This document shows, piece after piece, positions 1 to 59,476 of a stretch of 59,476 nucleotides of DNA. How positions within the stretch are numbered: position 1 is the first letter of the stretch; each line of letters opens with the position of its first letter. The notes beneath the pieces were generated by a model. That model did no database searches and was not told the DNA's origin. It saw only the letters and a list, made by a program, of their open reading frames with translations. A program made the position numbers and the translations under genes. Source of the stretch: an uncultured bacterium (GTDB lineage Bacteria; Bacillota; Clostridia; Oscillospirales; Oscillospiraceae); NCBI GenBank assembly GCA_947383145.1, contig CANDCH010000011.1, positions 1-59,476 on the forward strand, written 5' to 3'.

Positions 1-2
1 GG

Positions 3-2069
3 CTCAACCGCCAGGACTTCGAGCAGAAGATCCTGCTGCCCCGGCAGGATGACTACCTGGACGGCTACCGGGCGGAGTACAACGCCATGCTGATGGATAA
101 GGTGACGGACAGCTCCAACAGCGTGGTGCAGGAGCGGTACATCACCCTGTCTGTCCACCGCAAGAGCATCGAGGAGGCCCGCACCTTCTTCGACCGGGTG
201 ACGGCGGATGTGACCACCCGTCTGAGCCACCTGGACGCCCACAGCGAGGAACTGGACGCGGTGGAGCGTCTCCGGGTGCTGCACGATTTCTATCGCACCG
301 GCGAGGAAACGGAGTTCCATGTGGATCTGCGGGACCTGATGCGGAAGGGCCACAGTTTCAAAGACTCCATCTGCCCGGACAGCTTGGAGTTCAAGAAGGA
401 CTATTTTGTCATGGGGGACAAGTTTGGCCGGGTGCTGTTCCTGAAGGAGTACGCCAGCTATATCAAGGACAGCATGATCTCCGAGCTGACGGCCCTGAAC
501 CGCACCATGATGCTGTCCATTGACGTGATCCCCGTCCCCACGGACGAGGCCGTCCGGGAGATGCAGAACCGGCTCCTCGGTGTGGAGACGAACGTCACCA
601 ACTGGCAGCGCCGGCAGAACAGCAACAACAATTTCTCCGCCGTGGTGCCGTATGATCTGGAGCAGCAACGGAAGGAGACACGGGAAATGCTGGACGACCT
701 CACCACCCGTGACCAGCGAATGATGTTCGCCGTGGTCACGCTGGTGCATCTGGCCGACTCCAAGGAGGAGTTGGACAGCGACACGGACGCCCTCCAGTCC
801 GCCGCCCGGAAGCATCTGTGCCAGCTCTCCACCCTGAACTGGCAGCAGGCGGACGGGCTGGTGGCCGCCCTGCCCCTGGGCCTGCGGCGGATCGACGCCC
901 TGCGGACGCTGACCACTGAGGCCCTGGCCGTCCTCATGCCCTTCAAAGCCCAGGAGGTGCGGGATCAAGGCGGGGTGTACTACGGGCAGAACGTGATCTC
1001 CAAGAACCTCATCATCGCCAACAGGAAGGAACTGCTGAATGGCAACGGCTTTGTGCTGGGGGTATCCGGCTCCGGCAAGTTCTTCACCGCCAAGCGGGAG
1101 ATGGTCAATCTGGCGCTGTCCACCGAGGACGATATCATCGTAATCGACCCGGAAAGCGAGTACCGGCCCCTCATCGAAGGTCTGGGCGGCGAGGTGATCA
1201 ATATTTCCGCCACCTCCCCCAACCACATCAACGCCATGGACATGGAGCAGGGCTACGGGGACGGCGAGAACCCGGTGGTGCTGAAGTCCGAGTTCCTGCT
1301 GTCCCTGTGTGAGCAGCTCATGGGGGACCGGCTGCTGTCCGCCAAGGAGAAATCCATCATCGACCGCTGCACCGCCAATGTCTACCACAGCTACATCAAG
1401 GGCGGCTACCAGGGCAAGGCCCCCACCCTCCAGGACTTCCACGCTGAACTGCTCCGCCAGTCCGAGCCGGAGGCGCGGGACGTGGCCCTGGCAATCGAGC
1501 TGTTCACCGAGGGCAGTCTCAACACCTTCGCCAAGCCCACCAATGTGGACACGGACGCCAGAATCCTGTGTTATGACATCCGGGATCTGGGCAAGCAGCT
1601 TTTGCCCGTTGGTATGCTGGTGGTGCTGGACAGCGTGTTCAACCGGGTGATCCGCAACCGGGCGCTGGGCAGAAACACCTGGGTCTATATTGACGAGATT
1701 TACCTTCTTTTCCAGCACGAATACAGCGCAAATTTCCTGTTTACCCTGTGGAAACGCGTCAGAAAGTACGGAGCCTGCTGCACCGGGCTTACTCAGAATG
1801 TGGATGATCTGCTCCAGTCCCACACCGCCCGGACCATGCTGGCCAACAGCGAATTCCTGGTCATGCTGAACCAGGCGGCCACGGATCGGGCGGAGCTGGC
1901 GCGGCTGCTGAATATCTCGGACAACCAGCTCTCCTACATCACCAACGTGGACTTCGGCAGGGGCCTCATCAAGTGCGGCAGCGCCATCGTGCCGTTTATG
2001 GACAACTTTCCCAAGAACCGGCTCTATAAGCTGATGACGACCAAGCTGAGCGAGACAAACGCCGCCTGA
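3..2069 (+). CDS. VirB4/TraE-type conjugation ATPase, 5' partial
   Basis: This is the ATPase that powers assembly of, and DNA transport through, a type IV secretion channel at the cytoplasmic membrane; it belongs to the conjugative element. The reading frame is open from the first bases of the window, so the N-terminus lies outside it. An N-terminal VirB4 domain is followed by a P-loop at 1059-1082, a DPESEY segment just after it, a Walker B-like stretch (WVYIDEIYLLF, around 1680-1712) and the TQNVDDLL segment. The family-typical C-terminal motif FPKNRLYKLM precedes the stop. The P-loop reads GVSGSGKF: the Ser/Thr that normally follows Lys is Phe, which should impair Mg-ATP binding. No intact downstream VirB6-type gene follows directly; a glycosylase gene on the other strand does. 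The family assignment is secure; activity is doubtful. Confidence 0.92.
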   Translation, partial: LNRQDFEQKILLPRQDDYLDGYRAEYNAMLMDKVTDSSNSVVQERYITLSVHRKSIEEARTFFDRVTADVTTRLSHLDAHSEELDAVERLRVLHDFYRTGEETEFHVDLRDLMRKGHSFKDSICPDSLEFKKDYFVMGDKFGRVLFLKEYASYIKDSMISELTALNRTMMLSIDVIPVPTDEAVREMQNRLLGVETNVTNWQRRQNSNNNFSAVVPYDLEQQRKETREMLDDLTTRDQRMMFAVVTLVHLADSKEELDSDTDALQSAARKHLCQLSTLNWQQADGLVAALPLGLRRIDALRTLTTEALAVLMPFKAQEVRDQGGVYYGQNVISKNLIIANRKELLNGNGFVLGVSGSGKFFTAKREMVNLALSTEDDIIVIDPESEYRPLIEGLGGEVINISATSPNHINAMDMEQGYGDGENPVVLKSEFLLSLCEQLMGDRLLSAKEKSIIDRCTANVYHSYIKGGYQGKAPTLQDFHAELLRQSEPEARDVALAIELFTEGSLNTFAKPTNVDTDARILCYDIRDLGKQLLPVGMLVVLDSVFNRVIRNRALGRNTWVYIDEIYLLFQHEYSANFLFTLWKRVRKYGACCTGLTQNVDDLLQSHTARTMLANSEFLVMLNQAATDRAELARLLNISDNQLSYITNVDFGRGLIKCGSAIVPFMDNFPKNRLYKLMTTKLSETNAA

Positions 2070-2079
2070 ATATCCGGCC

Positions 2080-2652
2080 TTATTTCCTGTTATTCGAGTG
2101 CCAGGGACACCACGCCATGTGGTCATCCACCATCCCAACAGCCTGCATAAAGGCGTAGATGATGGTGGAACCCACGAATTTGAAACCCCGCTTTTTCAAG
2201 TCCCTGCTGATCTGATCAGAGAGCGAGGTGGATGCGGGCAGCTCCGTCATGCTGTGCGGGGTGTTGATGATGGGGGCGCCGCCCACATAGGCCCAGATGA
2301 ATTGGTCAAAGCCGCCGTACTCCTTTTGAATTTCAAGGAATGCTTTTGCGTTACCGATGGCTGCGTTAATTTTGCCCCGGTGCCGGATGATCCCAGCGTC
2401 CGACATAAGGGCTTCGACCTTTGCGTTATCATACAGCGCGACCTTTTGAGGATCAAAGTTGTCAAAGGCGGCGCGAAAGGCTTCCCGCTTTTTCAGAACC
2501 GTGATCCACGCCAGCCCAGCCTGCATCCCCTCCAGGATCAGCATTTCAAACAGTCTATTGTCATCGTGGAGGGGGTGGCCCCATTCGTTGTCGTGATAGT
2601 CGATGTATATCTGATCAGGGCCAGCCCATTCACATCTGCGGATTTGTTCCAT
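2080..2652 (-). CDS. tag: DNA-3-methyladenine glycosylase I
   Basis: Tag excises 3-methyladenine (and weakly 3-methylguanine) from alkylated DNA as the first step of base-excision repair in the cytoplasm. The 190-residue product has the family landmarks: RRCEWAG near the N-terminus, YHDNEWG at residues 19-25, the EMLILEGMQAGLAW core, and a C-terminal HMAWC. By comparison with E. coli Tag, Cys7, His20 and the final His and Cys of HMAWC are the expected zinc ligands. The start at 2652 is chosen because AAAGGAGGG lies 7 bases upstream; the frame stays open further upstream without a second ribosome site. It is convergent with the virB4 gene (10 bases between the stops) and lies where transfer genes of this element type usually run on uninterrupted, so it looks like inserted cargo. 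Confidence 0.95.
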   Translation of the reverse strand: MEQIRRCEWAGPDQIYIDYHDNEWGHPLHDDNRLFEMLILEGMQAGLAWITVLKKREAFRAAFDNFDPQKVALYDNAKVEALMSDAGIIRHRGKINAAIGNAKAFLEIQKEYGGFDQFIWAYVGGAPIINTPHSMTELPASTSLSDQISRDLKKRGFKFVGSTIIYAFMQAVGMVDDHMAWCPWHSNNRK

Positions 2653-2720
2653 GAACGTTCCCTCCTTTGGGACACAGTGTAGCATAAAATGCCGAAAAAC
2701 GCAAAGCGAGGTGATAGAGT

Positions 2721-4931
2721 ATCGCAAAAATCAAAGAAAAGCGCACGGTAAAGGGCAAATTAAAGGAGAAAGTCAAGGCCGCGCCGAAGGAGCTTGTCCG
2801 CCGTGGGCTGGATGACGGGACGGAACGCCTGCGGGGCCAGCTCCGGGAGACCGCCCAGCGTGGGCAGGCCAGCGACTACGGCGGCGACCGGATCGAGGAC
2901 ACCGCCGCCCGTGGGGCCTATCAGGCTCGGCGCGGGGTGGAGTCTCTTCTGAAGAAGAAAAAGTCTGCCAAGGGCCGGGAGCAGGACGGAGAGCCGCGCA
3001 CCGCCGCGGACCCGCCCACGCAGGAAACCTCAACAGATCCACAACTGCCGGAAGCCCCAGCAGAGCGGCCACGGATCAAGACGCGGGAAGCGGTTTCCGC
3101 CAGGGAGGGCGACGCCAGCGCTGAGCTGTCCCCTGGGGAGCGGATGAAGCGGACACAGATCAAAACCAGGGAGGCCGCTGTTCGTGATGATTTCCAATCG
3201 GATGTGCAGCCTGCGCCGCAGGCCGGATCGGAGTTGCCCCAAATCAGGACGAGGGAGACTGCTGTCCGTGATATTCCTGCGGATGCGGGATCGGCCCCGC
3301 GGGTGAGATTGGAGCCGTCGAAAATCAAGATGAGGGATACCTGCATCCAAGGCCAGCCTGCACCTGCACCGGAGCAGCCGCCCCAGGCGTTCAAACAGGG
3401 CAGGCAGGAGCTTGCGCGGGAGCGTGGCCGGACTGCCGCCATGAAGCGGAGGTCGGCCCAGCGGGTGGGGAGGAATGGTGTTCCCCAAGCTGGGAAAGGC
3501 GGGGATACCGCCCCTCCCGCTCCGTCCCGGCACAGGTACGCTGGCGGGCAGAGCAGCTACACCCCAGCCCAGGCTGTGCGGAAGTCGGCGAGTCCGGGAG
3601 GGGTGGATACTCAGTCTGCGCGGGAGGGCGGACGGGCGGCCATCAAAACGGCACATTCCGGGAGAAAGGTTACAGAGCGAACCGCCCGTCAGACCATCAA
3701 AACGGCGGAACGCTCCTCCAGAAAGGCCATCAAAACCACCCAGCGGACGGCAAAAACCGCCCAGCAGTCGGTCAAGACCGCCCAGGCCGCCGTAAAGGCC
3801 ACCCAGCGGGCCGTACAGACCGCCCGTGCCACGGCAAAGGCGGCGGCGACTACCGCCAAGGCTGCGGCCAAAGCCACCGTGGCGGCGATAAAAGCGGCCA
3901 TTGCGGCCACGCAGGAGTTGATCGCCGCCATCGCCGCAGGGGGCTGGGTGGTGCTGGTAGTTGTGCTGGTGATCTGCATGATCGGCCTGCTCATCGCTTC
4001 TCCCTTCGGCATCTTCTTCTCGGACGGCGGCTCCCCGGACGCGGTCTCGCCCACAGCGGCCATCGCCCAGATCAACAGCGAGTATGCGGACAGGCTGTCC
4101 GCCCTCCAGGCCGGTGGGACCTATGACCGGGTGGAGATCCAGGGCCGTCCGCCGTTCTGGGCAGATGTGTTCGCGGTGTTCGCAACTAAGACTGCCGGAG
4201 GGACGGACGGCGCATCTGTCGCTGTTCTGGACACGGACACGGTGGAGAAACTGCGCGTGGTGTTCTGGGATATGACTAAGATCACCACGGCAGAGGCGGA
4301 CGTAGAGCATCCCGCTGAGGGTGACACTGCCGCCTGGACAGAAACCGTGCTGACCATTACGGTCACACCCAGGACGCCAGACGATATGCGGGTGTTTTAT
4401 GCGTTCACGGATCAGCAGAACGCCACCCTGGACGAGCTGCTGACGGCGGCCACCCGTGATATGTGGAATACCCTCCTCTACGGCTCCAGCGGCGAGATCG
4501 TGGCCGTGGCGCTGTCCCAGGTGGGCAACGTGGGCGGCCAGCCCTACTGGAGCTGGTACGGCTTCAACAGCCGGGTGGAGTGGTGCGCCTGCTTCGTGAG
4601 CTGGTGCGCCAACGAGTGCGGCTACATTGACGCTGGAGTGATTCCCAAGTTCGCCGGCTGCACAGGCGGCTCTAATTGGTTTAAAGACCGGGGCCAGTGG
4701 CAGGATGGCGACTATGAGCCACGTCCTGGAGACCTGATATTTTTTGACTGGAACGAAAAAGGCGGCTCCGGGCCGCAGGACGATGTGCCTGACCATGTGG
4801 GCATCGTGGAACGGGTGGAGAATGGCGTGGTCTACACCGTGGAGGGCAACTCCGGCGATAGCTGCCGCCAGAACACCTACAGCGTGGGCCATTACGAGAT
4901 CTGGGGCTACGGCTGCCCCATCTACAACTAA
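2721..4931 (+). CDS. CHAP-domain cell-wall hydrolase of conjugation module (start codon altered)
   Basis: This is a membrane-anchored peptidoglycan hydrolase of the kind that opens the wall for a Gram-positive conjugation channel. The N-terminal half is basic and repetitive, with IKTREA-like units at about 3070-3330 and AIKTA/KTAQ-like units at about 3640-3900. A single strongly hydrophobic helix follows at about 3943-4020 (VVLVVVLVICMIGLLIA). The C-terminal domain (about 4500-4931) has the nucleophile motif EWCACFVSWC and the histidine motif PDHVGIVE expected of a CHAP/NlpC-like cysteine peptidase. The conserved N-terminal frame (AKIKEKRTVKGKL) begins at 2721, where the expected ATG is ATC. 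The first usable in-frame start afterwards is GTG at 2937, which would remove about 72 residues. It is therefore either truncated or poorly expressed. The fold assignment is confident; the exact start is not. Confidence 0.82.
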   Translation: MAKIKEKRTVKGKLKEKVKAAPKELVRRGLDDGTERLRGQLRETAQRGQASDYGGDRIEDTAARGAYQARRGVESLLKKKKSAKGREQDGEPRTAADPPTQETSTDPQLPEAPAERPRIKTREAVSAREGDASAELSPGERMKRTQIKTREAAVRDDFQSDVQPAPQAGSELPQIRTRETAVRDIPADAGSAPRVRLEPSKIKMRDTCIQGQPAPAPEQPPQAFKQGRQELARERGRTAAMKRRSAQRVGRNGVPQAGKGGDTAPPAPSRHRYAGGQSSYTPAQAVRKSASPGGVDTQSAREGGRAAIKTAHSGRKVTERTARQTIKTAERSSRKAIKTTQRTAKTAQQSVKTAQAAVKATQRAVQTARATAKAAATTAKAAAKATVAAIKAAIAATQELIAAIAAGGWVVLVVVLVICMIGLLIASPFGIFFSDGGSPDAVSPTAAIAQINSEYADRLSALQAGGTYDRVEIQGRPPFWADVFAVFATKTAGGTDGASVAVLDTDTVEKLRVVFWDMTKITTAEADVEHPAEGDTAAWTETVLTITVTPRTPDDMRVFYAFTDQQNATLDELLTAATRDMWNTLLYGSSGEIVAVALSQVGNVGGQPYWSWYGFNSRVEWCACFVSWCANECGYIDAGVIPKFAGCTGGSNWFKDRGQWQDGDYEPRPGDLIFFDWNEKGGSGPQDDVPDHVGIVERVENGVVYTVEGNSGDSCRQNTYSVGHYEIWGYGCPIYN

Positions 4932-4952
4932 AAGCAGATCCCCATCAATCGC

Positions 4953-4990
4953 AAGCGGCGGAGAAAATTGCTTCTCCGCCGCTTAATTTT
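4953..4990 (+). terminator. Rho-independent terminator after CHAP gene
   Basis: A perfect 13-base inverted repeat (4953-4965 with 4972-4984, six-base loop) is followed by AATTTTT. It closes the transfer-gene transcript 21 bases after the CHAP stop and lies directly upstream of the next gene. Confidence 0.85.
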
Positions 4991-5013
4991 TATGAATTTG
5001 GAGTGAAAATATT

Positions 5014-5946
5014 ATGGCAGTTTTTCGCGTGGAACGCACCCACAATTATACCGTCATGAGCAACTACCACCTGCGGGACAAGACCATTTCCTTCAAGGCC
5101 AAGGGCCTGTTGTCCCTTATGCTCAGTCTCCCGGAAGATTGGGATTACACCCTGGCCGGTCTCGCCTGGATCAGTCTGGAGGGCAAAGACGCCATCCGGA
5201 CCGCCGTGGTGGAGCTGGAGAAAGCCGGGTATGTCCATCGCCGCCAGACCACCGATAAAGCCGGGAAATTCGGCGCCAACGAGTACATCATCCGGGAGTA
5301 CCCCGCTTCCCATGAGCCGCCCCCGGATGGGCCGTCTTCGGCTTCTCCGTTGTCGGGAAATCCGATGACGGCGGAGCCGTCCACGGGTTCCACGCAGACG
5401 GAAAGGGCCACGCAAATAAAGAAAGACCTACAAACAAAAGAGAACAAAATACTGACTTCACAAAGTACGGATTCATTTCCTTTCCCTTCCGCCCCTTTCA
5501 TGACACCCGCGCCTGCGGCGGCACAGCCGCCTGAAGCGAAGGGAAGGAAGCGGAGCATGAGCAGCGGGATAAGTCAGGGCGAGATGGACGCCTATCGGGA
5601 GCTGATCCGGGAGAACATCGACTATGAGGGCATTGTGCGCGACCGCCCCTATGATGCCGCACAGTTGGACGAGATGGTAGAGCTGATGGTGGAGGCGGTC
5701 TGCTCCAAAAAGAAAAACCTCCGGGTGGCGGGGAACGACTTCCCCCAGGCAGTGGTGAAGTCCCGGATGTTGAAGCTGGACAGCGAACACATCCGCTTCG
5801 TGTTCGACTGCCTCCGGGAGAACACCACCCAAGTGCGGAACATGAAGCAGTACCTGCTGACCGTACTGTACAATGCCCCGGTGACGATTGAGAACCACTA
5901 CGCCGCCCAAGTCAACCACGATCTCTATGGCGGGGAGGCGGCATAG
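5014..5946 (+). CDS. Replication-initiator-like helix-turn-helix protein (DUF6017-type)
   Basis: This 310-residue protein has an N-terminal winged-helix-like domain (about residues 1-95, containing FKAKGLLSLMLSLPEDWDYT and GYVHRRQTTDKAGKFG). That pattern is typical of RepA/DnaD-like DNA-binding proteins on Firmicute plasmids and conjugative elements. A variable Pro/Ser/Thr-rich linker (about 100-185) follows, then a conserved C-terminal helical domain with YDAAQLDEMVELMVEAVCSK, NDFPQAVVKSRMLKLDSEHI and a final NHYAAQVNHDLYGGEAA. By analogy it would help initiate or partition replication of the excised circle, but no origin iterons were seen next to it. The ribosome site (TTTGGAG) is modest. 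The family is recognised; the function is inferred. Confidence 0.8.
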   Translation: MAVFRVERTHNYTVMSNYHLRDKTISFKAKGLLSLMLSLPEDWDYTLAGLAWISLEGKDAIRTAVVELEKAGYVHRRQTTDKAGKFGANEYIIREYPASHEPPPDGPSSASPLSGNPMTAEPSTGSTQTERATQIKKDLQTKENKILTSQSTDSFPFPSAPFMTPAPAAAQPPEAKGRKRSMSSGISQGEMDAYRELIRENIDYEGIVRDRPYDAAQLDEMVELMVEAVCSKKKNLRVAGNDFPQAVVKSRMLKLDSEHIRFVFDCLRENTTQVRNMKQYLLTVLYNAPVTIENHYAAQVNHDLYGGEAA

Positions 5947-5965
5947 AAACCATATGCGGCCATAA

Positions 5966-6277
5966 TCACTTGGAAGTGATTGCTTTTACCAGCGCGGAAA
6001 CATGACCCAGCGTCTCAGAATCCAGCTTCTTCAACTCTTCCATCAGGTCTGCAAGCTGTGCGGGATACGCCGTGCCCTCGTCAAAAAATTGGTGCGGCGT
6101 GATGCCGAAATACTCGCAGATATAGAACAGCCCCTGCAAAGAGGGCAATGCCTTTTTGTTTTCGATCTGATTGATGTAGCTGTTATTCTGCCCTAACGAC
6201 AAGGACATATCACGGGCGGACACTTCCCGCTGCATTCTGAGCTGTGCGATACGATCCTGTGTAAATTCTTCGTACAT
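5966..6277 (-). CDS. XRE-family transcriptional regulator
   Basis: A 103-residue DNA-binding protein with a Cro/C1-type helix-turn-helix at about residues 8-62. The recognition region reads MSLSLGQNNSYINQIENKKALPS (split here only by loop residues), followed by LFYICEYFGITPHQFFDEG, the usual last helices of the HTH_3 domain. The short C-terminal helix (LADLMEELKKLDSETL) may dimerise. The start at 6277 is preferred because GGAGAGGAGG lies 7 bases upstream; the frame extends 12 codons further without an equally good site. It is divergent from the SLOG gene and shares a 147-base control region with it, so it probably controls itself and that gene. Confidence 0.88.
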   Translation of the reverse strand: MYEEFTQDRIAQLRMQREVSARDMSLSLGQNNSYINQIENKKALPSLQGLFYICEYFGITPHQFFDEGTAYPAQLADLMEELKKLDSETLGHVSALVKAITSK

Positions 6278-6350
6278 CACGCATCCTCCTCTCCGCTTCA
6301 TTCTATATCGCACACACCTCTATAATGCGGTATTTTATCCTCCGTATTCC

Positions 6351-6379
6351 TTGACACATGATATTATATCCTTTATCAT
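6351..6379 (+). promoter_or_regulatory. Sigma-A promoter for the SLOG gene
   Basis: TTGACA (6351-6356) and TATCAT (6374-6379) are separated by exactly 17 bases, 46 bases upstream of the 6425 start. This is a near-consensus vegetative promoter within the divergent XRE/SLOG interval. Confidence 0.7.
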
Positions 6380-6424
6380 GGGTAATAGTATCGTGTCCAA
6401 TATTTCATCGGAGGATGTGATGAT

Positions 6425-6994
6425 ATGGGTAGGACAAACAGCGCCTGGACACAGGGCCGCACCGCCTGCACCTTCACGGGCCACCGCCCGCATAAATTCC
6501 CCTGGAAGGACAATGAAGCAGATCCTCGGTGTACGGCGTTGATGGCAACGCTGGCGGAGCAGATCGCGGCACTGGCTGGGGCTGGAGTAACAGAGTATTT
6601 TACCGGGGGCGCTGACGGGACGGACTGCTGGGCGGCGGAAATCGTGCTGGCTATGCGCGAAAAGAATTCCGCGCTGAAGCTCCACTGTATCCTGCCCCAT
6701 GAAGGGCAGGCCGACAGGTGGAGCGATTCCGCGCGGGAACGGTATTTCTCTATTCTGAAGCGGGCCGACTCGGTCGACTATGTGAGCCGCCAATACTATG
6801 ACGGCTGCATGATTGAGCGAAACCACCGGCTGGTAGAATCGGCTGGCCTGCTGCTGGCTGTCTACAACGGAGTACGGCGCAGCGGCACCGGGGCAACGAT
6901 AAACTACGCCCGGAAGCTGGGCAGGGAGATCATCATGATCGACCCGCTCACCCGGTCTGTGCGCCATAGTCGTGGAAATGAGAATATGCCCTGA
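6425..6994 (+). CDS. SLOG-family (DUF1273/YpsA-like) nucleotide-binding protein
   Basis: A 189-residue Rossmann-like protein of the DUF1273/YpsA group in the SLOG superfamily, whose members bind nucleotides or related ligands. Landmarks are TACTFTGHRPHKFPW at the N-terminus, YFTGGADGTDCWAAEIVL (ligand-binding glycine region), ILPHEGQADRW, and a C-terminal GVRRSGTGATINYARKLG. Such genes are frequent passengers on Clostridial conjugative elements; their role there is unknown, with nucleotide signalling or recombination control suggested for relatives. The start uses GGAGG ten bases upstream. It is transcribed divergently from the XRE gene and follows a clear promoter. The domain call is strong; the cellular role is open. 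Confidence 0.85.
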   Translation: MGRTNSAWTQGRTACTFTGHRPHKFPWKDNEADPRCTALMATLAEQIAALAGAGVTEYFTGGADGTDCWAAEIVLAMREKNSALKLHCILPHEGQADRWSDSARERYFSILKRADSVDYVSRQYYDGCMIERNHRLVESAGLLLAVYNGVRRSGTGATINYARKLGREIIMIDPLTRSVRHSRGNENMP

Positions 6995-7061
6995 TGAGGA
7001 TTCGATTTTCTGTGTGAAACAGGATCGACCGCCACGGAACGGGGGCTATCCGCTACAATAG

Positions 7062-7511
7062 ACAGGAAAAATCTATTGTGGAGCAACGCTTGGGAGCAAA
7101 ATTGAAAAAATCCAGAATCAGCGGGTCGATGTGCGGTCTATCGAAAAAATCGTGGCAACGTCCATTCCCTTCTCATCCAAAGTTGCCGTGGAGCGTGAGG
7201 ACTTTGACCGACTTTCCACTCTGGCAAAGAAGTACGTTACAGCAGAGAAAAAGGAATCCAAACTGCAAAAGGCGGTGGATGCGGCAAACAAACTGATTGC
7301 AAAGCTCAAGGCTGAGATTGACAGTTTGAAACAGGAAATTTCTGATTATAAGTCTGTCCACAGCAAGCTCCGTGCGGCAGAATTGGAGCGTGAAAATACG
7401 GAGCTACGCGGGAAAGTCCGCAGCTATGAGGATGTAATTCAGCGTAATAATCTGTGGCGATTCTTCCATCCGCTCAGAGAAAAAGCGGTCACGAGGGACG
7501 AAGCTCGCTGA
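7062..7511 (+). pseudogene. C-terminal remnant of a MobV (Pre/Mob) relaxase
   Basis: The open frame encodes only the coiled-coil tail of a MobV plasmid-recombination/mobilisation protein. Recognisable segments are SSKVAVEREDFDRLSTLAKKY, the heptad-rich KKESKLQKAVDAANKLIAKL region, EISDYKSVHSKLRAAELE, and NNLWRFFHPLREK at the end. The N-terminal relaxase domain with its catalytic Tyr/His motifs is absent: the frame opens only at a TAG at 7059, and no homologous sequence is visible before about 7098. A GTG at 7131 could start a 126-residue peptide, but it has no convincing ribosome site. I interpret it as the scar of a mobilisable element that was deleted or replaced here. Confidence 0.75.
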
Positions 7512-7550
7512 TCCCTGTGTAGAGCCGGAAAAAACGCATTTTATCGAATG

Positions 7551-7590
7551 GGAGCGCGTCGGACAGGGCAGACATCGTCCGGCGCGCTCC
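7551..7590. terminator. Stem-loop after MobV remnant
   Basis: A 14-bp stem (7551-7564 with 7577-7590, one G-U pair) with a 12-base loop, followed by TGTTTG. It resembles a weak intrinsic terminator for the remnant; the U-tract is poor, so termination is uncertain. Confidence 0.45.
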
Positions 7591-7685
7591 TGTTTGAAAA
7601 TCGCCATTTTTCCCAAGTCAAGAGCCGAAGAAAATCCCCGAAAAACACCCCTATTGCGTGACAGAGCCGCAGAAAGGATAAGCCT

Positions 7686-7961
7686 ATGAGAACAGGACCT
7701 ACCAAGCAGGAAAAGACCACCGAAATCTATTTTGACGAGAAAGACCCCACCATCTTCATCCGCACCCACAACACCGACCTCAAAAACAGGCTGACCGCAT
7801 ACAGCCGCAAACACCCTGCCGTCTGCAAGCTGACGGACGTAGACCCGGACACGGGCTGCAAGGAATTTGAGATTGAAAAGGGACGCTTCTCTTTCCGGCT
7901 GACCGCCCCATACAGAGAGGAACGCCGCAGGGCGGCAAGCGAAGCGGCGAAAAACGAATAA
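7686..7961 (+). CDS. Conserved small hypothetical protein of mobile elements
   Basis: A 91-residue acidic/basic protein without membrane segments or cysteine clusters. It contains EKTTEIYFDEKDPTIFIRTH, then NRLTAYSRKHP, then KEFEIEKGRFSFRLTAPY, and ends in an arginine/alanine-rich helix. I recognise it as a type of small protein common on Clostridial conjugative elements, but I cannot assign a function. The start is ATG 7686, preceded by AAAGGA 10 bases upstream. It is convergent with the histidine kinase gene, with only 7 bases between the stops and no obvious terminator. Confidence 0.65.
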   Translation: MRTGPTKQEKTTEIYFDEKDPTIFIRTHNTDLKNRLTAYSRKHPAVCKLTDVDPDTGCKEFEIEKGRFSFRLTAPYREERRRAASEAAKNE

Positions 7962-7968
7962 AAGGGTT

Positions 7969-9120
7969 TTAGGGCTTCGTTGATTGTTGCGTTGGCAACC
8001 CCACCGCAATGGTAGTGCCCTTCTCCGAACTTTTCTCTACCCAAACGGAGCCGCCGTGGAGGTCGGCGATCTCCCATACCAGTGAGAGCCCCAGTCCTGC
8101 GCCACCGTATTCCCGGCTGCGAGACTTGTCCACCCGGAAGAAGGACTGGAAGATACTGCGCTGATACACCTCCGGGATGCCGCAGCCGGTGTCGGAGACG
8201 CGGAGCAGGAGCTTTTCCAACTCCTGAGTGACAGAAACCCGTACCGAGCCGCCCGGCCGGTTGTACTTGACAGCATTCTCCGTCAGGTTGAAGATCAGCC
8301 GGTAGATCAGTGCATCGCTGCCGGTCATAATGCCGTCGCCCTCCGCCGTCAGCGTGACGCCGAGCTTATCTGAGAGCGGCGCAAGATCTGTGAAGATCTC
8401 CTCGATCATGGGAGCGAGCTGGATCCGCTCGTTCCGCGCCACCTGCCGCAGATTGCTCATCTCCAGCAGTGTCCTGGTCATCTGTATCAGCCGTTCCGTC
8501 TGCTCACGCAAAAGCGTGAGGAACTCCGCCGTCTCCGGTCGCACATCAGGATGCTCCGCGGAAAACAGCTCCAACTGCGCCTGCATTAGTGCCAGTGGCG
8601 TGCGCAGCTCGTGGGCGGCGTTGCCGGTGAACTGCCGCTGGGCGGAAAAGGCGTTGTTCAGCCGCTCCAGCATCTGGTTGAACGAGCGGCTCAGCTGCCG
8701 GAACTCCGAAATAGCATCTTCATCGATCCTCATATCGGCAAGATTGTTCAGCTGCACCTGCTCCACCTGCGAGGTAAAGCTGCGCAGGGGCTTGAGAGCG
8801 CGTCCGCTGACGAAATAGGCGAGGATGCCGCTGAGCAGCGTTACCGCCGCCGTGATGTACCAGTTGGTGGTGCGGAAGCGCCCCTGCACCCCATCGACGA
8901 CGATGGTCAACTTCTCGTTGGGCGCTATGAGCTGCGGGTCAAAGCTCGCCGCTCCGCCATCATTCAGGATCACCGTGCCGCCGCCTTGTAAACTGTCCGC
9001 AATGGTGTCCATATAGTACACACCGGAGGAGCACAGCAGCAAATTCATGGCCACGCAGGTGATGCCGATGAGCAGGACGGACATCAGCGTGATGCGCCAC
9101 TGCAGGGAAAGCCGCTTCAT
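7969..9120 (-). CDS. Two-component sensor histidine kinase
   Basis: An inner-membrane sensor kinase of 383 residues. It has a first membrane helix at about residues 8-32, a short extracytoplasmic loop of about 50 residues (rich in Gly/Asp, no cysteines), a second helix at about 86-106, a HAMP linker, and a HisKA domain with the phosphoacceptor His170 in AAHELRTP. The HATPase domain has the N-box LTENAVKYNRPGG, the G1 box VSDTGCGIPE and the G2 box YGGAGLGLSLV. It overlaps the upstream response-regulator gene by 4 bases (ATGA), so the pair is translationally coupled. The sensed signal is unknown; the divergent neighbours are a redox/Msr cassette, which suggests envelope oxidative or thiol stress. 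Confidence 0.95.
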   Translation of the reverse strand: MKRLSLQWRITLMSVLLIGITCVAMNLLLCSSGVYYMDTIADSLQGGGTVILNDGGAASFDPQLIAPNEKLTIVVDGVQGRFRTTNWYITAAVTLLSGILAYFVSGRALKPLRSFTSQVEQVQLNNLADMRIDEDAISEFRQLSRSFNQMLERLNNAFSAQRQFTGNAAHELRTPLALMQAQLELFSAEHPDVRPETAEFLTLLREQTERLIQMTRTLLEMSNLRQVARNERIQLAPMIEEIFTDLAPLSDKLGVTLTAEGDGIMTGSDALIYRLIFNLTENAVKYNRPGGSVRVSVTQELEKLLLRVSDTGCGIPEVYQRSIFQSFFRVDKSRSREYGGAGLGLSLVWEIADLHGGSVWVEKSSEKGTTIAVGLPTQQSTKP

Positions 9121-9794
9121 TCCTCCTCGCCTCCCATCAGATAGCCCTCGCCGATGCGGTTGCGGATGGGGTCATAGCCCAGCACGGCGCGGAGCTTTTT
9201 GCGCAGGGCGGAGATGTGGACGCGAATGGAATTGCTGAAGCTGTCCACGCTATTGTCCCAAACGTGATCCATCAGCTCCTCCTGACTTACTGGCCTTCCT
9301 TGATGCACCATCAGGTATTCCAGGATTCCCGTTTCCTTCCGGGTGAGCGTCAGTGTCTGCCCGTTGACGGTGGCGGTACGGGAGCGGGTGTCAAAGGTCA
9401 GGCCTCCGCAGCTTAGCAGCACATCCTGCTGGGTGAACTGCCGCAATGTCAGGCTGCGGATGCGGGCCTCCAGCTCCGCCAAGTGGAAGGGCTTCGCCAG
9501 ATAGTCGTTCGCCCCGGCATCCAGCCCCTGCACCTTGTCCTCCACTTCGCTGCGGGCGGAGAGGATCAGCACCCGCGTCTCCCGGTCGGTCTGCCGCAGG
9601 GTGCGCAGCACCGTCATGCCGTCCTTTTTCGGCAGATTCAGATCAAGAAGCACCAGATCGTATCGTTCCACGCCCAGAAGCGCCAGCGCCTTTTCGCCGT
9701 CATAGCAGTAGTCCACGCTGTAGGCCAGCCGCCGCAGGCTGCGAACGATGGTCTCGCACAGGGCGCGTTCATCTTCAATTACTAAAAGGTGCAT
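9117..9794 (-). CDS. OmpR-family response regulator
   Basis: A 225-residue regulator with a receiver domain (acidic pair in IEDER, phosphoacceptor Asp51 in LVLLDLNLPKKDG, switch Lys in DYLAKPF) and a C-terminal winged-helix DNA-binding domain (TLTRKETGILEYL, VDSFSNSIRVHISALRKKL, IGEGYLM). It is the partner of the kinase encoded immediately downstream with a 4-base overlap. It is divergent from the small CXXC/4Fe-4S/TlpA/MsrAB genes. The 150-base interval contains repeated TTAAC half-sites overlapping the expected -35 of the divergent promoter, so it probably regulates that cassette as well as itself. Confidence 0.95.
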   Translation of the reverse strand: MHLLVIEDERALCETIVRSLRRLAYSVDYCYDGEKALALLGVERYDLVLLDLNLPKKDGMTVLRTLRQTDRETRVLILSARSEVEDKVQGLDAGANDYLAKPFHLAELEARIRSLTLRQFTQQDVLLSCGGLTFDTRSRTATVNGQTLTLTRKETGILEYLMVHQGRPVSQEELMDHVWDNSVDSFSNSIRVHISALRKKLRAVLGYDPIRNRIGEGYLMGGEEE

Positions 9795-9835
9795 GAGAGC
9801 CCTCCTTTTTATTTCTTCGTTTTTGTGTTGCTTTC

Positions 9836-9910
9836 ATTATAGCAAAAACAGATAAGGTTTGCGTTAAGTTTTCGTTCTTAACAGAGACTTTAACTCTCCC
9901 GCGCTATGAT
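9836..9910. promoter_or_regulatory. Divergent promoter region with TTAAC half-sites
   Basis: A minus-strand TATAAT lies at 9836-9841 (for the two-component genes) and a plus-strand TATGAT at 9905-9910 (for the redox cassette). Between them GTTAAG (9863-9868) is inverted to CTTAAC (9877-9882), and TTTAAC recurs at 9889-9894. The plus-strand promoter lacks a good -35, which fits activation by the adjacent OmpR-type regulator. Binding is inferred, not shown. Confidence 0.5.
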
Positions 9911-9941
9911 GGGGGCAGAAAATCGAAAAGGGTGATGAAAA

Positions 9942-10088
9942 ATGAGCTGCGGGAAAAAGGCCGCGGCGCAGATCGTGCTGCTGATGGCCGGAGCCGCCAT
10001 GCTGTGCTTTGGTGTCTGGCGGGGCGAGGCGGCGACAGTGCTGAGCAAAGCAATCAAATTATGTCTGGAGTGTGTGGGCATTGGGTAA
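9942..10088 (+). CDS. CD1871A-type small CXXC membrane protein
   Basis: A 48-residue peptide with an N-terminal hydrophobic helix (about residues 9-25, IVLLMAGAAMLCFGVW) and a C-terminal CLECVGIG, i.e. a CXXC motif just before the stop. This is the signature of the CD1871A CXXC family found beside membrane 4Fe-4S proteins in Clostridia. The start ATG 9942 follows GGTGATGAAAA, a weak ribosome site. Its 3' end overlaps the beginning of the 4Fe-4S gene, indicating translational coupling. A redox-active thiol pair or a metal site handing electrons to or from the neighbouring protein is plausible, but this is inferred from context. Confidence 0.75.
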   Translation: MSCGKKAAAQIVLLMAGAAMLCFGVWRGEAATVLSKAIKLCLECVGIG

Positions 10089-11007
10089 AAAGTTTTCAGG
10101 CGTTTCACAGGCCATGTCCCGCTTCCGGGGCTGGATTCAGGCGGGGGCGACGCTGCTGACCAACCTGCATCTGCCGAACTTTCTCAAGGGCGGACTGTAT
10201 CAGGGGGCGGGGAAGACCGTCTGCGTGCCGGGGCTGAACTGCTACTCCTGTCCGGCGGCGTCCGGGGCCTGCCCCATCGGGGCGTTTCAGGCGGTGGTGG
10301 GGTCTTCCAAGTTCAGCTTCTCCTACTATATCACAGGCTTCCTCATTCTGCTGGGCGTGCTGCTGGGGCGCTTTATCTGCGGCTTTCTATGCCCCTTCGG
10401 CTGGTTTCAGGAGCTGCTGCACAAAATCCCCACTAAGAAGCTTTCCACAAAGAGGCTGAAGCCGCTGACATACCTGAAATACGCTGTCCTGCTGGTGATG
10501 GTTTTCCTGCTACCGGCGTTCCTTGTGAACGATGTTGGCATGGGAGACCCATTCTTCTGCAAATACCTCTGCCCCCAAGGCGTGCTGGAGGGAGCCATCC
10601 CGCTGTCCCTTGCCAATTCCGGCATCCGGGCGGCGCTGGGCAAGCTGTTTACATGGAAATTCAGCATCCTGCTGTCGGTGATTGCGCTGAGCGTACTGTT
10701 CTACCGACCGTTCTGCAAGTGGTTCTGCCCGCTTGGCGCGTTCTACGCACTGTTCAACCGGGTGTCCCTCTTCCAGATGAAGGTGGATAAGAATAAGTGC
10801 GTCTCCTGCGGGAAATGCGCCAGAGCCTGCAAGATGGATGTGGATGTGACGAAAACGCCCAACCATACCGAGTGCATCCGCTGCGGAATGTGCATCCGCG
10901 CCTGTCCGACGAAAGCCGTGTGCTTCCGCTACGGCTTCGGAGACGGTAAAGATAAGGCAAAAGCAGCGGAAACGCTACAGACAAACAACAATAACAGGGA
11001 GGAATAA
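10081..11007 (+). CDS. NapH/YccM-like membrane 4Fe-4S protein
   Basis: An integral membrane electron-transfer protein of about 308 residues. It has several hydrophobic helices (FLILLGVLLGRFICGFLCPFG, YLKYAVLLVMVFLLPAFLV, FSILLSVIALSVLFY) carrying the CxxxCPxG pairs typical of NapH/NosR proteins (CGFLCPFG, CKWFCPLG), plus extra cysteines in CYSCPAASGACPIG. Two classical ferredoxin clusters lie in the C-terminal tail (CVSCGKCARACK and CIRCGMCIRACP). A TTG at 10081, ten bases after GGAG and overlapping the previous stop, is my preferred start; GTG 10072 is an alternative. In a run with the TlpA-like and MsrAB lipoprotein genes it would replace CcdA/DsbD as the electron conduit across the membrane. 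That role is inference. Confidence 0.85.
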   Translation: MGKKFSGVSQAMSRFRGWIQAGATLLTNLHLPNFLKGGLYQGAGKTVCVPGLNCYSCPAASGACPIGAFQAVVGSSKFSFSYYITGFLILLGVLLGRFICGFLCPFGWFQELLHKIPTKKLSTKRLKPLTYLKYAVLLVMVFLLPAFLVNDVGMGDPFFCKYLCPQGVLEGAIPLSLANSGIRAALGKLFTWKFSILLSVIALSVLFYRPFCKWFCPLGAFYALFNRVSLFQMKVDKNKCVSCGKCARACKMDVDVTKTPNHTECIRCGMCIRACPTKAVCFRYGFGDGKDKAKAAETLQTNNNNREE

Positions 11008-11012
11008 AACGA

Positions 11013-11969
11013 ATGAAGATGAATAGGACGAATACTGCCGGCAGAATTCTGGCGCTGCTGCTTACTGCACTGATGGTGCTCTCTCTGGCAGCCTGCGGCA
11101 CAAAGGGCGGAGACAAAATGGACGGAATGAGCAGCGAACCGAAGAATGCCGAGGAAGCGGTTGCCATGCACAAGGAGCTGATGGCGCAGGAAAATGCCAT
11201 TCTCTCGGAGGACACAGCGCTTTGGGAAAAGGTTTTCATGGCGGCCGACAAGGGCATGACCATGCAGGAGGACGGCAAAAACTATGGTGAGTTCTTGTTG
11301 GACACCATCGAAGGTTCCAAAGATCAGTTTACGGAGGATGAGCTGAAGCTGCTCAAAGAGGCGGCGGAGAAGATCCGCGAGATTGAAAACAAGCTGACCA
11401 TGATAGAGAAAAAGTACCCCGAGGCGGCACAGCAATCTACGGATGGCGCTATGAGCGTGCCCGCGGGCAGCGACATGACCACGCCGCCTGATGACGGCAG
11501 CATGCAGAAATTCCCCGCCTTTGAGGGCAAGGACCTGGATGGCAACACGGTGAAGAGCGACGAGCTGTTCTCCGCCAACGCCGTCACCGTGGTGAATTTC
11601 TGGTTCACCACCTGCAATCCCTGCGTGGGCGAGCTTTCCGAGCTGGACGCACTGAACAAGGAGCTTGCGAAGAAGGGCGGCGCACTCATCGGTGTCAACA
11701 CCTTCACATTGGATGGCGATGAAGCGGCAATTTCCGAAGCAAAAGATGTACTGGCCAAGAAGGGCGTGACCTACCAGAATGTGTATTTCGCTTCCGACGG
11801 CGAGGCGGGAAAGTTCACTACAAACATTTTTGCCTACCCCACCACCTATGTGGTTGACCGCAACGGCAATATCGTGGGTGACCCCATCGTAGGCGCCATC
11901 ACGGAAAAGAAGCAGGCGGAGACGCTGCAAAAGCTCATCGACCAGGCTCTTGCCGCCGATATGGGCTGA
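11013..11969 (+). CDS. TlpA-like thioredoxin-fold lipoprotein
   Basis: A 318-residue predicted lipoprotein with a signal peptide ending in the lipobox LAAC (Cys28). A Met-rich helical linker of about 130 residues follows, with charged segments such as [21 protein letters not shown] (split by residues in the real chain), then a C-terminal thioredoxin domain. The domain has [12 protein letters not shown] with active-site Cys201 and Cys204, and the cis-Pro region [13 protein letters not shown]. It should act on the outer face of the membrane as a thiol-disulfide reductant, most likely for the MsrAB encoded 37 bases downstream. GGGAGG lies ten bases before the start. TlpA-MsrAB pairing is known in other Gram-positive envelope systems; the electron source here would be the 4Fe-4S membrane protein. 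Confidence 0.9.
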
Positions 11970-12006
11970 CAAACGAATTTATCTTCTCAGAAAGGAGGGA
12001 TACACC

Positions 12007-13104
12007 ATGTATCGGAGAGTATTGCCGCTTCTGCTCACCGCGGTACTGCTGCTGAGCGGCTGCACTGCCGGGCAGAAAAATATGCCGCAGAAAACGGACG
12101 AGAAGGAAATGACCGGACAGCCCTCTGATATGTCCGGTGAAGGAAGCATGTATATGGATACCACGGAAAATGTCATATATCTGGCGGGCGGCTGCTTCTG
12201 GGGCATGGAACAGCTGATGCAGTCCATCCCCGGCGTCATCGATGCCGAGAGCGGCTATGCCAACGGCACCTGCGAGGCGGACGCCGATTACAAGACCGTC
12301 TGCAAGGGCGAGACCGGCTTTCGGGAGGCCGTGCGGGTGGAGTATGACCCCGGACAGGTGAGTCTCGACGCCCTGCTGCTGGCCTACTTCTATGTGATCG
12401 ACCCCACGGTGGAGAACCGGCAGGGCAACGACCGGGGCAGCCAGTATCAGACCGGTGTCTATTACACCAACGAAAGCGCGAAGGAAACGGTGGAGCGCAT
12501 CGCGGAGATCGAGCGGGGACGCAGTGAAAAGTTCTTCGTGGAGATCGGCCCACTCAAGAACTACTACCCCGCCGAGGAGTACCACCAGAACTACCTCGAA
12601 AAGAACCCGAACGGCTACTGCCACATCCCGCGGGCGGAGATGGAGCTGTTCTCCAAGCTTCGCATCGATCCGGGCGACTACCAAAAGCCCGCAGCAGAGT
12701 CCATTCGGGACAAACTGACGGAGGAGCAGTACCGCGTCACCCAGGAGAACGGCACGGAACGTCCATTCAGCAATGAGTTCTGGGATCAGTTCGAGAAGGG
12801 CATCTATGTGGATATCGTCACCGGCGAACCGCTCTTTTCCTCCACGGATAAGTTTGAGAGCGGCTGCGGCTGGCCGGCTTTCACAAAGCCCATTGAAGAG
12901 CCTGCCGTGGTGGAGCTTGAGGACAACAGCTTCGGCATGCGCCGCACAGAGGTGCGCAGCCGCGCCGGAGACTCCCACCTCGGGCATGTGTTCACCGGCG
13001 ATCCGGAATCCCCCAACGGCGTGCGCTACTGCATCAACAGCGCGTCTCTCCGCTTCGTCCCCTATGCGAAGATGGAGGCCGAGGGCTACGGATATCTCCT
13101 GTGA
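12007..13104 (+). CDS. msrAB: Bifunctional methionine sulfoxide reductase A/B lipoprotein
   Basis: This fusion enzyme reduces both S- and R-methionine sulfoxide in oxidised extracytoplasmic proteins. A lipoprotein signal (LLLSGC, Cys19) anchors it to the outer face of the membrane. The MsrA domain (about residues 55-215) has GGCFWG with nucleophile Cys63, and later [10 protein letters not shown] and GYCHIP. The MsrB domain (about 230-366) has SGCGWPAF with recycling Cys287 and the catalytic [11 protein letters not shown] with Cys342. The zinc-binding CXXC pairs of other MsrB forms are absent. The start at 12007 has AAAGGAGGG seven bases upstream. It is the last intact gene of the redox cassette; its stop abuts an SLH fragment. 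Confidence 0.96.
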
Positions 13105-13330
13105 GCAGTTGGCGGTCATGCTCTGGCGGTACGCCGGAAGCCCCGCCGCCACCCATAAGGAGCTGCATTTCAATGACGCGGACGAAATCAGCGGCTTTGC
13201 GTTGGAGGCCCTGCGCTGGGCCGTGGGGAACGACATCATCAGCGGCTACGGCGATGGGCGGTTAGGCCCCCAGGGACTTGCGACACGGGCGCAGATGGCG
13301 CAAATGCTGAAGAACTTTTTGGATAAATAG
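13101..13330 (+). pseudogene. S-layer-homology (SLH) domain fragment
   Basis: Directly at the msrAB stop, in another frame, about 75 codons encode one and a half SLH repeats: [14 protein letters not shown], then NDADEISGFALEALRWAV, DIISGYGDGRLGPQ and TRAQMAQMLKNFL before the stop. SLH repeats anchor secreted proteins to cell-wall polymers. There is no signal peptide, no first repeat and no ribosome site; at best ATG 13118 could start a 70-residue peptide. I read it as the 3' end of a larger surface-protein gene, left when the msrAB cassette was joined to it. Confidence 0.75.
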
Positions 13331-13343
13331 CGTCCAACACACC

Positions 13344-13378
13344 GGGGCGGCGAGACGATCCAAATGTCTCACCGCCCC
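13344..13378 (+). terminator. Stem-loop after SLH fragment
   Basis: A 13-bp stem (13344-13356 with 13366-13378, one C-A mismatch) of GC-rich sequence, followed by GCCTTCCTT. It probably ends the redox cassette transcript before the next regulator gene. Confidence 0.6.
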
Positions 13379-13414
13379 GCCTTCCTTAACACGGGACACC
13401 AAGGAGGTGAGCTG

Positions 13415-14131
13415 ATGCAGCACATTTTATTTATTGGCGCGGATTTTGAACAGTACCTTCGCCTCAAGACGCTCCTCAGTGAGTTCGCCTGTGTGTATTC
13501 TGTCAGTCTGCCGGACGGCATCAAGCAGTTCAACCAGCAGCGGTTCAGCCTGATTGTTCTGGATCTGTCTCTCATTCTGTCAGACGCAGGCCAGGAAGAA
13601 CTCCTGCGTTCCTTCCGCCGCGCGCACCCGGTGCCCATTATCGCCTTATGCGACAATGGGGAGGATTCAAATGTCGTTCGCCTGCTGGGCGCTGGAGCGG
13701 ATCAGGTCTTGCCTGTCCAGACGCCGGATGCTGTGCTGTCGGCATATATACACACGCTGGTCAACCGTTATACTTTGCTCGACCATGTGGATCGTGAACA
13801 GCCTCCCCGCACAGAGCTGCGTGTCGGAGATTTTGAAATCGACCTGATGCGCCGGCAGGTATTCTTAAAAGGCCAAAAAATAGAGTTGTCCGGCAAAGAA
13901 TATGATCTGCTGCTCTTCTTCGCGCAGAACCCGGAACGGGTGCTGACAGAGGCTCAAATCTATGACCGGGTATGGCATACGGACAAGGATTTTCACAGCA
14001 GCATCGCAAAACCCATCAACCGGCTGCGGCAGAAAATAGAGCCGGATCAGCGCAATCCCGTGTATATCCGCTCGATTCGTGGCGTGGGCTATCAATTCGT
14101 GCCAAATTATGTAATATCCTGCGATATTTGA
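13415..14131 (+). CDS. Orphan, atypical OmpR-family regulator
   Basis: A 238-residue protein with a receiver-like domain and a C-terminal winged helix (ELSGKEYDLLLFFAQNPERV, SSIAKPINRLRQKIEP, RSIRGVGYQF). In the receiver, the phosphoacceptor-position Asp50 is present (LIVLDLSL). The usual acidic pair is reduced to GADFE, and the switch Lys is replaced in the segment DQVLPVQTP, so control by phosphorylation is doubtful. No kinase gene is adjacent. The start at 13415 has a near-perfect AAGGAGGTGAGC site. Immediately after its stop lies a five-copy TGTCA array in front of a promoter, a likely binding site for this protein. Such orphan regulators are frequent on Clostridial elements. Confidence 0.85.
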   Translation: MQHILFIGADFEQYLRLKTLLSEFACVYSVSLPDGIKQFNQQRFSLIVLDLSLILSDAGQEELLRSFRRAHPVPIIALCDNGEDSNVVRLLGAGADQVLPVQTPDAVLSAYIHTLVNRYTLLDHVDREQPPRTELRVGDFEIDLMRRQVFLKGQKIELSGKEYDLLLFFAQNPERVLTEAQIYDRVWHTDKDFHSSIAKPINRLRQKIEPDQRNPVYIRSIRGVGYQFVPNYVISCDI

Positions 14132-14139
14132 CAGGCAAA

Positions 14140-14203
14140 TGTCATCCAATGTCAGCGTCTTGTCAGATTATGTCAGCGATTTGTCAGAATCCATCTGTAT
14201 AAT
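14140..14203 (+). promoter_or_regulatory. Phased TGTCA operator array with -10 box
   Basis: TGTCA occurs at 14140, 14150, 14161, 14171 and 14182, i.e. at 10, 11, 10 and 11 bases, one DNA turn each. A perfect TATAAT follows at 14198-14203 with no matching -35. The pattern is that of tandem OmpR/PhoB-class sites activating a promoter from just upstream of the -10. The regulator encoded immediately upstream is the obvious candidate. Confidence 0.7.
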
Positions 14204-14249
14204 CCCTTTTATGTAAAAAAGGGGAAGGAACTGTTTGCAGCAATAACGG

Positions 14250-14273
14250 CTGTTTCCCGGATAGGGGAAACAG
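14250..14273 (+). promoter_or_regulatory. Hairpin covering a ribosome binding site
   Basis: CTGTTTCCC (14250-14258) pairs perfectly with GGGAAACAG (14265-14273), which ends exactly at the ATG of the following small ORF and contains its only ribosome-site candidate (AGGGGA). Translation of that ORF should be low unless the hairpin is opened. Confidence 0.5.
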
Positions 14274-14426
14274 ATGCGAATAATAAAACCTCTACAACCA
14301 ACTTCTACTTTGCCAGCGGCGGCCTCCGATCAGGGGGCCGCCGCTTTTTGCGTTTCGACACAATCTGACAGTGTTCCCCAACCGCCCGCCGCCTATTGGC
14401 AGCCATACATAGCGGAGTACCCGTGA
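14274..14426 (+). CDS. Possible 50-residue leader peptide
   Basis: A short frame starting ATG 14274 (MRIIKPLQPTSTLP) and ending TGA 14424-14426. It is Ala-, Pro- and Gln-rich, with a C-terminal AAYWQPYIAEYP. It has no known domain. Its coding sequence runs straight through the GC-rich terminator hairpin at 14315-14349, so a translating ribosome would prevent that hairpin from forming. This resembles leader-peptide attenuation upstream of the XRE and helicase genes. Evidence is positional only; it might be a chance frame. Confidence 0.4.
   Translation: MRIIKPLQPTSTLPAAASDQGAAAFCVSTQSDSVPQPPAAYWQPYIAEYP
14315..14349 (+). terminator. Attenuator-like terminator
   Basis: A 10-bp perfect stem (AGCGGCGGCC 14315-14324 with 14336-14345) followed by TTTTT. 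It lies about 110 bases downstream of the -10 box and inside the putative leader ORF, so it may terminate a short RNA of about 140 bases or act as an attenuator. Confidence 0.7.
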
Positions 14427-14477
14427 CCACCAATCTCAACCTGTGCATCCCCAAATTTTGAGATTGGAGGCCATACC

Positions 14478-14783
14478 ATGGCTTATGACATAAAACAGAG
14501 CGGAGAGCGTATCCGCCAACTCCGCATCCAAAGCGGTTACACACAGGAAAAACTCGCGGGAGTGCTGAATATTGACCGAAGCCTTCTGAGCCATATTGAG
14601 GCTGGGAAAAGGGGTTGCTCCGTAGATCTTCTTATCCAGCTCTCCGGCTTTTTTGATGTATCGCTGGATTTGCTTGTTTTGGGCAAGCAAACCACGGCAT
14701 CGGACAATCCCGATAAAACCATACTTAAATCGGACATCGCAGAACTCGTCCACCGTTTGGAGGCATTTAAAGAGAAATTGTGA
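14478..14783 (+). CDS. XRE-family transcriptional regulator
   Basis: A 101-residue Cro/C1-type repressor. Its helix-turn-helix spans about residues 9-62 (ERIRQLRIQSGYTQEKLAG, LNIDRSLLSHIEAGKRG, DLLIQLSGFFDVSLDLLVLG), followed by a short charged helical tail. The start is supported by GGAGG seven bases upstream. It follows the attenuator region and precedes the structured leader and DinG-like helicase gene, so it probably controls the recombination module. A perfect 15-base palindrome begins two bases after its stop and is a good operator candidate. Confidence 0.88.
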   Translation: MAYDIKQSGERIRQLRIQSGYTQEKLAGVLNIDRSLLSHIEAGKRGCSVDLLIQLSGFFDVSLDLLVLGKQTTASDNPDKTILKSDIAELVHRLEAFKEKL

Positions 14784-14784
14784 T

Positions 14785-14799
14785 GTGACAATTTGTCAC
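14785..14799. promoter_or_regulatory. Perfect palindrome, candidate XRE operator
   Basis: GTGACAATTTGTCAC is a perfect 7-1-7 palindrome two bases past the XRE stop codon. Its size and symmetry suit a dimeric Cro-like repressor controlling transcription toward the helicase. Confidence 0.5.
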
Positions 14800-14807
14800 G
14801 GGAATGT

Positions 14808-14840
14808 GACTGAAACACTCTAAAAAAAGGTGTTTCAGTC
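14808..14840 (+). terminator. Strong hairpin after XRE gene
   Basis: GACTGAAACAC (14808-14818) pairs perfectly with GTGTTTCAGTC (14830-14840) around an A-rich 11-base loop. There is no U-tract, so it is either an RNA-processing or end-protecting structure or a protein site rather than a classic terminator. Confidence 0.45.
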
Positions 14841-14849
14841 CTCTACAAT

Positions 14850-15130
14850 AAAGTCAAGGCGAAAGCCCCTGTACCTTGACAATCGAATACCAGCAGTACG
14901 GATCACCACATGGACAGACGCACAGTGCGCGCCATGACTCGGAGGAAGCGAAAGCTGCCTTCGAGCCGCGATAAAGCCTGGGCGGGGCAGCTTTGGCAAA
15001 GCAGCCCGCCATCCCTTGGGTTGAAAGCAGTAGAGACCCTTGGAATGTGTCCGTGAAGGTCCGCCAAGCCTTGTCCGTTACTGTTCCCTATATCCCATCG
15101 GGGGTCGAGCTGAGAATACGATGGGTGCTT
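14850..15130 (+). ncRNA. Structured non-coding leader upstream of helicase gene
   Basis: About 280 bases without a credible gene but with several self-complementary segments. At 14981-15010, GGCGGG pairs with CCCGCC and GCTTTG with CAAAGC. At 15094-15100, CCCATCG pairs with CGATGGG at 15119-15125. CTGCC near 14955 can pair with GGCAG near 14986. The base composition matches the mobile element rather than the AT-rich island. I do not recognise a named RNA family. It could be a long 5' leader or an independent RNA of the conjugative element. Confidence 0.4.
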
Positions 15131-15165
15131 ATGAGAAAATGAACCATTTAAGGGGAATTTCACGG

Positions 15166-17094
15166 ATGAATTACGATAATAACAGGCATAAAGCCCATAA
15201 CGAGATCGATCACATATTCCAGGACCTTCTCCCCGCCCGGAACATGGCGGAGCGCCCCGAACAGGCGGCGCTCTGCCACCGAATGCTGGACGCCATGCTG
15301 GAGGGCGGCATCGCCCTGTGTGACGCCGGGACGGGGATCGGCAAGACCTACGCCTATCTGGTGGCCGGGACGGTGTACAGCCGTTTCCGGGCCGCCTGCG
15401 GGCTGGGGCCGAAACCCATCCTGGTCTCCACCTCCAGCATCGCCCTCCAGACCGCGGCGCGGGACGAGTACCTTCCCCTGCTGTCCGATGTGCTGACAGA
15501 GGACGGCATGATCGTCCAGCCCCTCCAGGCGGTGATCCGCAAGGGGAAGTCCCACTATGTCTGCGATGACCGCTTGGAGCAGCGGCTGGGCCAGTTGGAT
15601 CTCCAAAAGAAGAACTGGAAAGCCGGCGCGGCTCTGCTCTCCCTGCGGGGGCAACTTGACATGGACGAGGCCGCCTATCTCAGCGGCTACGACCGGGAGC
15701 GCGTCTGCGTCCCCCGGATCTGCGACTGTGGGCGGGAGGACTGTCGGTATCGCGCCTTTTTGGAGGACTGTGACTCCGGGCGCTATCTCTTCCAAATCTG
15801 CAACCACAACCTGCTGCTGGCGGACGCCATCCACCGGGGCAGCGGGCGAAAGCCCATCCTGCCGGACGCCTGCGCCCTCATCGTGGACGAGGCACACAAG
15901 CTGCCGGAGACAGCCCGCCAGATGTTTGGGGTGACCCTGGCTGCGGAGGACATCCACGCCCTCACCCACAGCCTGCGGAGAGAACGCTTCCTGCTGGCGG
16001 CGGAAGTGCTGACTGACAACGCCGCGCCGCTGATGCAGAAACTGGCCCGCCCGCCGGAGGGCAAGCCCTTCGACCATTACGCCAAATCGCTGGCCGCGCC
16101 GGAGCGGAGCCTGACGGTGATCGACCGGCAGCTCCACGGCCTGCTCACGCCTGCCACCCGCAGGCGGCTGAACAGCGTGTCCTCTACGGTGTCCCTATTC
16201 CACCAGGGCCACCCGGATATGGTCTTCTACACCGAGGATGACGCCCACGGCGGCACCATGCTGTGCGCCACCATTGCCGACCTGACCGCCCAGCTCCGCC
16301 AGACGCTCTGGCGGCAGGAACGGCCCGTTGTCCTCACCTCCGCCACCCTGGCTGTGGGCGAGGACTTCCGGCGCTTCAAAGAGGAAACGGGCCTGCTCAC
16401 CGACAGCCGTGTCATGGAGTCTGTTGTCCCTTCGCCCTTCAACTACCAGCAGAACTGTCTGCTGTACTTACCGAAATTTCCGCCCAGGCAGAAGGACGTC
16501 GGCTATTATGACAAGCTGGCCAAGGAGATCGCCTCCCTGCTGGACGCGGCCCAAGGCCACGCCCTGGCGCTGTTCACATCCTACGCCGCCATGTCGGCGG
16601 TGAAGGAGCGCCTGCCGGATCACGGCCTGCGCTATCCGCTGTTCACCATGGGCCGCAGCGCCATCCATACCACGGAGCAGTTTAAGACCAGCCCTGGCAG
16701 TGTGCTGCTGGCGGCAGGGGCCGCCTGGGAGGGCTTCGACTTCCCCGGCGACTGCGTATCCCTGCTGATCATCCCCCGCCTGCCCTTCGCCGTGCCGGAC
16801 GCTCTGAAGGAGAAAGAGCGGGAAAACCATCCCACCCTCCGGCTGTTTATCCGGGCGGTGGTGGTGCCGGAGATGCAGATCAAGCTGAAGCAGGGCTTCG
16901 GCAGGGCCATCCGCACCGAGACCGACACCTGTGTGGTGGCCATCCTGGATGAACGGGCGGCCAAGGGCAAGCGCTACAGCGAGGATGTGCTGGCTGCCCT
17001 GCCGGAAATGCCCGTCACCGGCAGCCTGGAGGATGTGGCGCGGTTTATCCGGCAGGTGAAGGGGCCGGACTATTTCCAGGAGGCGTCCGCATGA
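15166..17094 (+). CDS. DinG/XPD-like ATP-dependent DNA helicase
   Basis: A 642-residue superfamily 2 helicase of the DinG/Rad3 group, expected to unwind DNA 5' to 3'. Landmarks are motif I DAGTGIGKTYAYLV, an iron-sulfur cysteine cluster (CVPRICDCGREDCRY and further Cys), motif II IVDEAHKLPE, motif V/VI regions LLAAGAAWEGFDFPGD and KQGFGRAIRTETD. The start at 15166 is chosen from the family N-terminus and AAGGGG 12 bases upstream; the frame is open about 40 codons further up but through the structured leader. Such helicases are standard in the recombination/maintenance module of Clostridial conjugative elements. The stop overlaps the next small gene by 4 bases. Confidence 0.92.
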   Translation: MNYDNNRHKAHNEIDHIFQDLLPARNMAERPEQAALCHRMLDAMLEGGIALCDAGTGIGKTYAYLVAGTVYSRFRAACGLGPKPILVSTSSIALQTAARDEYLPLLSDVLTEDGMIVQPLQAVIRKGKSHYVCDDRLEQRLGQLDLQKKNWKAGAALLSLRGQLDMDEAAYLSGYDRERVCVPRICDCGREDCRYRAFLEDCDSGRYLFQICNHNLLLADAIHRGSGRKPILPDACALIVDEAHKLPETARQMFGVTLAAEDIHALTHSLRRERFLLAAEVLTDNAAPLMQKLARPPEGKPFDHYAKSLAAPERSLTVIDRQLHGLLTPATRRRLNSVSSTVSLFHQGHPDMVFYTEDDAHGGTMLCATIADLTAQLRQTLWRQERPVVLTSATLAVGEDFRRFKEETGLLTDSRVMESVVPSPFNYQQNCLLYLPKFPPRQKDVGYYDKLAKEIASLLDAAQGHALALFTSYAAMSAVKERLPDHGLRYPLFTMGRSAIHTTEQFKTSPGSVLLAAGAAWEGFDFPGDCVSLLIIPRLPFAVPDALKEKERENHPTLRLFIRAVVVPEMQIKLKQGFGRAIRTETDTCVVAILDERAAKGKRYSEDVLAALPEMPVTGSLEDVARFIRQVKGPDYFQEASA

Positions 17095-17240
17095 TCGATG
17101 TGAGAAACGAGATGCGGTATATCCTGGTGACCCGCCTGCTGGAACAGGCGGCGGAGGCCGGCCTTTTGTCCGCCGAGGAGCTGTGGGCCGCCAAACGGCT
17201 GGCGCTGGAGCGATACCGCCCCGCAACTGTGTGGGAATAG
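17091..17240 (+). CDS. Small helical protein coupled to helicase gene
   Basis: A 49-residue frame whose ATG overlaps the helicase stop (ATGA). The product is a helical hairpin, with MRYILVTRLLEQAAEAG, LLSAEELWAAKRLALERY and a short tail. Spacing and sequence resemble SHOCT-like small oligomerisation modules, but I cannot prove that. The 4-base overlap and the lack of frame-disrupting codons support it as real. AGGAGG lies 12 bases upstream, inside the helicase gene. Confidence 0.6.
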   Translation: MIDVRNEMRYILVTRLLEQAAEAGLLSAEELWAAKRLALERYRPATVWE

Positions 17241-17254
17241 TGATAGCTATTCCC
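17233..17254. promoter_or_regulatory. Inverted repeat GGGAATAG/CTATTCCC
   Basis: A perfect 8-bp inverted repeat with a six-base spacer covers the stop codon of the small gene, 50 bases before the next start. It may be a protein-binding site or weak hairpin; there is no T-tract. Confidence 0.35.
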
Positions 17255-17303
17255 GCCGAGGTGTGGTAGTGTTGTCGGTACCCAGAGGAAAGGAGGCCAC
17301 GGC

Positions 17304-17537
17304 ATGGAATATCCATTTTATTTGGAACAGAAATTTTTTGACGCGGGATACCTGGAGAACCGTATCCTGACCGCCCAAGAGGCGGAGGCTCTCAACTACG
17401 AGGACGGCTACAAGGCCCACGGAGAGGGCTACACCCTGTATGTGGACGGCTACAGCAGCAGGGAGGCCATCCAAAGCGATCTGGACGAGTGGGAGGCCAC
17501 AAGACGGGCCTATGAGGAAGATCCGGAGGAGCAGTAA
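17304..17537 (+). CDS. Conserved small hypothetical protein preceding recombinases
   Basis: A 77-residue strongly acidic protein beginning MEYPFYLEQKFFDAGYLENR, with YEDGYKAHGEGYTLYVDGY in the middle and an acidic C-terminus. It has no cysteines or membrane segment. GGAGG nine bases upstream supports the start. It sits 22 bases before the first serine recombinase gene in the same direction. A recombination-directionality role would be attractive for a small acidic protein in this place, but there is no sequence evidence for it. Confidence 0.65.
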   Translation: MEYPFYLEQKFFDAGYLENRILTAQEAEALNYEDGYKAHGEGYTLYVDGYSSREAIQSDLDEWEATRRAYEEDPEEQ

Positions 17538-17559
17538 GCCAGAAAGGGGTGTGCGCCAG

Positions 17560-19116
17560 ATGAGCAAAAATGTCACCATCATCCCGCCCAGCGAGAAAAA
17601 AACCGATACCCTGCGGGTGGCGGCATACTGCCGGGTCAGCTCCGACTCTTCCGACCAGCTTCACTCTTACGCCTCGCAGATCCGTAAATATACCGAGGAA
17701 ATCGGGCAGCATGAGGGCTGGGAGCTGGTGGACATCTATGCTGACGAGGGCCTGACAGGCACCCGAATGGAGCAGCGGGAGGACTTCAACCGCATGATGG
17801 CCGACTGCCGGAAGGGCAGGATCGACAAGGTGCTGGTCAAATCCGTCTCCCGCTTCGCCCGGAACACCAAGGACTGTCTCGCCGCCCTGCGAGAACTGAT
17901 GAGCCTGGGCGTGACGGTCTACTTTGAAAAAGAGAACATCAACACAGAGACGCTCACCACCGAACTGATGGTGAGCGTCTCCGGCGCCCTGGCCCAACAG
18001 GAGTCCATCTCCACCTCGCAGAACCAGCGGATCAGCTACAGGCGGAGGATGGAACGGGGGGAATTCATCACCTGCTGCGCTCCCCTGGGATACCGCATCG
18101 TGAACGGCAAAAATTTGGAAATTGTTGAAGATGAGGCCAAAACTGTTCGTTGGATTTTTCAACAGTACCTTATTGGGCAAAGCGCTGACCGGATCGCAGA
18201 AAAGCTAAACCATGAGCAAATCTCTGCCCCTGGCGGCGGAATATGGCACCATCAGACGGTTACAAAGATCATTTCAAACGAAAAATACATTGGGGATTCC
18301 CTCTGCCAGAAAACCTATACCACAAATACATTTCCCTATGAGCGGAAGCTCAATAAGGGGGACGCCGATCAATATTATACCGAACATTCCCACCCAGCCA
18401 TCATAGAACGTGAAGCCTTTGTGAAAGTCCAAACGCTAATGAAAAAAAGAGGTGAGCGCGTTTCCAGTCCGCTGAAGGAATATCCGCTGTCGAGAAAAAT
18501 CATCTGCGGGAAATGCGGCTCGATTTTTAGCCGAAAGCAGACAAAAAACGGGCTTACCCTGTGGGTATGCAGGAAGCACGACCGCAGGGCAGAAAGCTGC
18601 CCCATGGGCAGGATTCCTGAGTCCGAAATTTACGCCGCTTTCATGCAGATGTACAACAAACTCAAGCACCATGAGGGCATCATCCTCAAGCCAGCCCTCG
18701 CCCAGCTTCGGGACCTGAACGATGCCCTCCAACGGGGCAACCCCGCCATGCTGGAGGTGAACAGGGCCATCGCCACCGCCTCTGAGCAGAGCTATACGGT
18801 CAGCACACTCCGAAGCAAGGGTCTGCTGGACGAGGCCGCCTGTTCCGCCAAGCTGCTGGACATCGAAGCCAAGCTGGCGGAGCTTCGGCGGGAGCGCCGC
18901 CGCCTGCTGAAGAACGAGGACATCGAGGAGGTCATGGACACCCTGCGTCAGACGGCGGACCTGATTCATAATGGACCGAAACGGCTGGACAGCTTCGATG
19001 AAGCCCTGTTCGCCGATCTGGTGGAGAAGATCACAGCGGAGTCCCAGACCCGCATCCGATTCCGCCTCTACGGCGGCATCGAACTGGCGGAACAGCTCCG
19101 GGAGGTGGGCAGATGA
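17560..19116 (+). CDS. Large serine recombinase 1
   Basis: A 518-residue site-specific recombinase of the large serine family. The resolvase/invertase catalytic domain has nucleophile Ser27 in AAYCRVSSDS, the DEGLTGTRMEQREDFNRM segment and VKSVSRFARNTKDCL. It is followed by a recombinase domain (PLGYRIVNG to NEKYIGDS), a zinc-ribbon (CGKCGS and CRKHDRRAESC) and a coiled coil. The start at 17560 has AAAGGGG 11 bases upstream. From about 18110 to 18620 the codons are visibly more AT-rich than on either side, suggesting gene conversion or mosaic origin. Its last 4 bases overlap the next recombinase-like gene. It likely integrates or excises this element together with the two genes that follow. 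Confidence 0.93.
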   Translation: MSKNVTIIPPSEKKTDTLRVAAYCRVSSDSSDQLHSYASQIRKYTEEIGQHEGWELVDIYADEGLTGTRMEQREDFNRMMADCRKGRIDKVLVKSVSRFARNTKDCLAALRELMSLGVTVYFEKENINTETLTTELMVSVSGALAQQESISTSQNQRISYRRRMERGEFITCCAPLGYRIVNGKNLEIVEDEAKTVRWIFQQYLIGQSADRIAEKLNHEQISAPGGGIWHHQTVTKIISNEKYIGDSLCQKTYTTNTFPYERKLNKGDADQYYTEHSHPAIIEREAFVKVQTLMKKRGERVSSPLKEYPLSRKIICGKCGSIFSRKQTKNGLTLWVCRKHDRRAESCPMGRIPESEIYAAFMQMYNKLKHHEGIILKPALAQLRDLNDALQRGNPAMLEVNRAIATASEQSYTVSTLRSKGLLDEAACSAKLLDIEAKLAELRRERRRLLKNEDIEEVMDTLRQTADLIHNGPKRLDSFDEALFADLVEKITAESQTRIRFRLYGGIELAEQLREVGR

Positions 19117-19889
19117 CCAACCGAAAGAATTTGTACGGCTACCACATCGAAAACGGTGAGCTGACCATCGTCTCCCAGGAGGCGGAAATTGTTCAGCGGA
19201 TCGCAACGCTGTATATCGCCGGCGGTTCCTACCAGAGCATCGCGGAAACACTCAACGGGGACGGTATCCCGTTCAGCACGGAAGCGCCGCTCTGGAACAA
19301 GCACAAGGTGAAGCGTCTGCTGGAGAATTCCCGCTACACCGGCCAGAAGGGATATCCCGCTATCATTGACGCCGAGACGTTCCAAGCTGTCCAGAGAATG
19401 ATCCAGGAGAAAACGGCTGGCTACGCGCCACCCAAGGATCGCCCGGCCCTCCGCCTGAAGCCATACCTGCGCTGTGCCTGCTGCAAGGGAGATCTGCACC
19501 GGCTGGCCGGGAAGAACCGCAGGGCGGATACCTTATACCTCAAGTGTATCCGCTGCGGTGCGCTGGTCACGGTTTCCGACACGGAGTTGATGAATGAGGT
19601 GTCCCGTCAGATGTTGGAACATGACCGCCCCACCGAGCAGCCCTACGCCCCGTCCGGCGAGGTGATCCGCCTGACCAACGCCGTCAACCGGGGGCTGGAG
19701 CATCCCGACAAGCCGGAGGACATCGTGTCCGTGATCTTGCGGGGGGCCTCCGCACGGTATGACTGCTGCCCCGCCCCAACTGAATCAGAACCTTTCAACC
19801 GCCCAGCCGAAGCAGATTTCAAACGCTTCGGTCAGGCGGTTTCCCATATCGCCATCGCAGATGGGACCATAACCGTCCACTTCAAATAG
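19113..19889 (+). CDS. Recombinase-like protein without catalytic domain
   Basis: A 258-residue protein made of the C-terminal parts of a large serine recombinase. It has a recombinase domain (LYGYHIENGELTIVSQEAEI, SYQSIAETLNGDGIPFS, KVKRLLENSRYTGQKG), then a zinc-ribbon-like region with four cysteines (CACCKGD and CIRCGAL) and a helical tail. The resolvase domain with its Ser nucleophile is absent. The clean ATGA overlap with recombinase 1, the 9-base gap to recombinase 3 and the intact frame argue against simple decay. It is probably a DNA-binding accessory subunit for the flanking recombinases; that is inference from arrangement. Confidence 0.85.
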   Translation: MTNRKNLYGYHIENGELTIVSQEAEIVQRIATLYIAGGSYQSIAETLNGDGIPFSTEAPLWNKHKVKRLLENSRYTGQKGYPAIIDAETFQAVQRMIQEKTAGYAPPKDRPALRLKPYLRCACCKGDLHRLAGKNRRADTLYLKCIRCGALVTVSDTELMNEVSRQMLEHDRPTEQPYAPSGEVIRLTNAVNRGLEHPDKPEDIVSVILRGASARYDCCPAPTESEPFNRPAEADFKRFGQAVSHIAIADGTITVHFK

Positions 19890-19898
19890 GAGGTCACC

Positions 19899-21539
19899 AT
19901 GGAACAGGCAGTATTGGAACGCAGGGTGCGCGTCATCCCCGCCACCAAGCCCGCCCCCGCCAGCGGCCCCAGGCACAGCGGCAGACAGCGTGTCGCCGCC
20001 TACTGCCGGGTGTCCACCGACAGCGAGGAACAGCTCAACAGCTACGCCGCCCAGCAGAATTATTACACACAGAAAATCCAGGAAAATCCCGATTGGGAGA
20101 TGGCCGGGATCTTCGCTGACGAGGGTCTGAGCGGCACCAGCATGAAAAAGCGGGCGGAGTTCAACCGCATGATCGCCGCCTGCAAGCGTGGCCGCATCGA
20201 CATGATCCTCACCAAGTCCGCATCCCGGTTCGCCCGGAACACGGTGGACTGCCTCAAGGTGATCCGCACCCTGAAAGCCAGGGGCATCGCTGTGATCTTT
20301 GAAAAGGAAAATATCAACACCCTGACCGAGTCCAGCGAGTTCCTGATCACCCTGTTCAGCAGCTTTTCCCAGGCGGAGAGCGAGTCCATGGGGGCGAACA
20401 TCGTCATGGGGATGCGGCAGAGCATGAAGGAAGGCAAGATCCCCTTCCAGTACAGCAGGACGCTGGGCTACCGCAGGGGGCCGGACGGCAGGCCGGAGAT
20501 CGACCCGGAGGAGTCTGAGACGGTGCGGCTGATCTACGCCCGCTATCTGGAGGGCCGCAGCCTGGGCGACATCCAGCGGGAGCTGACCGAGAGGGATATC
20601 CCCACGGCGAAGGGCATCCAGGGCTGGTCACGGCAGGTGATCCAGAATATCCTGACCAGCGAGAAGTACATCGGGGACGGCCTGCGGCAAAAAACCTACA
20701 CCACCGGCCCTATTGGCGATAAAAAGACGGTGCGGAATAACGGTGAGCTGCCCATGTACTACACCAGGGATAACCACCCCGCCATCATCCCCAGGGATAT
20801 CTTCTACCGGGTGAAGGAGGAGATGGCCCGCAGGGCCAGCAAGCGGAAGGTGATGCAGAAAACCGCCAAGACCGAGCAGGGCAAATACTCCGCCAAGTAC
20901 GCTCTGTCTGAGCTGCTGGTGTGCGGGGAGTGCGGTACGCCCTACAAGCGGTGTACCTGGGCCAGAAACGGGAAAAAGCGGATCGTCTGGCGGTGCGTCT
21001 CCCGCCTGGAGTTTGGCACAAAATACTGCCACAACTCTCCCACGCTGGATGAGGACAGGCTCCACCGGGCCATCGTGGCCGCGCTGAACGAGTACGGTAC
21101 CATCCGGGACGAGGTCAAGGCTGATGTCCTGGAACTGGCGGAGCTGGCTATGAGCGGCGGTGAGGACGGCGGCATGAGCCTTCTGGAGCTACGGCAGAGG
21201 CTGGATGCCCTGACCGCGGAACAGGCGGTTGTGCTGGACAAGATCCTGGCGGATATGAAAAACTCGGAACTGAACGCACAGCTTGAAACGGTGACGGCGG
21301 AGAAGCAGAGTGTCCTGGATCAAATCGCGGCCTGCCAGCAGAACGAGGAGCAGCAGGCCGCCCAAGCCTCCAGACGGCAGGAGATGGAGAACTGGCTGGA
21401 CCGGCAGCCCATGTGCTTCACGGAGTACGATGACACCCTCACCCGCAGATTCGTAGAGCGGGTCACCGTGGTGGATGCCGAGACCATCCAGGTCAAGATC
21501 AGGGACACGGAGGTTGTGATCGAGCAGAAAATCTGTTAA
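19899..21539 (+). CDS. Large serine recombinase 3
   Basis: A 546-residue large serine recombinase. Catalytic Ser39 lies in AAYCRVSTDSEEQLNSYA, with DEGLSGTSMKKRAEFNRM and TKSASRFARNTVDCL completing the resolvase domain. It continues with a recombinase domain (TLGYRRGPDGRP, SEKYIGDGLRQKTYTTG), a zinc-ribbon (CGECGTPYKRC ... CVSRLEFGTKYC) and a long coiled coil. An AGGAGG site lies five bases before ATG 19899. It is the third gene of a tightly packed recombinase cluster and is followed 23 bases later by a broken metallophosphoesterase gene. Confidence 0.94.
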   Translation: MEQAVLERRVRVIPATKPAPASGPRHSGRQRVAAYCRVSTDSEEQLNSYAAQQNYYTQKIQENPDWEMAGIFADEGLSGTSMKKRAEFNRMIAACKRGRIDMILTKSASRFARNTVDCLKVIRTLKARGIAVIFEKENINTLTESSEFLITLFSSFSQAESESMGANIVMGMRQSMKEGKIPFQYSRTLGYRRGPDGRPEIDPEESETVRLIYARYLEGRSLGDIQRELTERDIPTAKGIQGWSRQVIQNILTSEKYIGDGLRQKTYTTGPIGDKKTVRNNGELPMYYTRDNHPAIIPRDIFYRVKEEMARRASKRKVMQKTAKTEQGKYSAKYALSELLVCGECGTPYKRCTWARNGKKRIVWRCVSRLEFGTKYCHNSPTLDEDRLHRAIVAALNEYGTIRDEVKADVLELAELAMSGGEDGGMSLLELRQRLDALTAEQAVVLDKILADMKNSELNAQLETVTAEKQSVLDQIAACQQNEEQQAAQASRRQEMENWLDRQPMCFTEYDDTLTRRFVERVTVVDAETIQVKIRDTEVVIEQKIC

Positions 21540-21562
21540 AATAGGGACTGGAGGGACACAGC

Positions 21563-22525
21563 ATGGCGCTTTTTATAACAGGTGACACACACGGAGATTT
21601 TACCCGCTTCAAGAAAAGTATTTTCTATGAACAGGCGGATCTGACCAAGGATGACTGCGTCATGATCGCCGGCGACTTCGGCGGCATCTGGGACGGCGGT
21701 GCGGAGGAGCGCCACTGACTGGACTGGCTGGAGGCAAAGCCCTTTACCACCTTGTTCGTATCCGGCAATCATGAGAACTTCGATATGTTGGCCAAGTTCC
21801 CGGTTGAGGACTGGCACGGTGGCAGGGTGCAGCGTATCCGCCCCTCGGTGATCCACCTGATGCGGGGTCAGATCTACGACATCCAGGGCAAGAGCTTCTT
21901 CGCCATGGGCGGGGCCAGCAGCCACGACATCCAGGACGGCATCCTGGAGCCGGACGATCCGCTGTTCAAGAAGAAATGCCGGAGGCTGGACGCCCGCGGG
22001 GCGATGTACCGGGTGAACCACCGCTCCTGGTGGAAGGAGGAACTGCCCAGCGAGGAGGAGTACCAGACCGCCAGGGCCAACTTGGAGAAAGTAGGCTGGG
22101 CGGTGGACTATATCATCAGCCACTGCTGCCCCACCTCAGTGCAGGACGAACTGAGCGGCGGGTTTTACAAAGCTGATGCCCTGACTGATTTTTTGGAGGA
22201 AGTAGCCCAGCGATGCCGGTTCAAATACCAGTTTTTTGGACATTACCACACCAACCAAGTCATACGGGGAAAATATGTGCTGATGCATGAACAGATTATC
22301 AAATTAAACCTGTCGGATTCTTTTCCACTAAAGCTGCCGCCTGTGGAAGAATATTTGAACGACCCTACTCAATCTGAACAAATTGCTGTCAGTTGTTCGG
22401 ATGGGGTAGGGTCGCTCTTTACCTGTAGCCCTTGTTTTTCAAGGACTACAGGCTTTTTCGACTTCGGGTGTCATGTGTCACTAAGCAATAGCAAACAGTT
22501 CAAAATCAGAGAGCAAAACGTGTGA
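21563..22525 (+). pseudogene. Metallophosphoesterase, interrupted by TGA
   Basis: A calcineurin-like phosphoesterase gene of mobile elements. The N-terminal metal motifs are visible (FITGDTHGDF, MIAGDFGG), but codon 52 is TGA (21716-21718) in the context GAEERH-stop-LDWLEAKPF, where the family has Trp; a single TGG to TGA change explains it. The frame then continues with FVSGNHENFD, SHCCPTSVQDEL and FGHYHTNQ, so all other active-site motifs remain. Past about 22300 the frame runs into AT-rich sequence with a changed C-terminus. An internal ATG (21752) could yield a product lacking half the metal site. Treated as a pseudogene. Confidence 0.85.
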
Positions 22526-22527
22526 TT

Positions 22528-22546
22528 AGGGGGATTCGAACCCCTA
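22528..22546 (-). other. tRNA T-arm-like sequence at left edge of AT-rich island
   Basis: On the minus strand this reads TAGGGGTTCGAATCCCCCT, a T-stem/loop signature, but no acceptor, D or anticodon arms pair with it. It may be a fragment of an attachment site. It lies at the point where composition drops sharply. Confidence 0.35.
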
Positions 22547-22727
22547 CCGACATCACCCACAGTAGCTCTAAGCCTTGCGGTTCATAGTTTTCCTCTGCCC
22601 AACGTGGCGTTAAGTTTCTCAATATACATGTCTCACGACTAATAGGTAATTATGTTGGAAATGGTTATTTTGTCTCAGACTTGCTAAGAGACATTACTAT
22701 TTCCGAGGAATACAACACCTCTCTGCC

Positions 22728-22756
22728 TTGCACACAATGTTGATGTATGATATAAT
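22728..22756 (+). promoter_or_regulatory. Promoter of the SIR2-Argonaute operon
   Basis: TTGCAC (22728-22733) and a perfect TATAAT (22751-22756) are 17 bases apart, 32 bases before the start codon; GGGAGG (22777-22782) is the ribosome site. The defence pair therefore has its own vegetative promoter. Confidence 0.75.
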
Positions 22757-22788
22757 CATCATGGAAATTTGTAGACGGGAGGTGTCAC

Positions 22789-25700
22789 ATGAATACAATA
22801 TCGCAAGAACAGCTAATCAGGAATTTTAAGGTTATGCATGATGGAGAAATTGACTTTTTCCTCGGTGCTGGGGCCTCAATCCAATCAGGAATTCCCACAG
22901 GGGGAAATCTCGTGTGGCACTTTAAACGTGAACTGTATTGCATTGAAAACAAACTCTCTTTAGAACTCTATAAGGATTTAAAACTTACAGCCACACGAGA
23001 ACTATTACAAAATTATTTTGACAATCAAGGTACCCATCCCCCTTTATATGCTCCAGAAGAATACTCTCACTATTTTGAACAATGTTATAGCACAATAATT
23101 TCAAGAAAACGCTTTATAGAAGACCTAGTTAAAGGAAAGAACCCATCACTGGGATACTTATGTTTAGCTGATCTTATTACTCATTCCAAGGTCAAAAATG
23201 TATGGACCACAAACTTCGATGCCTTAGTTGAAGCCTCAATTAATACTCTTAATCCTTCCTTACCTTATGTAGTCTGCAGTTCAGCCAATCAAGATAGTTT
23301 TTCTTTACTAAATCCCGAATATCCATCCATTTGCAAATTGCATGGTGATTATAGATACGACAAATTACAGAATACTGAATCAGAACTGCAGGAGCTAGAG
23401 GCCCATCTTTATTCATACGCATTGTCTCAGCTTTCTGGAAAAGGGCTAATAGTTATTGGCTATTCTGGTAGTGATGAGTCAATTATGTCCTTTTTTGAAA
23501 GTCACTTATCCAATCCCGACTTTCTATCAAAAGGGTTATTCTGGGCTGTTCATAAAGGAAGTTCCGCATCTAATCGCATAAAATCTCTAATAGAATCAGC
23601 TGCGGCATTTGGGAAAGATGCCGCAATTGTTGAAATAGAAGGTTTCGATGATTTTTTATATGAAGTATATCGACATACTAGTAGCCCTAACCCTATTGTT
23701 GATAATAAATGGAGAGATAACCCGCTTATTCAAAAGGTTTTAACATTTAACGGTTCACCAATAGATTCTTTTATTAAATCAAATGCTTATATAGCAAGTA
23801 ATCATCCCCTTTGCCATGTATTCGAGACTGATATTTCCAGTTGGGCAGAACTGAGGAAATGTATCGGTAGTAGTAATATTATTGCTGCTTTGTACAGCCG
23901 ACATATCTACTGCTTTGCTAACACCGACCATATCAATTCTGTATTCGGTAATCATATTAAATCTGCCATCAAGTTAGAGCCGGTTGAAGAAAAGATTTTA
24001 CGCAAAAACGACTCGATTTATACTGGCCTATTATACCAGCTTTTGAAGCAATATATGATTTCAAAGGGGATGACCGAATACCGCAAAAACAAATACTATG
24101 ACCCACATACCGCTTTGAATAAATCTGGCTATGTTTTTTATAAGGCTATAGAAATAGCAATCTCATATATTAATGGTAATTTTTACTTGAATCTAATTCC
24201 AACAGTTCATGTAACAAGTAATAGCGGGAAAAACCTAGAAAAATTATTGTACCAATATCATGTAAATAAAGCCATATCCAGCATTTGGAACAAACAATAT
24301 AATGAAAACTTGAAATATTGGGAAAAGCTACTCAGAACATCTGGGCGAATGTTTTTTGAGTGTGAAGGTTTTCAAATTGAGTTTCAAACCCCAGCAATAA
24401 GTTGTGGGGGTACTAATCGCGACAAAAAATGGCCGTACTTGCCAGCATGGCTTTATCAAGAACCGGTAATGTGCTTTTCTGAGGTAGATCATAGTAAATC
24501 AACTGTTAGTCAGCTAAGAGGCCTTATCAATTATGGACCAATAGATTGCTCTTATGCTCCAGCTAATGCAATAAGAAATCCTATTCAACTTGCGGTATTA
24601 GCCCCCAAGGAAAAGATGGTTACTATCCTCTGTCATTTAAACAGTTTGAATAGTCGCAAGGCAACATCTGGAAAAGACCAATTTATATTAAACTATGAAG
24701 GTTTTGAACCAGTATTTAAGCGCGTGTTGTTAGTCCCAACAACAGATAATGCAGAACTTTGTGTTGGCTATAACGAAAACGCCGTGCTTTCACGTTCCGC
24801 ACATGACTTTGTTGCATTTTTAAAGCGAGGTATTGACTATTTTGCTTCAAAAATTACAGATTTTCATGTTTTGATCATTTATATCCCTACTAATTTTTCG
24901 CGTTTTCGTGAAGCAAAAGAAATTTCGGCAGACTTTAATCTTCATGACGAAATAAAACTATATGCGACTGATCGCGGAGTTAAATGCCAATTTATTGAAG
25001 AACGATCAATTAATACATATGATCCCTGCAAGGTTTTATGGGGACTATCAACCAGTATATACGCTAAATCGTCGGGTGTATTATGGCATCCGCAGGCAAT
25101 TCACAGCGGCACAGCGTATATTGGAATTAGTTATGCTCAGTCCGACGAAAAAGGTATTTGTATAGGATGCAGTCAACTATTTGATTCTACCGGAACCGGA
25201 ATCAGGATGATTCTTCGCAAAATTGACAATCCACACTATTGGGGAAAGAACAACCCATATATGGGGCGCGATGAAGCACGTAGCATGATGAGTCAATTGC
25301 GCGAACAGTATTATGGTAGCAACCCAACAGCGTTGTTAAATCGTATAGTTGTTCACAAGACTACTCCTTTTATGCGCGAAGAAATCATAGGTATTACGCA
25401 AGCACTTGAGGGCATTAATGATATTGAATTAGTGCAAATTCAAGCCTATTGCCCTTGGCGAGCCATAAAATTTGGGGCAGAAGCCTCACTAACAGCAGCC
25501 CCGTTTGCTGTTAAACGAGGAATGACAATGCAACTAAGTTCAGATAGTTTTCTATTATGGACTCATGGCTGTAGCGTTCATCCAGACATTTCAGGAAAAT
25601 TGAACTACTATAAAGGTGGTCGTGGTATCCCGACTCCACTTTTTGTAAAGCGCTATTATGGACAAGCATCTGGTGATATATTAGCACAGGAAATACTAAT

Positions 25701-25845
25701 GCTCACTAAAATGAATTGGAACAGTGGAGATAGTTTATACAAAATTTTGCCTGTTACTTTAGATTTTGCAAAAGTTCTTGCCCGTATGTCGAAACAAAAT
25801 GCTGCTATTTATAATAAGGCATACGATTTTAGATACTTTATGTGA
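22789..25845 (+). CDS. Single-chain SIR2-APAZ-like-MID-PIWI short Argonaute
   Basis: A 1018-residue predicted defence effector. Residues 1-300 form a SIR2 domain with the NAD-binding GAGAS (26-30), TTNFD (Asn142, Asp144), KLHGDY (His185) and GYSGSDE (224-230), so NADase residues look intact. Residues of about 320-640 have no obvious motif and sit where APAZ domains occur. The C-terminal third resembles MID-PIWI of prokaryotic Argonautes: KCQFIEERSI, PTALLNRIVVHKTTPFMREE, NDIELVQIQAYCPWR, TPLFVKRYYGQASGDILAQE and TLDFAKVLARMSKQNAA. An RNase-H-like DEDX tetrad is not evident, as in other short Argonautes. The expected action is guide-directed recognition of invading nucleic acid, then NAD depletion. 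It is AT-rich and operonic with the DisA_N-like gene 18 bases downstream. Confidence 0.85.
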   Translation: MNTISQEQLIRNFKVMHDGEIDFFLGAGASIQSGIPTGGNLVWHFKRELYCIENKLSLELYKDLKLTATRELLQNYFDNQGTHPPLYAPEEYSHYFEQCYSTIISRKRFIEDLVKGKNPSLGYLCLADLITHSKVKNVWTTNFDALVEASINTLNPSLPYVVCSSANQDSFSLLNPEYPSICKLHGDYRYDKLQNTESELQELEAHLYSYALSQLSGKGLIVIGYSGSDESIMSFFESHLSNPDFLSKGLFWAVHKGSSASNRIKSLIESAAAFGKDAAIVEIEGFDDFLYEVYRHTSSPNPIVDNKWRDNPLIQKVLTFNGSPIDSFIKSNAYIASNHPLCHVFETDISSWAELRKCIGSSNIIAALYSRHIYCFANTDHINSVFGNHIKSAIKLEPVEEKILRKNDSIYTGLLYQLLKQYMISKGMTEYRKNKYYDPHTALNKSGYVFYKAIEIAISYINGNFYLNLIPTVHVTSNSGKNLEKLLYQYHVNKAISSIWNKQYNENLKYWEKLLRTSGRMFFECEGFQIEFQTPAISCGGTNRDKKWPYLPAWLYQEPVMCFSEVDHSKSTVSQLRGLINYGPIDCSYAPANAIRNPIQLAVLAPKEKMVTILCHLNSLNSRKATSGKDQFILNYEGFEPVFKRVLLVPTTDNAELCVGYNENAVLSRSAHDFVAFLKRGIDYFASKITDFHVLIIYIPTNFSRFREAKEISADFNLHDEIKLYATDRGVKCQFIEERSINTYDPCKVLWGLSTSIYAKSSGVLWHPQAIHSGTAYIGISYAQSDEKGICIGCSQLFDSTGTGIRMILRKIDNPHYWGKNNPYMGRDEARSMMSQLREQYYGSNPTALLNRIVVHKTTPFMREEIIGITQALEGINDIELVQIQAYCPWRAIKFGAEASLTAAPFAVKRGMTMQLSSDSFLLWTHGCSVHPDISGKLNYYKGGRGIPTPLFVKRYYGQASGDILAQEILMLTKMNWNSGDSLYKILPVTLDFAKVLARMSKQNAAIYNKAYDFRYFM

Positions 25846-25863
25846 AAATCTTATAATCTGCAT

Positions 25864-27213
25864 ATGATAGCCAATACTTCGTCGCTAAAGGGGAATATAT
25901 TATCTATGTTTAATGATAGCCTAGAAAAATTTTTGTCTGGTCTAAAGTATTTGCTTGCTGAAACAGGGATAATTCTGGACATTGATGGCTCTTTTTTCTA
26001 CCAATATGACGATGCAGATGATATTGATTATAAGTTTACTTCTGACACTGTTCCTGTATTTCAGAATGGATTTGATAAGGCATATCAGCTGGGGATGTCC
26101 TCCGGACTTTACACTAGAACTTATAATGGAACACGTGAATTTTTAATGCATTATGACAGCAACGGATTATCTTATATGTTCGTTATGGTACATATTCAGT
26201 TAACCGAATATAGGAAATATTATGGTGATTCTTTTGAAATGCCAGATCAAAACTGGCTTCTTGTCCAAGACATTAGTTTTAAAACATTCATTGATAACCT
26301 CATAGCTGCCTATTTGCGCGCATATCGAACCCCGCAAAAAATCTCTGCCATTGACATTATTAATTCAGCCGGTAATAAATATATTTTTGATTTAGTCTGC
26401 ACAAAAAGCCAAATTCAGAATGTTAATATTCATAATGATATTAACATCCTATCTGTTCTTCAATATGAAAAACAAAATAATATTGGCACATTAATCATGG
26501 CACCTTCTGATATTTGTAAATATCTAGATATTAGGTTATTTCAATCAGTTTCTATTCAAGAATATAAGAGGGCAAGAAAGTTATTTGAAATCGCGACCCA
26601 AAACACCTTTCTTGTAGGAAACAGCCGCACTATCTATGGCGCAATTACTCGACAAGGTCTTGTCAGTTCAGGATATGAAACGCTAGTCCAAATAAAAATA
26701 TATGGTCCCCTAAGCTGGGAGGTATTTTCCTACTGCCCTACAACAAATACGAGTGTTTCATTAGTGCAGTATAAAAACTCTCGATATCAAATAAAGTCAT
26801 CCCACAACACAATAGATGTTTTCAAAACTGCTGTACTGTCGGTCTGTTCAAACGCCGATATGGAGGCACTAATAAATATCGTGCAATCTGCTTGTGGACA
26901 AATGCACGACACAACAATAGTATTCTCTATAGATGCTGAAGAGGAAGCAATGCGGCTAGGCAATTCTTGTTTCCAAATTCATCCAACATCAATTGAGCAT
27001 ATTACCCATCAAATTACTGCAATTGATGGTGCTGTGCTCTGTGATATGTCTGGAACCTGTTATGCAATTGGCATTATTCTAGATGGTCTCTCTTCACACA
27101 CCGAAAACATTTCTTATGGCGCACGGCATAATTCGGCTAAGCGATATAAAGCTACTCACCCGAACTGCGTAATTGTTATTGTATCAGAAGATGGTGGGAT
27201 TACTCTTGAATAG
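25864..27213 (+). CDS. Protein with C-terminal diadenylate-cyclase-like (DisA_N) domain
   Basis: A 449-residue protein of unknown overall family. The last 62 residues carry what I read as a DAC (DisA_N) core: DGAVLCD at 388-394 (the DGA motif), then GARHNSA at 419-425 (matching the GxRHRxA motif with Asn in place of the second Arg) and CVIVIVSEDGGITL at the end, which fits the VIVVSEETGxI strand. DAC domains condense two ATP into c-di-AMP. The first 380 residues look like one or two alpha/beta sensor domains without membrane segments or cysteines. The 18-base gap, shared strand and shared AT-rich composition tie it to the SIR2-Argonaute gene. Its start has no strong ribosome site (the upstream gene ends nearby), so coupling is likely. 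Domain similarity is seen by motif; the activity is inferred. Confidence 0.65.
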   Translation: MIANTSSLKGNILSMFNDSLEKFLSGLKYLLAETGIILDIDGSFFYQYDDADDIDYKFTSDTVPVFQNGFDKAYQLGMSSGLYTRTYNGTREFLMHYDSNGLSYMFVMVHIQLTEYRKYYGDSFEMPDQNWLLVQDISFKTFIDNLIAAYLRAYRTPQKISAIDIINSAGNKYIFDLVCTKSQIQNVNIHNDINILSVLQYEKQNNIGTLIMAPSDICKYLDIRLFQSVSIQEYKRARKLFEIATQNTFLVGNSRTIYGAITRQGLVSSGYETLVQIKIYGPLSWEVFSYCPTTNTSVSLVQYKNSRYQIKSSHNTIDVFKTAVLSVCSNADMEALINIVQSACGQMHDTTIVFSIDAEEEAMRLGNSCFQIHPTSIEHITHQITAIDGAVLCDMSGTCYAIGIILDGLSSHTENISYGARHNSAKRYKATHPNCVIVIVSEDGGITLE

Positions 27214-27563
27214 TCCTACCTAAACTAAACGACTCTATCCAATCTAAACTAATTTGTGAGACTTGCCGGATTTGGTAGGGCTGTTTTGTTCTTGAGTCCC
27301 TTGCGATACAACTGGTTCGGAGCATTCTACATCTATTAAGATAAATAGGACACGATATTTCATACATCTTAAATTTTGATTCTAGACAGTCTAATTTCCC
27401 AAAAACGAACCTCAATGTCTGATTTGGCATAACTATTGATCTGTGTCAGGTCGGAGGTTCGAATTGCGTCAACTATTAAAAAAAGCGAAGAAAAAAGCTG
27501 CCAACTCCGTAACTGATACGCGGCAACGGTTTCGGGGCTACATCTTTTTTGTCAATGAAACAC
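27214..27563. other. AT-rich non-coding right edge of island
   Basis: About 350 bases without a convincing gene. AGTCCTACC (27211-27219) and GGTAGGGCT (about 27275-27283) are complementary around a long loop. At 27449-27468 a second T-arm-like sequence (GGTCGGAGGTTCGAATT) occurs, opposite in orientation to the one at 22.5 kb. Composition returns toward the mobile-element average after about 27500. Confidence 0.4.
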
Positions 27564-27620
27564 ATGCGGAGTGTCCTTATAGGGTTTGAGTACCCTGTTG
27601 AGGACACTCCGCATTTTTAT
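27564..27620 (+). terminator. Strong terminator between island and recombinase gene
   Basis: ATGCGGAGTGTCCT (27564-27577) pairs perfectly with 27601-27614, with an inner AGGGT/ACCCT pair, followed by TTTTATTG. It separates the convergent defence operon and the minus-strand recombinase gene. Confidence 0.85.
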
Positions 27621-27634
27621 TGCCCAAAACCGTA

Positions 27635-29341
27635 TCAAGCGGTTTTATCCGGGGAGTAGCTGACGGCTACTCCCTTTCTCGTCCCCATGGTGATTTGCGT
27701 AGCCGGGATTTTCCGGCGGTCAGGGACAGCGAAAGCGCCGATACAGTTGTAATAGATGGTGATGTGCTGGGTGGTCACGCCGTCTTTCTTTTCGGCGTGG
27801 TATACATTGATGTGGTCGATCAGCTCCGCCACCATGCGCCGGGTGATCTGCGTGGCGTTGGTGTAGCGCCGAACAGTTGCAAGGAAAGTATCAACATCCA
27901 TTCGCTGGCCCTCGCTCTTTTTCAGCTCCAGCCGGAGAGCCTTGATTTTCTTGGCGTTCTCCCCCTGCTCTTGTTCATACCGCTGGGACATTTTAGCAAA
28001 ACGGGCGTCGCTTATCTTCTGGTTCACGTTGTCCTCATAAATTTTCTCGAACAGCACATCCAATTCCTTGTCCCGCGCCAAAAGCACGTCAGGCTCCCGC
28101 TGCTTCCTCGCCCGGTCATTATCCGCCACCTTCGCAGATTGGCCCATGATGGCTTTAAGAAAATCGTCCTCGTACTCATTGGCAAAGTGGGCCAGCCGGT
28201 TCACTTCATAAAGCACCACCTGTTCCAGAAATTCCACCCGGATATAATGGGTCCTGGAGCATTTCCGCAGGCCGGAGTTGTGGTTCTGGCAGCTAAAAAA
28301 CTTGATGTCGTGGTTGCCCTGGTTGAAGTGAAAATTGAGGTTTCCCCCACACTCCGGGCATTTCAGAACGCCGGAAAATACGCTGGGTTCCTGGGTGACG
28401 GTGGGCCGTTTGCGGCGGGTGCCCTTCTTCAAATTCTGCACCTTCTCCCAGGTGGGCCGGTCTATGATAGCTTCGTGGACGTTCAGAAACACCGCCCTGT
28501 TTTCTTCCGGGGTTTCGATGCGCTTCTTCACTTTATAGGACTTAGAAAAGGTTTTGAAGTTGATGATATCGCCGCAATACTCCTGGGTGGTAAGTATCTT
28601 TTTGATGGTGGTGTGGCCCCATTTGGTGGGCTCTACGGTGCTTTTAAGCCCGCCCCGGTTCGTCCCCTTGCTCCGCCAGTAGTAGGTGGGATTGCAAATC
28701 CCATCCCGCTCCAGCGCGGCGGCGGTTTCTGCCAGCCCATAGCCGTCGAGGGCCATTTGATAAATGCGGCGTACCACAGCGGCGGCCTCACGGTCGATTA
28801 TCCAAAAGCGGGGGTCGTCCGGGTTTTTGATATAGCCGTAGGGCGGCGGGGACAGCGGCACCCCGGAATTTCCTTTCAGTTTGTTCACAATTTTTCTCTT
28901 TTTGGAGATATCCCGAGCGTAATACTCGTTCATGATATTTTTGAAGGGCGTGAACTCATTCTCACCCTCGTCGCTGTCCACCCCATCGGAAACGGCTACC
29001 AGCCGCACATCATGGGCCGGGAAAAATTCTTCCGTCAGGCGGCCCACCTCAATGTAGTTCCGGCCCAACCTGGAAAGGTCTTTCACGAACACCGCCGCTA
29101 TGTACCCGCGTTCGATGGCCTGGAGCATTTTTTGCAAGCCGGGACGCTTCATGGTGGTGCCTGTAATCCCATCCTCCACGAAAAACAAGGTGTCCGAATA
29201 GCCCCGCTCCCCCGCCGCCTTCTGGAGAATTTTCTTTTGATTGCTGATGCTGTTGGATTCGGTGTCCAGATTATCGTCACGGCTGAGGCGGCAGTACAGC
29301 GCCGCCGTCCCAAGCTCGTGGTTCTTGCTTGACTGCTTCAC
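27635..29341 (-). CDS. TnpX/TndX-like large serine recombinase
   Basis: A 568-residue transposon-type serine recombinase. The catalytic domain has Ser20 in ALYCRLSRDD, the SNSISNQKKILQ segment, EDGITGTTMKRPGLQKML and VKDLSRLGRNYIEVG. It continues with the recombinase domain (PPPYGYIKNPDD ... LTTQEYCGDIINFKT), a zinc-ribbon (CPECGGNLNFHF, CQNHNSGLRKC) and coiled coil (KKIKALRLELKKSEGQRMD). The start is taken as GTG 29341 because GGAAAGGAG lies six bases upstream and the family begins KQSSKN; an upstream ATG at 29383 is an alternative. It is distinct from the three recombinases at 17.5-21.5 kb, so at least two mobile elements meet in this region. A TnpW-like gene lies directly upstream. Confidence 0.93.
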   Translation of the reverse strand: MKQSSKNHELGTAALYCRLSRDDNLDTESNSISNQKKILQKAAGERGYSDTLFFVEDGITGTTMKRPGLQKMLQAIERGYIAAVFVKDLSRLGRNYIEVGRLTEEFFPAHDVRLVAVSDGVDSDEGENEFTPFKNIMNEYYARDISKKRKIVNKLKGNSGVPLSPPPYGYIKNPDDPRFWIIDREAAAVVRRIYQMALDGYGLAETAAALERDGICNPTYYWRSKGTNRGGLKSTVEPTKWGHTTIKKILTTQEYCGDIINFKTFSKSYKVKKRIETPEENRAVFLNVHEAIIDRPTWEKVQNLKKGTRRKRPTVTQEPSVFSGVLKCPECGGNLNFHFNQGNHDIKFFSCQNHNSGLRKCSRTHYIRVEFLEQVVLYEVNRLAHFANEYEDDFLKAIMGQSAKVADNDRARKQREPDVLLARDKELDVLFEKIYEDNVNQKISDARFAKMSQRYEQEQGENAKKIKALRLELKKSEGQRMDVDTFLATVRRYTNATQITRRMVAELIDHINVYHAEKKDGVTTQHITIYYNCIGAFAVPDRRKIPATQITMGTRKGVAVSYSPDKTA

Positions 29342-29426
29342 GTTTTTCTCCTTTCCTGCCGTCAAACAAGAGGTTTTATCCATCTCTATTCTACGATTTC
29401 CCCTGTTTTTTGTCAAATTTTCTGCG

Positions 29427-29564
29427 TCAGGATTTCAGCTCGGACAGCATAAGCCTGAGTAAAATATCTTCCATTGTCTCGCCATTCTCTTTATAAACCG
29501 GCGTGACAATGAATTTGATTTTGCCCACTTGATAAGTGTACTCCTCTTTTGAACTTTTGTCCGT
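29427..29564 (-). CDS. TnpW-like small transposon protein, ACG start
   Basis: A 45-residue peptide with the pattern of TnpW, the small protein found next to TnpX-type recombinases: KEEYTYQVGKIKFIV, then YKENGETMEDILLRLMLSELKS at the end. The reading frame begins after a TGA at about 29568-29570. The codon at the expected initiator position is ACG (29564-29562), eight bases after a strong AAAGGAGG. Either ACG is used as a rare start or the ATG has mutated. No other in-frame ATG occurs before the conserved core. Its function is unknown in the family. Confidence 0.55.
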   Translation of the reverse strand, partial: TDKSSKEEYTYQVGKIKFIVTPVYKENGETMEDILLRLMLSELKS

Positions 29565-29565
29565 T

Positions 29566-29824
29566 ACTCACCCCTCCTTTCCGATTTTTGTGTCTCACCA
29601 TGAGATTTATTTCGACAAAACCCGCATTATCAGTCGGTACGGATTTTATCCCTTCACGATGCTGTTTCAAAGGCGCATCCACCGTCCGGCTCGGCGGATA
29701 TGGAACGTATCTGGCTGCCCTGTTCAGTTGTGCCGTTCTGTGGCCTAACTTCCCCTAAAAAGGAATATTGCAAGTTATTCGTGAAATTCTTTCAAAACTT
29801 CTCAAAAAGAAATATTTTACGGCA
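29566..29824. other. Non-coding stretch between TnpW and HTH genes
   Basis: About 260 bases in which only short, unconvincing frames occur; a minus-strand 63-residue frame (29491-29682) overlaps the TnpW gene in another frame and has no recognisable features. I see no RNA gene here. The element junction of the TnpX transposon may lie in this interval. Confidence 0.35.
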
Positions 29825-29863
29825 AAAAGGCCCTGCCCAGGTTGAGACTGGACAGGGCCTTTT
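29825..29863 (-). terminator. Terminator after HTH_16 gene
   Basis: AAAAGGCCCTGCCCAG (29825-29840) pairs with CTGGACAGGGCCTTTT (29848-29863) with one mismatch; it is U-rich on both sides and so works in either direction. It ends the minus-strand HTH gene, whose stop codon it touches. Confidence 0.8.
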
Positions 29864-30105
29864 CATAAGGAAAAATTGTCGGGCGGCTCCACAAAATGGA
29901 ACCTGAAGATGGCGGAAAGAAGATTGCTTACAGCCTGATCCCACAGGTCAATATCAATGATAACGTGGTCGTGTCCATCGGTTCCTGTGCGATGGGTTAG
30001 GCAGCGGAGTATTATGTAGCGATTGAAATGCTGGACAATCGTTTTGATCGCGTCTATATCGGACTTTTTGGCGGCGAAAATAGTATGGAAGGACACCCGT
30101 TTCAT
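29863..30105 (-). CDS. HTH_16-type sigma-like regulator of conjugative elements
   Basis: An 80-residue protein similar to the short sigma-factor-like helix-turn-helix proteins of Tn916-type elements. The segment FAAKKSDIDAIKTIVQHFNRYI matches their conserved N-terminal helix pair in pattern, and DEDL-like residues are replaced here by IDIDLWDQAVSNLL. The C-terminal HTH appears shortened. Its ATG overlaps by 4 bases (ATGA) the stop of the frame ending KLREMLEYNE, which belongs to the disrupted upstream gene. Expression is probably coupled to that gene. Moderate confidence in family, low in function. Confidence 0.55.
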   Translation of the reverse strand: MKRVSFHTIFAAKKSDIDAIKTIVQHFNRYIILRCLTHRTGTDGHDHVIIDIDLWDQAVSNLLSAIFRFHFVEPPDNFSL

Positions 30106-30805
30106 TCATTGTATTCCAACATTTCCCGCAGCTTGCCCAGGGCGGCGTTTTTTCCATCACGGGCAGGTGCCGCCCGAAATTGGCCTTGACGCTGTTCACA
30201 ATGTCCTTGCGGAACGTGGTTTCATTCGCCATCGTCAGGAACACGCCGCCGATTTTCAGCCGGGGGTTGATCTGACGCTGGATGCTCCGCACGGTGCCTA
30301 CCAGCTCCGTCATGTCCTCCGCCGCCAGATAGTCCGCCTGGACGGGGACGAGAACATAGTCCGACGCGGACAGGGCGTTGATGACCAGCATACCCAACGA
30401 GGGGCGGCAATCCAGCAGAACATAGTCATAGTCCCGCTTTACGCTGTCCACATACTGCCGCAGCACCGTTTCCCGGCTCATCACGTTCACCAGCCCCACC
30501 TCCACGGCGGACAGGCTGCGGTTTCCCGGAACAAAGTCAAAGCCCTCATGGTGGTGCATGATCTCCGGGTGGTCGCGGGGCATTGTCCCAGCCACAACGT
30601 CGTTCATGGCATTGGCAAGGGTCAGGGGCAGGTCGTGGGGCTTGCGCTGGCCCAGCATCTTGGTCAGATCACCCTGGGGGTCTACGTCCAGCAGGAGAAC
30701 TTTCTTTCCTTCCAGCGCAAGACCGGCCCCCAGGTTGTAGACGGTCGTGCTTTTGCCAACTCCGCCCTTTTGATTTGCTACGCTTATCACTTTCGGTTTC
30801 GCCAT
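30102..30805 (-). pseudogene. parA: ParA-family ATPase, truncated and frameshifted
   Basis: The first about 207 residues are a typical ParA/Soj partition ATPase: NQKGGVGKSTTVYNLG (Walker A), LLLDVDPQGDLTKML, DYVLLDCRPSLGMLVINAL, and VPVQADYLAAEDM. After FGRHLPVMEK the expected C-terminal 40-50 residues are missing. In the next frame the sequence reads KNAALGKLREMLEYNE and stops at 30102, overlapping the HTH start. A six-base A run (30148-30153) would restore one continuous frame if it were seven bases. So a deletion plus a one-base shift is likely. Without correction, the frame runs on to 29954 through the HTH gene. The start 30805 has AAAGGAGGG nine bases upstream. Confidence 0.75.
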
Positions 30806-31148
30806 TTTGGGGTTCCCTCCTTTCATAGATTTAGCCGCCTGCGGCGAAACAGACGGCTATGTACGGGCATGGAAAAAGCCGCCTTTCCTATGCAGAAAAG
30901 ACGGCCTATCCAGTCGGGCGATATGTGATTTTAGGGGACAATTCAAAGGGCGGCGCTATACCCGTATGTCCGCATTTCCCGGTGTTTCGTCGTATCAAAG
31001 CTCATCCCTTGGTAGTAAATTCGTAGTAATTGGGGTGGTCTGTTGTCAGGAAATGCGGTGTAATGCGCTGTTTCACAAGGTTTTGCCGGTTCTTACAAAA
31101 TATTTTCTCATAATTTGTTCCAAAAAGGGCGTTCCGCTGAGACAGGCT
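30806..31148. other. Gene-free junction between mobile DNA and chromosome
   Basis: About 340 bases without a supported gene. Composition and codon bias shift here from the mobile region to the GC-rich chromosomal block. The probable right boundary of the mobile DNA lies within it, but no duplicated att sequence could be matched because the left end is outside the window. Confidence 0.4.
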
Positions 31149-31176
31149 GAGGGCCGGGACAGATGTCCCGGCCCTC
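31149..31176. terminator. Palindromic terminator beside Lar-like gene
   Basis: A perfect 12-bp stem (31149-31160 with 31165-31176, loop AGAT). On the plus strand CTTTTTGT follows nine bases later. It closes the minus-strand operon of the Lar-like and unknown large genes, or marks the junction. Confidence 0.7.
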
Positions 31177-31191
31177 GCCGCAGCCTTTTTG

Positions 31192-31416
31192 TCACTCCCC
31201 GGGGCCCGGGGCTATGACCTTTCTGAGGTTCCAGTTCACCGCCGCCTTCCGGGCGGCGTCCTGGCGCTCGGCCTCGTTTTTATAAGAGAGCTCCGCCGTA
31301 CGGGCCCCGCAGTACCCGCACTGAACATACACGCACCAGCCGCCCTCCTCCTCAATGCTGCCCACGCTGCCGCAGCAGGGACAGTCCGCCAATTCAATCT
31401 TGTCAAAATGATCCAT
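31192..31416 (-). CDS. Lar-like zinc-ribbon protein
   Basis: A 74-residue protein with two CXXC pairs (CPCCGSVGSI and CGYCGA) around a GGWCVYVQ strand, then EAERQDAARKAAVNWNLR. This is the pattern of the Lar (restriction-alleviation) family, small zinc-ribbon proteins mostly seen in phages and chromosomal remnants. Whether it alleviates type I restriction here is unknown. It lies 10 bases after the stop of the large upstream gene on the same strand, so the two probably share a transcript. Confidence 0.75.
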   Translation of the reverse strand: MDHFDKIELADCPCCGSVGSIEEEGGWCVYVQCGYCGARTAELSYKNEAERQDAARKAAVNWNLRKVIAPGPGE

Positions 31417-31426
31417 GGTCTTCCTC

Positions 31427-34375
31427 CTATCGCAGCAGCTGCCCCACGTCCTCCATCCCCCGCTGGCGCAGGAAAATGGCCTTTGGGGATTGGCGCAGCA
31501 CCTCCCGAATGTCGCACGCCAGCGAGCTGGCTTCTCCGGCGTCCCGCACCACGCTGATATACTCCTGAACGCTGTACATGCTGCCGAAGCTCTGTCCCAG
31601 CTGGCCGTACATGGCGCCGTAGGCCCCCTGGAGCCGGGTGACCCAGCGGCGGTCTGAGACCAGCACGGCCATGGCGGCCCTGGCCGCCTCCCGGGTGGCG
31701 AGGCTCAGGGCGTCCAGACGAAGCGCCCGGGCGGAGACGCGGAACCGGGGCAGCGTCAGGCTGGACTCCCCCACCTGCATGGACAATCCCTGCCGGGTCC
31801 AGAGCCTGGCCCCCCCAAGGTCCGTACCGGCGGATACCTGAACCCTCCCGCAGTCGCCAAAGAGACAGCCTCCGATGTCCCCGTCCGGCCCGCCTCCCCG
31901 GGCCTTCACCACCCGGGCGGAGCCGGTGATGACAATATCGCCGCAGGGCCCCTGTATACCCGCGCCGATGGCTGCGGCGCAGCAGGCGGCCTGAGCCGTC
32001 ACCAGGCCGCCCTGGATGCGGATGTCCCCCGCGGGAGCGCCCAGCGCCCCGCCAATGCCCGCGCCGCCCCCTGTCCCAACGGCGGCGACCACGCCGCCCC
32101 GGATGCGGATGGGGCCGGTCCCCTCCCGTCCCGCGCCGCTGTCCCGGCCGATGCCCGCGCCCCCGGCGCCGCCGGTGGCGGTGAGAGTGCCGTCGGGCTC
32201 CTCCCTGGGGTCCTTCGTCTGGTCGATGCACAGGGAGGAGCCGCAGCCCAGGGATATCCCCGCGAAGCCCTCGCCGCTTTCAAACACGTTGTCCGTCCCC
32301 CGCCGCAGGAGCAGGGTCACGTCGTTCCCCCGGCCCAGGTCAAAGGCCCTGCCGGAGGACACCCGGCACGCCACGCCGTCCAGAATCAGCTTCACCCGGC
32401 CAATGCCGCCGTCCAGGGCGATCCTGCCGCTGAAGGGGAGCAAATCCGCGTCTATTCCGGCTCCGCCCGCTATGGCGGAGACCTGACAGGTCAAAATATG
32501 GAGGGTGTGACTCTCCTCCTCGTAGCGCCAGTCCGCTTCCGGCTCCCCGCCGGTGACGGTAAAGGGGTTGGGATATCTGGAAATTTCCCGGAAGGACCCA
32601 GCCCTTTCGTCCCAGCGCACATAGATATACCGGGTCTGGGGGCGGCCCGCCTTGTCCCGGCCCCGCAGGGCGATGGTGTGGGCGGGATATCCCTTGGAAT
32701 CGTCTCCCTTCAGCAGCCACAGCCGGGCCAGGTCGAACCGGCCGTCCGTCCGCAGGACAAGCTGCCCCTGCCTGCCGTCCACCGACAGGGCGGCGACGGA
32801 GCTCCACTCCGGGAGCAGGGTTTTCCATACCATGTCAAAGGGCGTGAGCGGCTCGCCCTGGGGACCGCGCACGGCAATGCCCTCCGCCGCCAGCAGGGAG
32901 GCTGGCCCGTCCACCACGACCTGGGCCGCCAGGGCTTCCGCGTTCTCCCAGTCCAACACCGCCGCGCCCCCGGTGAACCGCAGGACGCTGCCAGCCCCGG
33001 CCCGGAGCGCTCCGATGCGCAGCAGGCCGCCGCCGTCAATGGTAAGGACCGTGCCCTCTCCCAGGCGTACCTGAGCCAGCGAGGTCTCCCCCGCCACGGT
33101 AATCCGGGCCTGGGCGGACTGGACGCTCAGCAGGGGTACGTCCACCTGTTGGAGCACCACCCGGCCCTCGCCGGTGAGCCGGAGCGCAGGCGCCTCCTGT
33201 CCCAAGCTCCGAAGGATCACATCCTGTGCGCCGTCCACCGTCAGAAAACCGCTCTCCCGGTCAAAGGCCGCGCCGGTCAGATCCCGGCCCGAGGCCTGCA
33301 CCGTGCCCAGCTGCCGCGTCTCCAGAAGCGGGACCGCCTCCGCCTCCGGCGCTCCCTGGGGCGGGACCCCGCCCCCCGGCCCGTCCAGGCCGTCCAGCAG
33401 GGCCATCAGCCCGCCCCCGGACCCCGCCAGCAGGCCCATCAGCAGCTCCGCCTCCCCGCCGCCCGCCAACAGGGCCGCCAGCTCCGGCATGGAAGAGGCG
33501 TTCTCACCCGCCAGCAGCAGATGGACCAAAAAGGGCTCCAGCCCCGGCGCGGTGCCCCCTGTAAACTGGGTCTGAAACTGTTCCATGCTGGAAAAAACGC
33601 CGCCCGTCAGCTGTTCAAGGGCCTGATCCGGGGAGACGCCCTGGGCCACCAGCTCAAACAGCTGCCGCAGCCCCTCCTCCGCCCGCTCCGGGTCCACCGC
33701 CCCCGAGGGCACGCCCCCGGAGATGACCGCCCCCAGGTAGAGCGCGGCCAGATAGCCCGCGGCGGGACTGCCGTCCAGCGGAAGCCGCCCCAGAGCCGCC
33801 AGCAGCTGCGCCCCGCTGGCGGCGCCGTCCACGCCCAGGGCCGCCAGCAGTTCGGCCCGGTCAGGCGCGCCGCCCGCCGCGGCGCCCAGCAGCCAGGACG
33901 GGAGGCCTTCCACCCCCTCCCGCCGGGCGGACAGGCCCTCCATCACCGCGTCCACCAGGGCGTCCAGGCCGCCGGACTCTCCGTCCTGAAACAGCCCCGC
34001 CTGTACGCCGTTTTGGGCGATCTGGTCGATTTTCTCCCGCAGCCGCTCCAGCTCCGCCTGGAGGGCGGCGCGGTCCGCCGCGCCGTCCCCCGCGGCCTGA
34101 CGGGCCAGCTCCTCCATGCGCCCCAGGCTGTCCTCCACCTCCGCCAAGGCCGCCTCGCCCGCCCGAAGGGTGCGGCGTCCCTCCTGGAGCTGGCGTCCCG
34201 CCTGGGTCACCCGGCCCATCAGCTGCCGCAGCGTCTCAGAGACGGTGGCCGCCGCCCCGCCGGCGCGGACCGCAGGCCGGGTCTGGCCCGCGGCGGCCGG
34301 TTTCTCCGCCTTCACCGCCTCCCGGCAGCGGCCCACGGCCAGCTCCCTGTGCCTGCGAACGCTCAGTTCTCCCAT
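31427..34375 (-). CDS. Large unknown protein with coiled-coil and Gly-rich beta-helix-like regions
   Basis: A 982-residue protein I cannot assign to a family. The N-terminal 160 residues are helical and charged, with a coiled-coil look (QLQEGRRTLRAGEAALAEVE). A long Ala/Gly/Leu-rich part follows. From about residue 330 to 880 short repeated turns dominate (TVDGAQDVILRSLG, RVVLQQVDVPLLSVQSAQ, GGAGIGRDSGAGREG, GDIRIQGGLVTAQA), suggesting a right-handed beta-helix. A helical C-terminus ends DIREVLRQSPKAIFLRQRG. There is no signal peptide, lipobox or membrane helix. The start at 34375 is fixed by AAGGAGGTCC ten bases upstream. Its transcript may include the Lar-like gene downstream. A structural or surface role through an unknown export route is possible. 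Confidence 0.7.
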   Translation of the reverse strand: MGELSVRRHRELAVGRCREAVKAEKPAAAGQTRPAVRAGGAAATVSETLRQLMGRVTQAGRQLQEGRRTLRAGEAALAEVEDSLGRMEELARQAAGDGAADRAALQAELERLREKIDQIAQNGVQAGLFQDGESGGLDALVDAVMEGLSARREGVEGLPSWLLGAAAGGAPDRAELLAALGVDGAASGAQLLAALGRLPLDGSPAAGYLAALYLGAVISGGVPSGAVDPERAEEGLRQLFELVAQGVSPDQALEQLTGGVFSSMEQFQTQFTGGTAPGLEPFLVHLLLAGENASSMPELAALLAGGGEAELLMGLLAGSGGGLMALLDGLDGPGGGVPPQGAPEAEAVPLLETRQLGTVQASGRDLTGAAFDRESGFLTVDGAQDVILRSLGQEAPALRLTGEGRVVLQQVDVPLLSVQSAQARITVAGETSLAQVRLGEGTVLTIDGGGLLRIGALRAGAGSVLRFTGGAAVLDWENAEALAAQVVVDGPASLLAAEGIAVRGPQGEPLTPFDMVWKTLLPEWSSVAALSVDGRQGQLVLRTDGRFDLARLWLLKGDDSKGYPAHTIALRGRDKAGRPQTRYIYVRWDERAGSFREISRYPNPFTVTGGEPEADWRYEEESHTLHILTCQVSAIAGGAGIDADLLPFSGRIALDGGIGRVKLILDGVACRVSSGRAFDLGRGNDVTLLLRRGTDNVFESGEGFAGISLGCGSSLCIDQTKDPREEPDGTLTATGGAGGAGIGRDSGAGREGTGPIRIRGGVVAAVGTGGGAGIGGALGAPAGDIRIQGGLVTAQAACCAAAIGAGIQGPCGDIVITGSARVVKARGGGPDGDIGGCLFGDCGRVQVSAGTDLGGARLWTRQGLSMQVGESSLTLPRFRVSARALRLDALSLATREAARAAMAVLVSDRRWVTRLQGAYGAMYGQLGQSFGSMYSVQEYISVVRDAGEASSLACDIREVLRQSPKAIFLRQRGMEDVGQLLR

Positions 34376-34546
34376 CGTGCGGACCTCCTTCCGTCCGGCG
34401 GCAGGGCCGCCTTTATTATTTTTATCGTCCTGCCTCCGGGAAAAATAAGCGCAGGACGGGGAGAACGCCTCCCTGAAACGCACGGCCGCGGGCGTCCGCC
34501 GCTTTTCCCTTGGGCGGAACGCCTCTCCCGCGCCCGAACGCGGAAA

Positions 34547-34572
34547 CGCCTCCCGGCCTGTGCCGGGAGGCG
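34547..34572 (-). terminator. Stem-loop after DUF2461 gene
   Basis: CGCCTCCCGGC (34547-34557) pairs perfectly with 34562-34572 around CTGT, immediately after the stop of the minus-strand DUF2461 gene. GC-rich with a weak U-tract. Confidence 0.6.
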
Positions 34573-34578
34573 CTTGGC

Positions 34579-35262
34579 TTACGCGGGGGTTCCGGGGTCC
34601 TGGTCCGCCCAGAGGGTGGAAAAATAGTCGTAATACGGCATGAGGAAGGAGAAGCCCTCCACCAGCCGGCCCGTCAGGCCGGGGCCGTAGATGAACTCGC
34701 TCAGCTCCTCCTCATGGCCCAAGGAGAGGGACTTTTTGTTGTACCAGTCCCCCAGCCTGGGCTCGGCGCACAGCTTTTTCCGGCTGTACTCCGGCCCGTC
34801 CAGCGCGAACTCCCCCTGTCCGGCCAGCCGGTTGTGGAGCTTCAGCAGCGGCTTGGGGTCCCGGTCGATGCGGGCGCGGTGCTTCTCCATCACCGCCGCC
34901 CGGGCGCACCAGAAGCCCATGCCATAGCTCCAGCCTTCCGGGGCCAGCTCAAACCAGAATACCGGGTGGTCCCCGCCGGACTCGCTGCCAAAGCGGAACA
35001 GGGACAGCCACAGATGGTCCTTATACGGCCCCCGGCCGAACAGACGCCGGGCGTCCCGGTAGATGCGGGAGACCTTCAAGTTCAGCCCGCTTTTGGGGAA
35101 GCGGTCCAGCAGCTCCCGCTGCACCTCTCCCCCCAATTCCTTCATAGGGTTCTGGAAATAGGCCTGATAATCCGCTTTATGGGCCTCGAACCAGCTCCGC
35201 TCGTTGTTGAAGCGGATGCCCCACATGAAGTCCACCGTCTCCTGGGAAAAGCCTTGGAACAT
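34579..35262 (-). CDS. DUF2461-family protein
   Basis: A 227-residue cytoplasmic protein of the widespread DUF2461 family, whose biochemical role is unknown. Typical segments are FMWGIRFNNERSWFEAHKADY near the start, SRIYRDARRLFGRGPYKDHLW, FWFELAPEGWSYGMGFW and CAEPRLGDWYNKKSL. GGAAGGGGC upstream and the family N-terminus (MFQGFS) fix the start at 35262, only 4 bases after the VanW stop, so the two genes are co-transcribed and probably translationally coupled. No signal peptide or metal motif is seen. Confidence 0.88.
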   Translation of the reverse strand: MFQGFSQETVDFMWGIRFNNERSWFEAHKADYQAYFQNPMKELGGEVQRELLDRFPKSGLNLKVSRIYRDARRLFGRGPYKDHLWLSLFRFGSESGGDHPVFWFELAPEGWSYGMGFWCARAAVMEKHRARIDRDPKPLLKLHNRLAGQGEFALDGPEYSRKKLCAEPRLGDWYNKKSLSLGHEEELSEFIYGPGLTGRLVEGFSFLMPYYDYFSTLWADQDPGTPA

Positions 35263-35266
35263 GGGC

Positions 35267-37147
35267 TCACGCCCCTTCCTGGCCGCCGGTCTCCAGCCAG
35301 CCCGGCTTTGGAATATCAATGACGGGGGTGGGCGTGGGCTCCGGCTCCTGGCTGGGCGGAGGTGCGGGGGATTCGGAGGGCGGAACCTCGGGGCTCTGGG
35401 AGGGCGGGACGCCGGGGCTCTCGGTGGGCGTAACCACGGGGTCCTGGGTGGGAGGAACGGTGGGCTCCCCGGTGGGCGGAACCACAGGGGGCGGAGTGGG
35501 CGTAACCGCGGGGTCCTGCCCGGAAGGCGGCTCCGTACCCGTGCCCGCGCCCCAGGGGCCCTCGTCGGCGGGGTTGTAGAGGATCACCTTGTCCCGCTTG
35601 GCGTAGCGGCTGTGGTTCTCATAGGTGCGGGAGAGCAGGCTGCCGTCGGCGCCGTACACACAGCGGTACACGTCCACCTCGTATCCGGTGTAAGGGGTGA
35701 CGTCCACCTTGGTGGTCCCCCGCTCGATGGATTCGTCCGGCTGGTACACGGTGGTCCAGGGGGTGGAGCTGAGCAGGTAGCGGTCGGTCTTGACGGTGAT
35801 TCCGTCTGGGTTGCTGCCGTAGAACTGCACCGTCAGCTTGCCCCAGGCGCCGCCCTCGGTATAGGCCACGATCTTGATGGGGAAGCCGGTGTTGTTGCGG
35901 AATTTGAAATCCAGGGAGGGGTAGTACACCGTGGCGTCCAGGCCGTTGGGGATATAGCCGGTGGCAAAGGCGTGGCAGGCCCGCCGGACGATCTCCAGAT
36001 TGGAGTACACCGCGCAGTAGTAGAGAGAGGAGGACACCTGGCACACGCCGCCGCCGTCCATGGGCACCGTCTCGCCGTTCTGGTAGCCGGTGCTGGGCTT
36101 GTAGCCGTTGCGGGAGCTGGGGTCGCCGATGGCGCCGATATAGGAGAACACCTCCCCCGGCTGGATCACCTTGCCGTTGCAGGACTCGGCGGCCCGGTTC
36201 ACGTTGAAGGAGCGGTTGGCCACCCCGTCCAGATTGGTGGTGACCTCGGAGAGCAGGTCCTTGAAGTACATGGACTGGTCGGCGGGGGTGTCCGGCGGGG
36301 TGTACTCCAGGGGAATGGAGCAGGTCTCGCCGGGGGCGGTCTGGTCCAGGATGGCCTGGGCCTCCTCCGGGTTGACGGACAGGCCGATCACCGCCGGAAC
36401 CAGCTTTCCATTTTCGTCCGGGCCGGCGGGCTTGGGCTCCACATACACCAGCTGGTTGAGAATCTCGCCGGACAGCTCCGCGCCGGGCACCGGCGTGGGC
36501 TCCACCACCAGCTCCGCGGCCCCCTGGGCCAGGGCCTCCTCCACCGCCTCCAGCAGGGCGGCGGCGTTCAGCTCCTGCCCGTCGGAGCCGGGGGTGACCT
36601 CCACGGCCTCCTCCCCCACGGTGTAGGTGAAGTCCACCGGGGGGGTGTACACCTCGTCCACGACGGCCTGGATGAGCTGCTTGGCCTTGTCCTCCCCCTC
36701 GGGGGTGAAGGCGGCGGCGGACAGAGGCAGATCATGGGGCCCCTGGGCCAGGCCCAGCCACAGGGCCCCCAGCTTCCAGAAGGGGGTATTCTGTTTGACG
36801 GACATACCCAGGCGCACCACGGTCTCAGGGGAACAGTCCATGAGCTCCCCGGTGAACTCCGCCCGGCGGCCCTCGCCGTAGAGCAGGGTGAGCTTCCGGC
36901 TGTCCAGCCGCCGGTCCATCTCGCCGCTGACCAGGGCCAGCGCGTCCTCCTGGGTGAGCTTGCCCAGGTCGGCCACGATTTCATTCCGGTCGTCCACGGC
37001 CACCGCGCCGGGCAGCAGCCGCTGGTTGCCCTGCACCCAGGCGCACAGGCCGAAATAGCCGCCCGCCAGCACGGCGGCCAGCGCGGCGGCGGCCAGGCCG
37101 GCGATCAGCCCCTTGGGGATGCCTCTTTTCGGAGTGGACTCTTCCAT
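35267..37147 (-). CDS. VanW-family cell-envelope protein
   Basis: A 626-residue membrane-anchored extracellular protein. One N-terminal helix (about residues 13-33, LIAGLAAAALAAVLAGGYFG) is followed by two peptidoglycan-binding-like repeats (about 40-320), then the VanW domain (NRAAESCNGKVIQPGEVFSY, DGGGVCQVSSSLYYCAVYSN, VYYPSLDFKFRNNTGFPI). A low-complexity Pro/Thr/Ser tail (about 545-612) built of TPTxxPxVPP units follows, and it ends IPKPGWLETGGQEGA. VanW proteins occur in glycopeptide-resistance clusters but are common in Clostridia without them; their reaction is unknown. GGAGG upstream of 37147 supports the start. The 4-base gap to the DUF2461 gene shows an operon. Confidence 0.9.
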   Translation of the reverse strand: MEESTPKRGIPKGLIAGLAAAALAAVLAGGYFGLCAWVQGNQRLLPGAVAVDDRNEIVADLGKLTQEDALALVSGEMDRRLDSRKLTLLYGEGRRAEFTGELMDCSPETVVRLGMSVKQNTPFWKLGALWLGLAQGPHDLPLSAAAFTPEGEDKAKQLIQAVVDEVYTPPVDFTYTVGEEAVEVTPGSDGQELNAAALLEAVEEALAQGAAELVVEPTPVPGAELSGEILNQLVYVEPKPAGPDENGKLVPAVIGLSVNPEEAQAILDQTAPGETCSIPLEYTPPDTPADQSMYFKDLLSEVTTNLDGVANRSFNVNRAAESCNGKVIQPGEVFSYIGAIGDPSSRNGYKPSTGYQNGETVPMDGGGVCQVSSSLYYCAVYSNLEIVRRACHAFATGYIPNGLDATVYYPSLDFKFRNNTGFPIKIVAYTEGGAWGKLTVQFYGSNPDGITVKTDRYLLSSTPWTTVYQPDESIERGTTKVDVTPYTGYEVDVYRCVYGADGSLLSRTYENHSRYAKRDKVILYNPADEGPWGAGTGTEPPSGQDPAVTPTPPPVVPPTGEPTVPPTQDPVVTPTESPGVPPSQSPEVPPSESPAPPPSQEPEPTPTPVIDIPKPGWLETGGQEGA

Positions 37148-37285
37148 ACGCAGCAGACCTCCTACGAACACAAGTAAAAACATTGTAACACTATATGTTG
37201 AAATGGGCAAGGAAAAGTATACGGAAAAAAGGTTACAATTTGGTATCAAACCATTGGAAAAGTGTGGAGCGCCGCGAAAGACGGC

Positions 37286-37325
37286 GCAAAACCCGCCTGC
37301 CGCGCCGGCGGCAGGCGGGTTTTGC
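37286..37325 (-). terminator. Terminator of fbp gene
   Basis: An 18-bp perfect stem (37286-37303 with 37308-37325, GCCG loop) flanked by A/T runs lies 15 bases after the fbp stop on the minus strand. Confidence 0.9.
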
Positions 37326-37339
37326 GGATTTGGAGCGGA

Positions 37340-39340
37340 TCAGGCCTTGTGGCTCTCCACGATGGCGCCGGAGCGGAAGGCGGCCACCAGGTCCACCAGC
37401 TCGTCGATCTGGCCCTGGAGCTTTTTGCCGATATCGGTCTGGCGGATCATGGCGCGGCTCTCCAGCCGCTCGAACACCTGGGTGGTGGAGGCGATGTCGT
37501 AGTTTTTGCGGATGGCGGCGGCCTTGCCCACAAAGGGCTCGTGGGCCACCAGCCGGAAGCAGGAGGAGTTGTAGATCAGGGTATACCCGGCGATGCCGGT
37601 GGTTTTCTGGTACGCCTTGCAGAAGCCGCCGTCGATGACCACCAGCCTGCCGCCCCCCTTCACCGGGCTCTCCCCCTTTTTGGACTTCACGGGGACGTGG
37701 CCGTTGATAATGTGGCAGTGGGAGCCCTCCAGGCCGAAGTCCTTCAAAATCCCCTCGCATACGGCGGGGTCGTTATACAGGGTGTAGTAAGCGTTTTTGG
37801 CCTCGGTGTGGGTGGACTCGTCGGCGATGAACCGCCGCTCAAAGGTGGTCATCCGGTCCCTGCCGAAGATGGGGGAGTTGCGCCCCGCCCACAGCCACCA
37901 CAGGAAGTCCATGCCCTGCTGCCGCTCCGGGGAGCCCGACTTGTTGTAGTAGGCCCTGCGGGCCACCCGGTCGGCGTAGTCCAGGAAGGCCCGGCCGGAC
38001 AGGCCGTCGCAGCCCATGAGGGAGAAGCGCATGAGGGAGCCGTCCTCGCGCATGGGGATGCAGCCGTGGAAGAGCAGGTTGCCGTTGTAAATGCGGTACA
38101 GGCTTCCCTTGGAGTAGAGGAAGCGGACGTGGCGCTGGAGCTTCTCGCTGTGCCGGAAGGAGCGGGTGAGGGTGTTGATGAGGGTGTCCTCCTCCGGGGT
38201 GAGGGCGTAGGGGTCCGCCGGGTCCACGGTGGGGAAATCGGTGTCCAGCAGGGGGTGAACCGCGCCGTCGATGGTGATGGTCTTGGCGTCGTAGTCGATT
38301 TTGTCCAGCAGCAGCCGGTCGTCCATGTGGAAATCGGGGTTGCGCCGGATCTTCTGCCCCTCCAGCTTGAACAGGATCATGGAGATGGCCTTGTGCATCC
38401 GGGCCCCCAGCACCCGGTCCAGGTCGGTGACGCTGTCCTCGTCCTCCTTGGCGATTTTCAGCTCGAACCGGCTCACGTCGCAGTGGCGGTAAAACTCGTC
38501 GGCAAACACCGACAGGGGCCGCAGGGAGATGCCGTACCCCGTCTCAATGACCTCCAGATTGTTGTACCGCAGGGAGTTGACCAGCACGGTGGCCACCAGG
38601 GTCCGGGAGCCGGAGGCCGCCCCCATCCACAAAATGTCGTGGTTGCCCCACTGGATGTCCACGCTGTGATAGGCCATGAGGCTGTCCATAATCACATCCG
38701 CGCCGGGGCCCCGGTCGAAGATGTCGCCCACCAGGTGGAGGTGGTCCACGGACAGCTTTTTGATGAGCTCGCACAGCTGGACGAGGAAGTTGGACGCCCG
38801 GTCCAGGTCGATGATGGTGTTGATGATGTTCTCGTAATAGTCCCGTTTGTCCGCCTCGTTTTTCTCATAGTGGGTGTGGATGAGCTCGTCGATGATGTAG
38901 GCGTACTCGGGGGGCATGGCCTTGCGGACCTTGGAGCGGGTGTACTTGGCGCTGACCAGGCAGCACAGGTCGATGAGCCGGTGGAAGGTGATGCGGTACC
39001 ACTCCCGCATGTCGTCGCACTCCCGCTCGATCTCCTCCAGCTTCTCCTCGGGGTAGTAGATGAGGGTGGCCAGCTGGTCCCGGTCGGACCGGGGGACGGT
39101 GGCCCCCAGCAGCTCGTCGATCTTCACCCGGACCACGCCGGAGGCGGAGTTGAGGATGTGCTGGAACGCCTCGTATTCCCCGTGGACGTCGGACAGGAAG
39201 TGCTCGGTACCCTTGGGCAGGTTCTGGATGGCCCGCAGGTTGATGATCTCGGTGCAGGCGGATTGGACGTTGGGGTACTGCCGGGCCAGCAGCTTCAGAT
39301 AGTCCAGCCGTTCCGGGGAAAAGGTTACGTTCGGTTTCAT
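37340..39340 (-). CDS. fbp: Class III fructose-1,6-bisphosphatase
   Basis: This enzyme hydrolyses fructose 1,6-bisphosphate to fructose 6-phosphate in gluconeogenesis. At 666 residues it has the length of the Firmicute-type class III enzymes. Metallophosphatase motifs are clear: LSDVHGEYEAF, LHLVGDIFDRGPGAD, IQWGNHDILWMG, HIINGHVPVKSKKGE and the terminal VDHxx-like GGGRLVVIDGGFCKAYQ. The start at 39340 begins MKPNVTFSPERLDYLKLL; GAGGAGG lies about ten bases upstream. It is a single-gene transcript with a strong terminator. The enzyme replaces class I FBPase in many gut Clostridia. Confidence 0.97.
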   Translation of the reverse strand: MKPNVTFSPERLDYLKLLARQYPNVQSACTEIINLRAIQNLPKGTEHFLSDVHGEYEAFQHILNSASGVVRVKIDELLGATVPRSDRDQLATLIYYPEEKLEEIERECDDMREWYRITFHRLIDLCCLVSAKYTRSKVRKAMPPEYAYIIDELIHTHYEKNEADKRDYYENIINTIIDLDRASNFLVQLCELIKKLSVDHLHLVGDIFDRGPGADVIMDSLMAYHSVDIQWGNHDILWMGAASGSRTLVATVLVNSLRYNNLEVIETGYGISLRPLSVFADEFYRHCDVSRFELKIAKEDEDSVTDLDRVLGARMHKAISMILFKLEGQKIRRNPDFHMDDRLLLDKIDYDAKTITIDGAVHPLLDTDFPTVDPADPYALTPEEDTLINTLTRSFRHSEKLQRHVRFLYSKGSLYRIYNGNLLFHGCIPMREDGSLMRFSLMGCDGLSGRAFLDYADRVARRAYYNKSGSPERQQGMDFLWWLWAGRNSPIFGRDRMTTFERRFIADESTHTEAKNAYYTLYNDPAVCEGILKDFGLEGSHCHIINGHVPVKSKKGESPVKGGGRLVVIDGGFCKAYQKTTGIAGYTLIYNSSCFRLVAHEPFVGKAAAIRKNYDIASTTQVFERLESRAMIRQTDIGKKLQGQIDELVDLVAAFRSGAIVESHKA

Positions 39341-39490
39341 GGCGCGTCCTCCTCTGGTTGGGTATTTTTGTATAGGCCCATTATGCCATAAACTTTTGGA
39401 AAATGGAAGAGGAAAAGCGCAAAAAACGGAAAGTTTCCGCTTTTGCGCCCTGATTTTTGTTAAAAATGTGTCAAATCCCCGCGGCCCGGC

Positions 39491-39790
39491 TCACAGCAGG
39501 TAGTTGTTCTCCCGGTCCGCCACCTGAAGGGCCTTCAGCTTGTAGACAACGAAGCCCTCCGTCACCAGGGGCTCCCGTTTGCAAAGCTCCTCGGCCTCCT
39601 CATAGCTTCCGGCCCGCAGGACGTACATGCCCGCCACGCCGGGATAGCCTTTAAACACGCCGCACAGCTCCAGGCGCCCCTCCTCGTCCAGGGCCCTGAC
39701 GTTGGCCACGTGGCGCTCCACGGCGGCCTTGGTCAGCCGGTTGTAGGTCTTGGTCTTTTCGAGAAACATCACATACAGCCATTTTTCCAT
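39491..39790 (-). CDS. YCII-domain protein
   Basis: A 99-residue YCII-like (dimeric alpha-beta barrel) protein: MEKWLYVMFLEKTKTYNRL, VERHVANVRALDEEGRLELCG and MYVLRAGSYEEAEELCKREP are the usual strands and helix. Relatives are small enzymes or ligand binders; the His in the VERHVANV position matches the family His. AAAGGAG eight bases upstream fixes the start at 39790. It is separated from fbp by 150 bases. Confidence 0.88.
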   Translation of the reverse strand: MEKWLYVMFLEKTKTYNRLTKAAVERHVANVRALDEEGRLELCGVFKGYPGVAGMYVLRAGSYEEAEELCKREPLVTEGFVVYKLKALQVADRENNYLL

Positions 39791-39946
39791 AGAAGGCACT
39801 CCTTTTTACTATCTCCCGCCGGCCCTCCAGCGCCCGCTCGTCGGCGCAAAGTCCGCTCCGCGCGGCTTCCGCCTGCGGGGGAAGCCGCGCCGCTCCCTTG
39901 CGCCTCCTCTCCCCACAAAGACTGGAGGGCGGCTTTGCGGGGACCC

Positions 39947-40549
39947 CTATATTTCCCGCCGCCCTTCCAGCGCCCGCATTAAAGTCGCGTCGTCGGCGAA
40001 TTCCAGGTGGCTCCCCACCGGGATGCCGTAGGCCAGACGGGTGGTCCTCACCCCGAAGGGCCTGAGCAGCCGGGACAGGTACATGGCGGTGGTCTCCCCC
40101 TCGGTGTCCGGGTTGGTGGCCATGATGACCTCCTCAATCCCGCCCGCCGCCACCCGCTCCACCAGCTGCTGGATGCGCAGCTCGTCCGGGCCCACGTGGT
40201 TCATGGGGGAGATCACCCCGTGGAGCACGTGATACACCCCGGAAAACTCCCGGGAGCGCTCCATGGCCATCACGTCCTTGGGGTCGGCCACCACGCACAC
40301 CACGCTGTGGTCCCGTTTGGAGGAGGCGCACAGGGGGCACTCCCCCTCCCCGTCGGTGAGGTTCTGGCACACGGGGCAGCAGCCGATGGATTTTTTCGCG
40401 TCCAGCAGGGCGGCGGCAAAGTCCCGGGCGGTCTGCTCCGGCTGGTCCAGGATGTAGAAGGCCAGCCGCTGGGCGCTCTTGCGGCCCACACCGGGGAGCT
40501 TGGCGAACTGCTCCACTAAATTTTCCAGGGCGGCGGGAAAGTAGTCCAT
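39947..40549 (-). CDS. recR: Recombination mediator RecR
   Basis: RecR acts with RecO (and RecF) to load RecA onto SSB-coated single-stranded gaps. The 200-residue protein has the helix-hairpin-helix KLPGVGRKSAQRLAFYIL, a C4 zinc finger (CCPVCQNLTDGEGECPLC), and a TOPRIM domain (VCVVADPKDVMAMERS ... ATNPDTEGETTAMYL) with the Walker B-like C-terminal GSHLEFADDATLMRAL. Its start lies 30 bases after the stop of the gene that follows rpe, so rpe, the hypothetical gene and recR may form one operon. Confidence 0.97.
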   Translation of the reverse strand: MDYFPAALENLVEQFAKLPGVGRKSAQRLAFYILDQPEQTARDFAAALLDAKKSIGCCPVCQNLTDGEGECPLCASSKRDHSVVCVVADPKDVMAMERSREFSGVYHVLHGVISPMNHVGPDELRIQQLVERVAAGGIEEVIMATNPDTEGETTAMYLSRLLRPFGVRTTRLAYGIPVGSHLEFADDATLMRALEGRREI

Positions 40550-40581
40550 GGGAAATCCTCCAAAGCGAAATCATTGTAAAA

Positions 40582-41025
40582 TCAGCCGTGCCCGTCCGGG
40601 AACGCGCCGGCCAGCCGCCGGGACAGCTCGGCCAGCGCCGGGGGAAAATCGGCCTCGTAGCCGTACCAGAGCACCTCGTCCCGGTTGGCGCACACCAGCG
40701 GGACAAAGGCGGTAAACAGGCTCATGAACCCGCCGGGGCAGGCCTCCGCCAGCGGCTTCCCGTCCCGGAGGGCCAGCAGGGTAAAAGTGCTGAGATAATA
40801 CCGGGGCACCTTTTTCAGCTCCGCCAGCCGGATGGGGGTGCTGGGGCCGACACGGGCGCTTTTTGCTTGGCGCAATTCGGCCCGAAAGCTGAGGCCGGAA
40901 ATGGCGGGCAGAGCGAAAGCATCCTGAATCTGCCGGGTCAGCGTTTGGACAGCCTGTTCCTCGTAGGTCAGGATTCGCTCCAGCAGGCCGCTGTCCGACC
41001 GCTGTTCCTTCAACCGATGGGTCAT
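40582..41025 (-). CDS. Hypothetical protein between rpe and recR
   Basis: A 147-residue cytoplasmic protein of unknown family. It starts MTHRLKEQRSDSGLLERIL, has a helical N-terminal half (YEEQAVQTLTRQIQDAFALP) and later PRYYLSTFTLLALRDGKPLAEACPGG and VCANRDEVLWYGYEADFPPAL. The start at 41025 is supported by CGGAGGTAGGGG upstream, inside the end of rpe, and leaves a 4-base gap to the rpe stop, so translation is probably coupled. No motif suggests a function. Confidence 0.7.
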   Translation of the reverse strand: MTHRLKEQRSDSGLLERILTYEEQAVQTLTRQIQDAFALPAISGLSFRAELRQAKSARVGPSTPIRLAELKKVPRYYLSTFTLLALRDGKPLAEACPGGFMSLFTAFVPLVCANRDEVLWYGYEADFPPALAELSRRLAGAFPDGHG

Positions 41026-41029
41026 TCCC

Positions 41030-41674
41030 CTACCTCCGCAGGACCGCGATGGCCGCCGCCGGATCGTCCGCGCCGTAGACCGCGCTGCCCGCCACCAGCA
41101 CCGTGGCCCCGGCCTCGATGACGGCTTTCGCGTTGGCGGGACCGATGCCGCCGTCAGCCTCCAGCTCGCAGGCGGGGTTGTAGCGGTCGATGAGGGCGCG
41201 GACCTCCCGGATGGTGGAAAGCTGCTCCTCCATAAACGCCTGCCCGCCAAACCCCGGCTCCACCGTCATCACCAGCACCATGTCCAGCCGCTCAATGTAG
41301 GGCAAAACGGCCCTGGCCGAGGTGATGGGCCGCAAAGCGACGGCTTTCTTCACCCCGTTGGCCTCCATGGCCCGCAGGGCGGCGGCGATGCGGGAGGGAT
41401 GGTCCGCCTCCAGGTGGACGGAGAGCAGGTCCGCCCCGGCCTTGCAGAAGGCGTCGATATAGCGCTCCGGCTTGTCGATCATCAGGTGGACGTCGAGGAA
41501 CATATCGGTGTGTTTGCGGATGGACTCCACCACCGGCGCGCCGACGGTGAGGTTTGGCACAAACATGCCGTCCATCACGTCCACATGGAGCCAGTCGGCG
41601 GCGGATACCCGCTTGATGTCCCGCTCCAAATTGCAAAAATCCGCCGAGAGGATGGAAGGGGCGATCTTGACCAT
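41030..41674 (-). CDS. rpe: Ribulose-phosphate 3-epimerase
   Basis: Rpe interconverts ribulose 5-phosphate and xylulose 5-phosphate in the pentose phosphate pathway. The 214-residue TIM barrel has KIAPSILSADFCNLERDI, the metal-binding HVDVMDGMFVPNLTVGAP, FLDVHLMIDKPERYI, MTVEPGFGGQAF and ELEADGGIGPANAK. GGGAG lies nine bases before ATG 41674; an ATG five codons upstream (41689) is less well placed. The gene is minus strand, upstream of the hypothetical gene and recR. Confidence 0.97.
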   Translation of the reverse strand: MVKIAPSILSADFCNLERDIKRVSAADWLHVDVMDGMFVPNLTVGAPVVESIRKHTDMFLDVHLMIDKPERYIDAFCKAGADLLSVHLEADHPSRIAAALRAMEANGVKKAVALRPITSARAVLPYIERLDMVLVMTVEPGFGGQAFMEEQLSTIREVRALIDRYNPACELEADGGIGPANAKAVIEAGATVLVAGSAVYGADDPAAAIAVLRR

Positions 41675-41866
41675 GATTTTCTCTCCCATTTTCTAAAATA
41701 TCCGCCTGGGGACGGGCCCCGTCCCGGCGAAGAGGCGGCGCACCCGCCGCCCTTCCGCATAGGATGGAACACGCGGAGGTCGCCGCCGGGGCCGGTCGGG
41801 CGGTTCCCCCACGCCCCCCGCTCGCGCCCGGCCCGCCCCTGGGACGGCGCGCCGCACCTGAATACT

Positions 41867-41890
41867 CCCCGCCGCCGCAGGGCGGCGGGG
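41867..41890 (-). terminator. Terminator after ilvA
   Basis: CCCCGCCGCC (41867-41876) pairs perfectly with GGCGGCGGGG (41881-41890), ten bases after the minus-strand ilvA stop. It has a weak U-tract. The rest of the 225-base gap to rpe holds nothing I recognise. Confidence 0.65.
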
Positions 41891-41899
41891 GGATTTGAG

Positions 41900-43123
41900 C
41901 TATCCGGTGATGGTGCCGCTGGCGGCCACCTCTTTGACCTGATAGCCCGCCTTGCGCAGGGCGTCCAGAATGGACCCCTTGTGGGACAAGCCGAAGGCCT
42001 CCAGGGTGACCTTCAGCTCCACCCCCGCCTGGCGGTTGATGTTGACGAACTGGTTGTGGTCCAGCTTGATGATGTTTCCGTTGAGCTGGGCCACCAGGTC
42101 GGCGATGCGCAGCAGCTCGCCGGGCCGGTCGGGCAGCTGCACCGAGAAGGTGAAAATCCGCCCCCGGTTGATGAGCCCGTGCTGCACCAGGGAGGAGATG
42201 GTGATCACGTCCATGTTGCCGCCGGACAGCACCGGCACCACGTTCTGCCCCGGGCAGTCCAGATGCTTCAGCGCCGCGATGGTCAGCAGCCCCGCGTTCT
42301 CCACGATCATCTTGTGCTTCTCCATCACGTCCAGGAAGGCGTCCACCAGCTCGTCGTCCTTGATGGTGATGACGCCGTCCAGGTTTTTCTGGAGGTAGGG
42401 GAACACCCGGTCGCCGGGGGTTTTCACCGCCACGCCGTCGGCGATGGTGGTGACCTGGTCCAGGGTGACCACATGGCCCGCCTCCAGGCTGGCCTTCATG
42501 GACGCCGCCCCGGCGGGCTCCACGCCCACGACCTTCACCGACGGGTTGAGCAGCTTGGCCAGGGTGGCCACCCCCGCCGCCAGCCCGCCGCCCCCGATGG
42601 GCACCAGGATCACATCCACGTCGGGCAGGTCCTTGAAAATCTCGTAGGCGATGGTGCCCTGGCCGGTGGACACGGTGAGATCGTTGAAGGGGTGGACGTA
42701 GGTCAGGCCCTCCTCCTCGCTGAGCTTGGCGGCCAGCGCCGCCGCGTCGTCGAAGGTCTCGCCGTGGAGCACCACCTTGGCCCCATAGTCCTTGGTGTTG
42801 TTCACCTTCACCAGGGGGGTGGTGGTGGGCATGACGATGGTGGCCGCCACCCCTGCCGCCTGGGCGGCGTAGGCCACCCCCTGGGCGTGGTTGCCGGCGG
42901 AGGCCGTCACCAGCCCCCGGGCCTTCTCCTCCTCGGACAGGGTGGAGCACTTGAAATAGGCCCCCCGGATCTTATAGGCCCCGGTGACCTGCATGTTTTC
43001 CGGCTTGATGTACACGTGGCAGCCGGAGGCCTTGGAGAAAAAGGGGCTGTACATCAGGTCGGTGCGGTGGAGCACGCCGTCCAGCGTTTTCCGGGCGGCT
43101 TTGAAATCGTCTAACGTCATCAT
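41900..43123 (-). CDS. ilvA: Threonine ammonia-lyase with ACT-like domain
   Basis: This PLP enzyme deaminates threonine to 2-oxobutanoate, either for isoleucine synthesis or for threonine catabolism. The 407-residue protein has the PLP-lysine segment YKIRGAYFKCSTLSE, SAGNHAQGVAYAAQ, the glycine loop PIGGGGLAAGVATLAK, and a C-terminal ACT-like regulatory region (GRIFTFSVQLPDRPGELLRI). The short C-terminus (one ACT) matches the catabolic/clostridial type rather than the biosynthetic two-ACT E. coli enzyme. GGGAGTCC lies upstream of tandem ATGs at 43123 and 43120. A near-consensus promoter precedes it. Confidence 0.95.
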   Translation of the reverse strand: MMTLDDFKAARKTLDGVLHRTDLMYSPFFSKASGCHVYIKPENMQVTGAYKIRGAYFKCSTLSEEEKARGLVTASAGNHAQGVAYAAQAAGVAATIVMPTTTPLVKVNNTKDYGAKVVLHGETFDDAAALAAKLSEEEGLTYVHPFNDLTVSTGQGTIAYEIFKDLPDVDVILVPIGGGGLAAGVATLAKLLNPSVKVVGVEPAGAASMKASLEAGHVVTLDQVTTIADGVAVKTPGDRVFPYLQKNLDGVITIKDDELVDAFLDVMEKHKMIVENAGLLTIAALKHLDCPGQNVVPVLSGGNMDVITISSLVQHGLINRGRIFTFSVQLPDRPGELLRIADLVAQLNGNIIKLDHNQFVNINRQAGVELKVTLEAFGLSHKGSILDALRKAGYQVKEVAASGTITG

Positions 43124-43171
43124 TTGTGAAGGACTCCCTTATCTGGCGGACCGCCGTGTTAAAAGCACTCT

Positions 43172-43200
43172 ATTTTACATGAAGAAATTGTTAAAGTCAA
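43172..43200 (-). promoter_or_regulatory. Promoter of ilvA
   Basis: On the minus strand TTGACT (43200-43195) and TAAAAT (43177-43172) are 17 bases apart, about 50 bases before the ilvA start. Confidence 0.75.
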
Positions 43201-43220
43201 CCGTCTGAGCCCCCTTCTTC

Positions 43221-43250
43221 TTGACAGGGGGCTTGTCCGGGGAGTAAAAT
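43221..43250 (+). promoter_or_regulatory. Promoter of xpaC-telA operon
   Basis: TTGACA (43221-43226) and TAAAAT (43245-43250) are 18 bases apart, 33 bases before the xpaC start; divergent from the ilvA promoter. Confidence 0.75.
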
Positions 43251-43283
43251 AGAGTTCAGATTTTTGGAAAGGGGGCAAAAGCC

Positions 43284-43985
43284 GTGGCCTATGTGAAAAA
43301 GCGCAGCGTACTGCCCGTCTACTTTGTGGGACTGACGTGGCTGGCGTGGGCGTGGCTCCTGCGCCTGCCGCTGTACCGGCCCACCCATTATATTATTGTG
43401 GCGCTGCTCTCCGTCATCGCCTACCACGCGGGCAAGATGATTTTCCCCGACCGGGGATATGAGACGGCGGACCCGGCCCAGGCCGCGTCCCGGCCGGAGC
43501 CCCAGCCCGCGCCCAAACGGGAGGAGAAGCCCAAATCCACCGGCAATCCCGAGATCGACGCCCTGCTGGCGGAGCGGGACCGGGCGCTGGGGGAGATGCG
43601 GCGGCTGAACGACTCCATCGAGGACCCCAAAATCTCCGCCCAGATCAGCCTGCTGGAGTCCACCACAGGCAAGATCATCGACACCGTGGCCGCCAGCCCG
43701 TCCAAGCTGCCCCAGATCCGCAAATTCATGAACTACTACCTGCCCACCACCCTGAAGCTGCTCAACGCCTATGACCGGATGGATTCCACCGGGGCGGCCG
43801 GGGCCAACATCGACGGCACCAAGGGCAGGATTGAGGACATGCTGGACACCATCTGCGCCGCCTTCGGCCGCCTGCTGGACGACCTGTACGGCGAGGAGGC
43901 CATGGACATCTCCGCCGACATCACCGTGATGGAGCAGATGCTGGCCCAGGAGGGGCTGGGCGGCATGACCCTGGGCGGGCAGTGA
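43284..43985 (+). CDS. xpaC: XpaC-family membrane protein (5-bromo-4-chloroindolyl phosphate hydrolysis family)
   Basis: A 233-residue protein with one or two N-terminal membrane helices (about residues 12-28 and 37-53: VYFVGLTWLAWAWLL and YIIVALLSVIAYHAGKM). A Pro/Glu linker and a cytoplasmic helical domain follow (NPEIDALLAERDRALGEMRR, IRKFMNYYLPTTLKLLNAYDRM, RIEDMLDTICAAFGRLLDDLYG). In Firmicutes xpaC is almost always paired with telA, as here. The name comes from an indicator phosphatase phenotype; the true role is unknown, possibly envelope stress. GTG is the start, after GAAAGGGGGC. First gene of a five-gene plus-strand run. Confidence 0.85.
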   Translation: MAYVKKRSVLPVYFVGLTWLAWAWLLRLPLYRPTHYIIVALLSVIAYHAGKMIFPDRGYETADPAQAASRPEPQPAPKREEKPKSTGNPEIDALLAERDRALGEMRRLNDSIEDPKISAQISLLESTTGKIIDTVAASPSKLPQIRKFMNYYLPTTLKLLNAYDRMDSTGAAGANIDGTKGRIEDMLDTICAAFGRLLDDLYGEEAMDISADITVMEQMLAQEGLGGMTLGGQ

Positions 43986-43995
43986 GGAGGGCGGC

Positions 43996-44289
43996 ATGAG
44001 GAAGAAAATCCCCAAGGGCGGCTACCGGGTGCTGGCCATCGTGTGGACCCTGGCCGCGGCCGCCATGGCGGTGGCGTTTGTGCGGCGGCTGGCGGAGTTC
44101 AACCTGCTGCTTCTGCTCCTGCTGGTGCTGAGCGTCCTCACTGCGTCCAACTACTGGAAGCTCTACCGTAAAACCCCGGGTGAGACGGCCAGGGATTTTC
44201 TGCGCACCCCGCCCAGATTCTCCGGCCGCCCGGTGCTGTTTGACAGCGATCCCCAAACTAATGATTCGGAGGAGAATACCCATGAGTGA
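43996..44289 (+). CDS. Small two-helix membrane protein between xpaC and telA
   Basis: A 97-residue protein with two membrane helices (about 12-29 VLAIVWTLAAAAMAVAFV and 36-50 LLLLLLLVLSVLTAS) and a cytoplasmic C-terminus rich in charged residues. I do not recognise a family. It overlaps telA by 8 bases and starts 11 bases after xpaC, so it is clearly an operon member, perhaps a subunit of an XpaC-TelA membrane complex. Confidence 0.75.
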   Translation: MRKKIPKGGYRVLAIVWTLAAAAMAVAFVRRLAEFNLLLLLLLVLSVLTASNYWKLYRKTPGETARDFLRTPPRFSGRPVLFDSDPQTNDSEENTHE

Positions 44290-45505
44290 CGAACTGAACA
44301 TGATGCCTGAGCTGACCCTGGACCCCACCGGCTCCGCCGCCGCCGCGGCCGCGGCCAAGGAGGCGGAGGCCGCGGTCCCCAAGGCCCCCGAGGCCCCCAG
44401 CCTGACCCTGGAGGGCGCCATCACCCCGGACGACGCGGCGGCGGTCCAGGCCGCCCGGGACGCCCAGGCCATCCAGCTGGACGAGAGCCAGCTGTCCGAG
44501 GCGGAGCGGAAGGTGGTCAACGACTTCGCCCAGAAGATCGACATCACCGACTCCACCCAGGTGCTCCAGTACGGCGCGGCGGCCCAGAAGAACATCGCCG
44601 GCTTCTCGGAGAACGCCCTGAACAACGTGCGCACCAAGGACCTGGGTCAGGTGGGCGAGGCCCTGTCCTCCCTGGTGGTGGAACTGAAAACCTTCGGCCA
44701 GGAGGAGAAGAGCGGCATTTTCGGCTTCTTCCAGAAGAAAAAGAACGAGGCCCTGGCCCTCAAGGCCAGCTATGACAAGGCGGAGGTCAACGTGGACAAG
44801 ATCGCGTCCATTCTGGAGGGGCACCAGGTCACGCTGATGAAGGACATCGCCATGCTGGACCAGATGTACGAGCTGAACACCAAGTATTACAAGGAGCTCA
44901 CCATGTACATCCTGGCGGGCAAAAAGGCGCTGATGAAGGCCCGGAACGAGGACCTGGAGGAGATGCGCAAAAAGGCGGCGGCCTCCGGCTCCCAGGAGGA
45001 CGCCCAGAAGTACAACGACTACGCCAACCTGTGCAACCGCTTCGAGAAGAAGCTCCACGACCTGGAGCTGACCCGGATGATCTCCATCCAGATGGGCCCC
45101 CAGACCCGGATGATCCAGAACAACGACGCGCTGATGCTGGAGAAAATCCAGTCCTCCCTGGTGAACACCATCCCCCTGTGGAAGAGCCAGATGGTGCTGG
45201 CCCTGGGGCTGGAGCACTCCCGTCAGGCCACCGCCGCCCAGTCCGCCGTCACCAACATGACCAACGAGCTGCTGCGCAAAAACGCGGAGATGCTCAAAAT
45301 GGGCACCATTGAGACCGCCAAGGAGGCGGAGCGGTCCGTGGTGGACATTGAGACCCTCCAGCACACCAACCAGCAGCTCATCACCACCCTGGACGAGGTG
45401 ATGCAGATCCAGAAGGACGGCGCCCAGAAGCGCAAGGAGGCCGAGCTGGAGCTGGGCCGGATCGAGGGCGAGCTGAAGCAGAAGCTGCTGGAGCTGCGGG
45501 GGTAA
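44282..45505 (+). CDS. telA: Toxic anion resistance protein TelA
   Basis: A 407-residue soluble helical protein of the TelA/KlaA family, linked to tellurite and other toxic anion or antibiotic stress. After a low-complexity Ala/Pro N-terminus, the conserved core contains FAQKIDITDSTQVLQYGAAAQ, GEALSSLVVELKTFG, FGFFQKKKNEALALKASYDKAE and the C-terminal VVDIETLQHTNQQLITTLDEV, then an EAELELGRIEGELKQKLLEL coiled coil. The start at 44282 has GGAGGAG eight bases upstream. It overlaps the preceding membrane protein gene. A palindromic intergenic repeat follows its stop. Confidence 0.93.
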   Translation: MSDELNMMPELTLDPTGSAAAAAAAKEAEAAVPKAPEAPSLTLEGAITPDDAAAVQAARDAQAIQLDESQLSEAERKVVNDFAQKIDITDSTQVLQYGAAAQKNIAGFSENALNNVRTKDLGQVGEALSSLVVELKTFGQEEKSGIFGFFQKKKNEALALKASYDKAEVNVDKIASILEGHQVTLMKDIAMLDQMYELNTKYYKELTMYILAGKKALMKARNEDLEEMRKKAAASGSQEDAQKYNDYANLCNRFEKKLHDLELTRMISIQMGPQTRMIQNNDALMLEKIQSSLVNTIPLWKSQMVLALGLEHSRQATAAQSAVTNMTNELLRKNAEMLKMGTIETAKEAERSVVDIETLQHTNQQLITTLDEVMQIQKDGAQKRKEAELELGRIEGELKQKLLELRG

Positions 45506-45665
45506 GCGCGACGATAGCCGCGCAGGGGAGCTTGGAGCGGAGCGAAGGCAAAAGCCCAAGGCCCACACAGTGGGACTGGGTTTTGCCTGAGTCGCAGCGA
45601 AAGCGCCCCGGCCGCGCGGCCAATCGGAGCGTGATAACGCCGCGCGCCCAATCTGAGCGCAATCA
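45506..45665. repeat. Palindromic intergenic repeat copy
   Basis: The 160 bases between telA and the TPM gene hold a diverged copy of the repeat found at the window end. The shared core is CAAAAGCCCAAGGCCC ... GGGACTGGGTTTTG, which folds into a long hairpin (45546-45588). Stem bases differ in both halves together (GGAC/GTCC versus AGGC/GCCT; CCCGC/GCGGG versus CCCAC/GTGGG), so the structure is conserved. Confidence 0.8.
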
Positions 45666-45688
45666 CACTGCAGTAGAAAGGATTTTCC

Positions 45689-46306
45689 ATGAGAGGTATT
45701 CTGATTTTTGTCCTGTGCATCGCGGCGGTGGGGACCGCCATGGGGGTCGTTGCCGCTGGAGTGAAAAATAAGCGGGTGAACATCTTCAAAACCCAGGCGG
45801 GGGCGTGGCTGTTCACCATCGTCATGGTCATCGCCGCCATCGGCATCGGCTATGCCAAGGCTCCGTTCAACAACAGCCCCGCTCCCGAGCCAGGGCTCCA
45901 GCAGGGGCCGGGGACATACCCCTCCTATGTGCGGGACGACGCCAACGTGCTCTCCGCCCAGACCGAGCGGGTGCTGTATGAGCGCAACCTGCGGCTGTGG
46001 GAGCGTTACAGCGTGTCCATCGGAGTGGTCACCTGCGACAACGCGGAGGACCTGGGCGAGTACGCCATGAAATGCGCCGGGGAGATGGGCCTGGGCGGCT
46101 ATGACTTCACCGTGGCGCTGGACATCGCGGGGGAAAATTACTGGCTGGTCCAGGGGGGCGACATCCGCCGGAGGTTCACCGACCAGGACTGTTCGGATTA
46201 CGCCTATGACTATATGGAGAAATCCTTTGCCAGGGGCGACTATGACAAGGCGGTGTTGGACCTCACCGAGGCTTTGGAGGTCTGGTACGGCGACTACTAC
46301 GGCTGA
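45689..46306 (+). CDS. TPM-domain membrane protein
   Basis: A 205-residue protein with two N-terminal helices (about 4-22 ILIFVLCIAAVGTAMGVVA and 38-56 GAWLFTIVMVIAAIGIGYA), then a TPM domain. The domain has YVRDDANVLSAQTERVL, the central VSIGVVTCDNAEDLGEYAM, and GGDIRRRFTDQDCSDYAY near its end. TPM domains are small alpha-beta modules, some with phosphatase-like activity, often next to Gly-rich membrane proteins, as here. It follows telA in the same direction and precedes the Gly-rich protein by 21 bases. The substrate is unknown. Confidence 0.85.
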   Translation: MRGILIFVLCIAAVGTAMGVVAAGVKNKRVNIFKTQAGAWLFTIVMVIAAIGIGYAKAPFNNSPAPEPGLQQGPGTYPSYVRDDANVLSAQTERVLYERNLRLWERYSVSIGVVTCDNAEDLGEYAMKCAGEMGLGGYDFTVALDIAGENYWLVQGGDIRRRFTDQDCSDYAYDYMEKSFARGDYDKAVLDLTEALEVWYGDYYG

Positions 46307-46327
46307 GCGGAGAGAGGAGGCGGTCCC

Positions 46328-46888
46328 ATGGACGGATTTTCTGAGCTGATTATCATCATCGTGCTGGCGGTGATCCTGCTGCTGGCGATGGAGGGCTCCC
46401 ACCGGCGGCGCTGGCGCAGCGGCTGGTACGGCCCCACCTACGTCTACCGTCCCTTTTATATCTTCCGCCCCAGGCCTCCGCGGCCTCCCAGACCGCCGCG
46501 CGGCCCCGGCTTCGGCCCCGGTATGGGGTTTGGGTCCGGCCCCGGGCCCGGAATGGGATTCGGACCGGGCCCGGGTCCGGGCGCGCGGCCAGGTCCCCAT
46601 CCCGGCGCGGGCCCCCGACCCAAGCCCGGGCCCCGGCCAGGGGGCTCCTTTGGAGGAGGCCGGCCCTCCGGCGGCGGCGGGCGGCCCTCGGGCCCCCGCC
46701 CGGGCGGGTCCTTTGGCGGCGGGCGGCCTATGAGCGGCCCCCGACCCGGCGGGCCCTTCGGGGGAGGCCGTTCCTCCGGCGGCGGAGGGCGTCCCGGCGG
46801 CTCCTTCGGAGGCGGGCGCTCCTTCGGCGGAGGAGGCCGTCCCGGCGGCGGCTCCTTTGGCGGAGGCCGCGGCGGCGGACGGCGGTAA
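46328..46888 (+). CDS. Gly/Arg/Pro-rich low-complexity membrane protein
   Basis: A 186-residue protein with one N-terminal membrane helix (about residues 6-21, ELIIIIVLAVILLLAME). The rest is low-complexity sequence: a Pro/Arg stretch (RPRPPRPPRPPRGPG), PGPG turns, and repeated GGSFGGGRP units up to the C-terminus. The frame is confirmed by periodic GGN/CGN/CCN codons and GAGAGAGGAGG before the start. Similar Gly-rich partners accompany TPM-domain proteins elsewhere. Likely disordered and perhaps wall-associated; no function assigned. The repeats make slippage and variation likely. Confidence 0.7.
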   Translation: MDGFSELIIIIVLAVILLLAMEGSHRRRWRSGWYGPTYVYRPFYIFRPRPPRPPRPPRGPGFGPGMGFGSGPGPGMGFGPGPGPGARPGPHPGAGPRPKPGPRPGGSFGGGRPSGGGGRPSGPRPGGSFGGGRPMSGPRPGGPFGGGRSSGGGGRPGGSFGGGRSFGGGGRPGGGSFGGGRGGGRR

Positions 46889-46924
46889 CCCCACGAAGCT
46901 TCGAGGGCAGGCCCGCAGGGCCTG

Positions 46925-46980
46925 CCCTCCGCTTGTTGAAAAAGCCTGCCCCTGGGCAGGCTTTTTCAGCAAGCGGAGGG
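46925..46980 (+). terminator. Terminator of xpaC-telA operon
   Basis: CCCTCCGCTTG ... GCCTGCC (46925-46950) pairs with GGCAGGC ... CAAGCGGAGGG (46955-46980) through a long stem with few mismatches, with T-runs inside both arms. Expected to end the upstream operon. Confidence 0.8.
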
Positions 46981-47120
46981 AGCGCGGCGTCCTCCCAAGA
47001 CGGCGGCCGCGCGCTTTTCCGTGCCCAAATCATACGGCCCCGTCTCCAAAAGAAACTGAATTGGGGCGATTTGCCCCGCGGGCCAGTCTGAAAAGTCCAG
47101 GAGGAAAACTGGAATAATAC

Positions 47121-47149
47121 TTGATAAATTTCTATAAGGATGATATGAT
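47121..47149 (+). promoter_or_regulatory. Promoter of FapA-like gene
   Basis: TTGATA (47121-47126) and TATGAT (47144-47149) are 17 bases apart, in an unusually AT-rich patch 80 bases before the start at 47231. Confidence 0.65.
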
Positions 47150-47230
47150 ATATAATAAGATGGAGGGCTGGCAGGAACTGGGCCTTTGCGGCCGGCCAAA
47201 GGCGGTAATCCTTCAAAATAGAGGGAGGAG

Positions 47231-48820
47231 ATGGACTTGGCGCTCTTTGATCGTTTGGTCCCAAGAGGGACGGGCGAGCAGAAAAGGAAGCTGTTTGCCC
47301 CTGCCCCTTGTATGAATAAATTTTCAGAGTTGGACGAGACAAGCAGAGAGGCAAAAGAGCAGTATCCGGACGATGTCAAAATTGTGGATGAGTTCACCTG
47401 GGTTTTGAAGCAGACGTGCAAGGCCAGATATAAAAAAGCGCTGGAGGAGCAGCAGCCCCTGAAGGCGGAGGCGCGGTTCTTCCTGGCGGAGGACCGAATG
47501 AGCGCTTACGCGTGCCTGCTTCCGCCGGAGAACAAGGGGGATGAAATCACCCTGGATGAGTTCCTGGAGGATATGCACTACGAGGGCATCAACTTCGGCA
47601 TTTTGCAGGAGCAGGTCAAGCAGGAATTTGAGGCCGGGTACCTTCATATATTCCCGGTGGCGCGGGGGAAGCTGCCCCAGGAGGGGCAGGACGGCAAGGT
47701 GACGGAGCTCTTCCAGCGGCGCAGGAATATGGGCCTGGAGGTGCAGAACGCAAGCCAGGTGGATTTTGGGGAGGACGTTCCCCTGCAGCCCATCCGCAAG
47801 GGAAGCGTCATCTGCCTGATCCGGCTCCCCCGGGCGGGGACGGACGGCATGGACGTGACGGGGCAGACGCTCCCCTGCCCGAAAACCGTCCGGGCCAGGA
47901 TTCCCCAGGGGGAGAACACCATCATCAACCGGGGCGGTCAGGCCTTGACGGCGGGCGTGGACGGAATCCTGTACATCGAAAACGATCAGTTCTGCATTCA
48001 TGAGCAGAAGATCATTGACGGCGATCTGGATCAGTTCCAGGGAACCCTTCGGATTTCGGGCAATCTCTATGTCGGCGGAAATGTGGACGGCGGGGCTAAT
48101 ATCGAGGCCTCCGGCGACATCGTGATCAACGGCAGGGTGGGACGGGCCCGCGTGACGTCCACCGGGGGAACCATCCGGGTTCAGCGGGGCATCTACGGCG
48201 CAAGCGGCAAAACGTTCTTAAAGGCGGCCGGTCAGGTGCAGTCCCCGGTGGTGGAGCAGGCTGTCCTGACCGTGGGGACCAGCGTCATCACGGAGACGAT
48301 TCTGAACAGCGAGGTTCAAAGCGGCGGCACGGTTTACGTCATGAGCGGGCGCGGAATGATTGTGGACAGCGTGATCCGGGCGGGAGACAGCATTCTCTGC
48401 CAGCGGGCCGGAAACCTGGCCGGGGGCCGCAATCAGTTTTCGGTGGGCTATCCGCCGGAGGTCCCGGAGAGCTGGAAGCGGGTCAAGGCGGAGCTGGCCG
48501 ATGTGCAGGCGACCTTTGAAAAACTGTGGGAGACCACCACGGGCCTGCGGAGAAAGGGCTCCCGCATGTCCGGCGAGGAGCAGGAGCTGCTGGAGCGGCT
48601 TTTGGAGCAGCGGGGCCTTTACGCCGAAAAGCGGGAGGCTCTGGCGGGAGAGCTGAAGGAGCTAAACGCGGTGCTGAGCAAAAAGACCAAGGGGAGAATC
48701 CGGTGCGAAAAGCTGTTTCCCCTTGTGGAGGTCCAGATCGGCAGGGTGGCGGAAACCATTACCACAGAAGAGGAGCTGTGCGAAATTCACGCGGCGGACA
48801 ACAAGATATTTCTGCGCTGA
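47231..48820 (+). CDS. FapA/DUF342-family beta-helix protein
   Basis: A 529-residue cytoplasmic protein of the FapA (DUF342) family. An N-terminal alpha/beta part leads to a conserved RIPQGENTIINRGGQALTAG segment, then a repeated beta-strand region (LRISGNLYVGGNVDGGANIE, GDIVINGRVGRARVTSTGG, IRVQRGIYGASGKTFLKAAG, VQSGGTVYVMSGRGM) forming a right-handed helix. A coiled coil (SWKRVKAELADVQATFEKL ... ELKELNAVLSKK) and a short C-terminal strand domain follow. Relatives are linked to polar localisation or cell-surface functions, including flagella; no flagellar gene lies nearby. GGGAGGAG five bases upstream supports the start. It is monocistronic, with its own promoter and a very strong terminator. 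Confidence 0.88.
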   Translation: MDLALFDRLVPRGTGEQKRKLFAPAPCMNKFSELDETSREAKEQYPDDVKIVDEFTWVLKQTCKARYKKALEEQQPLKAEARFFLAEDRMSAYACLLPPENKGDEITLDEFLEDMHYEGINFGILQEQVKQEFEAGYLHIFPVARGKLPQEGQDGKVTELFQRRRNMGLEVQNASQVDFGEDVPLQPIRKGSVICLIRLPRAGTDGMDVTGQTLPCPKTVRARIPQGENTIINRGGQALTAGVDGILYIENDQFCIHEQKIIDGDLDQFQGTLRISGNLYVGGNVDGGANIEASGDIVINGRVGRARVTSTGGTIRVQRGIYGASGKTFLKAAGQVQSPVVEQAVLTVGTSVITETILNSEVQSGGTVYVMSGRGMIVDSVIRAGDSILCQRAGNLAGGRNQFSVGYPPEVPESWKRVKAELADVQATFEKLWETTTGLRRKGSRMSGEEQELLERLLEQRGLYAEKREALAGELKELNAVLSKKTKGRIRCEKLFPLVEVQIGRVAETITTEEELCEIHAADNKIFLR

Positions 48821-48832
48821 GCGGCGCTCTGC

Positions 48833-48896
48833 CCGGCAAGAGGATAAACGGCGTTCCGCCCCCAAGGGGGCGGAACGCCGTTTATCCTTTTGCCGG
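48833..48896. terminator. Very long palindromic terminator
   Basis: A 23-bp perfect stem (48841-48863 with 48866-48888) is extended by CCGGCAA/TTGCCGG outside it, with T-rich right arm. It separates the convergent FapA-like and RpiR genes and can act in both directions. Confidence 0.9.
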
Positions 48897-48911
48897 AGCT
48901 GTCTGAGGCCG

Positions 48912-49766
48912 TTACAGCGGCCTGCGGTTGTTGACGCAGGTATCCACCATGTTGCGGATATAGCGGTCGTAGTTGGTGTTGAGCAGCGCGGTAAACAGCG
49001 CATCGATCACGTTCAGCGTGGAGATGCGGCTGGACATCCCGCCCAGCCGGTCCCAGCTCTCGCTGGCGTCCACGTAGAGGTTGTACATACAGGTGTTGGC
49101 CAGTCTGTTGCTTCCTGGAGAGGTGATGGCCACCGTGGGCACCCGGTACTTGCGCAGCACCTGGGCGGTCTCCAGGATGTCGTCGGTCTCCCCGGTGTAG
49201 GAGATGAGGAAGGCCAGCGCCCCCTCCGTGTAGGCCTTGGCGCTGGTGAGCATGGAGACCCGGTCGCTGAAGGCCATGGAGGGGATGCGCAGGCGCATAC
49301 ACTTGATCTGCGCGTCGGCGGCCACCACGTGGGAGGGGCCCACGCCGTAGAAGTCGATGCGCTTGGCCTGGGCCATCAGCCCCACCACCTGCTCCAGCAC
49401 CTGGGTGTCGATGATGCTGCTGGTCTCCAGAATGGAGGAGGCGTTCTGCTGGGACACCTTCTGGAGAATCTCCGCCACCGAGCTGTAGCGGTCCACCGGG
49501 GCCTGGCCGCCGTGGCGCATATCCTCCTGGCGCATATAGTTGCCCTGGGCGGCGGAGAGCATCATCCGAAAGTCGGTATAGCTGTTGACCCCCAGCTTCC
49601 GGCACAGGCGCTTTACCGTGGTGGTGGAGGTGAAGGTCTTCTCCCCCAGCTCCACTATGCCCATGTTGCAGGCGTCCTGATAGTGCTCCAGAATATAGTC
49701 CACCACGTGGCGCTCCGAGGGCGAGAGGTCCTTGATCTCTGTCATCTGAATCAAAATATTTCCCAT
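48912..49766 (-). CDS. RpiR/MurR-family transcriptional regulator
   Basis: A 284-residue sugar-phosphate-responsive regulator. The N-terminal HTH_6 domain spans about residues 1-77 (LSPSERHVVDYILEHYQDA, VELGEKTFTSTTTVKRLCRKLG), and a C-terminal SIS domain (about 110-260) has KRIDFYGVGPSHVVAADAQ, ISYTGETDDILETAQVLR and TSPGSNRLA. It most likely senses the phosphorylated substrate of the PTS operon directly upstream on the same strand, of which it may be the last gene, 85 bases after the membrane TPR-like gene. A palindrome in the PTS promoter (54326-54342) is a candidate target. Confidence 0.92.
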   Translation of the reverse strand: MGNILIQMTEIKDLSPSERHVVDYILEHYQDACNMGIVELGEKTFTSTTTVKRLCRKLGVNSYTDFRMMLSAAQGNYMRQEDMRHGGQAPVDRYSSVAEILQKVSQQNASSILETSSIIDTQVLEQVVGLMAQAKRIDFYGVGPSHVVAADAQIKCMRLRIPSMAFSDRVSMLTSAKAYTEGALAFLISYTGETDDILETAQVLRKYRVPTVAITSPGSNRLANTCMYNLYVDASESWDRLGGMSSRISTLNVIDALFTALLNTNYDRYIRNMVDTCVNNRRPL

Positions 49767-49850
49767 ACCGGCTCCTTCCGCTGCCCTGCCCGCTCTTCCT
49801 GACCGGACGGCCCGCCCCGGCGGGCATCCGTCCGGCGCCCGCTTCCTCCT

Positions 49851-50567
49851 CTAGCGGCGGTCGAGGGTGGAAGGGTCTTCCATTGCCTCCTTTATCATAA
49901 CCTCATAATAGGTATTTTGCAAGTTTTTTCTGGCCCTCTTCAAATAAACCGCCACCATGTCCTGGTCGCCCGCAAAGTGAAACAGCTTCGCGATGCGGTA
50001 TTGCAGAATGCCCCGCTGGGTTGGGTCAGAGGCCCCGGCGGCCTGTTCCCGCAGGCGGGGGAGCAGGCTGGCGTCCCGGTCCAGATAGACCGCGATGATC
50101 TGGTCGGCGTCCTCCAGCATCCGCCGGTATTTCTCCTGCCGGTCCGCCTTGGAGCGCTTCAGAAACGCCGCCAAGGCGTCCCGGCTGGCCCTGGCCTCCC
50201 CGGCGTCCCCCACCGAGGCGAAGTAGGACAGGCGGTCCTGATAAAACTGCACCCGGTCCCGGGGGGGCAGGCGCATTCTGTCCAGCTGGGCGATGGTTTC
50301 GCGCAGCTTTTCGCCGTCCCCCTTTTTCATATAGCCCTCCAGGCGGCACAGCAGCAGCGCCGGCTTGCGGAACACCAGGCCAAGCAGCCGGTTGTGCTCC
50401 AGCCGCTCCAGATAGAGGTCCACGTCCCGCTGGTAGAGGACCCGCAGCTCCCGCTCCGCCTGCCGCCGCAGGGCGGACAGCCCCCGCAGGCTCAGAAGCA
50501 CCAGAAGCGTCAGGACGGCGGTCATTACGATGGGCAGCGCGCCTGTGATTTCAACGGGCGGCGTCAT
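49851..50567 (-). CDS. Hypothetical membrane-anchored helical-repeat protein
   Basis: A 238-residue protein with one N-terminal membrane helix (about residues 9-28, ALPIVMTAVLTLLVLLSL). Helical pairs in a TPR-like pattern follow (YLERLEHNRLLGLVFRKPALL, RLEGYMKKGDGEKLRETIAQL, DRLSYFASVGDAGEARASRD, IAKLFHFAGDQDMVAVYLKRA). It starts 3 bases after the EIIA stop, so it belongs to the PTS operon. No known PTS family matches; it may be an accessory factor, or simply an operon passenger. It is the least expected gene in this operon. Confidence 0.75.
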   Translation of the reverse strand: MTPPVEITGALPIVMTAVLTLLVLLSLRGLSALRRQAERELRVLYQRDVDLYLERLEHNRLLGLVFRKPALLLCRLEGYMKKGDGEKLRETIAQLDRMRLPPRDRVQFYQDRLSYFASVGDAGEARASRDALAAFLKRSKADRQEKYRRMLEDADQIIAVYLDRDASLLPRLREQAAGASDPTQRGILQYRIAKLFHFAGDQDMVAVYLKRARKNLQNTYYEVMIKEAMEDPSTLDRR

Positions 50568-50570
50568 GGC

Positions 50571-50960
50571 TCACTCCTTTGGCGGGTACATGAGGACGGT
50601 CTCCCGGGTCACATCAAGGGCCATCTCCGCCAGCTCCACGGCGGGGAGCTCCAGATTGAAGGATATCTCGGAGAGGGCGGAGGTATTCATCCCCGCCGCC
50701 ACCGCCCAGCCCGGATGCTCCACGCACAGCGCCGCCGCCACGCGGAAGGGCGAGCCGCCCGACACGTCGCAGGCGAAGAGGATCTCGCCGTCCCCGGCCT
50801 CCGCCAGAACTTGGTTCATGCCGGTCTGGAGGTCCTCCAGGCCGTCGGTCTCGTTGAAGTCCAGGAAATAGAAGTCCTCCAGCTCGCCCACCAGCATGGC
50901 CAGATTGCGTCTCATGGCGGAGCCGTAGCCGCCGTGTCCCACGACAATTACCTTGGTCAT
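50571..50960 (-). CDS. PTS EIIA component, mannose class
   Basis: A 129-residue cytoplasmic EIIA of the mannose/fructose/sorbose class. It accepts phosphate from HPr on His9 (VVGHGGYG) and passes it to EIIB. The core GEILFACDVSGGSPFRVAAAL is typical. It is separated from the SIS gene by 169 bases and couples to the next gene by a 3-base gap. EIIB, EIIC and EIID are encoded upstream in the same run, so a complete transporter is present. Confidence 0.92.
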   Translation of the reverse strand: MTKVIVVGHGGYGSAMRRNLAMLVGELEDFYFLDFNETDGLEDLQTGMNQVLAEAGDGEILFACDVSGGSPFRVAAALCVEHPGWAVAAGMNTSALSEISFNLELPAVELAEMALDVTRETVLMYPPKE

Positions 50961-51129
50961 TTTGAATCGCGCCTCCTAATCAATATCGTCCTGTTGTGTC
51001 CGCCTGTACGGAAAAGCCCATAGGAGAAAGCGCCGGGGCGCTTCCTCCTATGGGGAGAGAGGGGGGGCCGGCGCGCGGGAAGGGCGGCAGCGTGTTCCGC
51101 CCGCCGGCGCGCCGGCCGTGTACCGTGGA

Positions 51130-51891
51130 TTACATATTGGAGTTTTTGAACACCAGCTCACGGTAGGCGGCGTAGACCTCGTGCATGTACTCCTTGGGCA
51201 CCTCGGTCACGTTGGGAGAGACAAAGATGTGCATTTTGTGGCCCAGCTTTTCCAGGCGCAGGGCAGTCTCGGAGGCGATGGACTGGGCGATGGTGATGAC
51301 CGCCACGGTGGAGGAGGCGCCCACCTTCTGGTGGTAGCCGGGGATGGCCACCAGCGCGTCCTCCAGGGGACAGCAGTTGTCGATGAGGATGTCGGCCACA
51401 TCGCCCAGCTTATTGCCGGAGGAGTGGTTGGCCTGGGCCTTCTTGTAGTTCTCGCCGCTGGTGATGGCGATAACCTTCAGGCCCCGCTCCCGTGCGTACA
51501 TGGCCGCCTCGATGGGGGCGGCGTTGAGCCCGCCGTGGGAGAACACGATCATGACCTCCCCCTCCTGGAGGTTGTAGCTCTGGAGGAAATTGGCGATGTA
51601 GCCCTCCTGGCGCTCGATCCACAGCAGCTCCCGGGCGCCGCCGGGGCCGATGACGTTGTTCCACATCAGGCGGGGGTCCATCACCGGGTGCCAGCCCACC
51701 ACGCCGCCGTAGCGGGGGAAGACGTCCTGCACGGGGAGTACGCTGTGCCCGCTGCCGAACAGGTGGACCAGCTTGCCGGAGTGAATGGCGGCGGCGCACA
51801 GGTCGGCGGCGGCCTTGATGTTTTCGGACTGTTCCCGGTCGATCTTTTCCATGACCTCCATGATTTTGGTCAGGTATTCCATCTGAGCCAT
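51130..51891 (-). CDS. SIS-domain protein (UPF0309 type)
   Basis: A 253-residue sugar-isomerase-domain protein: IHSGKLVHLFGSGHSVLPVQDVF, YGGVVGWHPVMDPRLMW, EVMIVFSHGGLNAAPIEAAMY, KVIAITSGENYKKAQANHSSG, and DILIDNCCPLEDALVAIPG. The UPF0309/SIS arrangement binds phosphosugars; the reaction (isomerase or deglycase) is not defined. Being inside a mannose-class PTS operon suggests it processes the incoming phosphorylated sugar or amino sugar. The start at 51891 has AAGGAGGAA seven bases upstream; the frame extends 18 codons further without a ribosome site. Confidence 0.85.
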   Translation of the reverse strand: MAQMEYLTKIMEVMEKIDREQSENIKAAADLCAAAIHSGKLVHLFGSGHSVLPVQDVFPRYGGVVGWHPVMDPRLMWNNVIGPGGARELLWIERQEGYIANFLQSYNLQEGEVMIVFSHGGLNAAPIEAAMYARERGLKVIAITSGENYKKAQANHSSGNKLGDVADILIDNCCPLEDALVAIPGYHQKVGASSTVAVITIAQSIASETALRLEKLGHKMHIFVSPNVTEVPKEYMHEVYAAYRELVFKNSNM

Positions 51892-51937
51892 TGAAAATTC
51901 CTCCTTAAATATGTTGCGGGTCTTTATATCCGGCGGA

Positions 51938-52816
51938 TCAGACAAACGCGCCGATGCCGGGGATGTAGCCGATGGCGGTGAGGGCGGCGGCCAGGGCCAG
52001 AATCAGCCCCATGATGGCCAGCGGGGTCCAGTTCTTCTTGGCGTACAGGTTGTACACGCCCAGGGTCAGCCCCAGGGGCAGGATGCGGGGGAACACGCTG
52101 TTGAGCAGGTTGTCCAGATTGAACACGGAGATCACGCCGTCCACATAGCTGCCGCTGGCCTCGTCAAAGACCTGGGCGGCGGTCTTGATGTCGATGTTCA
52201 GGGTGCAGGTGACAAAGCTGGCGGTGAGGGCGCCCACCACGATCAGGCCCAGAATGGTGACCGCCTGCATGATGCGGTCCAGCTGTCCCGACGCCATAAA
52301 CCGCTGCACGCCCTCCAGGCCCGCCTTGTAACCCAGGTTGAAGAGCTTCCAGCTCAGCAGATAGGTGCCCACGGGATAGACGACCATGTAGATCAGCGCC
52401 CCCACCCAGGCCGCGCCGGACAGGGCGTTGGCGATGGACAGGCAGATGGTGAGCAGCAGGGGGATGATGGTGGCCACCCAGAGGGAGTCGCCGATGGCGG
52501 AGGTGGGGCCGATGAGGGCCACCTTGGCCTCCTGGATGGCCTCGGCGGAGCCGTTGCCGTTGGCCAGCTGCTCCTCCATGCCGATGGCGATGCCGTTGCA
52601 GATGGAGCCCACCTGGGACTCGGTGTTGAACAGAGTGATGTGGCGCTGGAGGGCGGCGGAGCGGTCCTCCCTGGCGTCATAGAGCTCCTCGATGGCGGGG
52701 GCCATGGACTGGCCGAAGGCCATGCCCAGCATGGTCTCCGCCTGCTGGGAGCAGCCGTTCCAGAAGAACCAGTTCAGGAAGGATTTGCGAAGTGTTTTTT
52801 TACTGACAGTTTTCAT
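51938..52816 (-). CDS. PTS EIID component, mannose class
   Basis: A 292-residue membrane subunit that together with EIIC forms the mannose-class sugar channel. Typical EIID features are KKTLRKSFLNWFFWNGCSQQAE at the N-terminus, AFGQSMAPAIEELYDA, HITLFNTESQVGSICNG, and VALIGPTSAIGDSLWVATI, with helices toward the C-terminus (IMGLILALAAALTAIGYIPG). Its start at 52816 overlaps the last bases region of EIIC (1-base gap to its stop), which is typical of tight IIC-IID coupling. GGAGGCC lies upstream. Confidence 0.95.
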   Translation of the reverse strand: MKTVSKKTLRKSFLNWFFWNGCSQQAETMLGMAFGQSMAPAIEELYDAREDRSAALQRHITLFNTESQVGSICNGIAIGMEEQLANGNGSAEAIQEAKVALIGPTSAIGDSLWVATIIPLLLTICLSIANALSGAAWVGALIYMVVYPVGTYLLSWKLFNLGYKAGLEGVQRFMASGQLDRIMQAVTILGLIVVGALTASFVTCTLNIDIKTAAQVFDEASGSYVDGVISVFNLDNLLNSVFPRILPLGLTLGVYNLYAKKNWTPLAIMGLILALAAALTAIGYIPGIGAFV

Positions 52817-52817
52817 C

Positions 52818-53597
52818 TTAGAAGGCCTCCTCTCTCTGAGCCATGACGGCATAGCAGATCACGGCGATGATGGCGGCGATGACGGCCACGGCCATGGTGC
52901 TCAGGCCGAAGTAGGTGACCAGCACGAAGCCGCCCATGAAGATGGCCCAGTGGACCCCCTTCTTCACCAGGAAGGACAGGATGATGCCCATGCCCAGGGC
53001 GGCCATCATGGAGCCGAAGGCGGAGATGCCGGTGACGAACCAGCCGGGGATGGCGATGCCGCTGGCCGCGCCCGCGGCGTTGATGGCGGACAGGACGATC
53101 ACCGCGGGGATGAACCGGCACAGGAAGCCGATGCCGCCGCCGCCGATCATGTTGGGCATCCACATCTTCTTGGTGTCGCCCGCCTCGGCCACCTTGTTGG
53201 CCCAGCGGTTGATGAACACGTCCAGCGCGTAATGGACGTTCCACATGGTGCCGCCCACCACGCCGCCGATGCCCGCGCCGGTGAAGGCCAGACCGATGAG
53301 GGCGGCCTCATCCCCAACGGTGCCCTTCAGGGCGATGGCCATGGCGGTGCCGATGTAGGTGGCGTAGGACAGGTCCCAGGCCACCGCGCCGCCGGGGGTG
53401 ACGTTGGCCAGGTAGGCGATCTGGAGGGGAATGCCCACCAGCATGGCGGTCTGAACGTCGCCCATAATCAGGCCCACCACAAAGGCGGCGATGAGGGGAC
53501 GGCCCAGGCAGTACCATCCGATGGTGTTGCCCACCAGGGAGCCGATGGCGCCCAGGTAGATGAACACGGCGATCAGGATCACTTGCAGGATATTCAT
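52818..53597 (-). CDS. PTS EIIC component, mannose class
   Basis: A 259-residue polytopic permease: LQVILIAVFIYLGAIGSLVGN, then RPLIAAFVVGLIMGDVQTAML, PLQIAYLANVTPGGAVAWDLSY, and later helices FITGISA-like and SFLVKKGVHWAIFMGGFVLV. It forms the translocation path with EIID. The start at 53597 has GGGAGGAAA upstream; the annotated frame is open 6 codons further. It is the second gene of the operon after EIIB. Confidence 0.95.
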   Translation of the reverse strand: MNILQVILIAVFIYLGAIGSLVGNTIGWYCLGRPLIAAFVVGLIMGDVQTAMLVGIPLQIAYLANVTPGGAVAWDLSYATYIGTAMAIALKGTVGDEAALIGLAFTGAGIGGVVGGTMWNVHYALDVFINRWANKVAEAGDTKKMWMPNMIGGGGIGFLCRFIPAVIVLSAINAAGAASGIAIPGWFVTGISAFGSMMAALGMGIILSFLVKKGVHWAIFMGGFVLVTYFGLSTMAVAVIAAIIAVICYAVMAQREEAF

Positions 53598-53714
53598 ACG
53601 CTCGTTTCCTCCCATTCTTTTCTTCGGTCCGGCGCTTCCCTGGGGAACCGGGCCGGACCTTATTTTTTACGGCGGAAGCGTCCGCCGGTGGAGCACGTGG
53701 CAGAGGGGGCGCGG

Positions 53715-54212
53715 TTACGGCTTGATGCCCTTGCGCAACTCGGTCCAGTCCCGGGCGGGGGACTTGGGGATGGTCTGATAGACCAGCTTGACGCCGTCGG
53801 CGGCGATGTCGTCAAACAGGGCGATGTCCGCGTCGCTGGCAAAAAAGACGCTGCCGCCCCCCTTGGTCAGGTTGTGGGTGGCGTCCGGCCGCTTGGCCGC
53901 GTTGCCGATGACCACCAGCTCGCACTGCTTGAGCTCCTCCCGCAGCTGGGTCAGGTCCTGGGGCATTCTGGTGACAAACAGGCGGTTTCCACCGGCGGGC
54001 TGAGCGAAAAGCTCCTTGGCCTGGGCCATGGTCGCCACATGGGCCTTGTACTGCTTGGGAATTCCCATGAGCATGATGGACTGGAGCATGGGGTTGCCTG
54101 CCAGCGCGTCGTCGATGGCGACAATCTCCTTGATTTTCCAGTGGCTGCACCACGCGGTCACGATCTGGCCGTGAATGAGCCGGTCGTCGATCCGAATGTA
54201 GTTCTGTCCCAT
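53715..54212 (-). CDS. PTS EIIB component, mannose class
   Basis: A 165-residue EIIB that receives phosphate on His15 (IRIDDRLIHGQIVTAW) and transfers it to the incoming sugar. The remaining fold (IVAIDDALAGNPMLQSIML, KQCELVVIGNAAKRPDATHNL, LFDDIAADGVKLVYQTIP) is standard. It is the promoter-proximal gene of the minus-strand PTS operon; the sugar cannot be told from sequence. Confidence 0.95.
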   Translation of the reverse strand: MGQNYIRIDDRLIHGQIVTAWCSHWKIKEIVAIDDALAGNPMLQSIMLMGIPKQYKAHVATMAQAKELFAQPAGGNRLFVTRMPQDLTQLREELKQCELVVIGNAAKRPDATHNLTKGGGSVFFASDADIALFDDIAADGVKLVYQTIPKSPARDWTELRKGIKP

Positions 54213-54292
54213 TAGCGGTTCACCCTTTCCCTTTTTTGTCCTGAACAGCCGTTCAGCTTCGGGCAGCGTTGATTACACCCTGTGTTACGCCC

Positions 54293-54342
54293 ATTGTAAC
54301 AGACAGATTTCTCCATTACAAGGATTTGACAGATTGTGTCAA
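54293..54342 (-). promoter_or_regulatory. PTS operon promoter with inverted-repeat operator
   Basis: On the minus strand TTGTAA (54321-54316) and TACAAT (54298-54293) are 17 bases apart. Just upstream TTGACA (54326-54331) is inverted to TGTCAA (54337-54342), a 6-5-6 palindrome suited to an RpiR dimer. About 80 bases separate the -10 from the EIIB start. Confidence 0.65.
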
Positions 54343-54377
54343 TTATTAACTGTTCACAGAAAGCGCCTCGGAAGCGG

Positions 54378-54405
54378 TTGACCCTTTGTGAATATATGAT
54401 AAAAT
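54378..54405 (+). promoter_or_regulatory. Promoter of hypothetical membrane protein
   Basis: TTGACC (54378-54383) and TAAAAT (54400-54405) are 16 bases apart, about 70 bases before ATG 54475, divergent from the PTS promoter. Confidence 0.6.
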
Positions 54406-54474
54406 AAAAGGCGGCCGGGGGACCGCAAGGCCTCCGGCCGCACACAGCCGCCCCACCGATGAAAGGAGCGTCCT

Positions 54475-55017
54475 ATGAACAAGCTTATGCTCTCCACCCC
54501 CGCCCAGCGCGCCGCCTGTCTGGCCGGAGACCTGTGCCTGGCCGCGCTGGCCGCCCTCTGGCTGGCCCTGGCCCCCTCTGTGCCGGCCGCGCTGGCCTGC
54601 GCCGCCGGGGCGGCGCTCCTGGGGGCTTACACCTGCCTGATGTTCCGCACGGCGGTGCTCCTCCGGCCGGAGGCCCGCGCCATTGACCTCACCGGCCTGC
54701 GGCGGCGCACCGACGACCTGTCCGGCGCGCGGGCCGTGTACACCCGCGCCGCCCAGGCGGGCGGGCTGACCACCCGGGTCATCGTGGTGGAGGACGGCGC
54801 GGGACGGGAGCTGTCGGTCATTCCCACCCTGTTTACCTCCAACCAGGGGTACGGCTGCGAGCCTATGGCCCGCAGGCTGGCGGAGGGGATGGGCATCCCC
54901 TTCCGTCCCACCGTCCCCGCCCGCCTCTATGACCCCGGGGCCCGGCGGGAGGCCCGCCGCCAGAGGGAGCGGGACGCCGCGCCGGAGGTCAATTACGACG
55001 AACTGGACGGAGAATAA
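54475..55017 (+). CDS. Hypothetical two-helix membrane protein
   Basis: A 180-residue protein with two N-terminal membrane helices (about 14-36 and 39-56: LAGDLCLAALAALWLALAP and LACAAGAALLGAYTCLMF). A cytoplasmic domain follows with RVIVVEDGAGRELSVIPTLFT and GCEPMARRLAEGMGIPFRPTV, ending in a charged tail (EVNYDELDGE). No family recognised. ATG 54475 has GAAAGGAG upstream. A perfect 11-bp terminator stem (55023-55048) follows, shared with the convergent HAD gene. Confidence 0.75.
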   Translation: MNKLMLSTPAQRAACLAGDLCLAALAALWLALAPSVPAALACAAGAALLGAYTCLMFRTAVLLRPEARAIDLTGLRRRTDDLSGARAVYTRAAQAGGLTTRVIVVEDGAGRELSVIPTLFTSNQGYGCEPMARRLAEGMGIPFRPTVPARLYDPGARREARRQRERDAAPEVNYDELDGE

Positions 55018-55022
55018 AAACG

Positions 55023-55048
55023 GCGGCGGAGCCAGACGGCTCCGCCGC
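55023..55048. terminator. Bidirectional terminator
   Basis: GCGGCGGAGCC (55023-55033) pairs perfectly with 55038-55048 (AGAC loop), between the convergent hypothetical and HAD genes; A- and T-rich on either side. Confidence 0.8.
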
Positions 55049-55052
55049 TTAT

Positions 55053-55868
55053 TTACCACAGCCTCAGCCGCCGGATCAGGTCGCCCACCGCGCCCTGGTT
55101 GTTGCCGCAGGTGACGATCCGGCAGATGTCCTTGATGGCCTGGGGGCTGTTGTCCGGGCAGGCCGCGATGTCGGCGGACCGAAGCATGTCCCAGTCGTTG
55201 AAGTAGTCCCCGATGCACACCAGGGCCCGCCCCTCCAGTCCGGCGGCCCTGCGGGCGCGGGCCACCCCCCCGGCCTTGCTCACCGAGCGCTCCACCACCT
55301 CCAGGAACCACGGCCCGGACTGGACGGCGCGGGTGGCTCCGGCGGAGGGCAGCGCCGCCGCCTCCGCCTTGAGCCGCTCCATGTCCCGGCCCTCCTCCAG
55401 GATGTAGACCACCTTGACAAAATCCCGGGCCAGGAACTGGGCGGCGGTGATGCAGGGGTGCCTGACGGCCTTCAGCGCCCCGTCCTTGGCGGCGTCGCCG
55501 GTGAGCACCTGCCAGATGCCCGTCTCGTCGGCCGCCACCATCCAGACGTCCGGCCGGGAGAGCATATAGTCCAGGCTGTCCCGCTTGTACGCCTGGGGCA
55601 GGAGGATTTTTTGCAGCACCCGGCCCTGCCGGACATCATAGACCACCGCGCCGTTCCCGCACACCAGGGGGGCGCGAAAGGTCACGCCGGGGAAATACCG
55701 CAGGATATCCCGGGCCTGTCTGCCGCTGGCGACTGAAAAGCTTCCTCCTTCTTCCACAAGCCTCTGGATCAGCCGCAGGTTCTGTTCCGGCATGACGGGC
55801 CCCAGGCTCCAGTCGGTGAGGGCGGTGCCGTCCATATCCGAGTAAATGATAATATCTTTCGCCTTCAT
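55053..55868 (-). CDS. HAD-superfamily (Cof-type) hydrolase
   Basis: A 271-residue phosphatase of the Cof/YbiV type acting on small phosphorylated metabolites. HAD motif I is YSDMDGTAL (Asp nucleophile), motif II SVASGRQARD, motif III a Lys in the SKAGGVARARRAAG region, and motif IV GDYFNDWDML; a C2 cap lies between. The start is taken as ATG 55868; ATG 55877 is alternative. A TATAAT (-10) ends seven bases before ATG 55868, so the mRNA may be leaderless and no ribosome site is expected. Confidence 0.9.
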   Translation of the reverse strand: MKAKDIIIYSDMDGTALTDWSLGPVMPEQNLRLIQRLVEEGGSFSVASGRQARDILRYFPGVTFRAPLVCGNGAVVYDVRQGRVLQKILLPQAYKRDSLDYMLSRPDVWMVAADETGIWQVLTGDAAKDGALKAVRHPCITAAQFLARDFVKVVYILEEGRDMERLKAEAAALPSAGATRAVQSGPWFLEVVERSVSKAGGVARARRAAGLEGRALVCIGDYFNDWDMLRSADIAACPDNSPQAIKDICRIVTCGNNQGAVGDLIRRLRLW

Positions 55869-55875
55869 GCCTGAC

Positions 55876-55905
55876 ATTATAACCGCCGGACCTGCCCCTT
55901 GTCCA
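55876..55905 (-). promoter_or_regulatory. Promoter of HAD gene, leaderless arrangement
   Basis: On the minus strand TGGACA (55905-55900) and TATAAT (55881-55876) are 18 bases apart; the ATG at 55868 begins 7 bases after the -10, at the expected transcription start. Confidence 0.55.
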
Positions 55906-55959
55906 CCGTTTATTTTTGACGGAAAACGTCTAAAAGCGGCCAGATCCGGGCCCGAGGCC

Positions 55960-56490
55960 TCACAGCGCGCACTCCAGCTGGCAGTCGAAGGGCTCCGCGT
56001 CCACGTGGGGCTGATGGTACGCCTGGGCCTCCGTGCAGCCCAGTCCGGCGTAAAAGGCCTGGGTCTCCACGGCGGAGTGGGCGGAGATGTACAGCTTTTT
56101 CGCCCCGTGTCCCCTGGCCCACGCCTTGGACAGCTGGAACAGCACCCTGCCGGTCCCCCTTCCCCGAAGCTCCTGGGACACGTGAAGGCTGCTCAGGTCC
56201 AAATACCGCTGTTCCCCGCCGAAGAGGTCCGGCTCCACGCTGGCAAAGCCCTTCAGCGCGCCGCGGGCGAAGGCGGCGTAGACCACGCCCCCCGACGATA
56301 CCGTGCGCCTCAGGCAGGAGAGGAGGGTTTCATAATCCGCCTCCGACCAGTCGTCAATGAACGGGTCGTCCTTAACGACCCATTCCCCCCGCTCCCTGCG
56401 GCGGCATTTTGTGACGGTCTGGCGGCGGACGAAGCCGCGGAACAGCTCCCGGCTGAGCTCGTCAGCGCTCAGGCTGCGGTACTGAATCAT
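55960..56490 (-). CDS. GNAT-family N-acetyltransferase
   Basis: A 176-residue GNAT enzyme: the acetyl-CoA-binding motif A is SSLHVSQELRGRGTGRVLF, followed by KKLYISAHSAVETQAFYAGLGC (motif B). The N-terminal part (FRGFVRRQTVTKCRRRERGEW) is variable. ATG 56490 is chosen since GAAAGG lies nine bases upstream; ATG 56499 and 56520 are possible. The acceptor substrate is unknown. It lies between the HAD gene and the divergent deacetylase gene. Confidence 0.85.
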   Translation of the reverse strand: MIQYRSLSADELSRELFRGFVRRQTVTKCRRRERGEWVVKDDPFIDDWSEADYETLLSCLRRTVSSGGVVYAAFARGALKGFASVEPDLFGGEQRYLDLSSLHVSQELRGRGTGRVLFQLSKAWARGHGAKKLYISAHSAVETQAFYAGLGCTEAQAYHQPHVDAEPFDCQLECAL

Positions 56491-56633
56491 GTAAATCATC
56501 CTTTCTTTTTTGTCATGCAATCATACGGCATTTTTCGCGAAAAGGCAAGAAAAATCCGCTCCGCCGCCGCGGACGCATAAAAAAAGCCCCACCGCGCATA
56601 CTGACCGCAAGCGTATGAAAGGCGGCGAGGGAC

Positions 56634-57371
56634 GTGTCGAACTGGAAAAAACGGCTGGCGGCGTGGGCTATGGCGGTCACGGTTTTGGGACTGGCGGCGG
56701 CTTCGCAGCGGCCGGAGCGGGGAGAAGGGCTGGAGGCCCTCGGCGGGGCGAAGCTGCCCGCCGGACCCTATGTGGCCCTCACCTTCGACGACGGCCCCAG
56801 GGCGTCCACCACCTCCGCCCTGCTGGACGGCCTGGCCCAGCGGGGGGTGCACGCCACCTTTTTTGTCATCGGTGAAAACGTGGAGGGCAACGAGCTGCTT
56901 CTCCAGCGCATGGAGGGGGAGGGACACCAGATCGGGCTGCACACCTACCACCACAAATCTCTGGACAAGCTCAACGCCGCCGGCTTTTACGAGGAGGTGG
57001 ACAGCCTCCGGGCCACCCTCACCGCCCTGCTGGGCCGGGAGGACTTCATGCTCCGCCCCCCCTACGGCATGATGAACGCCGCCACCCAGGCCCGGGCGGC
57101 GGCGCCTATTGTGCTGTGGTCGGTGGACCCGGAGGACTGGTCCGACCGGGACACCCCGCGGCAGGTGGCCACCATCACCCAGGCCGCCCAGGACGGGGAC
57201 ATCATCCTGCTCCACGACATCTACCCCGCCAGCGTGGACACGGCCCTGGAGGTGGTGGACACCCTGATGGCCAGGGGATTTCATTTTGTCACCGTGGAGG
57301 AGCTGTTCGCCATCCGCGGCCGGACGCCGGAAAACGGGACGGTATACCGCAGGCTCCCCCCCTCGGACTGA
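56634..57371 (+). CDS. Polysaccharide deacetylase (NodB-like)
   Basis: A 245-residue NodB-fold enzyme that probably removes acetyl groups from peptidoglycan or another surface glycan. An N-terminal membrane or signal helix (about residues 7-24, LAAWAMAVTVLGLAAAS) directs it outside. NodB motifs are VALTFDDGP (catalytic and metal Asp), HATFFVIGEN, IGLHTYHHKSL (His ligands), RPPYGMMN and VDPEDWSD, with ILLHDIYPAS. GTG 56634 is the start. A 57.4-57.5 kb promoter separates it from the next gene. Confidence 0.9.
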   Translation: MSNWKKRLAAWAMAVTVLGLAAASQRPERGEGLEALGGAKLPAGPYVALTFDDGPRASTTSALLDGLAQRGVHATFFVIGENVEGNELLLQRMEGEGHQIGLHTYHHKSLDKLNAAGFYEEVDSLRATLTALLGREDFMLRPPYGMMNAATQARAAAPIVLWSVDPEDWSDRDTPRQVATITQAAQDGDIILLHDIYPASVDTALEVVDTLMARGFHFVTVEELFAIRGRTPENGTVYRRLPPSD

Positions 57372-57397
57372 GGCGGGCTCCGGCACGGCGAAACCGC

Positions 57398-57426
57398 TTG
57401 ACAATCGGGCCGCGGGGGGATATGCT
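57398..57426 (+). promoter_or_regulatory. Promoter and structured leader of Ldh-family gene
   Basis: TTGACA (57398-57403) and TATGCT (57421-57426) are 17 bases apart. The leader of about 110 bases contains GCCTCGCG (57436 region) complementary to CGCGAGGC (57459 region), so post-initiation control is possible. Confidence 0.6.
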
Positions 57427-57544
57427 CTTGGGGAGCCTCGCGTCCCAGACGGCGGGGCGCGAGGCGGATCAAGGAGGGGGCGGTTCAGCCGGCGGAATGC
57501 CGGAGGCACATGGAACCGGCGCCTCCTGAAAGGAGAGAGCAGCG

Positions 57545-58549
57545 ATGAAACGTATCCCCTATGAGGAAATGGCGGCGCAGTTTGCCCGGGTGCTGGAGAA
57601 AAAGGGCCTGACCGCCGGAGACGCCCGGGAGGCCGCCGCCATCTTTGCCCATAACAGTCTGGCCGGGGTGTACAGCCACGGGCTGAACCGCTTCCCCCGG
57701 GTGGTGAGCTACCTGGAGCACGGCACGGTGGACCCCTCCGCCCGGGCTGCCTGCGAGTTCGCCATGGGCGCCGTGGAGCGCTGGAACGGACACCGGGGCT
57801 TCGGCCCGCTGAACGCAAGGCGCGCCATGGACCGGGCCTGCGAGCTGGCCAAGCTGTATGGGGTGGGCGTTGTGGCCCTGGGCAACAGCAACCACTGGAT
57901 GCGGGGCGGTACATACGGCTGGCAGGCGGCCGACCGGGGCTGCATCGGCATCTGCTGGTCCAACACCACGCCCAATATGCCCGCCTGGGGGGCAAAGGAC
58001 TGCCGGCTGGGCAACAACCCCCTCATCATCGCGGTCCCCCGGACCAACGGAGAGCACGTCATGGTGGATTTTGCCGTCAGCCAGTTCAGCTACGGCAGGA
58101 TGGAGGACTGCCGCCTGCGGGGGCTGGAGCTGCCGGTGCCCGGCGGCTATGACGGGCAGGGAGAGCTGACCCGGGACCCCGCCAAAATTGAGGAGACCGG
58201 CCGGGTGCTGCCCATGGGCTACTGGAAGGGGAGCGGGCTGTCCATCGTGCTGGACCTCATCGCCACGGTGCTCACCAACGGCAATTCCGTCCGCGCCATC
58301 GGGACCTTTGGCGACGAGGTGGGGCTGACCCAGATCATGATTGCCCTCGACCCGGAGAAATTCGGCACAGGGGCGGACGCCGGCGCCATCATCGACGGCA
58401 TTTTGGCCGACGTCAAGGGAAGCGAGCCTGTGGCGGAGGGGGGCGAGGTGCGCTATCCCGGCGAGCAGATGGTGCGGAACATCCGGGAGAACAGGGAGCT
58501 GGGCATCCCCGTCGTCGAAGAGGTGTGGGAGTCGGTGCTGAGAATGTGA
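57545..58549 (+). CDS. Ldh-family NAD(P)H oxidoreductase, 2,3-diketo-L-gulonate reductase-like
   Basis: A 334-residue dehydrogenase of the malate/L-lactate dehydrogenase (Ldh_2) family, closest in pattern to YiaK/DlgD, which reduces 2,3-diketo-L-gulonate in L-ascorbate-type catabolism. Landmarks are AIFAHNSLAGVYSHGLNRF, WNGHRGFGPLNARRAM, GVGVVALGNSNHWMRGGTYG (catalytic His region), WSNTTPNMPAWGAKDCRLGNNP and MGYWKGSGLSIVLDLIATVL. AAAGGAGAG lies eight bases upstream. No ulaA- or yia-type transport genes are nearby, so the substrate is uncertain. Confidence 0.88.
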   Translation: MKRIPYEEMAAQFARVLEKKGLTAGDAREAAAIFAHNSLAGVYSHGLNRFPRVVSYLEHGTVDPSARAACEFAMGAVERWNGHRGFGPLNARRAMDRACELAKLYGVGVVALGNSNHWMRGGTYGWQAADRGCIGICWSNTTPNMPAWGAKDCRLGNNPLIIAVPRTNGEHVMVDFAVSQFSYGRMEDCRLRGLELPVPGGYDGQGELTRDPAKIEETGRVLPMGYWKGSGLSIVLDLIATVLTNGNSVRAIGTFGDEVGLTQIMIALDPEKFGTGADAGAIIDGILADVKGSEPVAEGGEVRYPGEQMVRNIRENRELGIPVVEEVWESVLRM

Positions 58550-58592
58550 CCGGCGCGTTCAGCGCGGCAGAAACAGCGAAGGAGGCCGGTCC

Positions 58593-59273
58593 ATGCCCCG
58601 GATTTTAATCATTGAAGACGACGCCGACATCAACAACTCCACCGCCCAATACCTGCGGCGGCAGGGCTGCGACTGCGTCCAGGCGTTTTCCGGCACCGAG
58701 GGGCGGCTGCTCTGGCGGGAGGGCGGCTTCGACCTGCTGCTGGTGGATCTGATGCTGCCGGGATTGTCCGGCAGTGAACTGATTTCGGAAATTCGCCAAA
58801 CCAGACAAACACCGATTATCGTACTGTCCGCCAAAACGGAACTGTCCGACAAGGTGGCGCTGTTGGGCCTGGGGGCGGACGACTACCTCACCAAGCCCTA
58901 TCAGCTGGAGGAGCTGTGGGCCAGGATACTGGTGCAGCTGCGCCACGCCAGCGCCGCCCCCGCCGGGGAGCGGCTGCGCTTCCGGGATTGGGAGCTGAAT
59001 CTGGACGAGATGACGCTGACCGCCGCCGGCCTGCCGGTGAACCTGACCGCCCACGAGTTCAAAATCGTGGAGCTTCTGGCCCGCCAGCCCAGGCGGGTGT
59101 TCACCAAGCAGCAGATTTACGAGGCGGTGTGGGGGGAGGCATACGCCGTGGAGGACAAGACCATCACCGTCCATATCAGCAACATCCGCTCCAAGCTGCG
59201 CCCCAGCGGCACGGAGCACTACATCCAGACCGTGTGGGGGATCGGGTTCAAGCTGGCGGAAGCGCGAGCTTAG
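58593..59273 (+). CDS. OmpR-family response regulator
   Basis: A 226-residue regulator: receiver with acidic pair IEDDADI, phosphoacceptor Asp52 (LLLVDLMLPGLSG) and switch Lys (DDYLTKPY), then a winged-helix domain (VNLTAHEFKIVELLARQPRRV, EDKTITVHISNIRSKLRP, QTVWGIGFKLAEA). No kinase gene follows within the window; one may lie beyond the repeats. Its last codons lie inside the first unit of the tandem repeat at the window end (59261 on). GAAGGAGG lies eight bases upstream. Confidence 0.93.
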   Translation: MPRILIIEDDADINNSTAQYLRRQGCDCVQAFSGTEGRLLWREGGFDLLLVDLMLPGLSGSELISEIRQTRQTPIIVLSAKTELSDKVALLGLGADDYLTKPYQLEELWARILVQLRHASAAPAGERLRFRDWELNLDEMTLTAAGLPVNLTAHEFKIVELLARQPRRVFTKQQIYEAVWGEAYAVEDKTITVHISNIRSKLRPSGTEHYIQTVWGIGFKLAEARA

Positions 59274-59476
59274 CCGCGCCGCCTCGGATGGACCGAAGCG
59301 CGGACAAAAGCCCAAGGCCCGCGCAGCGGGACTGGGTTTTGTCCGCGTCGGAGGGAAGCCGGGGCGGTAAGCGCGGCCAAAGCGAGCGTGACAAGGAAGC
59401 GCGAGCTTAGCCGCGCCGCCCCGGATGGACCGAAGCGCGGACAAAAGCCCAAGGCCCGCGCAGCGGGACTGGGTTT
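59261..59476. repeat. 137-base tandem palindromic repeat, truncated by window end
   Basis: Two copies begin at 59261 and 59398 (period 137). They are nearly identical over the 79 bases of the second copy that are visible. Each contains the hairpin CGGACAAAAGCCCA ... TGGGTTTTGTCCG with the inner CCCGC/GCGGG stem, the same architecture as the single copy after telA. The first unit provides the final codons and stop of the response-regulator gene. Confidence 0.85.

Follow-up and report, generated by a model that had tools for sequence, protein, structure and literature searches.

A single-chain SIR2-Argonaute gene next to a DACNH-DAC gene in an AT-rich segment flanked by serine recombinase genes

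DS-2 is a phage defence system that was reported by DefensePredictor and consists of a phospholipase, a cGAS-like enzyme and a DAC protein (PMC13092281). According to that report, defence was in each case lost on mutation of two predicted catalytic residues of the DAC protein. Of 30 DAC homologues, 15 were found beside CBASS, a link for which Galperin 2023 is cited there. Given DS-2, the participation of DAC proteins in phage defence is no longer new. For the long-B pAgos, variable downstream effectors have been described (PMC10954474, PMC10620215), and for GsSir2 it has been reported that mutation of either N142 or H186 abolishes the NADase activity (PMC10781750). The locus described here brings relatives of these proteins together, i.e., a fused SIR2-Argonaute and a DAC protein. 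A sequence-only reading of the locus had called this pairing undescribed, and no such pair was found in the literature searched, which excluded preprints and most subscription papers; one review there mentions Argonaute, c-di-AMP and NADase. A search for DACNH and its sister names under the same limits (no preprints, few subscription papers) also yielded no relevant paper.

The locus and its two proteins

The window, i.e., the whole stretch of DNA that was analysed, comprises positions 1-59,476 of a contig from an uncultured Oscillospiraceae bacterium. The Argonaute gene (ORF1, 22789-25845, 1018 aa) and the DACNH-DAC gene (ORF2, 25864-27213, 449 aa) are both located on the plus strand and are separated by a gap of only 18 nt (25846-25863), which agrees with the sequence-only reading, as does their common AT-rich composition. 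The GC content is 37.2% for ORF1 and 36.2% for ORF2, and the respective GC3 values are 0.301 and 0.303, in contrast to 54-61% GC in the four flanking recombinase-type genes. The two genes form an AT-rich segment between three such genes upstream (17440-21539) and a fourth one downstream on the opposite strand. The upstream array, on the plus strand, encodes a large serine recombinase (17440-19116), a recombinase-domain protein without a resolvase-domain match (19113-19889) and another large serine recombinase (19899-21539). The downstream gene (27635-29416, minus strand) also encodes a large serine recombinase. Two strong adjacent hairpins are present ahead of the AT-rich segment at 22360-22452 (z -6.3 for 22360-22470), which are possibly a terminator pair. 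The cargo segment is not bounded by any convincing repeat, the sole direct pair spanning both genes being 16 nt long and 88% identical. Neither a tRNA gene nor an Rfam family was detected when the window was scanned for them. The host genome (2.48 Mb, 58 contigs, 85% complete) contains one Argonaute match.

ORF1 is a single-chain SIR2-Argonaute. The motifs GAGAS, TTNFD, KLHGDY and GYSGSDE, which had led to this assignment, are present, and the PADLOC model of fused SIR2-pAgos (PDLC02420, Aga_SIR2-PNTD1-PNTD2) is matched over residues 1-1018 with 1303 bits. Pfam SIR2_2 (PF13289) is matched with an E-value of 4.7e-11. Both halves also match chains of the PDB entry 8in8, the SIR2 half 8in8_B ("Sir2 superfamily protein", E 1.6e-42) and residues 558-1018, i.e., the C-terminal half, 8in8_C ("Piwi domain protein", E 1.2e-56); these are two chains that we take to be the SPARSA complex. 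The MID-PIWI half and a SIR2 domain with an Asn-His dyad (N142 and H185) are therefore both present in one chain. An alignment of 22 Argonautes, namely ORF1 and 21 of the 22 relatives that begin within the first 10 residues (L006, which has a broken frame, was left out), shows N142, D144 and H185 without exception. The two residues of the dyad correspond to N142 and H186 of GsSir2 (PMC10781750). By analogy with SPARSA, ORF1 would be expected to deplete NAD when triggered by guide RNA and target DNA, and the PIWI catalytic tetrad is expected to be missing, as in the short-pAgo kin.

The assignment of a DAC domain to ORF2 was likewise borne out. The motifs DGAVLCD, GARHNSA and VIVIVSEDGG were found again, and the Pfam cut-offs are passed for DACNH (residues 188-287, E 7e-12) as well as for DAC (residues 364-447, E 3.3e-10, 40 bits vs. 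a cut-off of 27). The NCBIfam model DS2_3 (NF053872) is matched over residues 160-448 with 172.6 bits (E 1.1e-50), below its equivalog cut-off of 630. A DACNG match was absent with Pfam, neither PADLOC (best E 0.043) nor PHROGs (best E 0.17) contained a strong model, and a profile of 18 proteins of the ORF2 family matched no solved structure at E 0.1. The domain order is that of a sensor region followed by a C-terminal diadenylate-cyclase-like domain, which would have a nucleotide signal as its product and for which a trigger and a target are presumed.

D388, G389, G419 and N423 are invariant among the 18 aligned members of this family, and R421 is nearly invariant. The RHR motif of DisA does not occur in ORF2; the sequence is GARHN (within GARHNSA, residues 419-425), and Asn replaces the second Arg in 18 of 18 members. 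The host genome carries one other DAC gene, which we label CdaA-like, and in this gene RHR is kept. The exchange would be compatible with an inactive DAC-fold sensor that does not synthesize a nucleotide, a question that is independent of the pairing with the Argonaute. We consider such an inactive protein rather doubtful, because the Asp-Gly pair starting at D388 is kept in 18 of 18 members and DGA in 15 of them (two have DGT, one DGM), because mutants of the DS-2 DAC in predicted catalytic residues are reported to lose defence (PMC13092281), and because this Asn is also found in the relative L055, which scores above the threshold of DS2_3. Decay of ORF2 alone was also tried as an explanation of the exchange and was rejected, since the Asn is family-wide. 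ORF2 is thus an accessory second DAC of a distinct subfamily, which may make c-di-AMP.

Relatives of the two proteins and their neighbourhoods

For the Argonaute, 37 loci from 64 candidate stretches and one viral contig from five viral stretches were obtained. Some of these 38 relatives are truncated, and two (L035 and L037, 23-26% identical) are distant kin; 22 of the 38 begin within the first 10 residues, and the remainder are fragments, remnants or the two distant kin. At least 600 nt of downstream sequence were present for 36 of the 38. When the available flanks were searched with ORF2 (tblastn), an ORF2 relative was found beside the Argonaute in none of the 38 loci and only the own locus matched, and a comparison of ORF2 with the neighbouring ORFs of the Argonaute relatives (phmmer) also recovered only the own copy. 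Of the 36 genomes in which the 37 Argonaute loci lie, two (G606 and G619) contained ORF2 matches, which were weak and were located on contigs other than that of the Argonaute. Among 199 kin genomes, the Argonaute was matched in eight including the own genome, in five of these over the SIR2 part only, and ORF2 was matched in the window's own genome only.

The converse survey comprised 26 neighbourhoods of ORF2 relatives (seven plasmid loci, five viral contigs and 14 genome stretches, three genomes having contributed two each). Some of these relatives (L060, L075, L080, L081, L095, L096) have DACNH only and do not pass the Pfam DAC model. The Argonaute was found near none of the 26 (22 + 4), and the Argonaute query had no match in eight records or genomes that were searched whole, a negative that carries no weight without a positive control, although the same query matches the own and the kin genomes. 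A CD-NTase is present in at least four of the 26 neighbourhoods (L052, L053, L055, L080), a lower bound because the count is based on annotation and two CD-NTase queries. L053, L055 and L080 pass the DS2_3 cut-off, the three DS-2 genes of L055 all score above their cut-offs, and L052 encodes a CD-NTase together with a 4TM effector beside the ORF2 relative. DACNH is rare: it was found in 2 of 398 and in 2 of 375 genomes (one of the latter under the cut-off, the own genome being counted in both), and in 4 of 395 genomes in the phylum of G623. As there are only few close ORF2 relatives, a pairing that is rare may have escaped the survey.

The closest ORF2 relative found is encoded on a viral contig (L077, IMGVR_UViG_3300035327_000392). 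It is 35% identical over 264 residues, has the same GARHNSA, and is a lone cargo directly behind three large serine recombinases, with GGGGGAGGG before its ATG. An Argonaute match is absent from this 7-kb contig. Its recombinases are 23-27% identical to those encoded by the first and third genes of the window array (the second had no match) and 28-32% identical to the recombinase encoded at 27635-29416. A search with the L077 protein was positive in 4 of 371 genomes, the own genome included. When viral contigs were scanned twice more, no ORF2 relatives past L077-L081 were obtained, and a scan with ORF2 only yielded none.

Two further arrangements were observed among the DAC-like genes. In three genomes the gene adjoins a gene for a large protein of 883-891 aa without a Pfam match (L075:5774-9617, L076:2275-10853, L096:3826-8151); the large proteins are related over part of their length (23-27% identity), the L096 copy had no PDB match, and L076 additionally encodes an unknown protein of 947 aa and one with a Macro domain. 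This gene pair is a candidate for an uncharacterised DAC operon. DACNH proteins with C-terminal TPR repeats are encoded at L094:6046-8757 and L081:6618-9215, and the former also has a DAC match.

The sequence-only reading had proposed that the two genes form an operon and function jointly, and had suggested a survey of pAgo homologues for the same partner. In one two-gene system, the dinucleotide made by the DAC would gate or amplify the SIR2-Argonaute, or the DAC would be a second effector. The adjacency of the genes, their common strand and their common composition are consistent with this proposal, a related DAC is reported to be required for defence in the CBASS-like DS-2 (PMC13092281), and the CD-NTase neighbours indicate that such DAC proteins can be partners. 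However, the survey was negative in both directions (0 of 38 and 0 of 26), so that the suggested partnership was not found in the 38-locus sample, and searches of the Argonaute with Pfam, PADLOC and NCBIfam did not reveal a domain that binds cyclic nucleotides. A joint system seems therefore unlikely.

In 16 of 36 Argonaute loci the nearest downstream gene is on the same strand at a distance of at most 100 nt, and the same holds for the nearest upstream gene in 6 of 20; neighbouring ORFs were called greedily by length (at least 90 aa), and some are possibly spurious. Family matches were sought for 15 downstream and four upstream neighbours of our choosing, plus one second gene. The downstream genes vary and encode proteins with caspase (L038, L039), UvrD (L019, L029), AAA_15 (L017), NUDIX (L004), methylase (L008) or SNF2 (L025) domains, while genes of L027 and L031 matched nothing. 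The caspase-domain (Peptidase_C14) genes are found 25-38 nt 3' of the Argonaute or its remnant (L038:8269-9750, L039:11120-13204), and the UvrD-like helicase genes 6-23 nt 3' of it (L019:11028-13148, L029:9835-11937); in the latter two loci, which are from two different taxa, a second shared gene follows. Downstream of a complete Argonaute with 76% identity (L002), genes for HamA and for a DEAD helicase are located instead.

Several of these neighbours resemble effector or defence genes, and the Argonaute may thus have a slot for changing partners (caspase, UvrD, AAA, NUDIX, DAC) that would act as second effectors, comparable to the long-B Argonautes (PMC10954474, PMC10620215). The differing families of the close same-strand ORFs and the recurrence of caspase and UvrD in two loci each point in this direction. 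On the other hand, close same-strand genes are also present upstream, as would be seen wherever defence genes are densely packed in an island, 20 of the 36 loci are devoid of a close same-strand downstream ORF, the ORF calls include possibly spurious ones, and a SIR2 effector is already built into the Argonaute. A swappable slot is thus very unlikely in our opinion. The more general notion that the DAC and the fused SIR2-Argonaute are one system, in which NAD depletion under the direction of a guide is coupled to signalling by a dinucleotide, is improbable too, its boldest form being that the DAC is one occupant of an exchangeable second-effector slot.

The junction and the stacking of two modules

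The Argonaute gene had been described as having its own promoter. A promoter-like site is indeed present upstream (22729-22756, plus strand; TGCACA, 16 nt, TATAAT with a preceding TG), which scores 10 of 12, but the region contains 19 sites with this score compared to 17.6 (sd 4.5) in shuffles. Such sites are not commoner than expected by chance, and a promoter is therefore not established. A second site with 10 of 12 precedes ORF2 (TTTAGA, 18 nt, TATAAT at 25852-25857, in the gap). By eye, the ATG at 25864 is not preceded by a Shine-Dalgarno-like sequence, while an ATG at 25906 has AAGGGG 12 nt upstream. With this alternative start the protein would have 435 aa and the true gap would maybe be 60 nt, and together with the TATAAT in the gap it indicates that ORF2 may have its own promoter. 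Separate expression of the two genes is therefore possible; they may, however, now be co-transcribed. The TGA of the Argonaute gene shares its reading frame with the DAC ORF, and no other stop lies between them (25843-25908), probably by chance. A fusion by read-through was rejected, because all Argonaute rows compared end with FM and a stop, and the stop is taken as real.

In the locus with the closest Argonaute DNA (L014) the sequence is 90% identical to window positions 24608-25855, i.e., to a point 10 nt past the Argonaute stop, so that the first 10 nt of the gap are shared, and then diverges without a DAC gene. The junction of ORF1 and ORF2 looks young. L014 is a 5'-truncated Argonaute remnant (residues 607-1018) adjoining a recombinase-like gene, and the missing DAC may therefore be a loss, which makes this comparison suggestive, not decisive. 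Truncated 3' Argonaute parts inside contigs were also seen in L030, L033, L034, L036 and L038, and that of L030 likewise adjoins a recombinase-like gene.

The divergence of L014 past the stop, the other downstream genes of L002 and the lone cargo of L077 indicate that both genes behave as movable cassettes. We favour, with a probability of roughly 70%, the explanation that two separate anti-invader modules have been stacked within the AT-rich cargo that lies between the serine recombinase genes. The first module would be a fused version of SPARSA, in which recognition of invader nucleic acid by the guide-loaded Argonaute half would switch on the SIR2 half, which would destroy NAD and thereby abort the infection; the anatomy is seen in ORF1, while the mechanism is taken from SPARSA. 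The second module would be a DS2_3 relative, in which the sensor region would control the DAC-like domain and thus the formation of a nucleotide signal. In the relatives examined nothing indicates a mutual dependence of ORF1 and ORF2. The same strand, the 18-nt gap and the matched GC and GC3 values speak against stacking, since a true operon would show the same features. The two proteins are members of two known defence families in an unusual neighbourhood, and the comparative evidence does not support a joint mechanism.

If the pair worked together, guide-directed immunity would be linked to cyclic-dinucleotide (CBASS-like) immunity in one operon. Even without joint action, the locus yields a relative of the newly validated DS-2 DAC that is not part of a recognised CBASS operon, and it is a clear case of defence genes stacking beside recombinase genes. 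Its interest is modest unless a dependence between ORF1 and ORF2 is shown at the bench.

Comparison with known systems

ORF2 resembles canonical DisA and CdaA in its DAC domain over cut-off and in D388-G389-A390, but RHR is missing. With DS2_3, the third gene product of DS-2, it shares the order of DACNH and DAC and the Asn in place of Arg. It differs in that it is below the cut-off, has no DACNG, ends soon after DAC without the extension of L053, L055 and L057, and is encoded next to an Argonaute, whereas the adjoining genes in DS-2 encode a phospholipase and a CD-NTase. L077 is alike in size, in GARHNSA and in its place directly behind a serine recombinase array, but it is not accompanied by an Argonaute. 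The likeness to Panoptes, a guard system with decoy cyclic nucleotides, is one of idea only, namely a standing nucleotide signal that guards against phage nucleotide sponges; as described, Panoptes relies on OptS, a minimal CRISPR polymerase, and not on a DAC (PMC12657218). By analogy, guarding of this kind might explain the DAC genes beside CBASS. ORF1, finally, shares with SPARSA and the single-chain SIR2-APAZ-pAgos the full-length model match, the SIR2 and Piwi halves and the Asn-His dyad, and it differs from SPARSA in being one chain instead of two and in having a DAC gene as its next neighbour.
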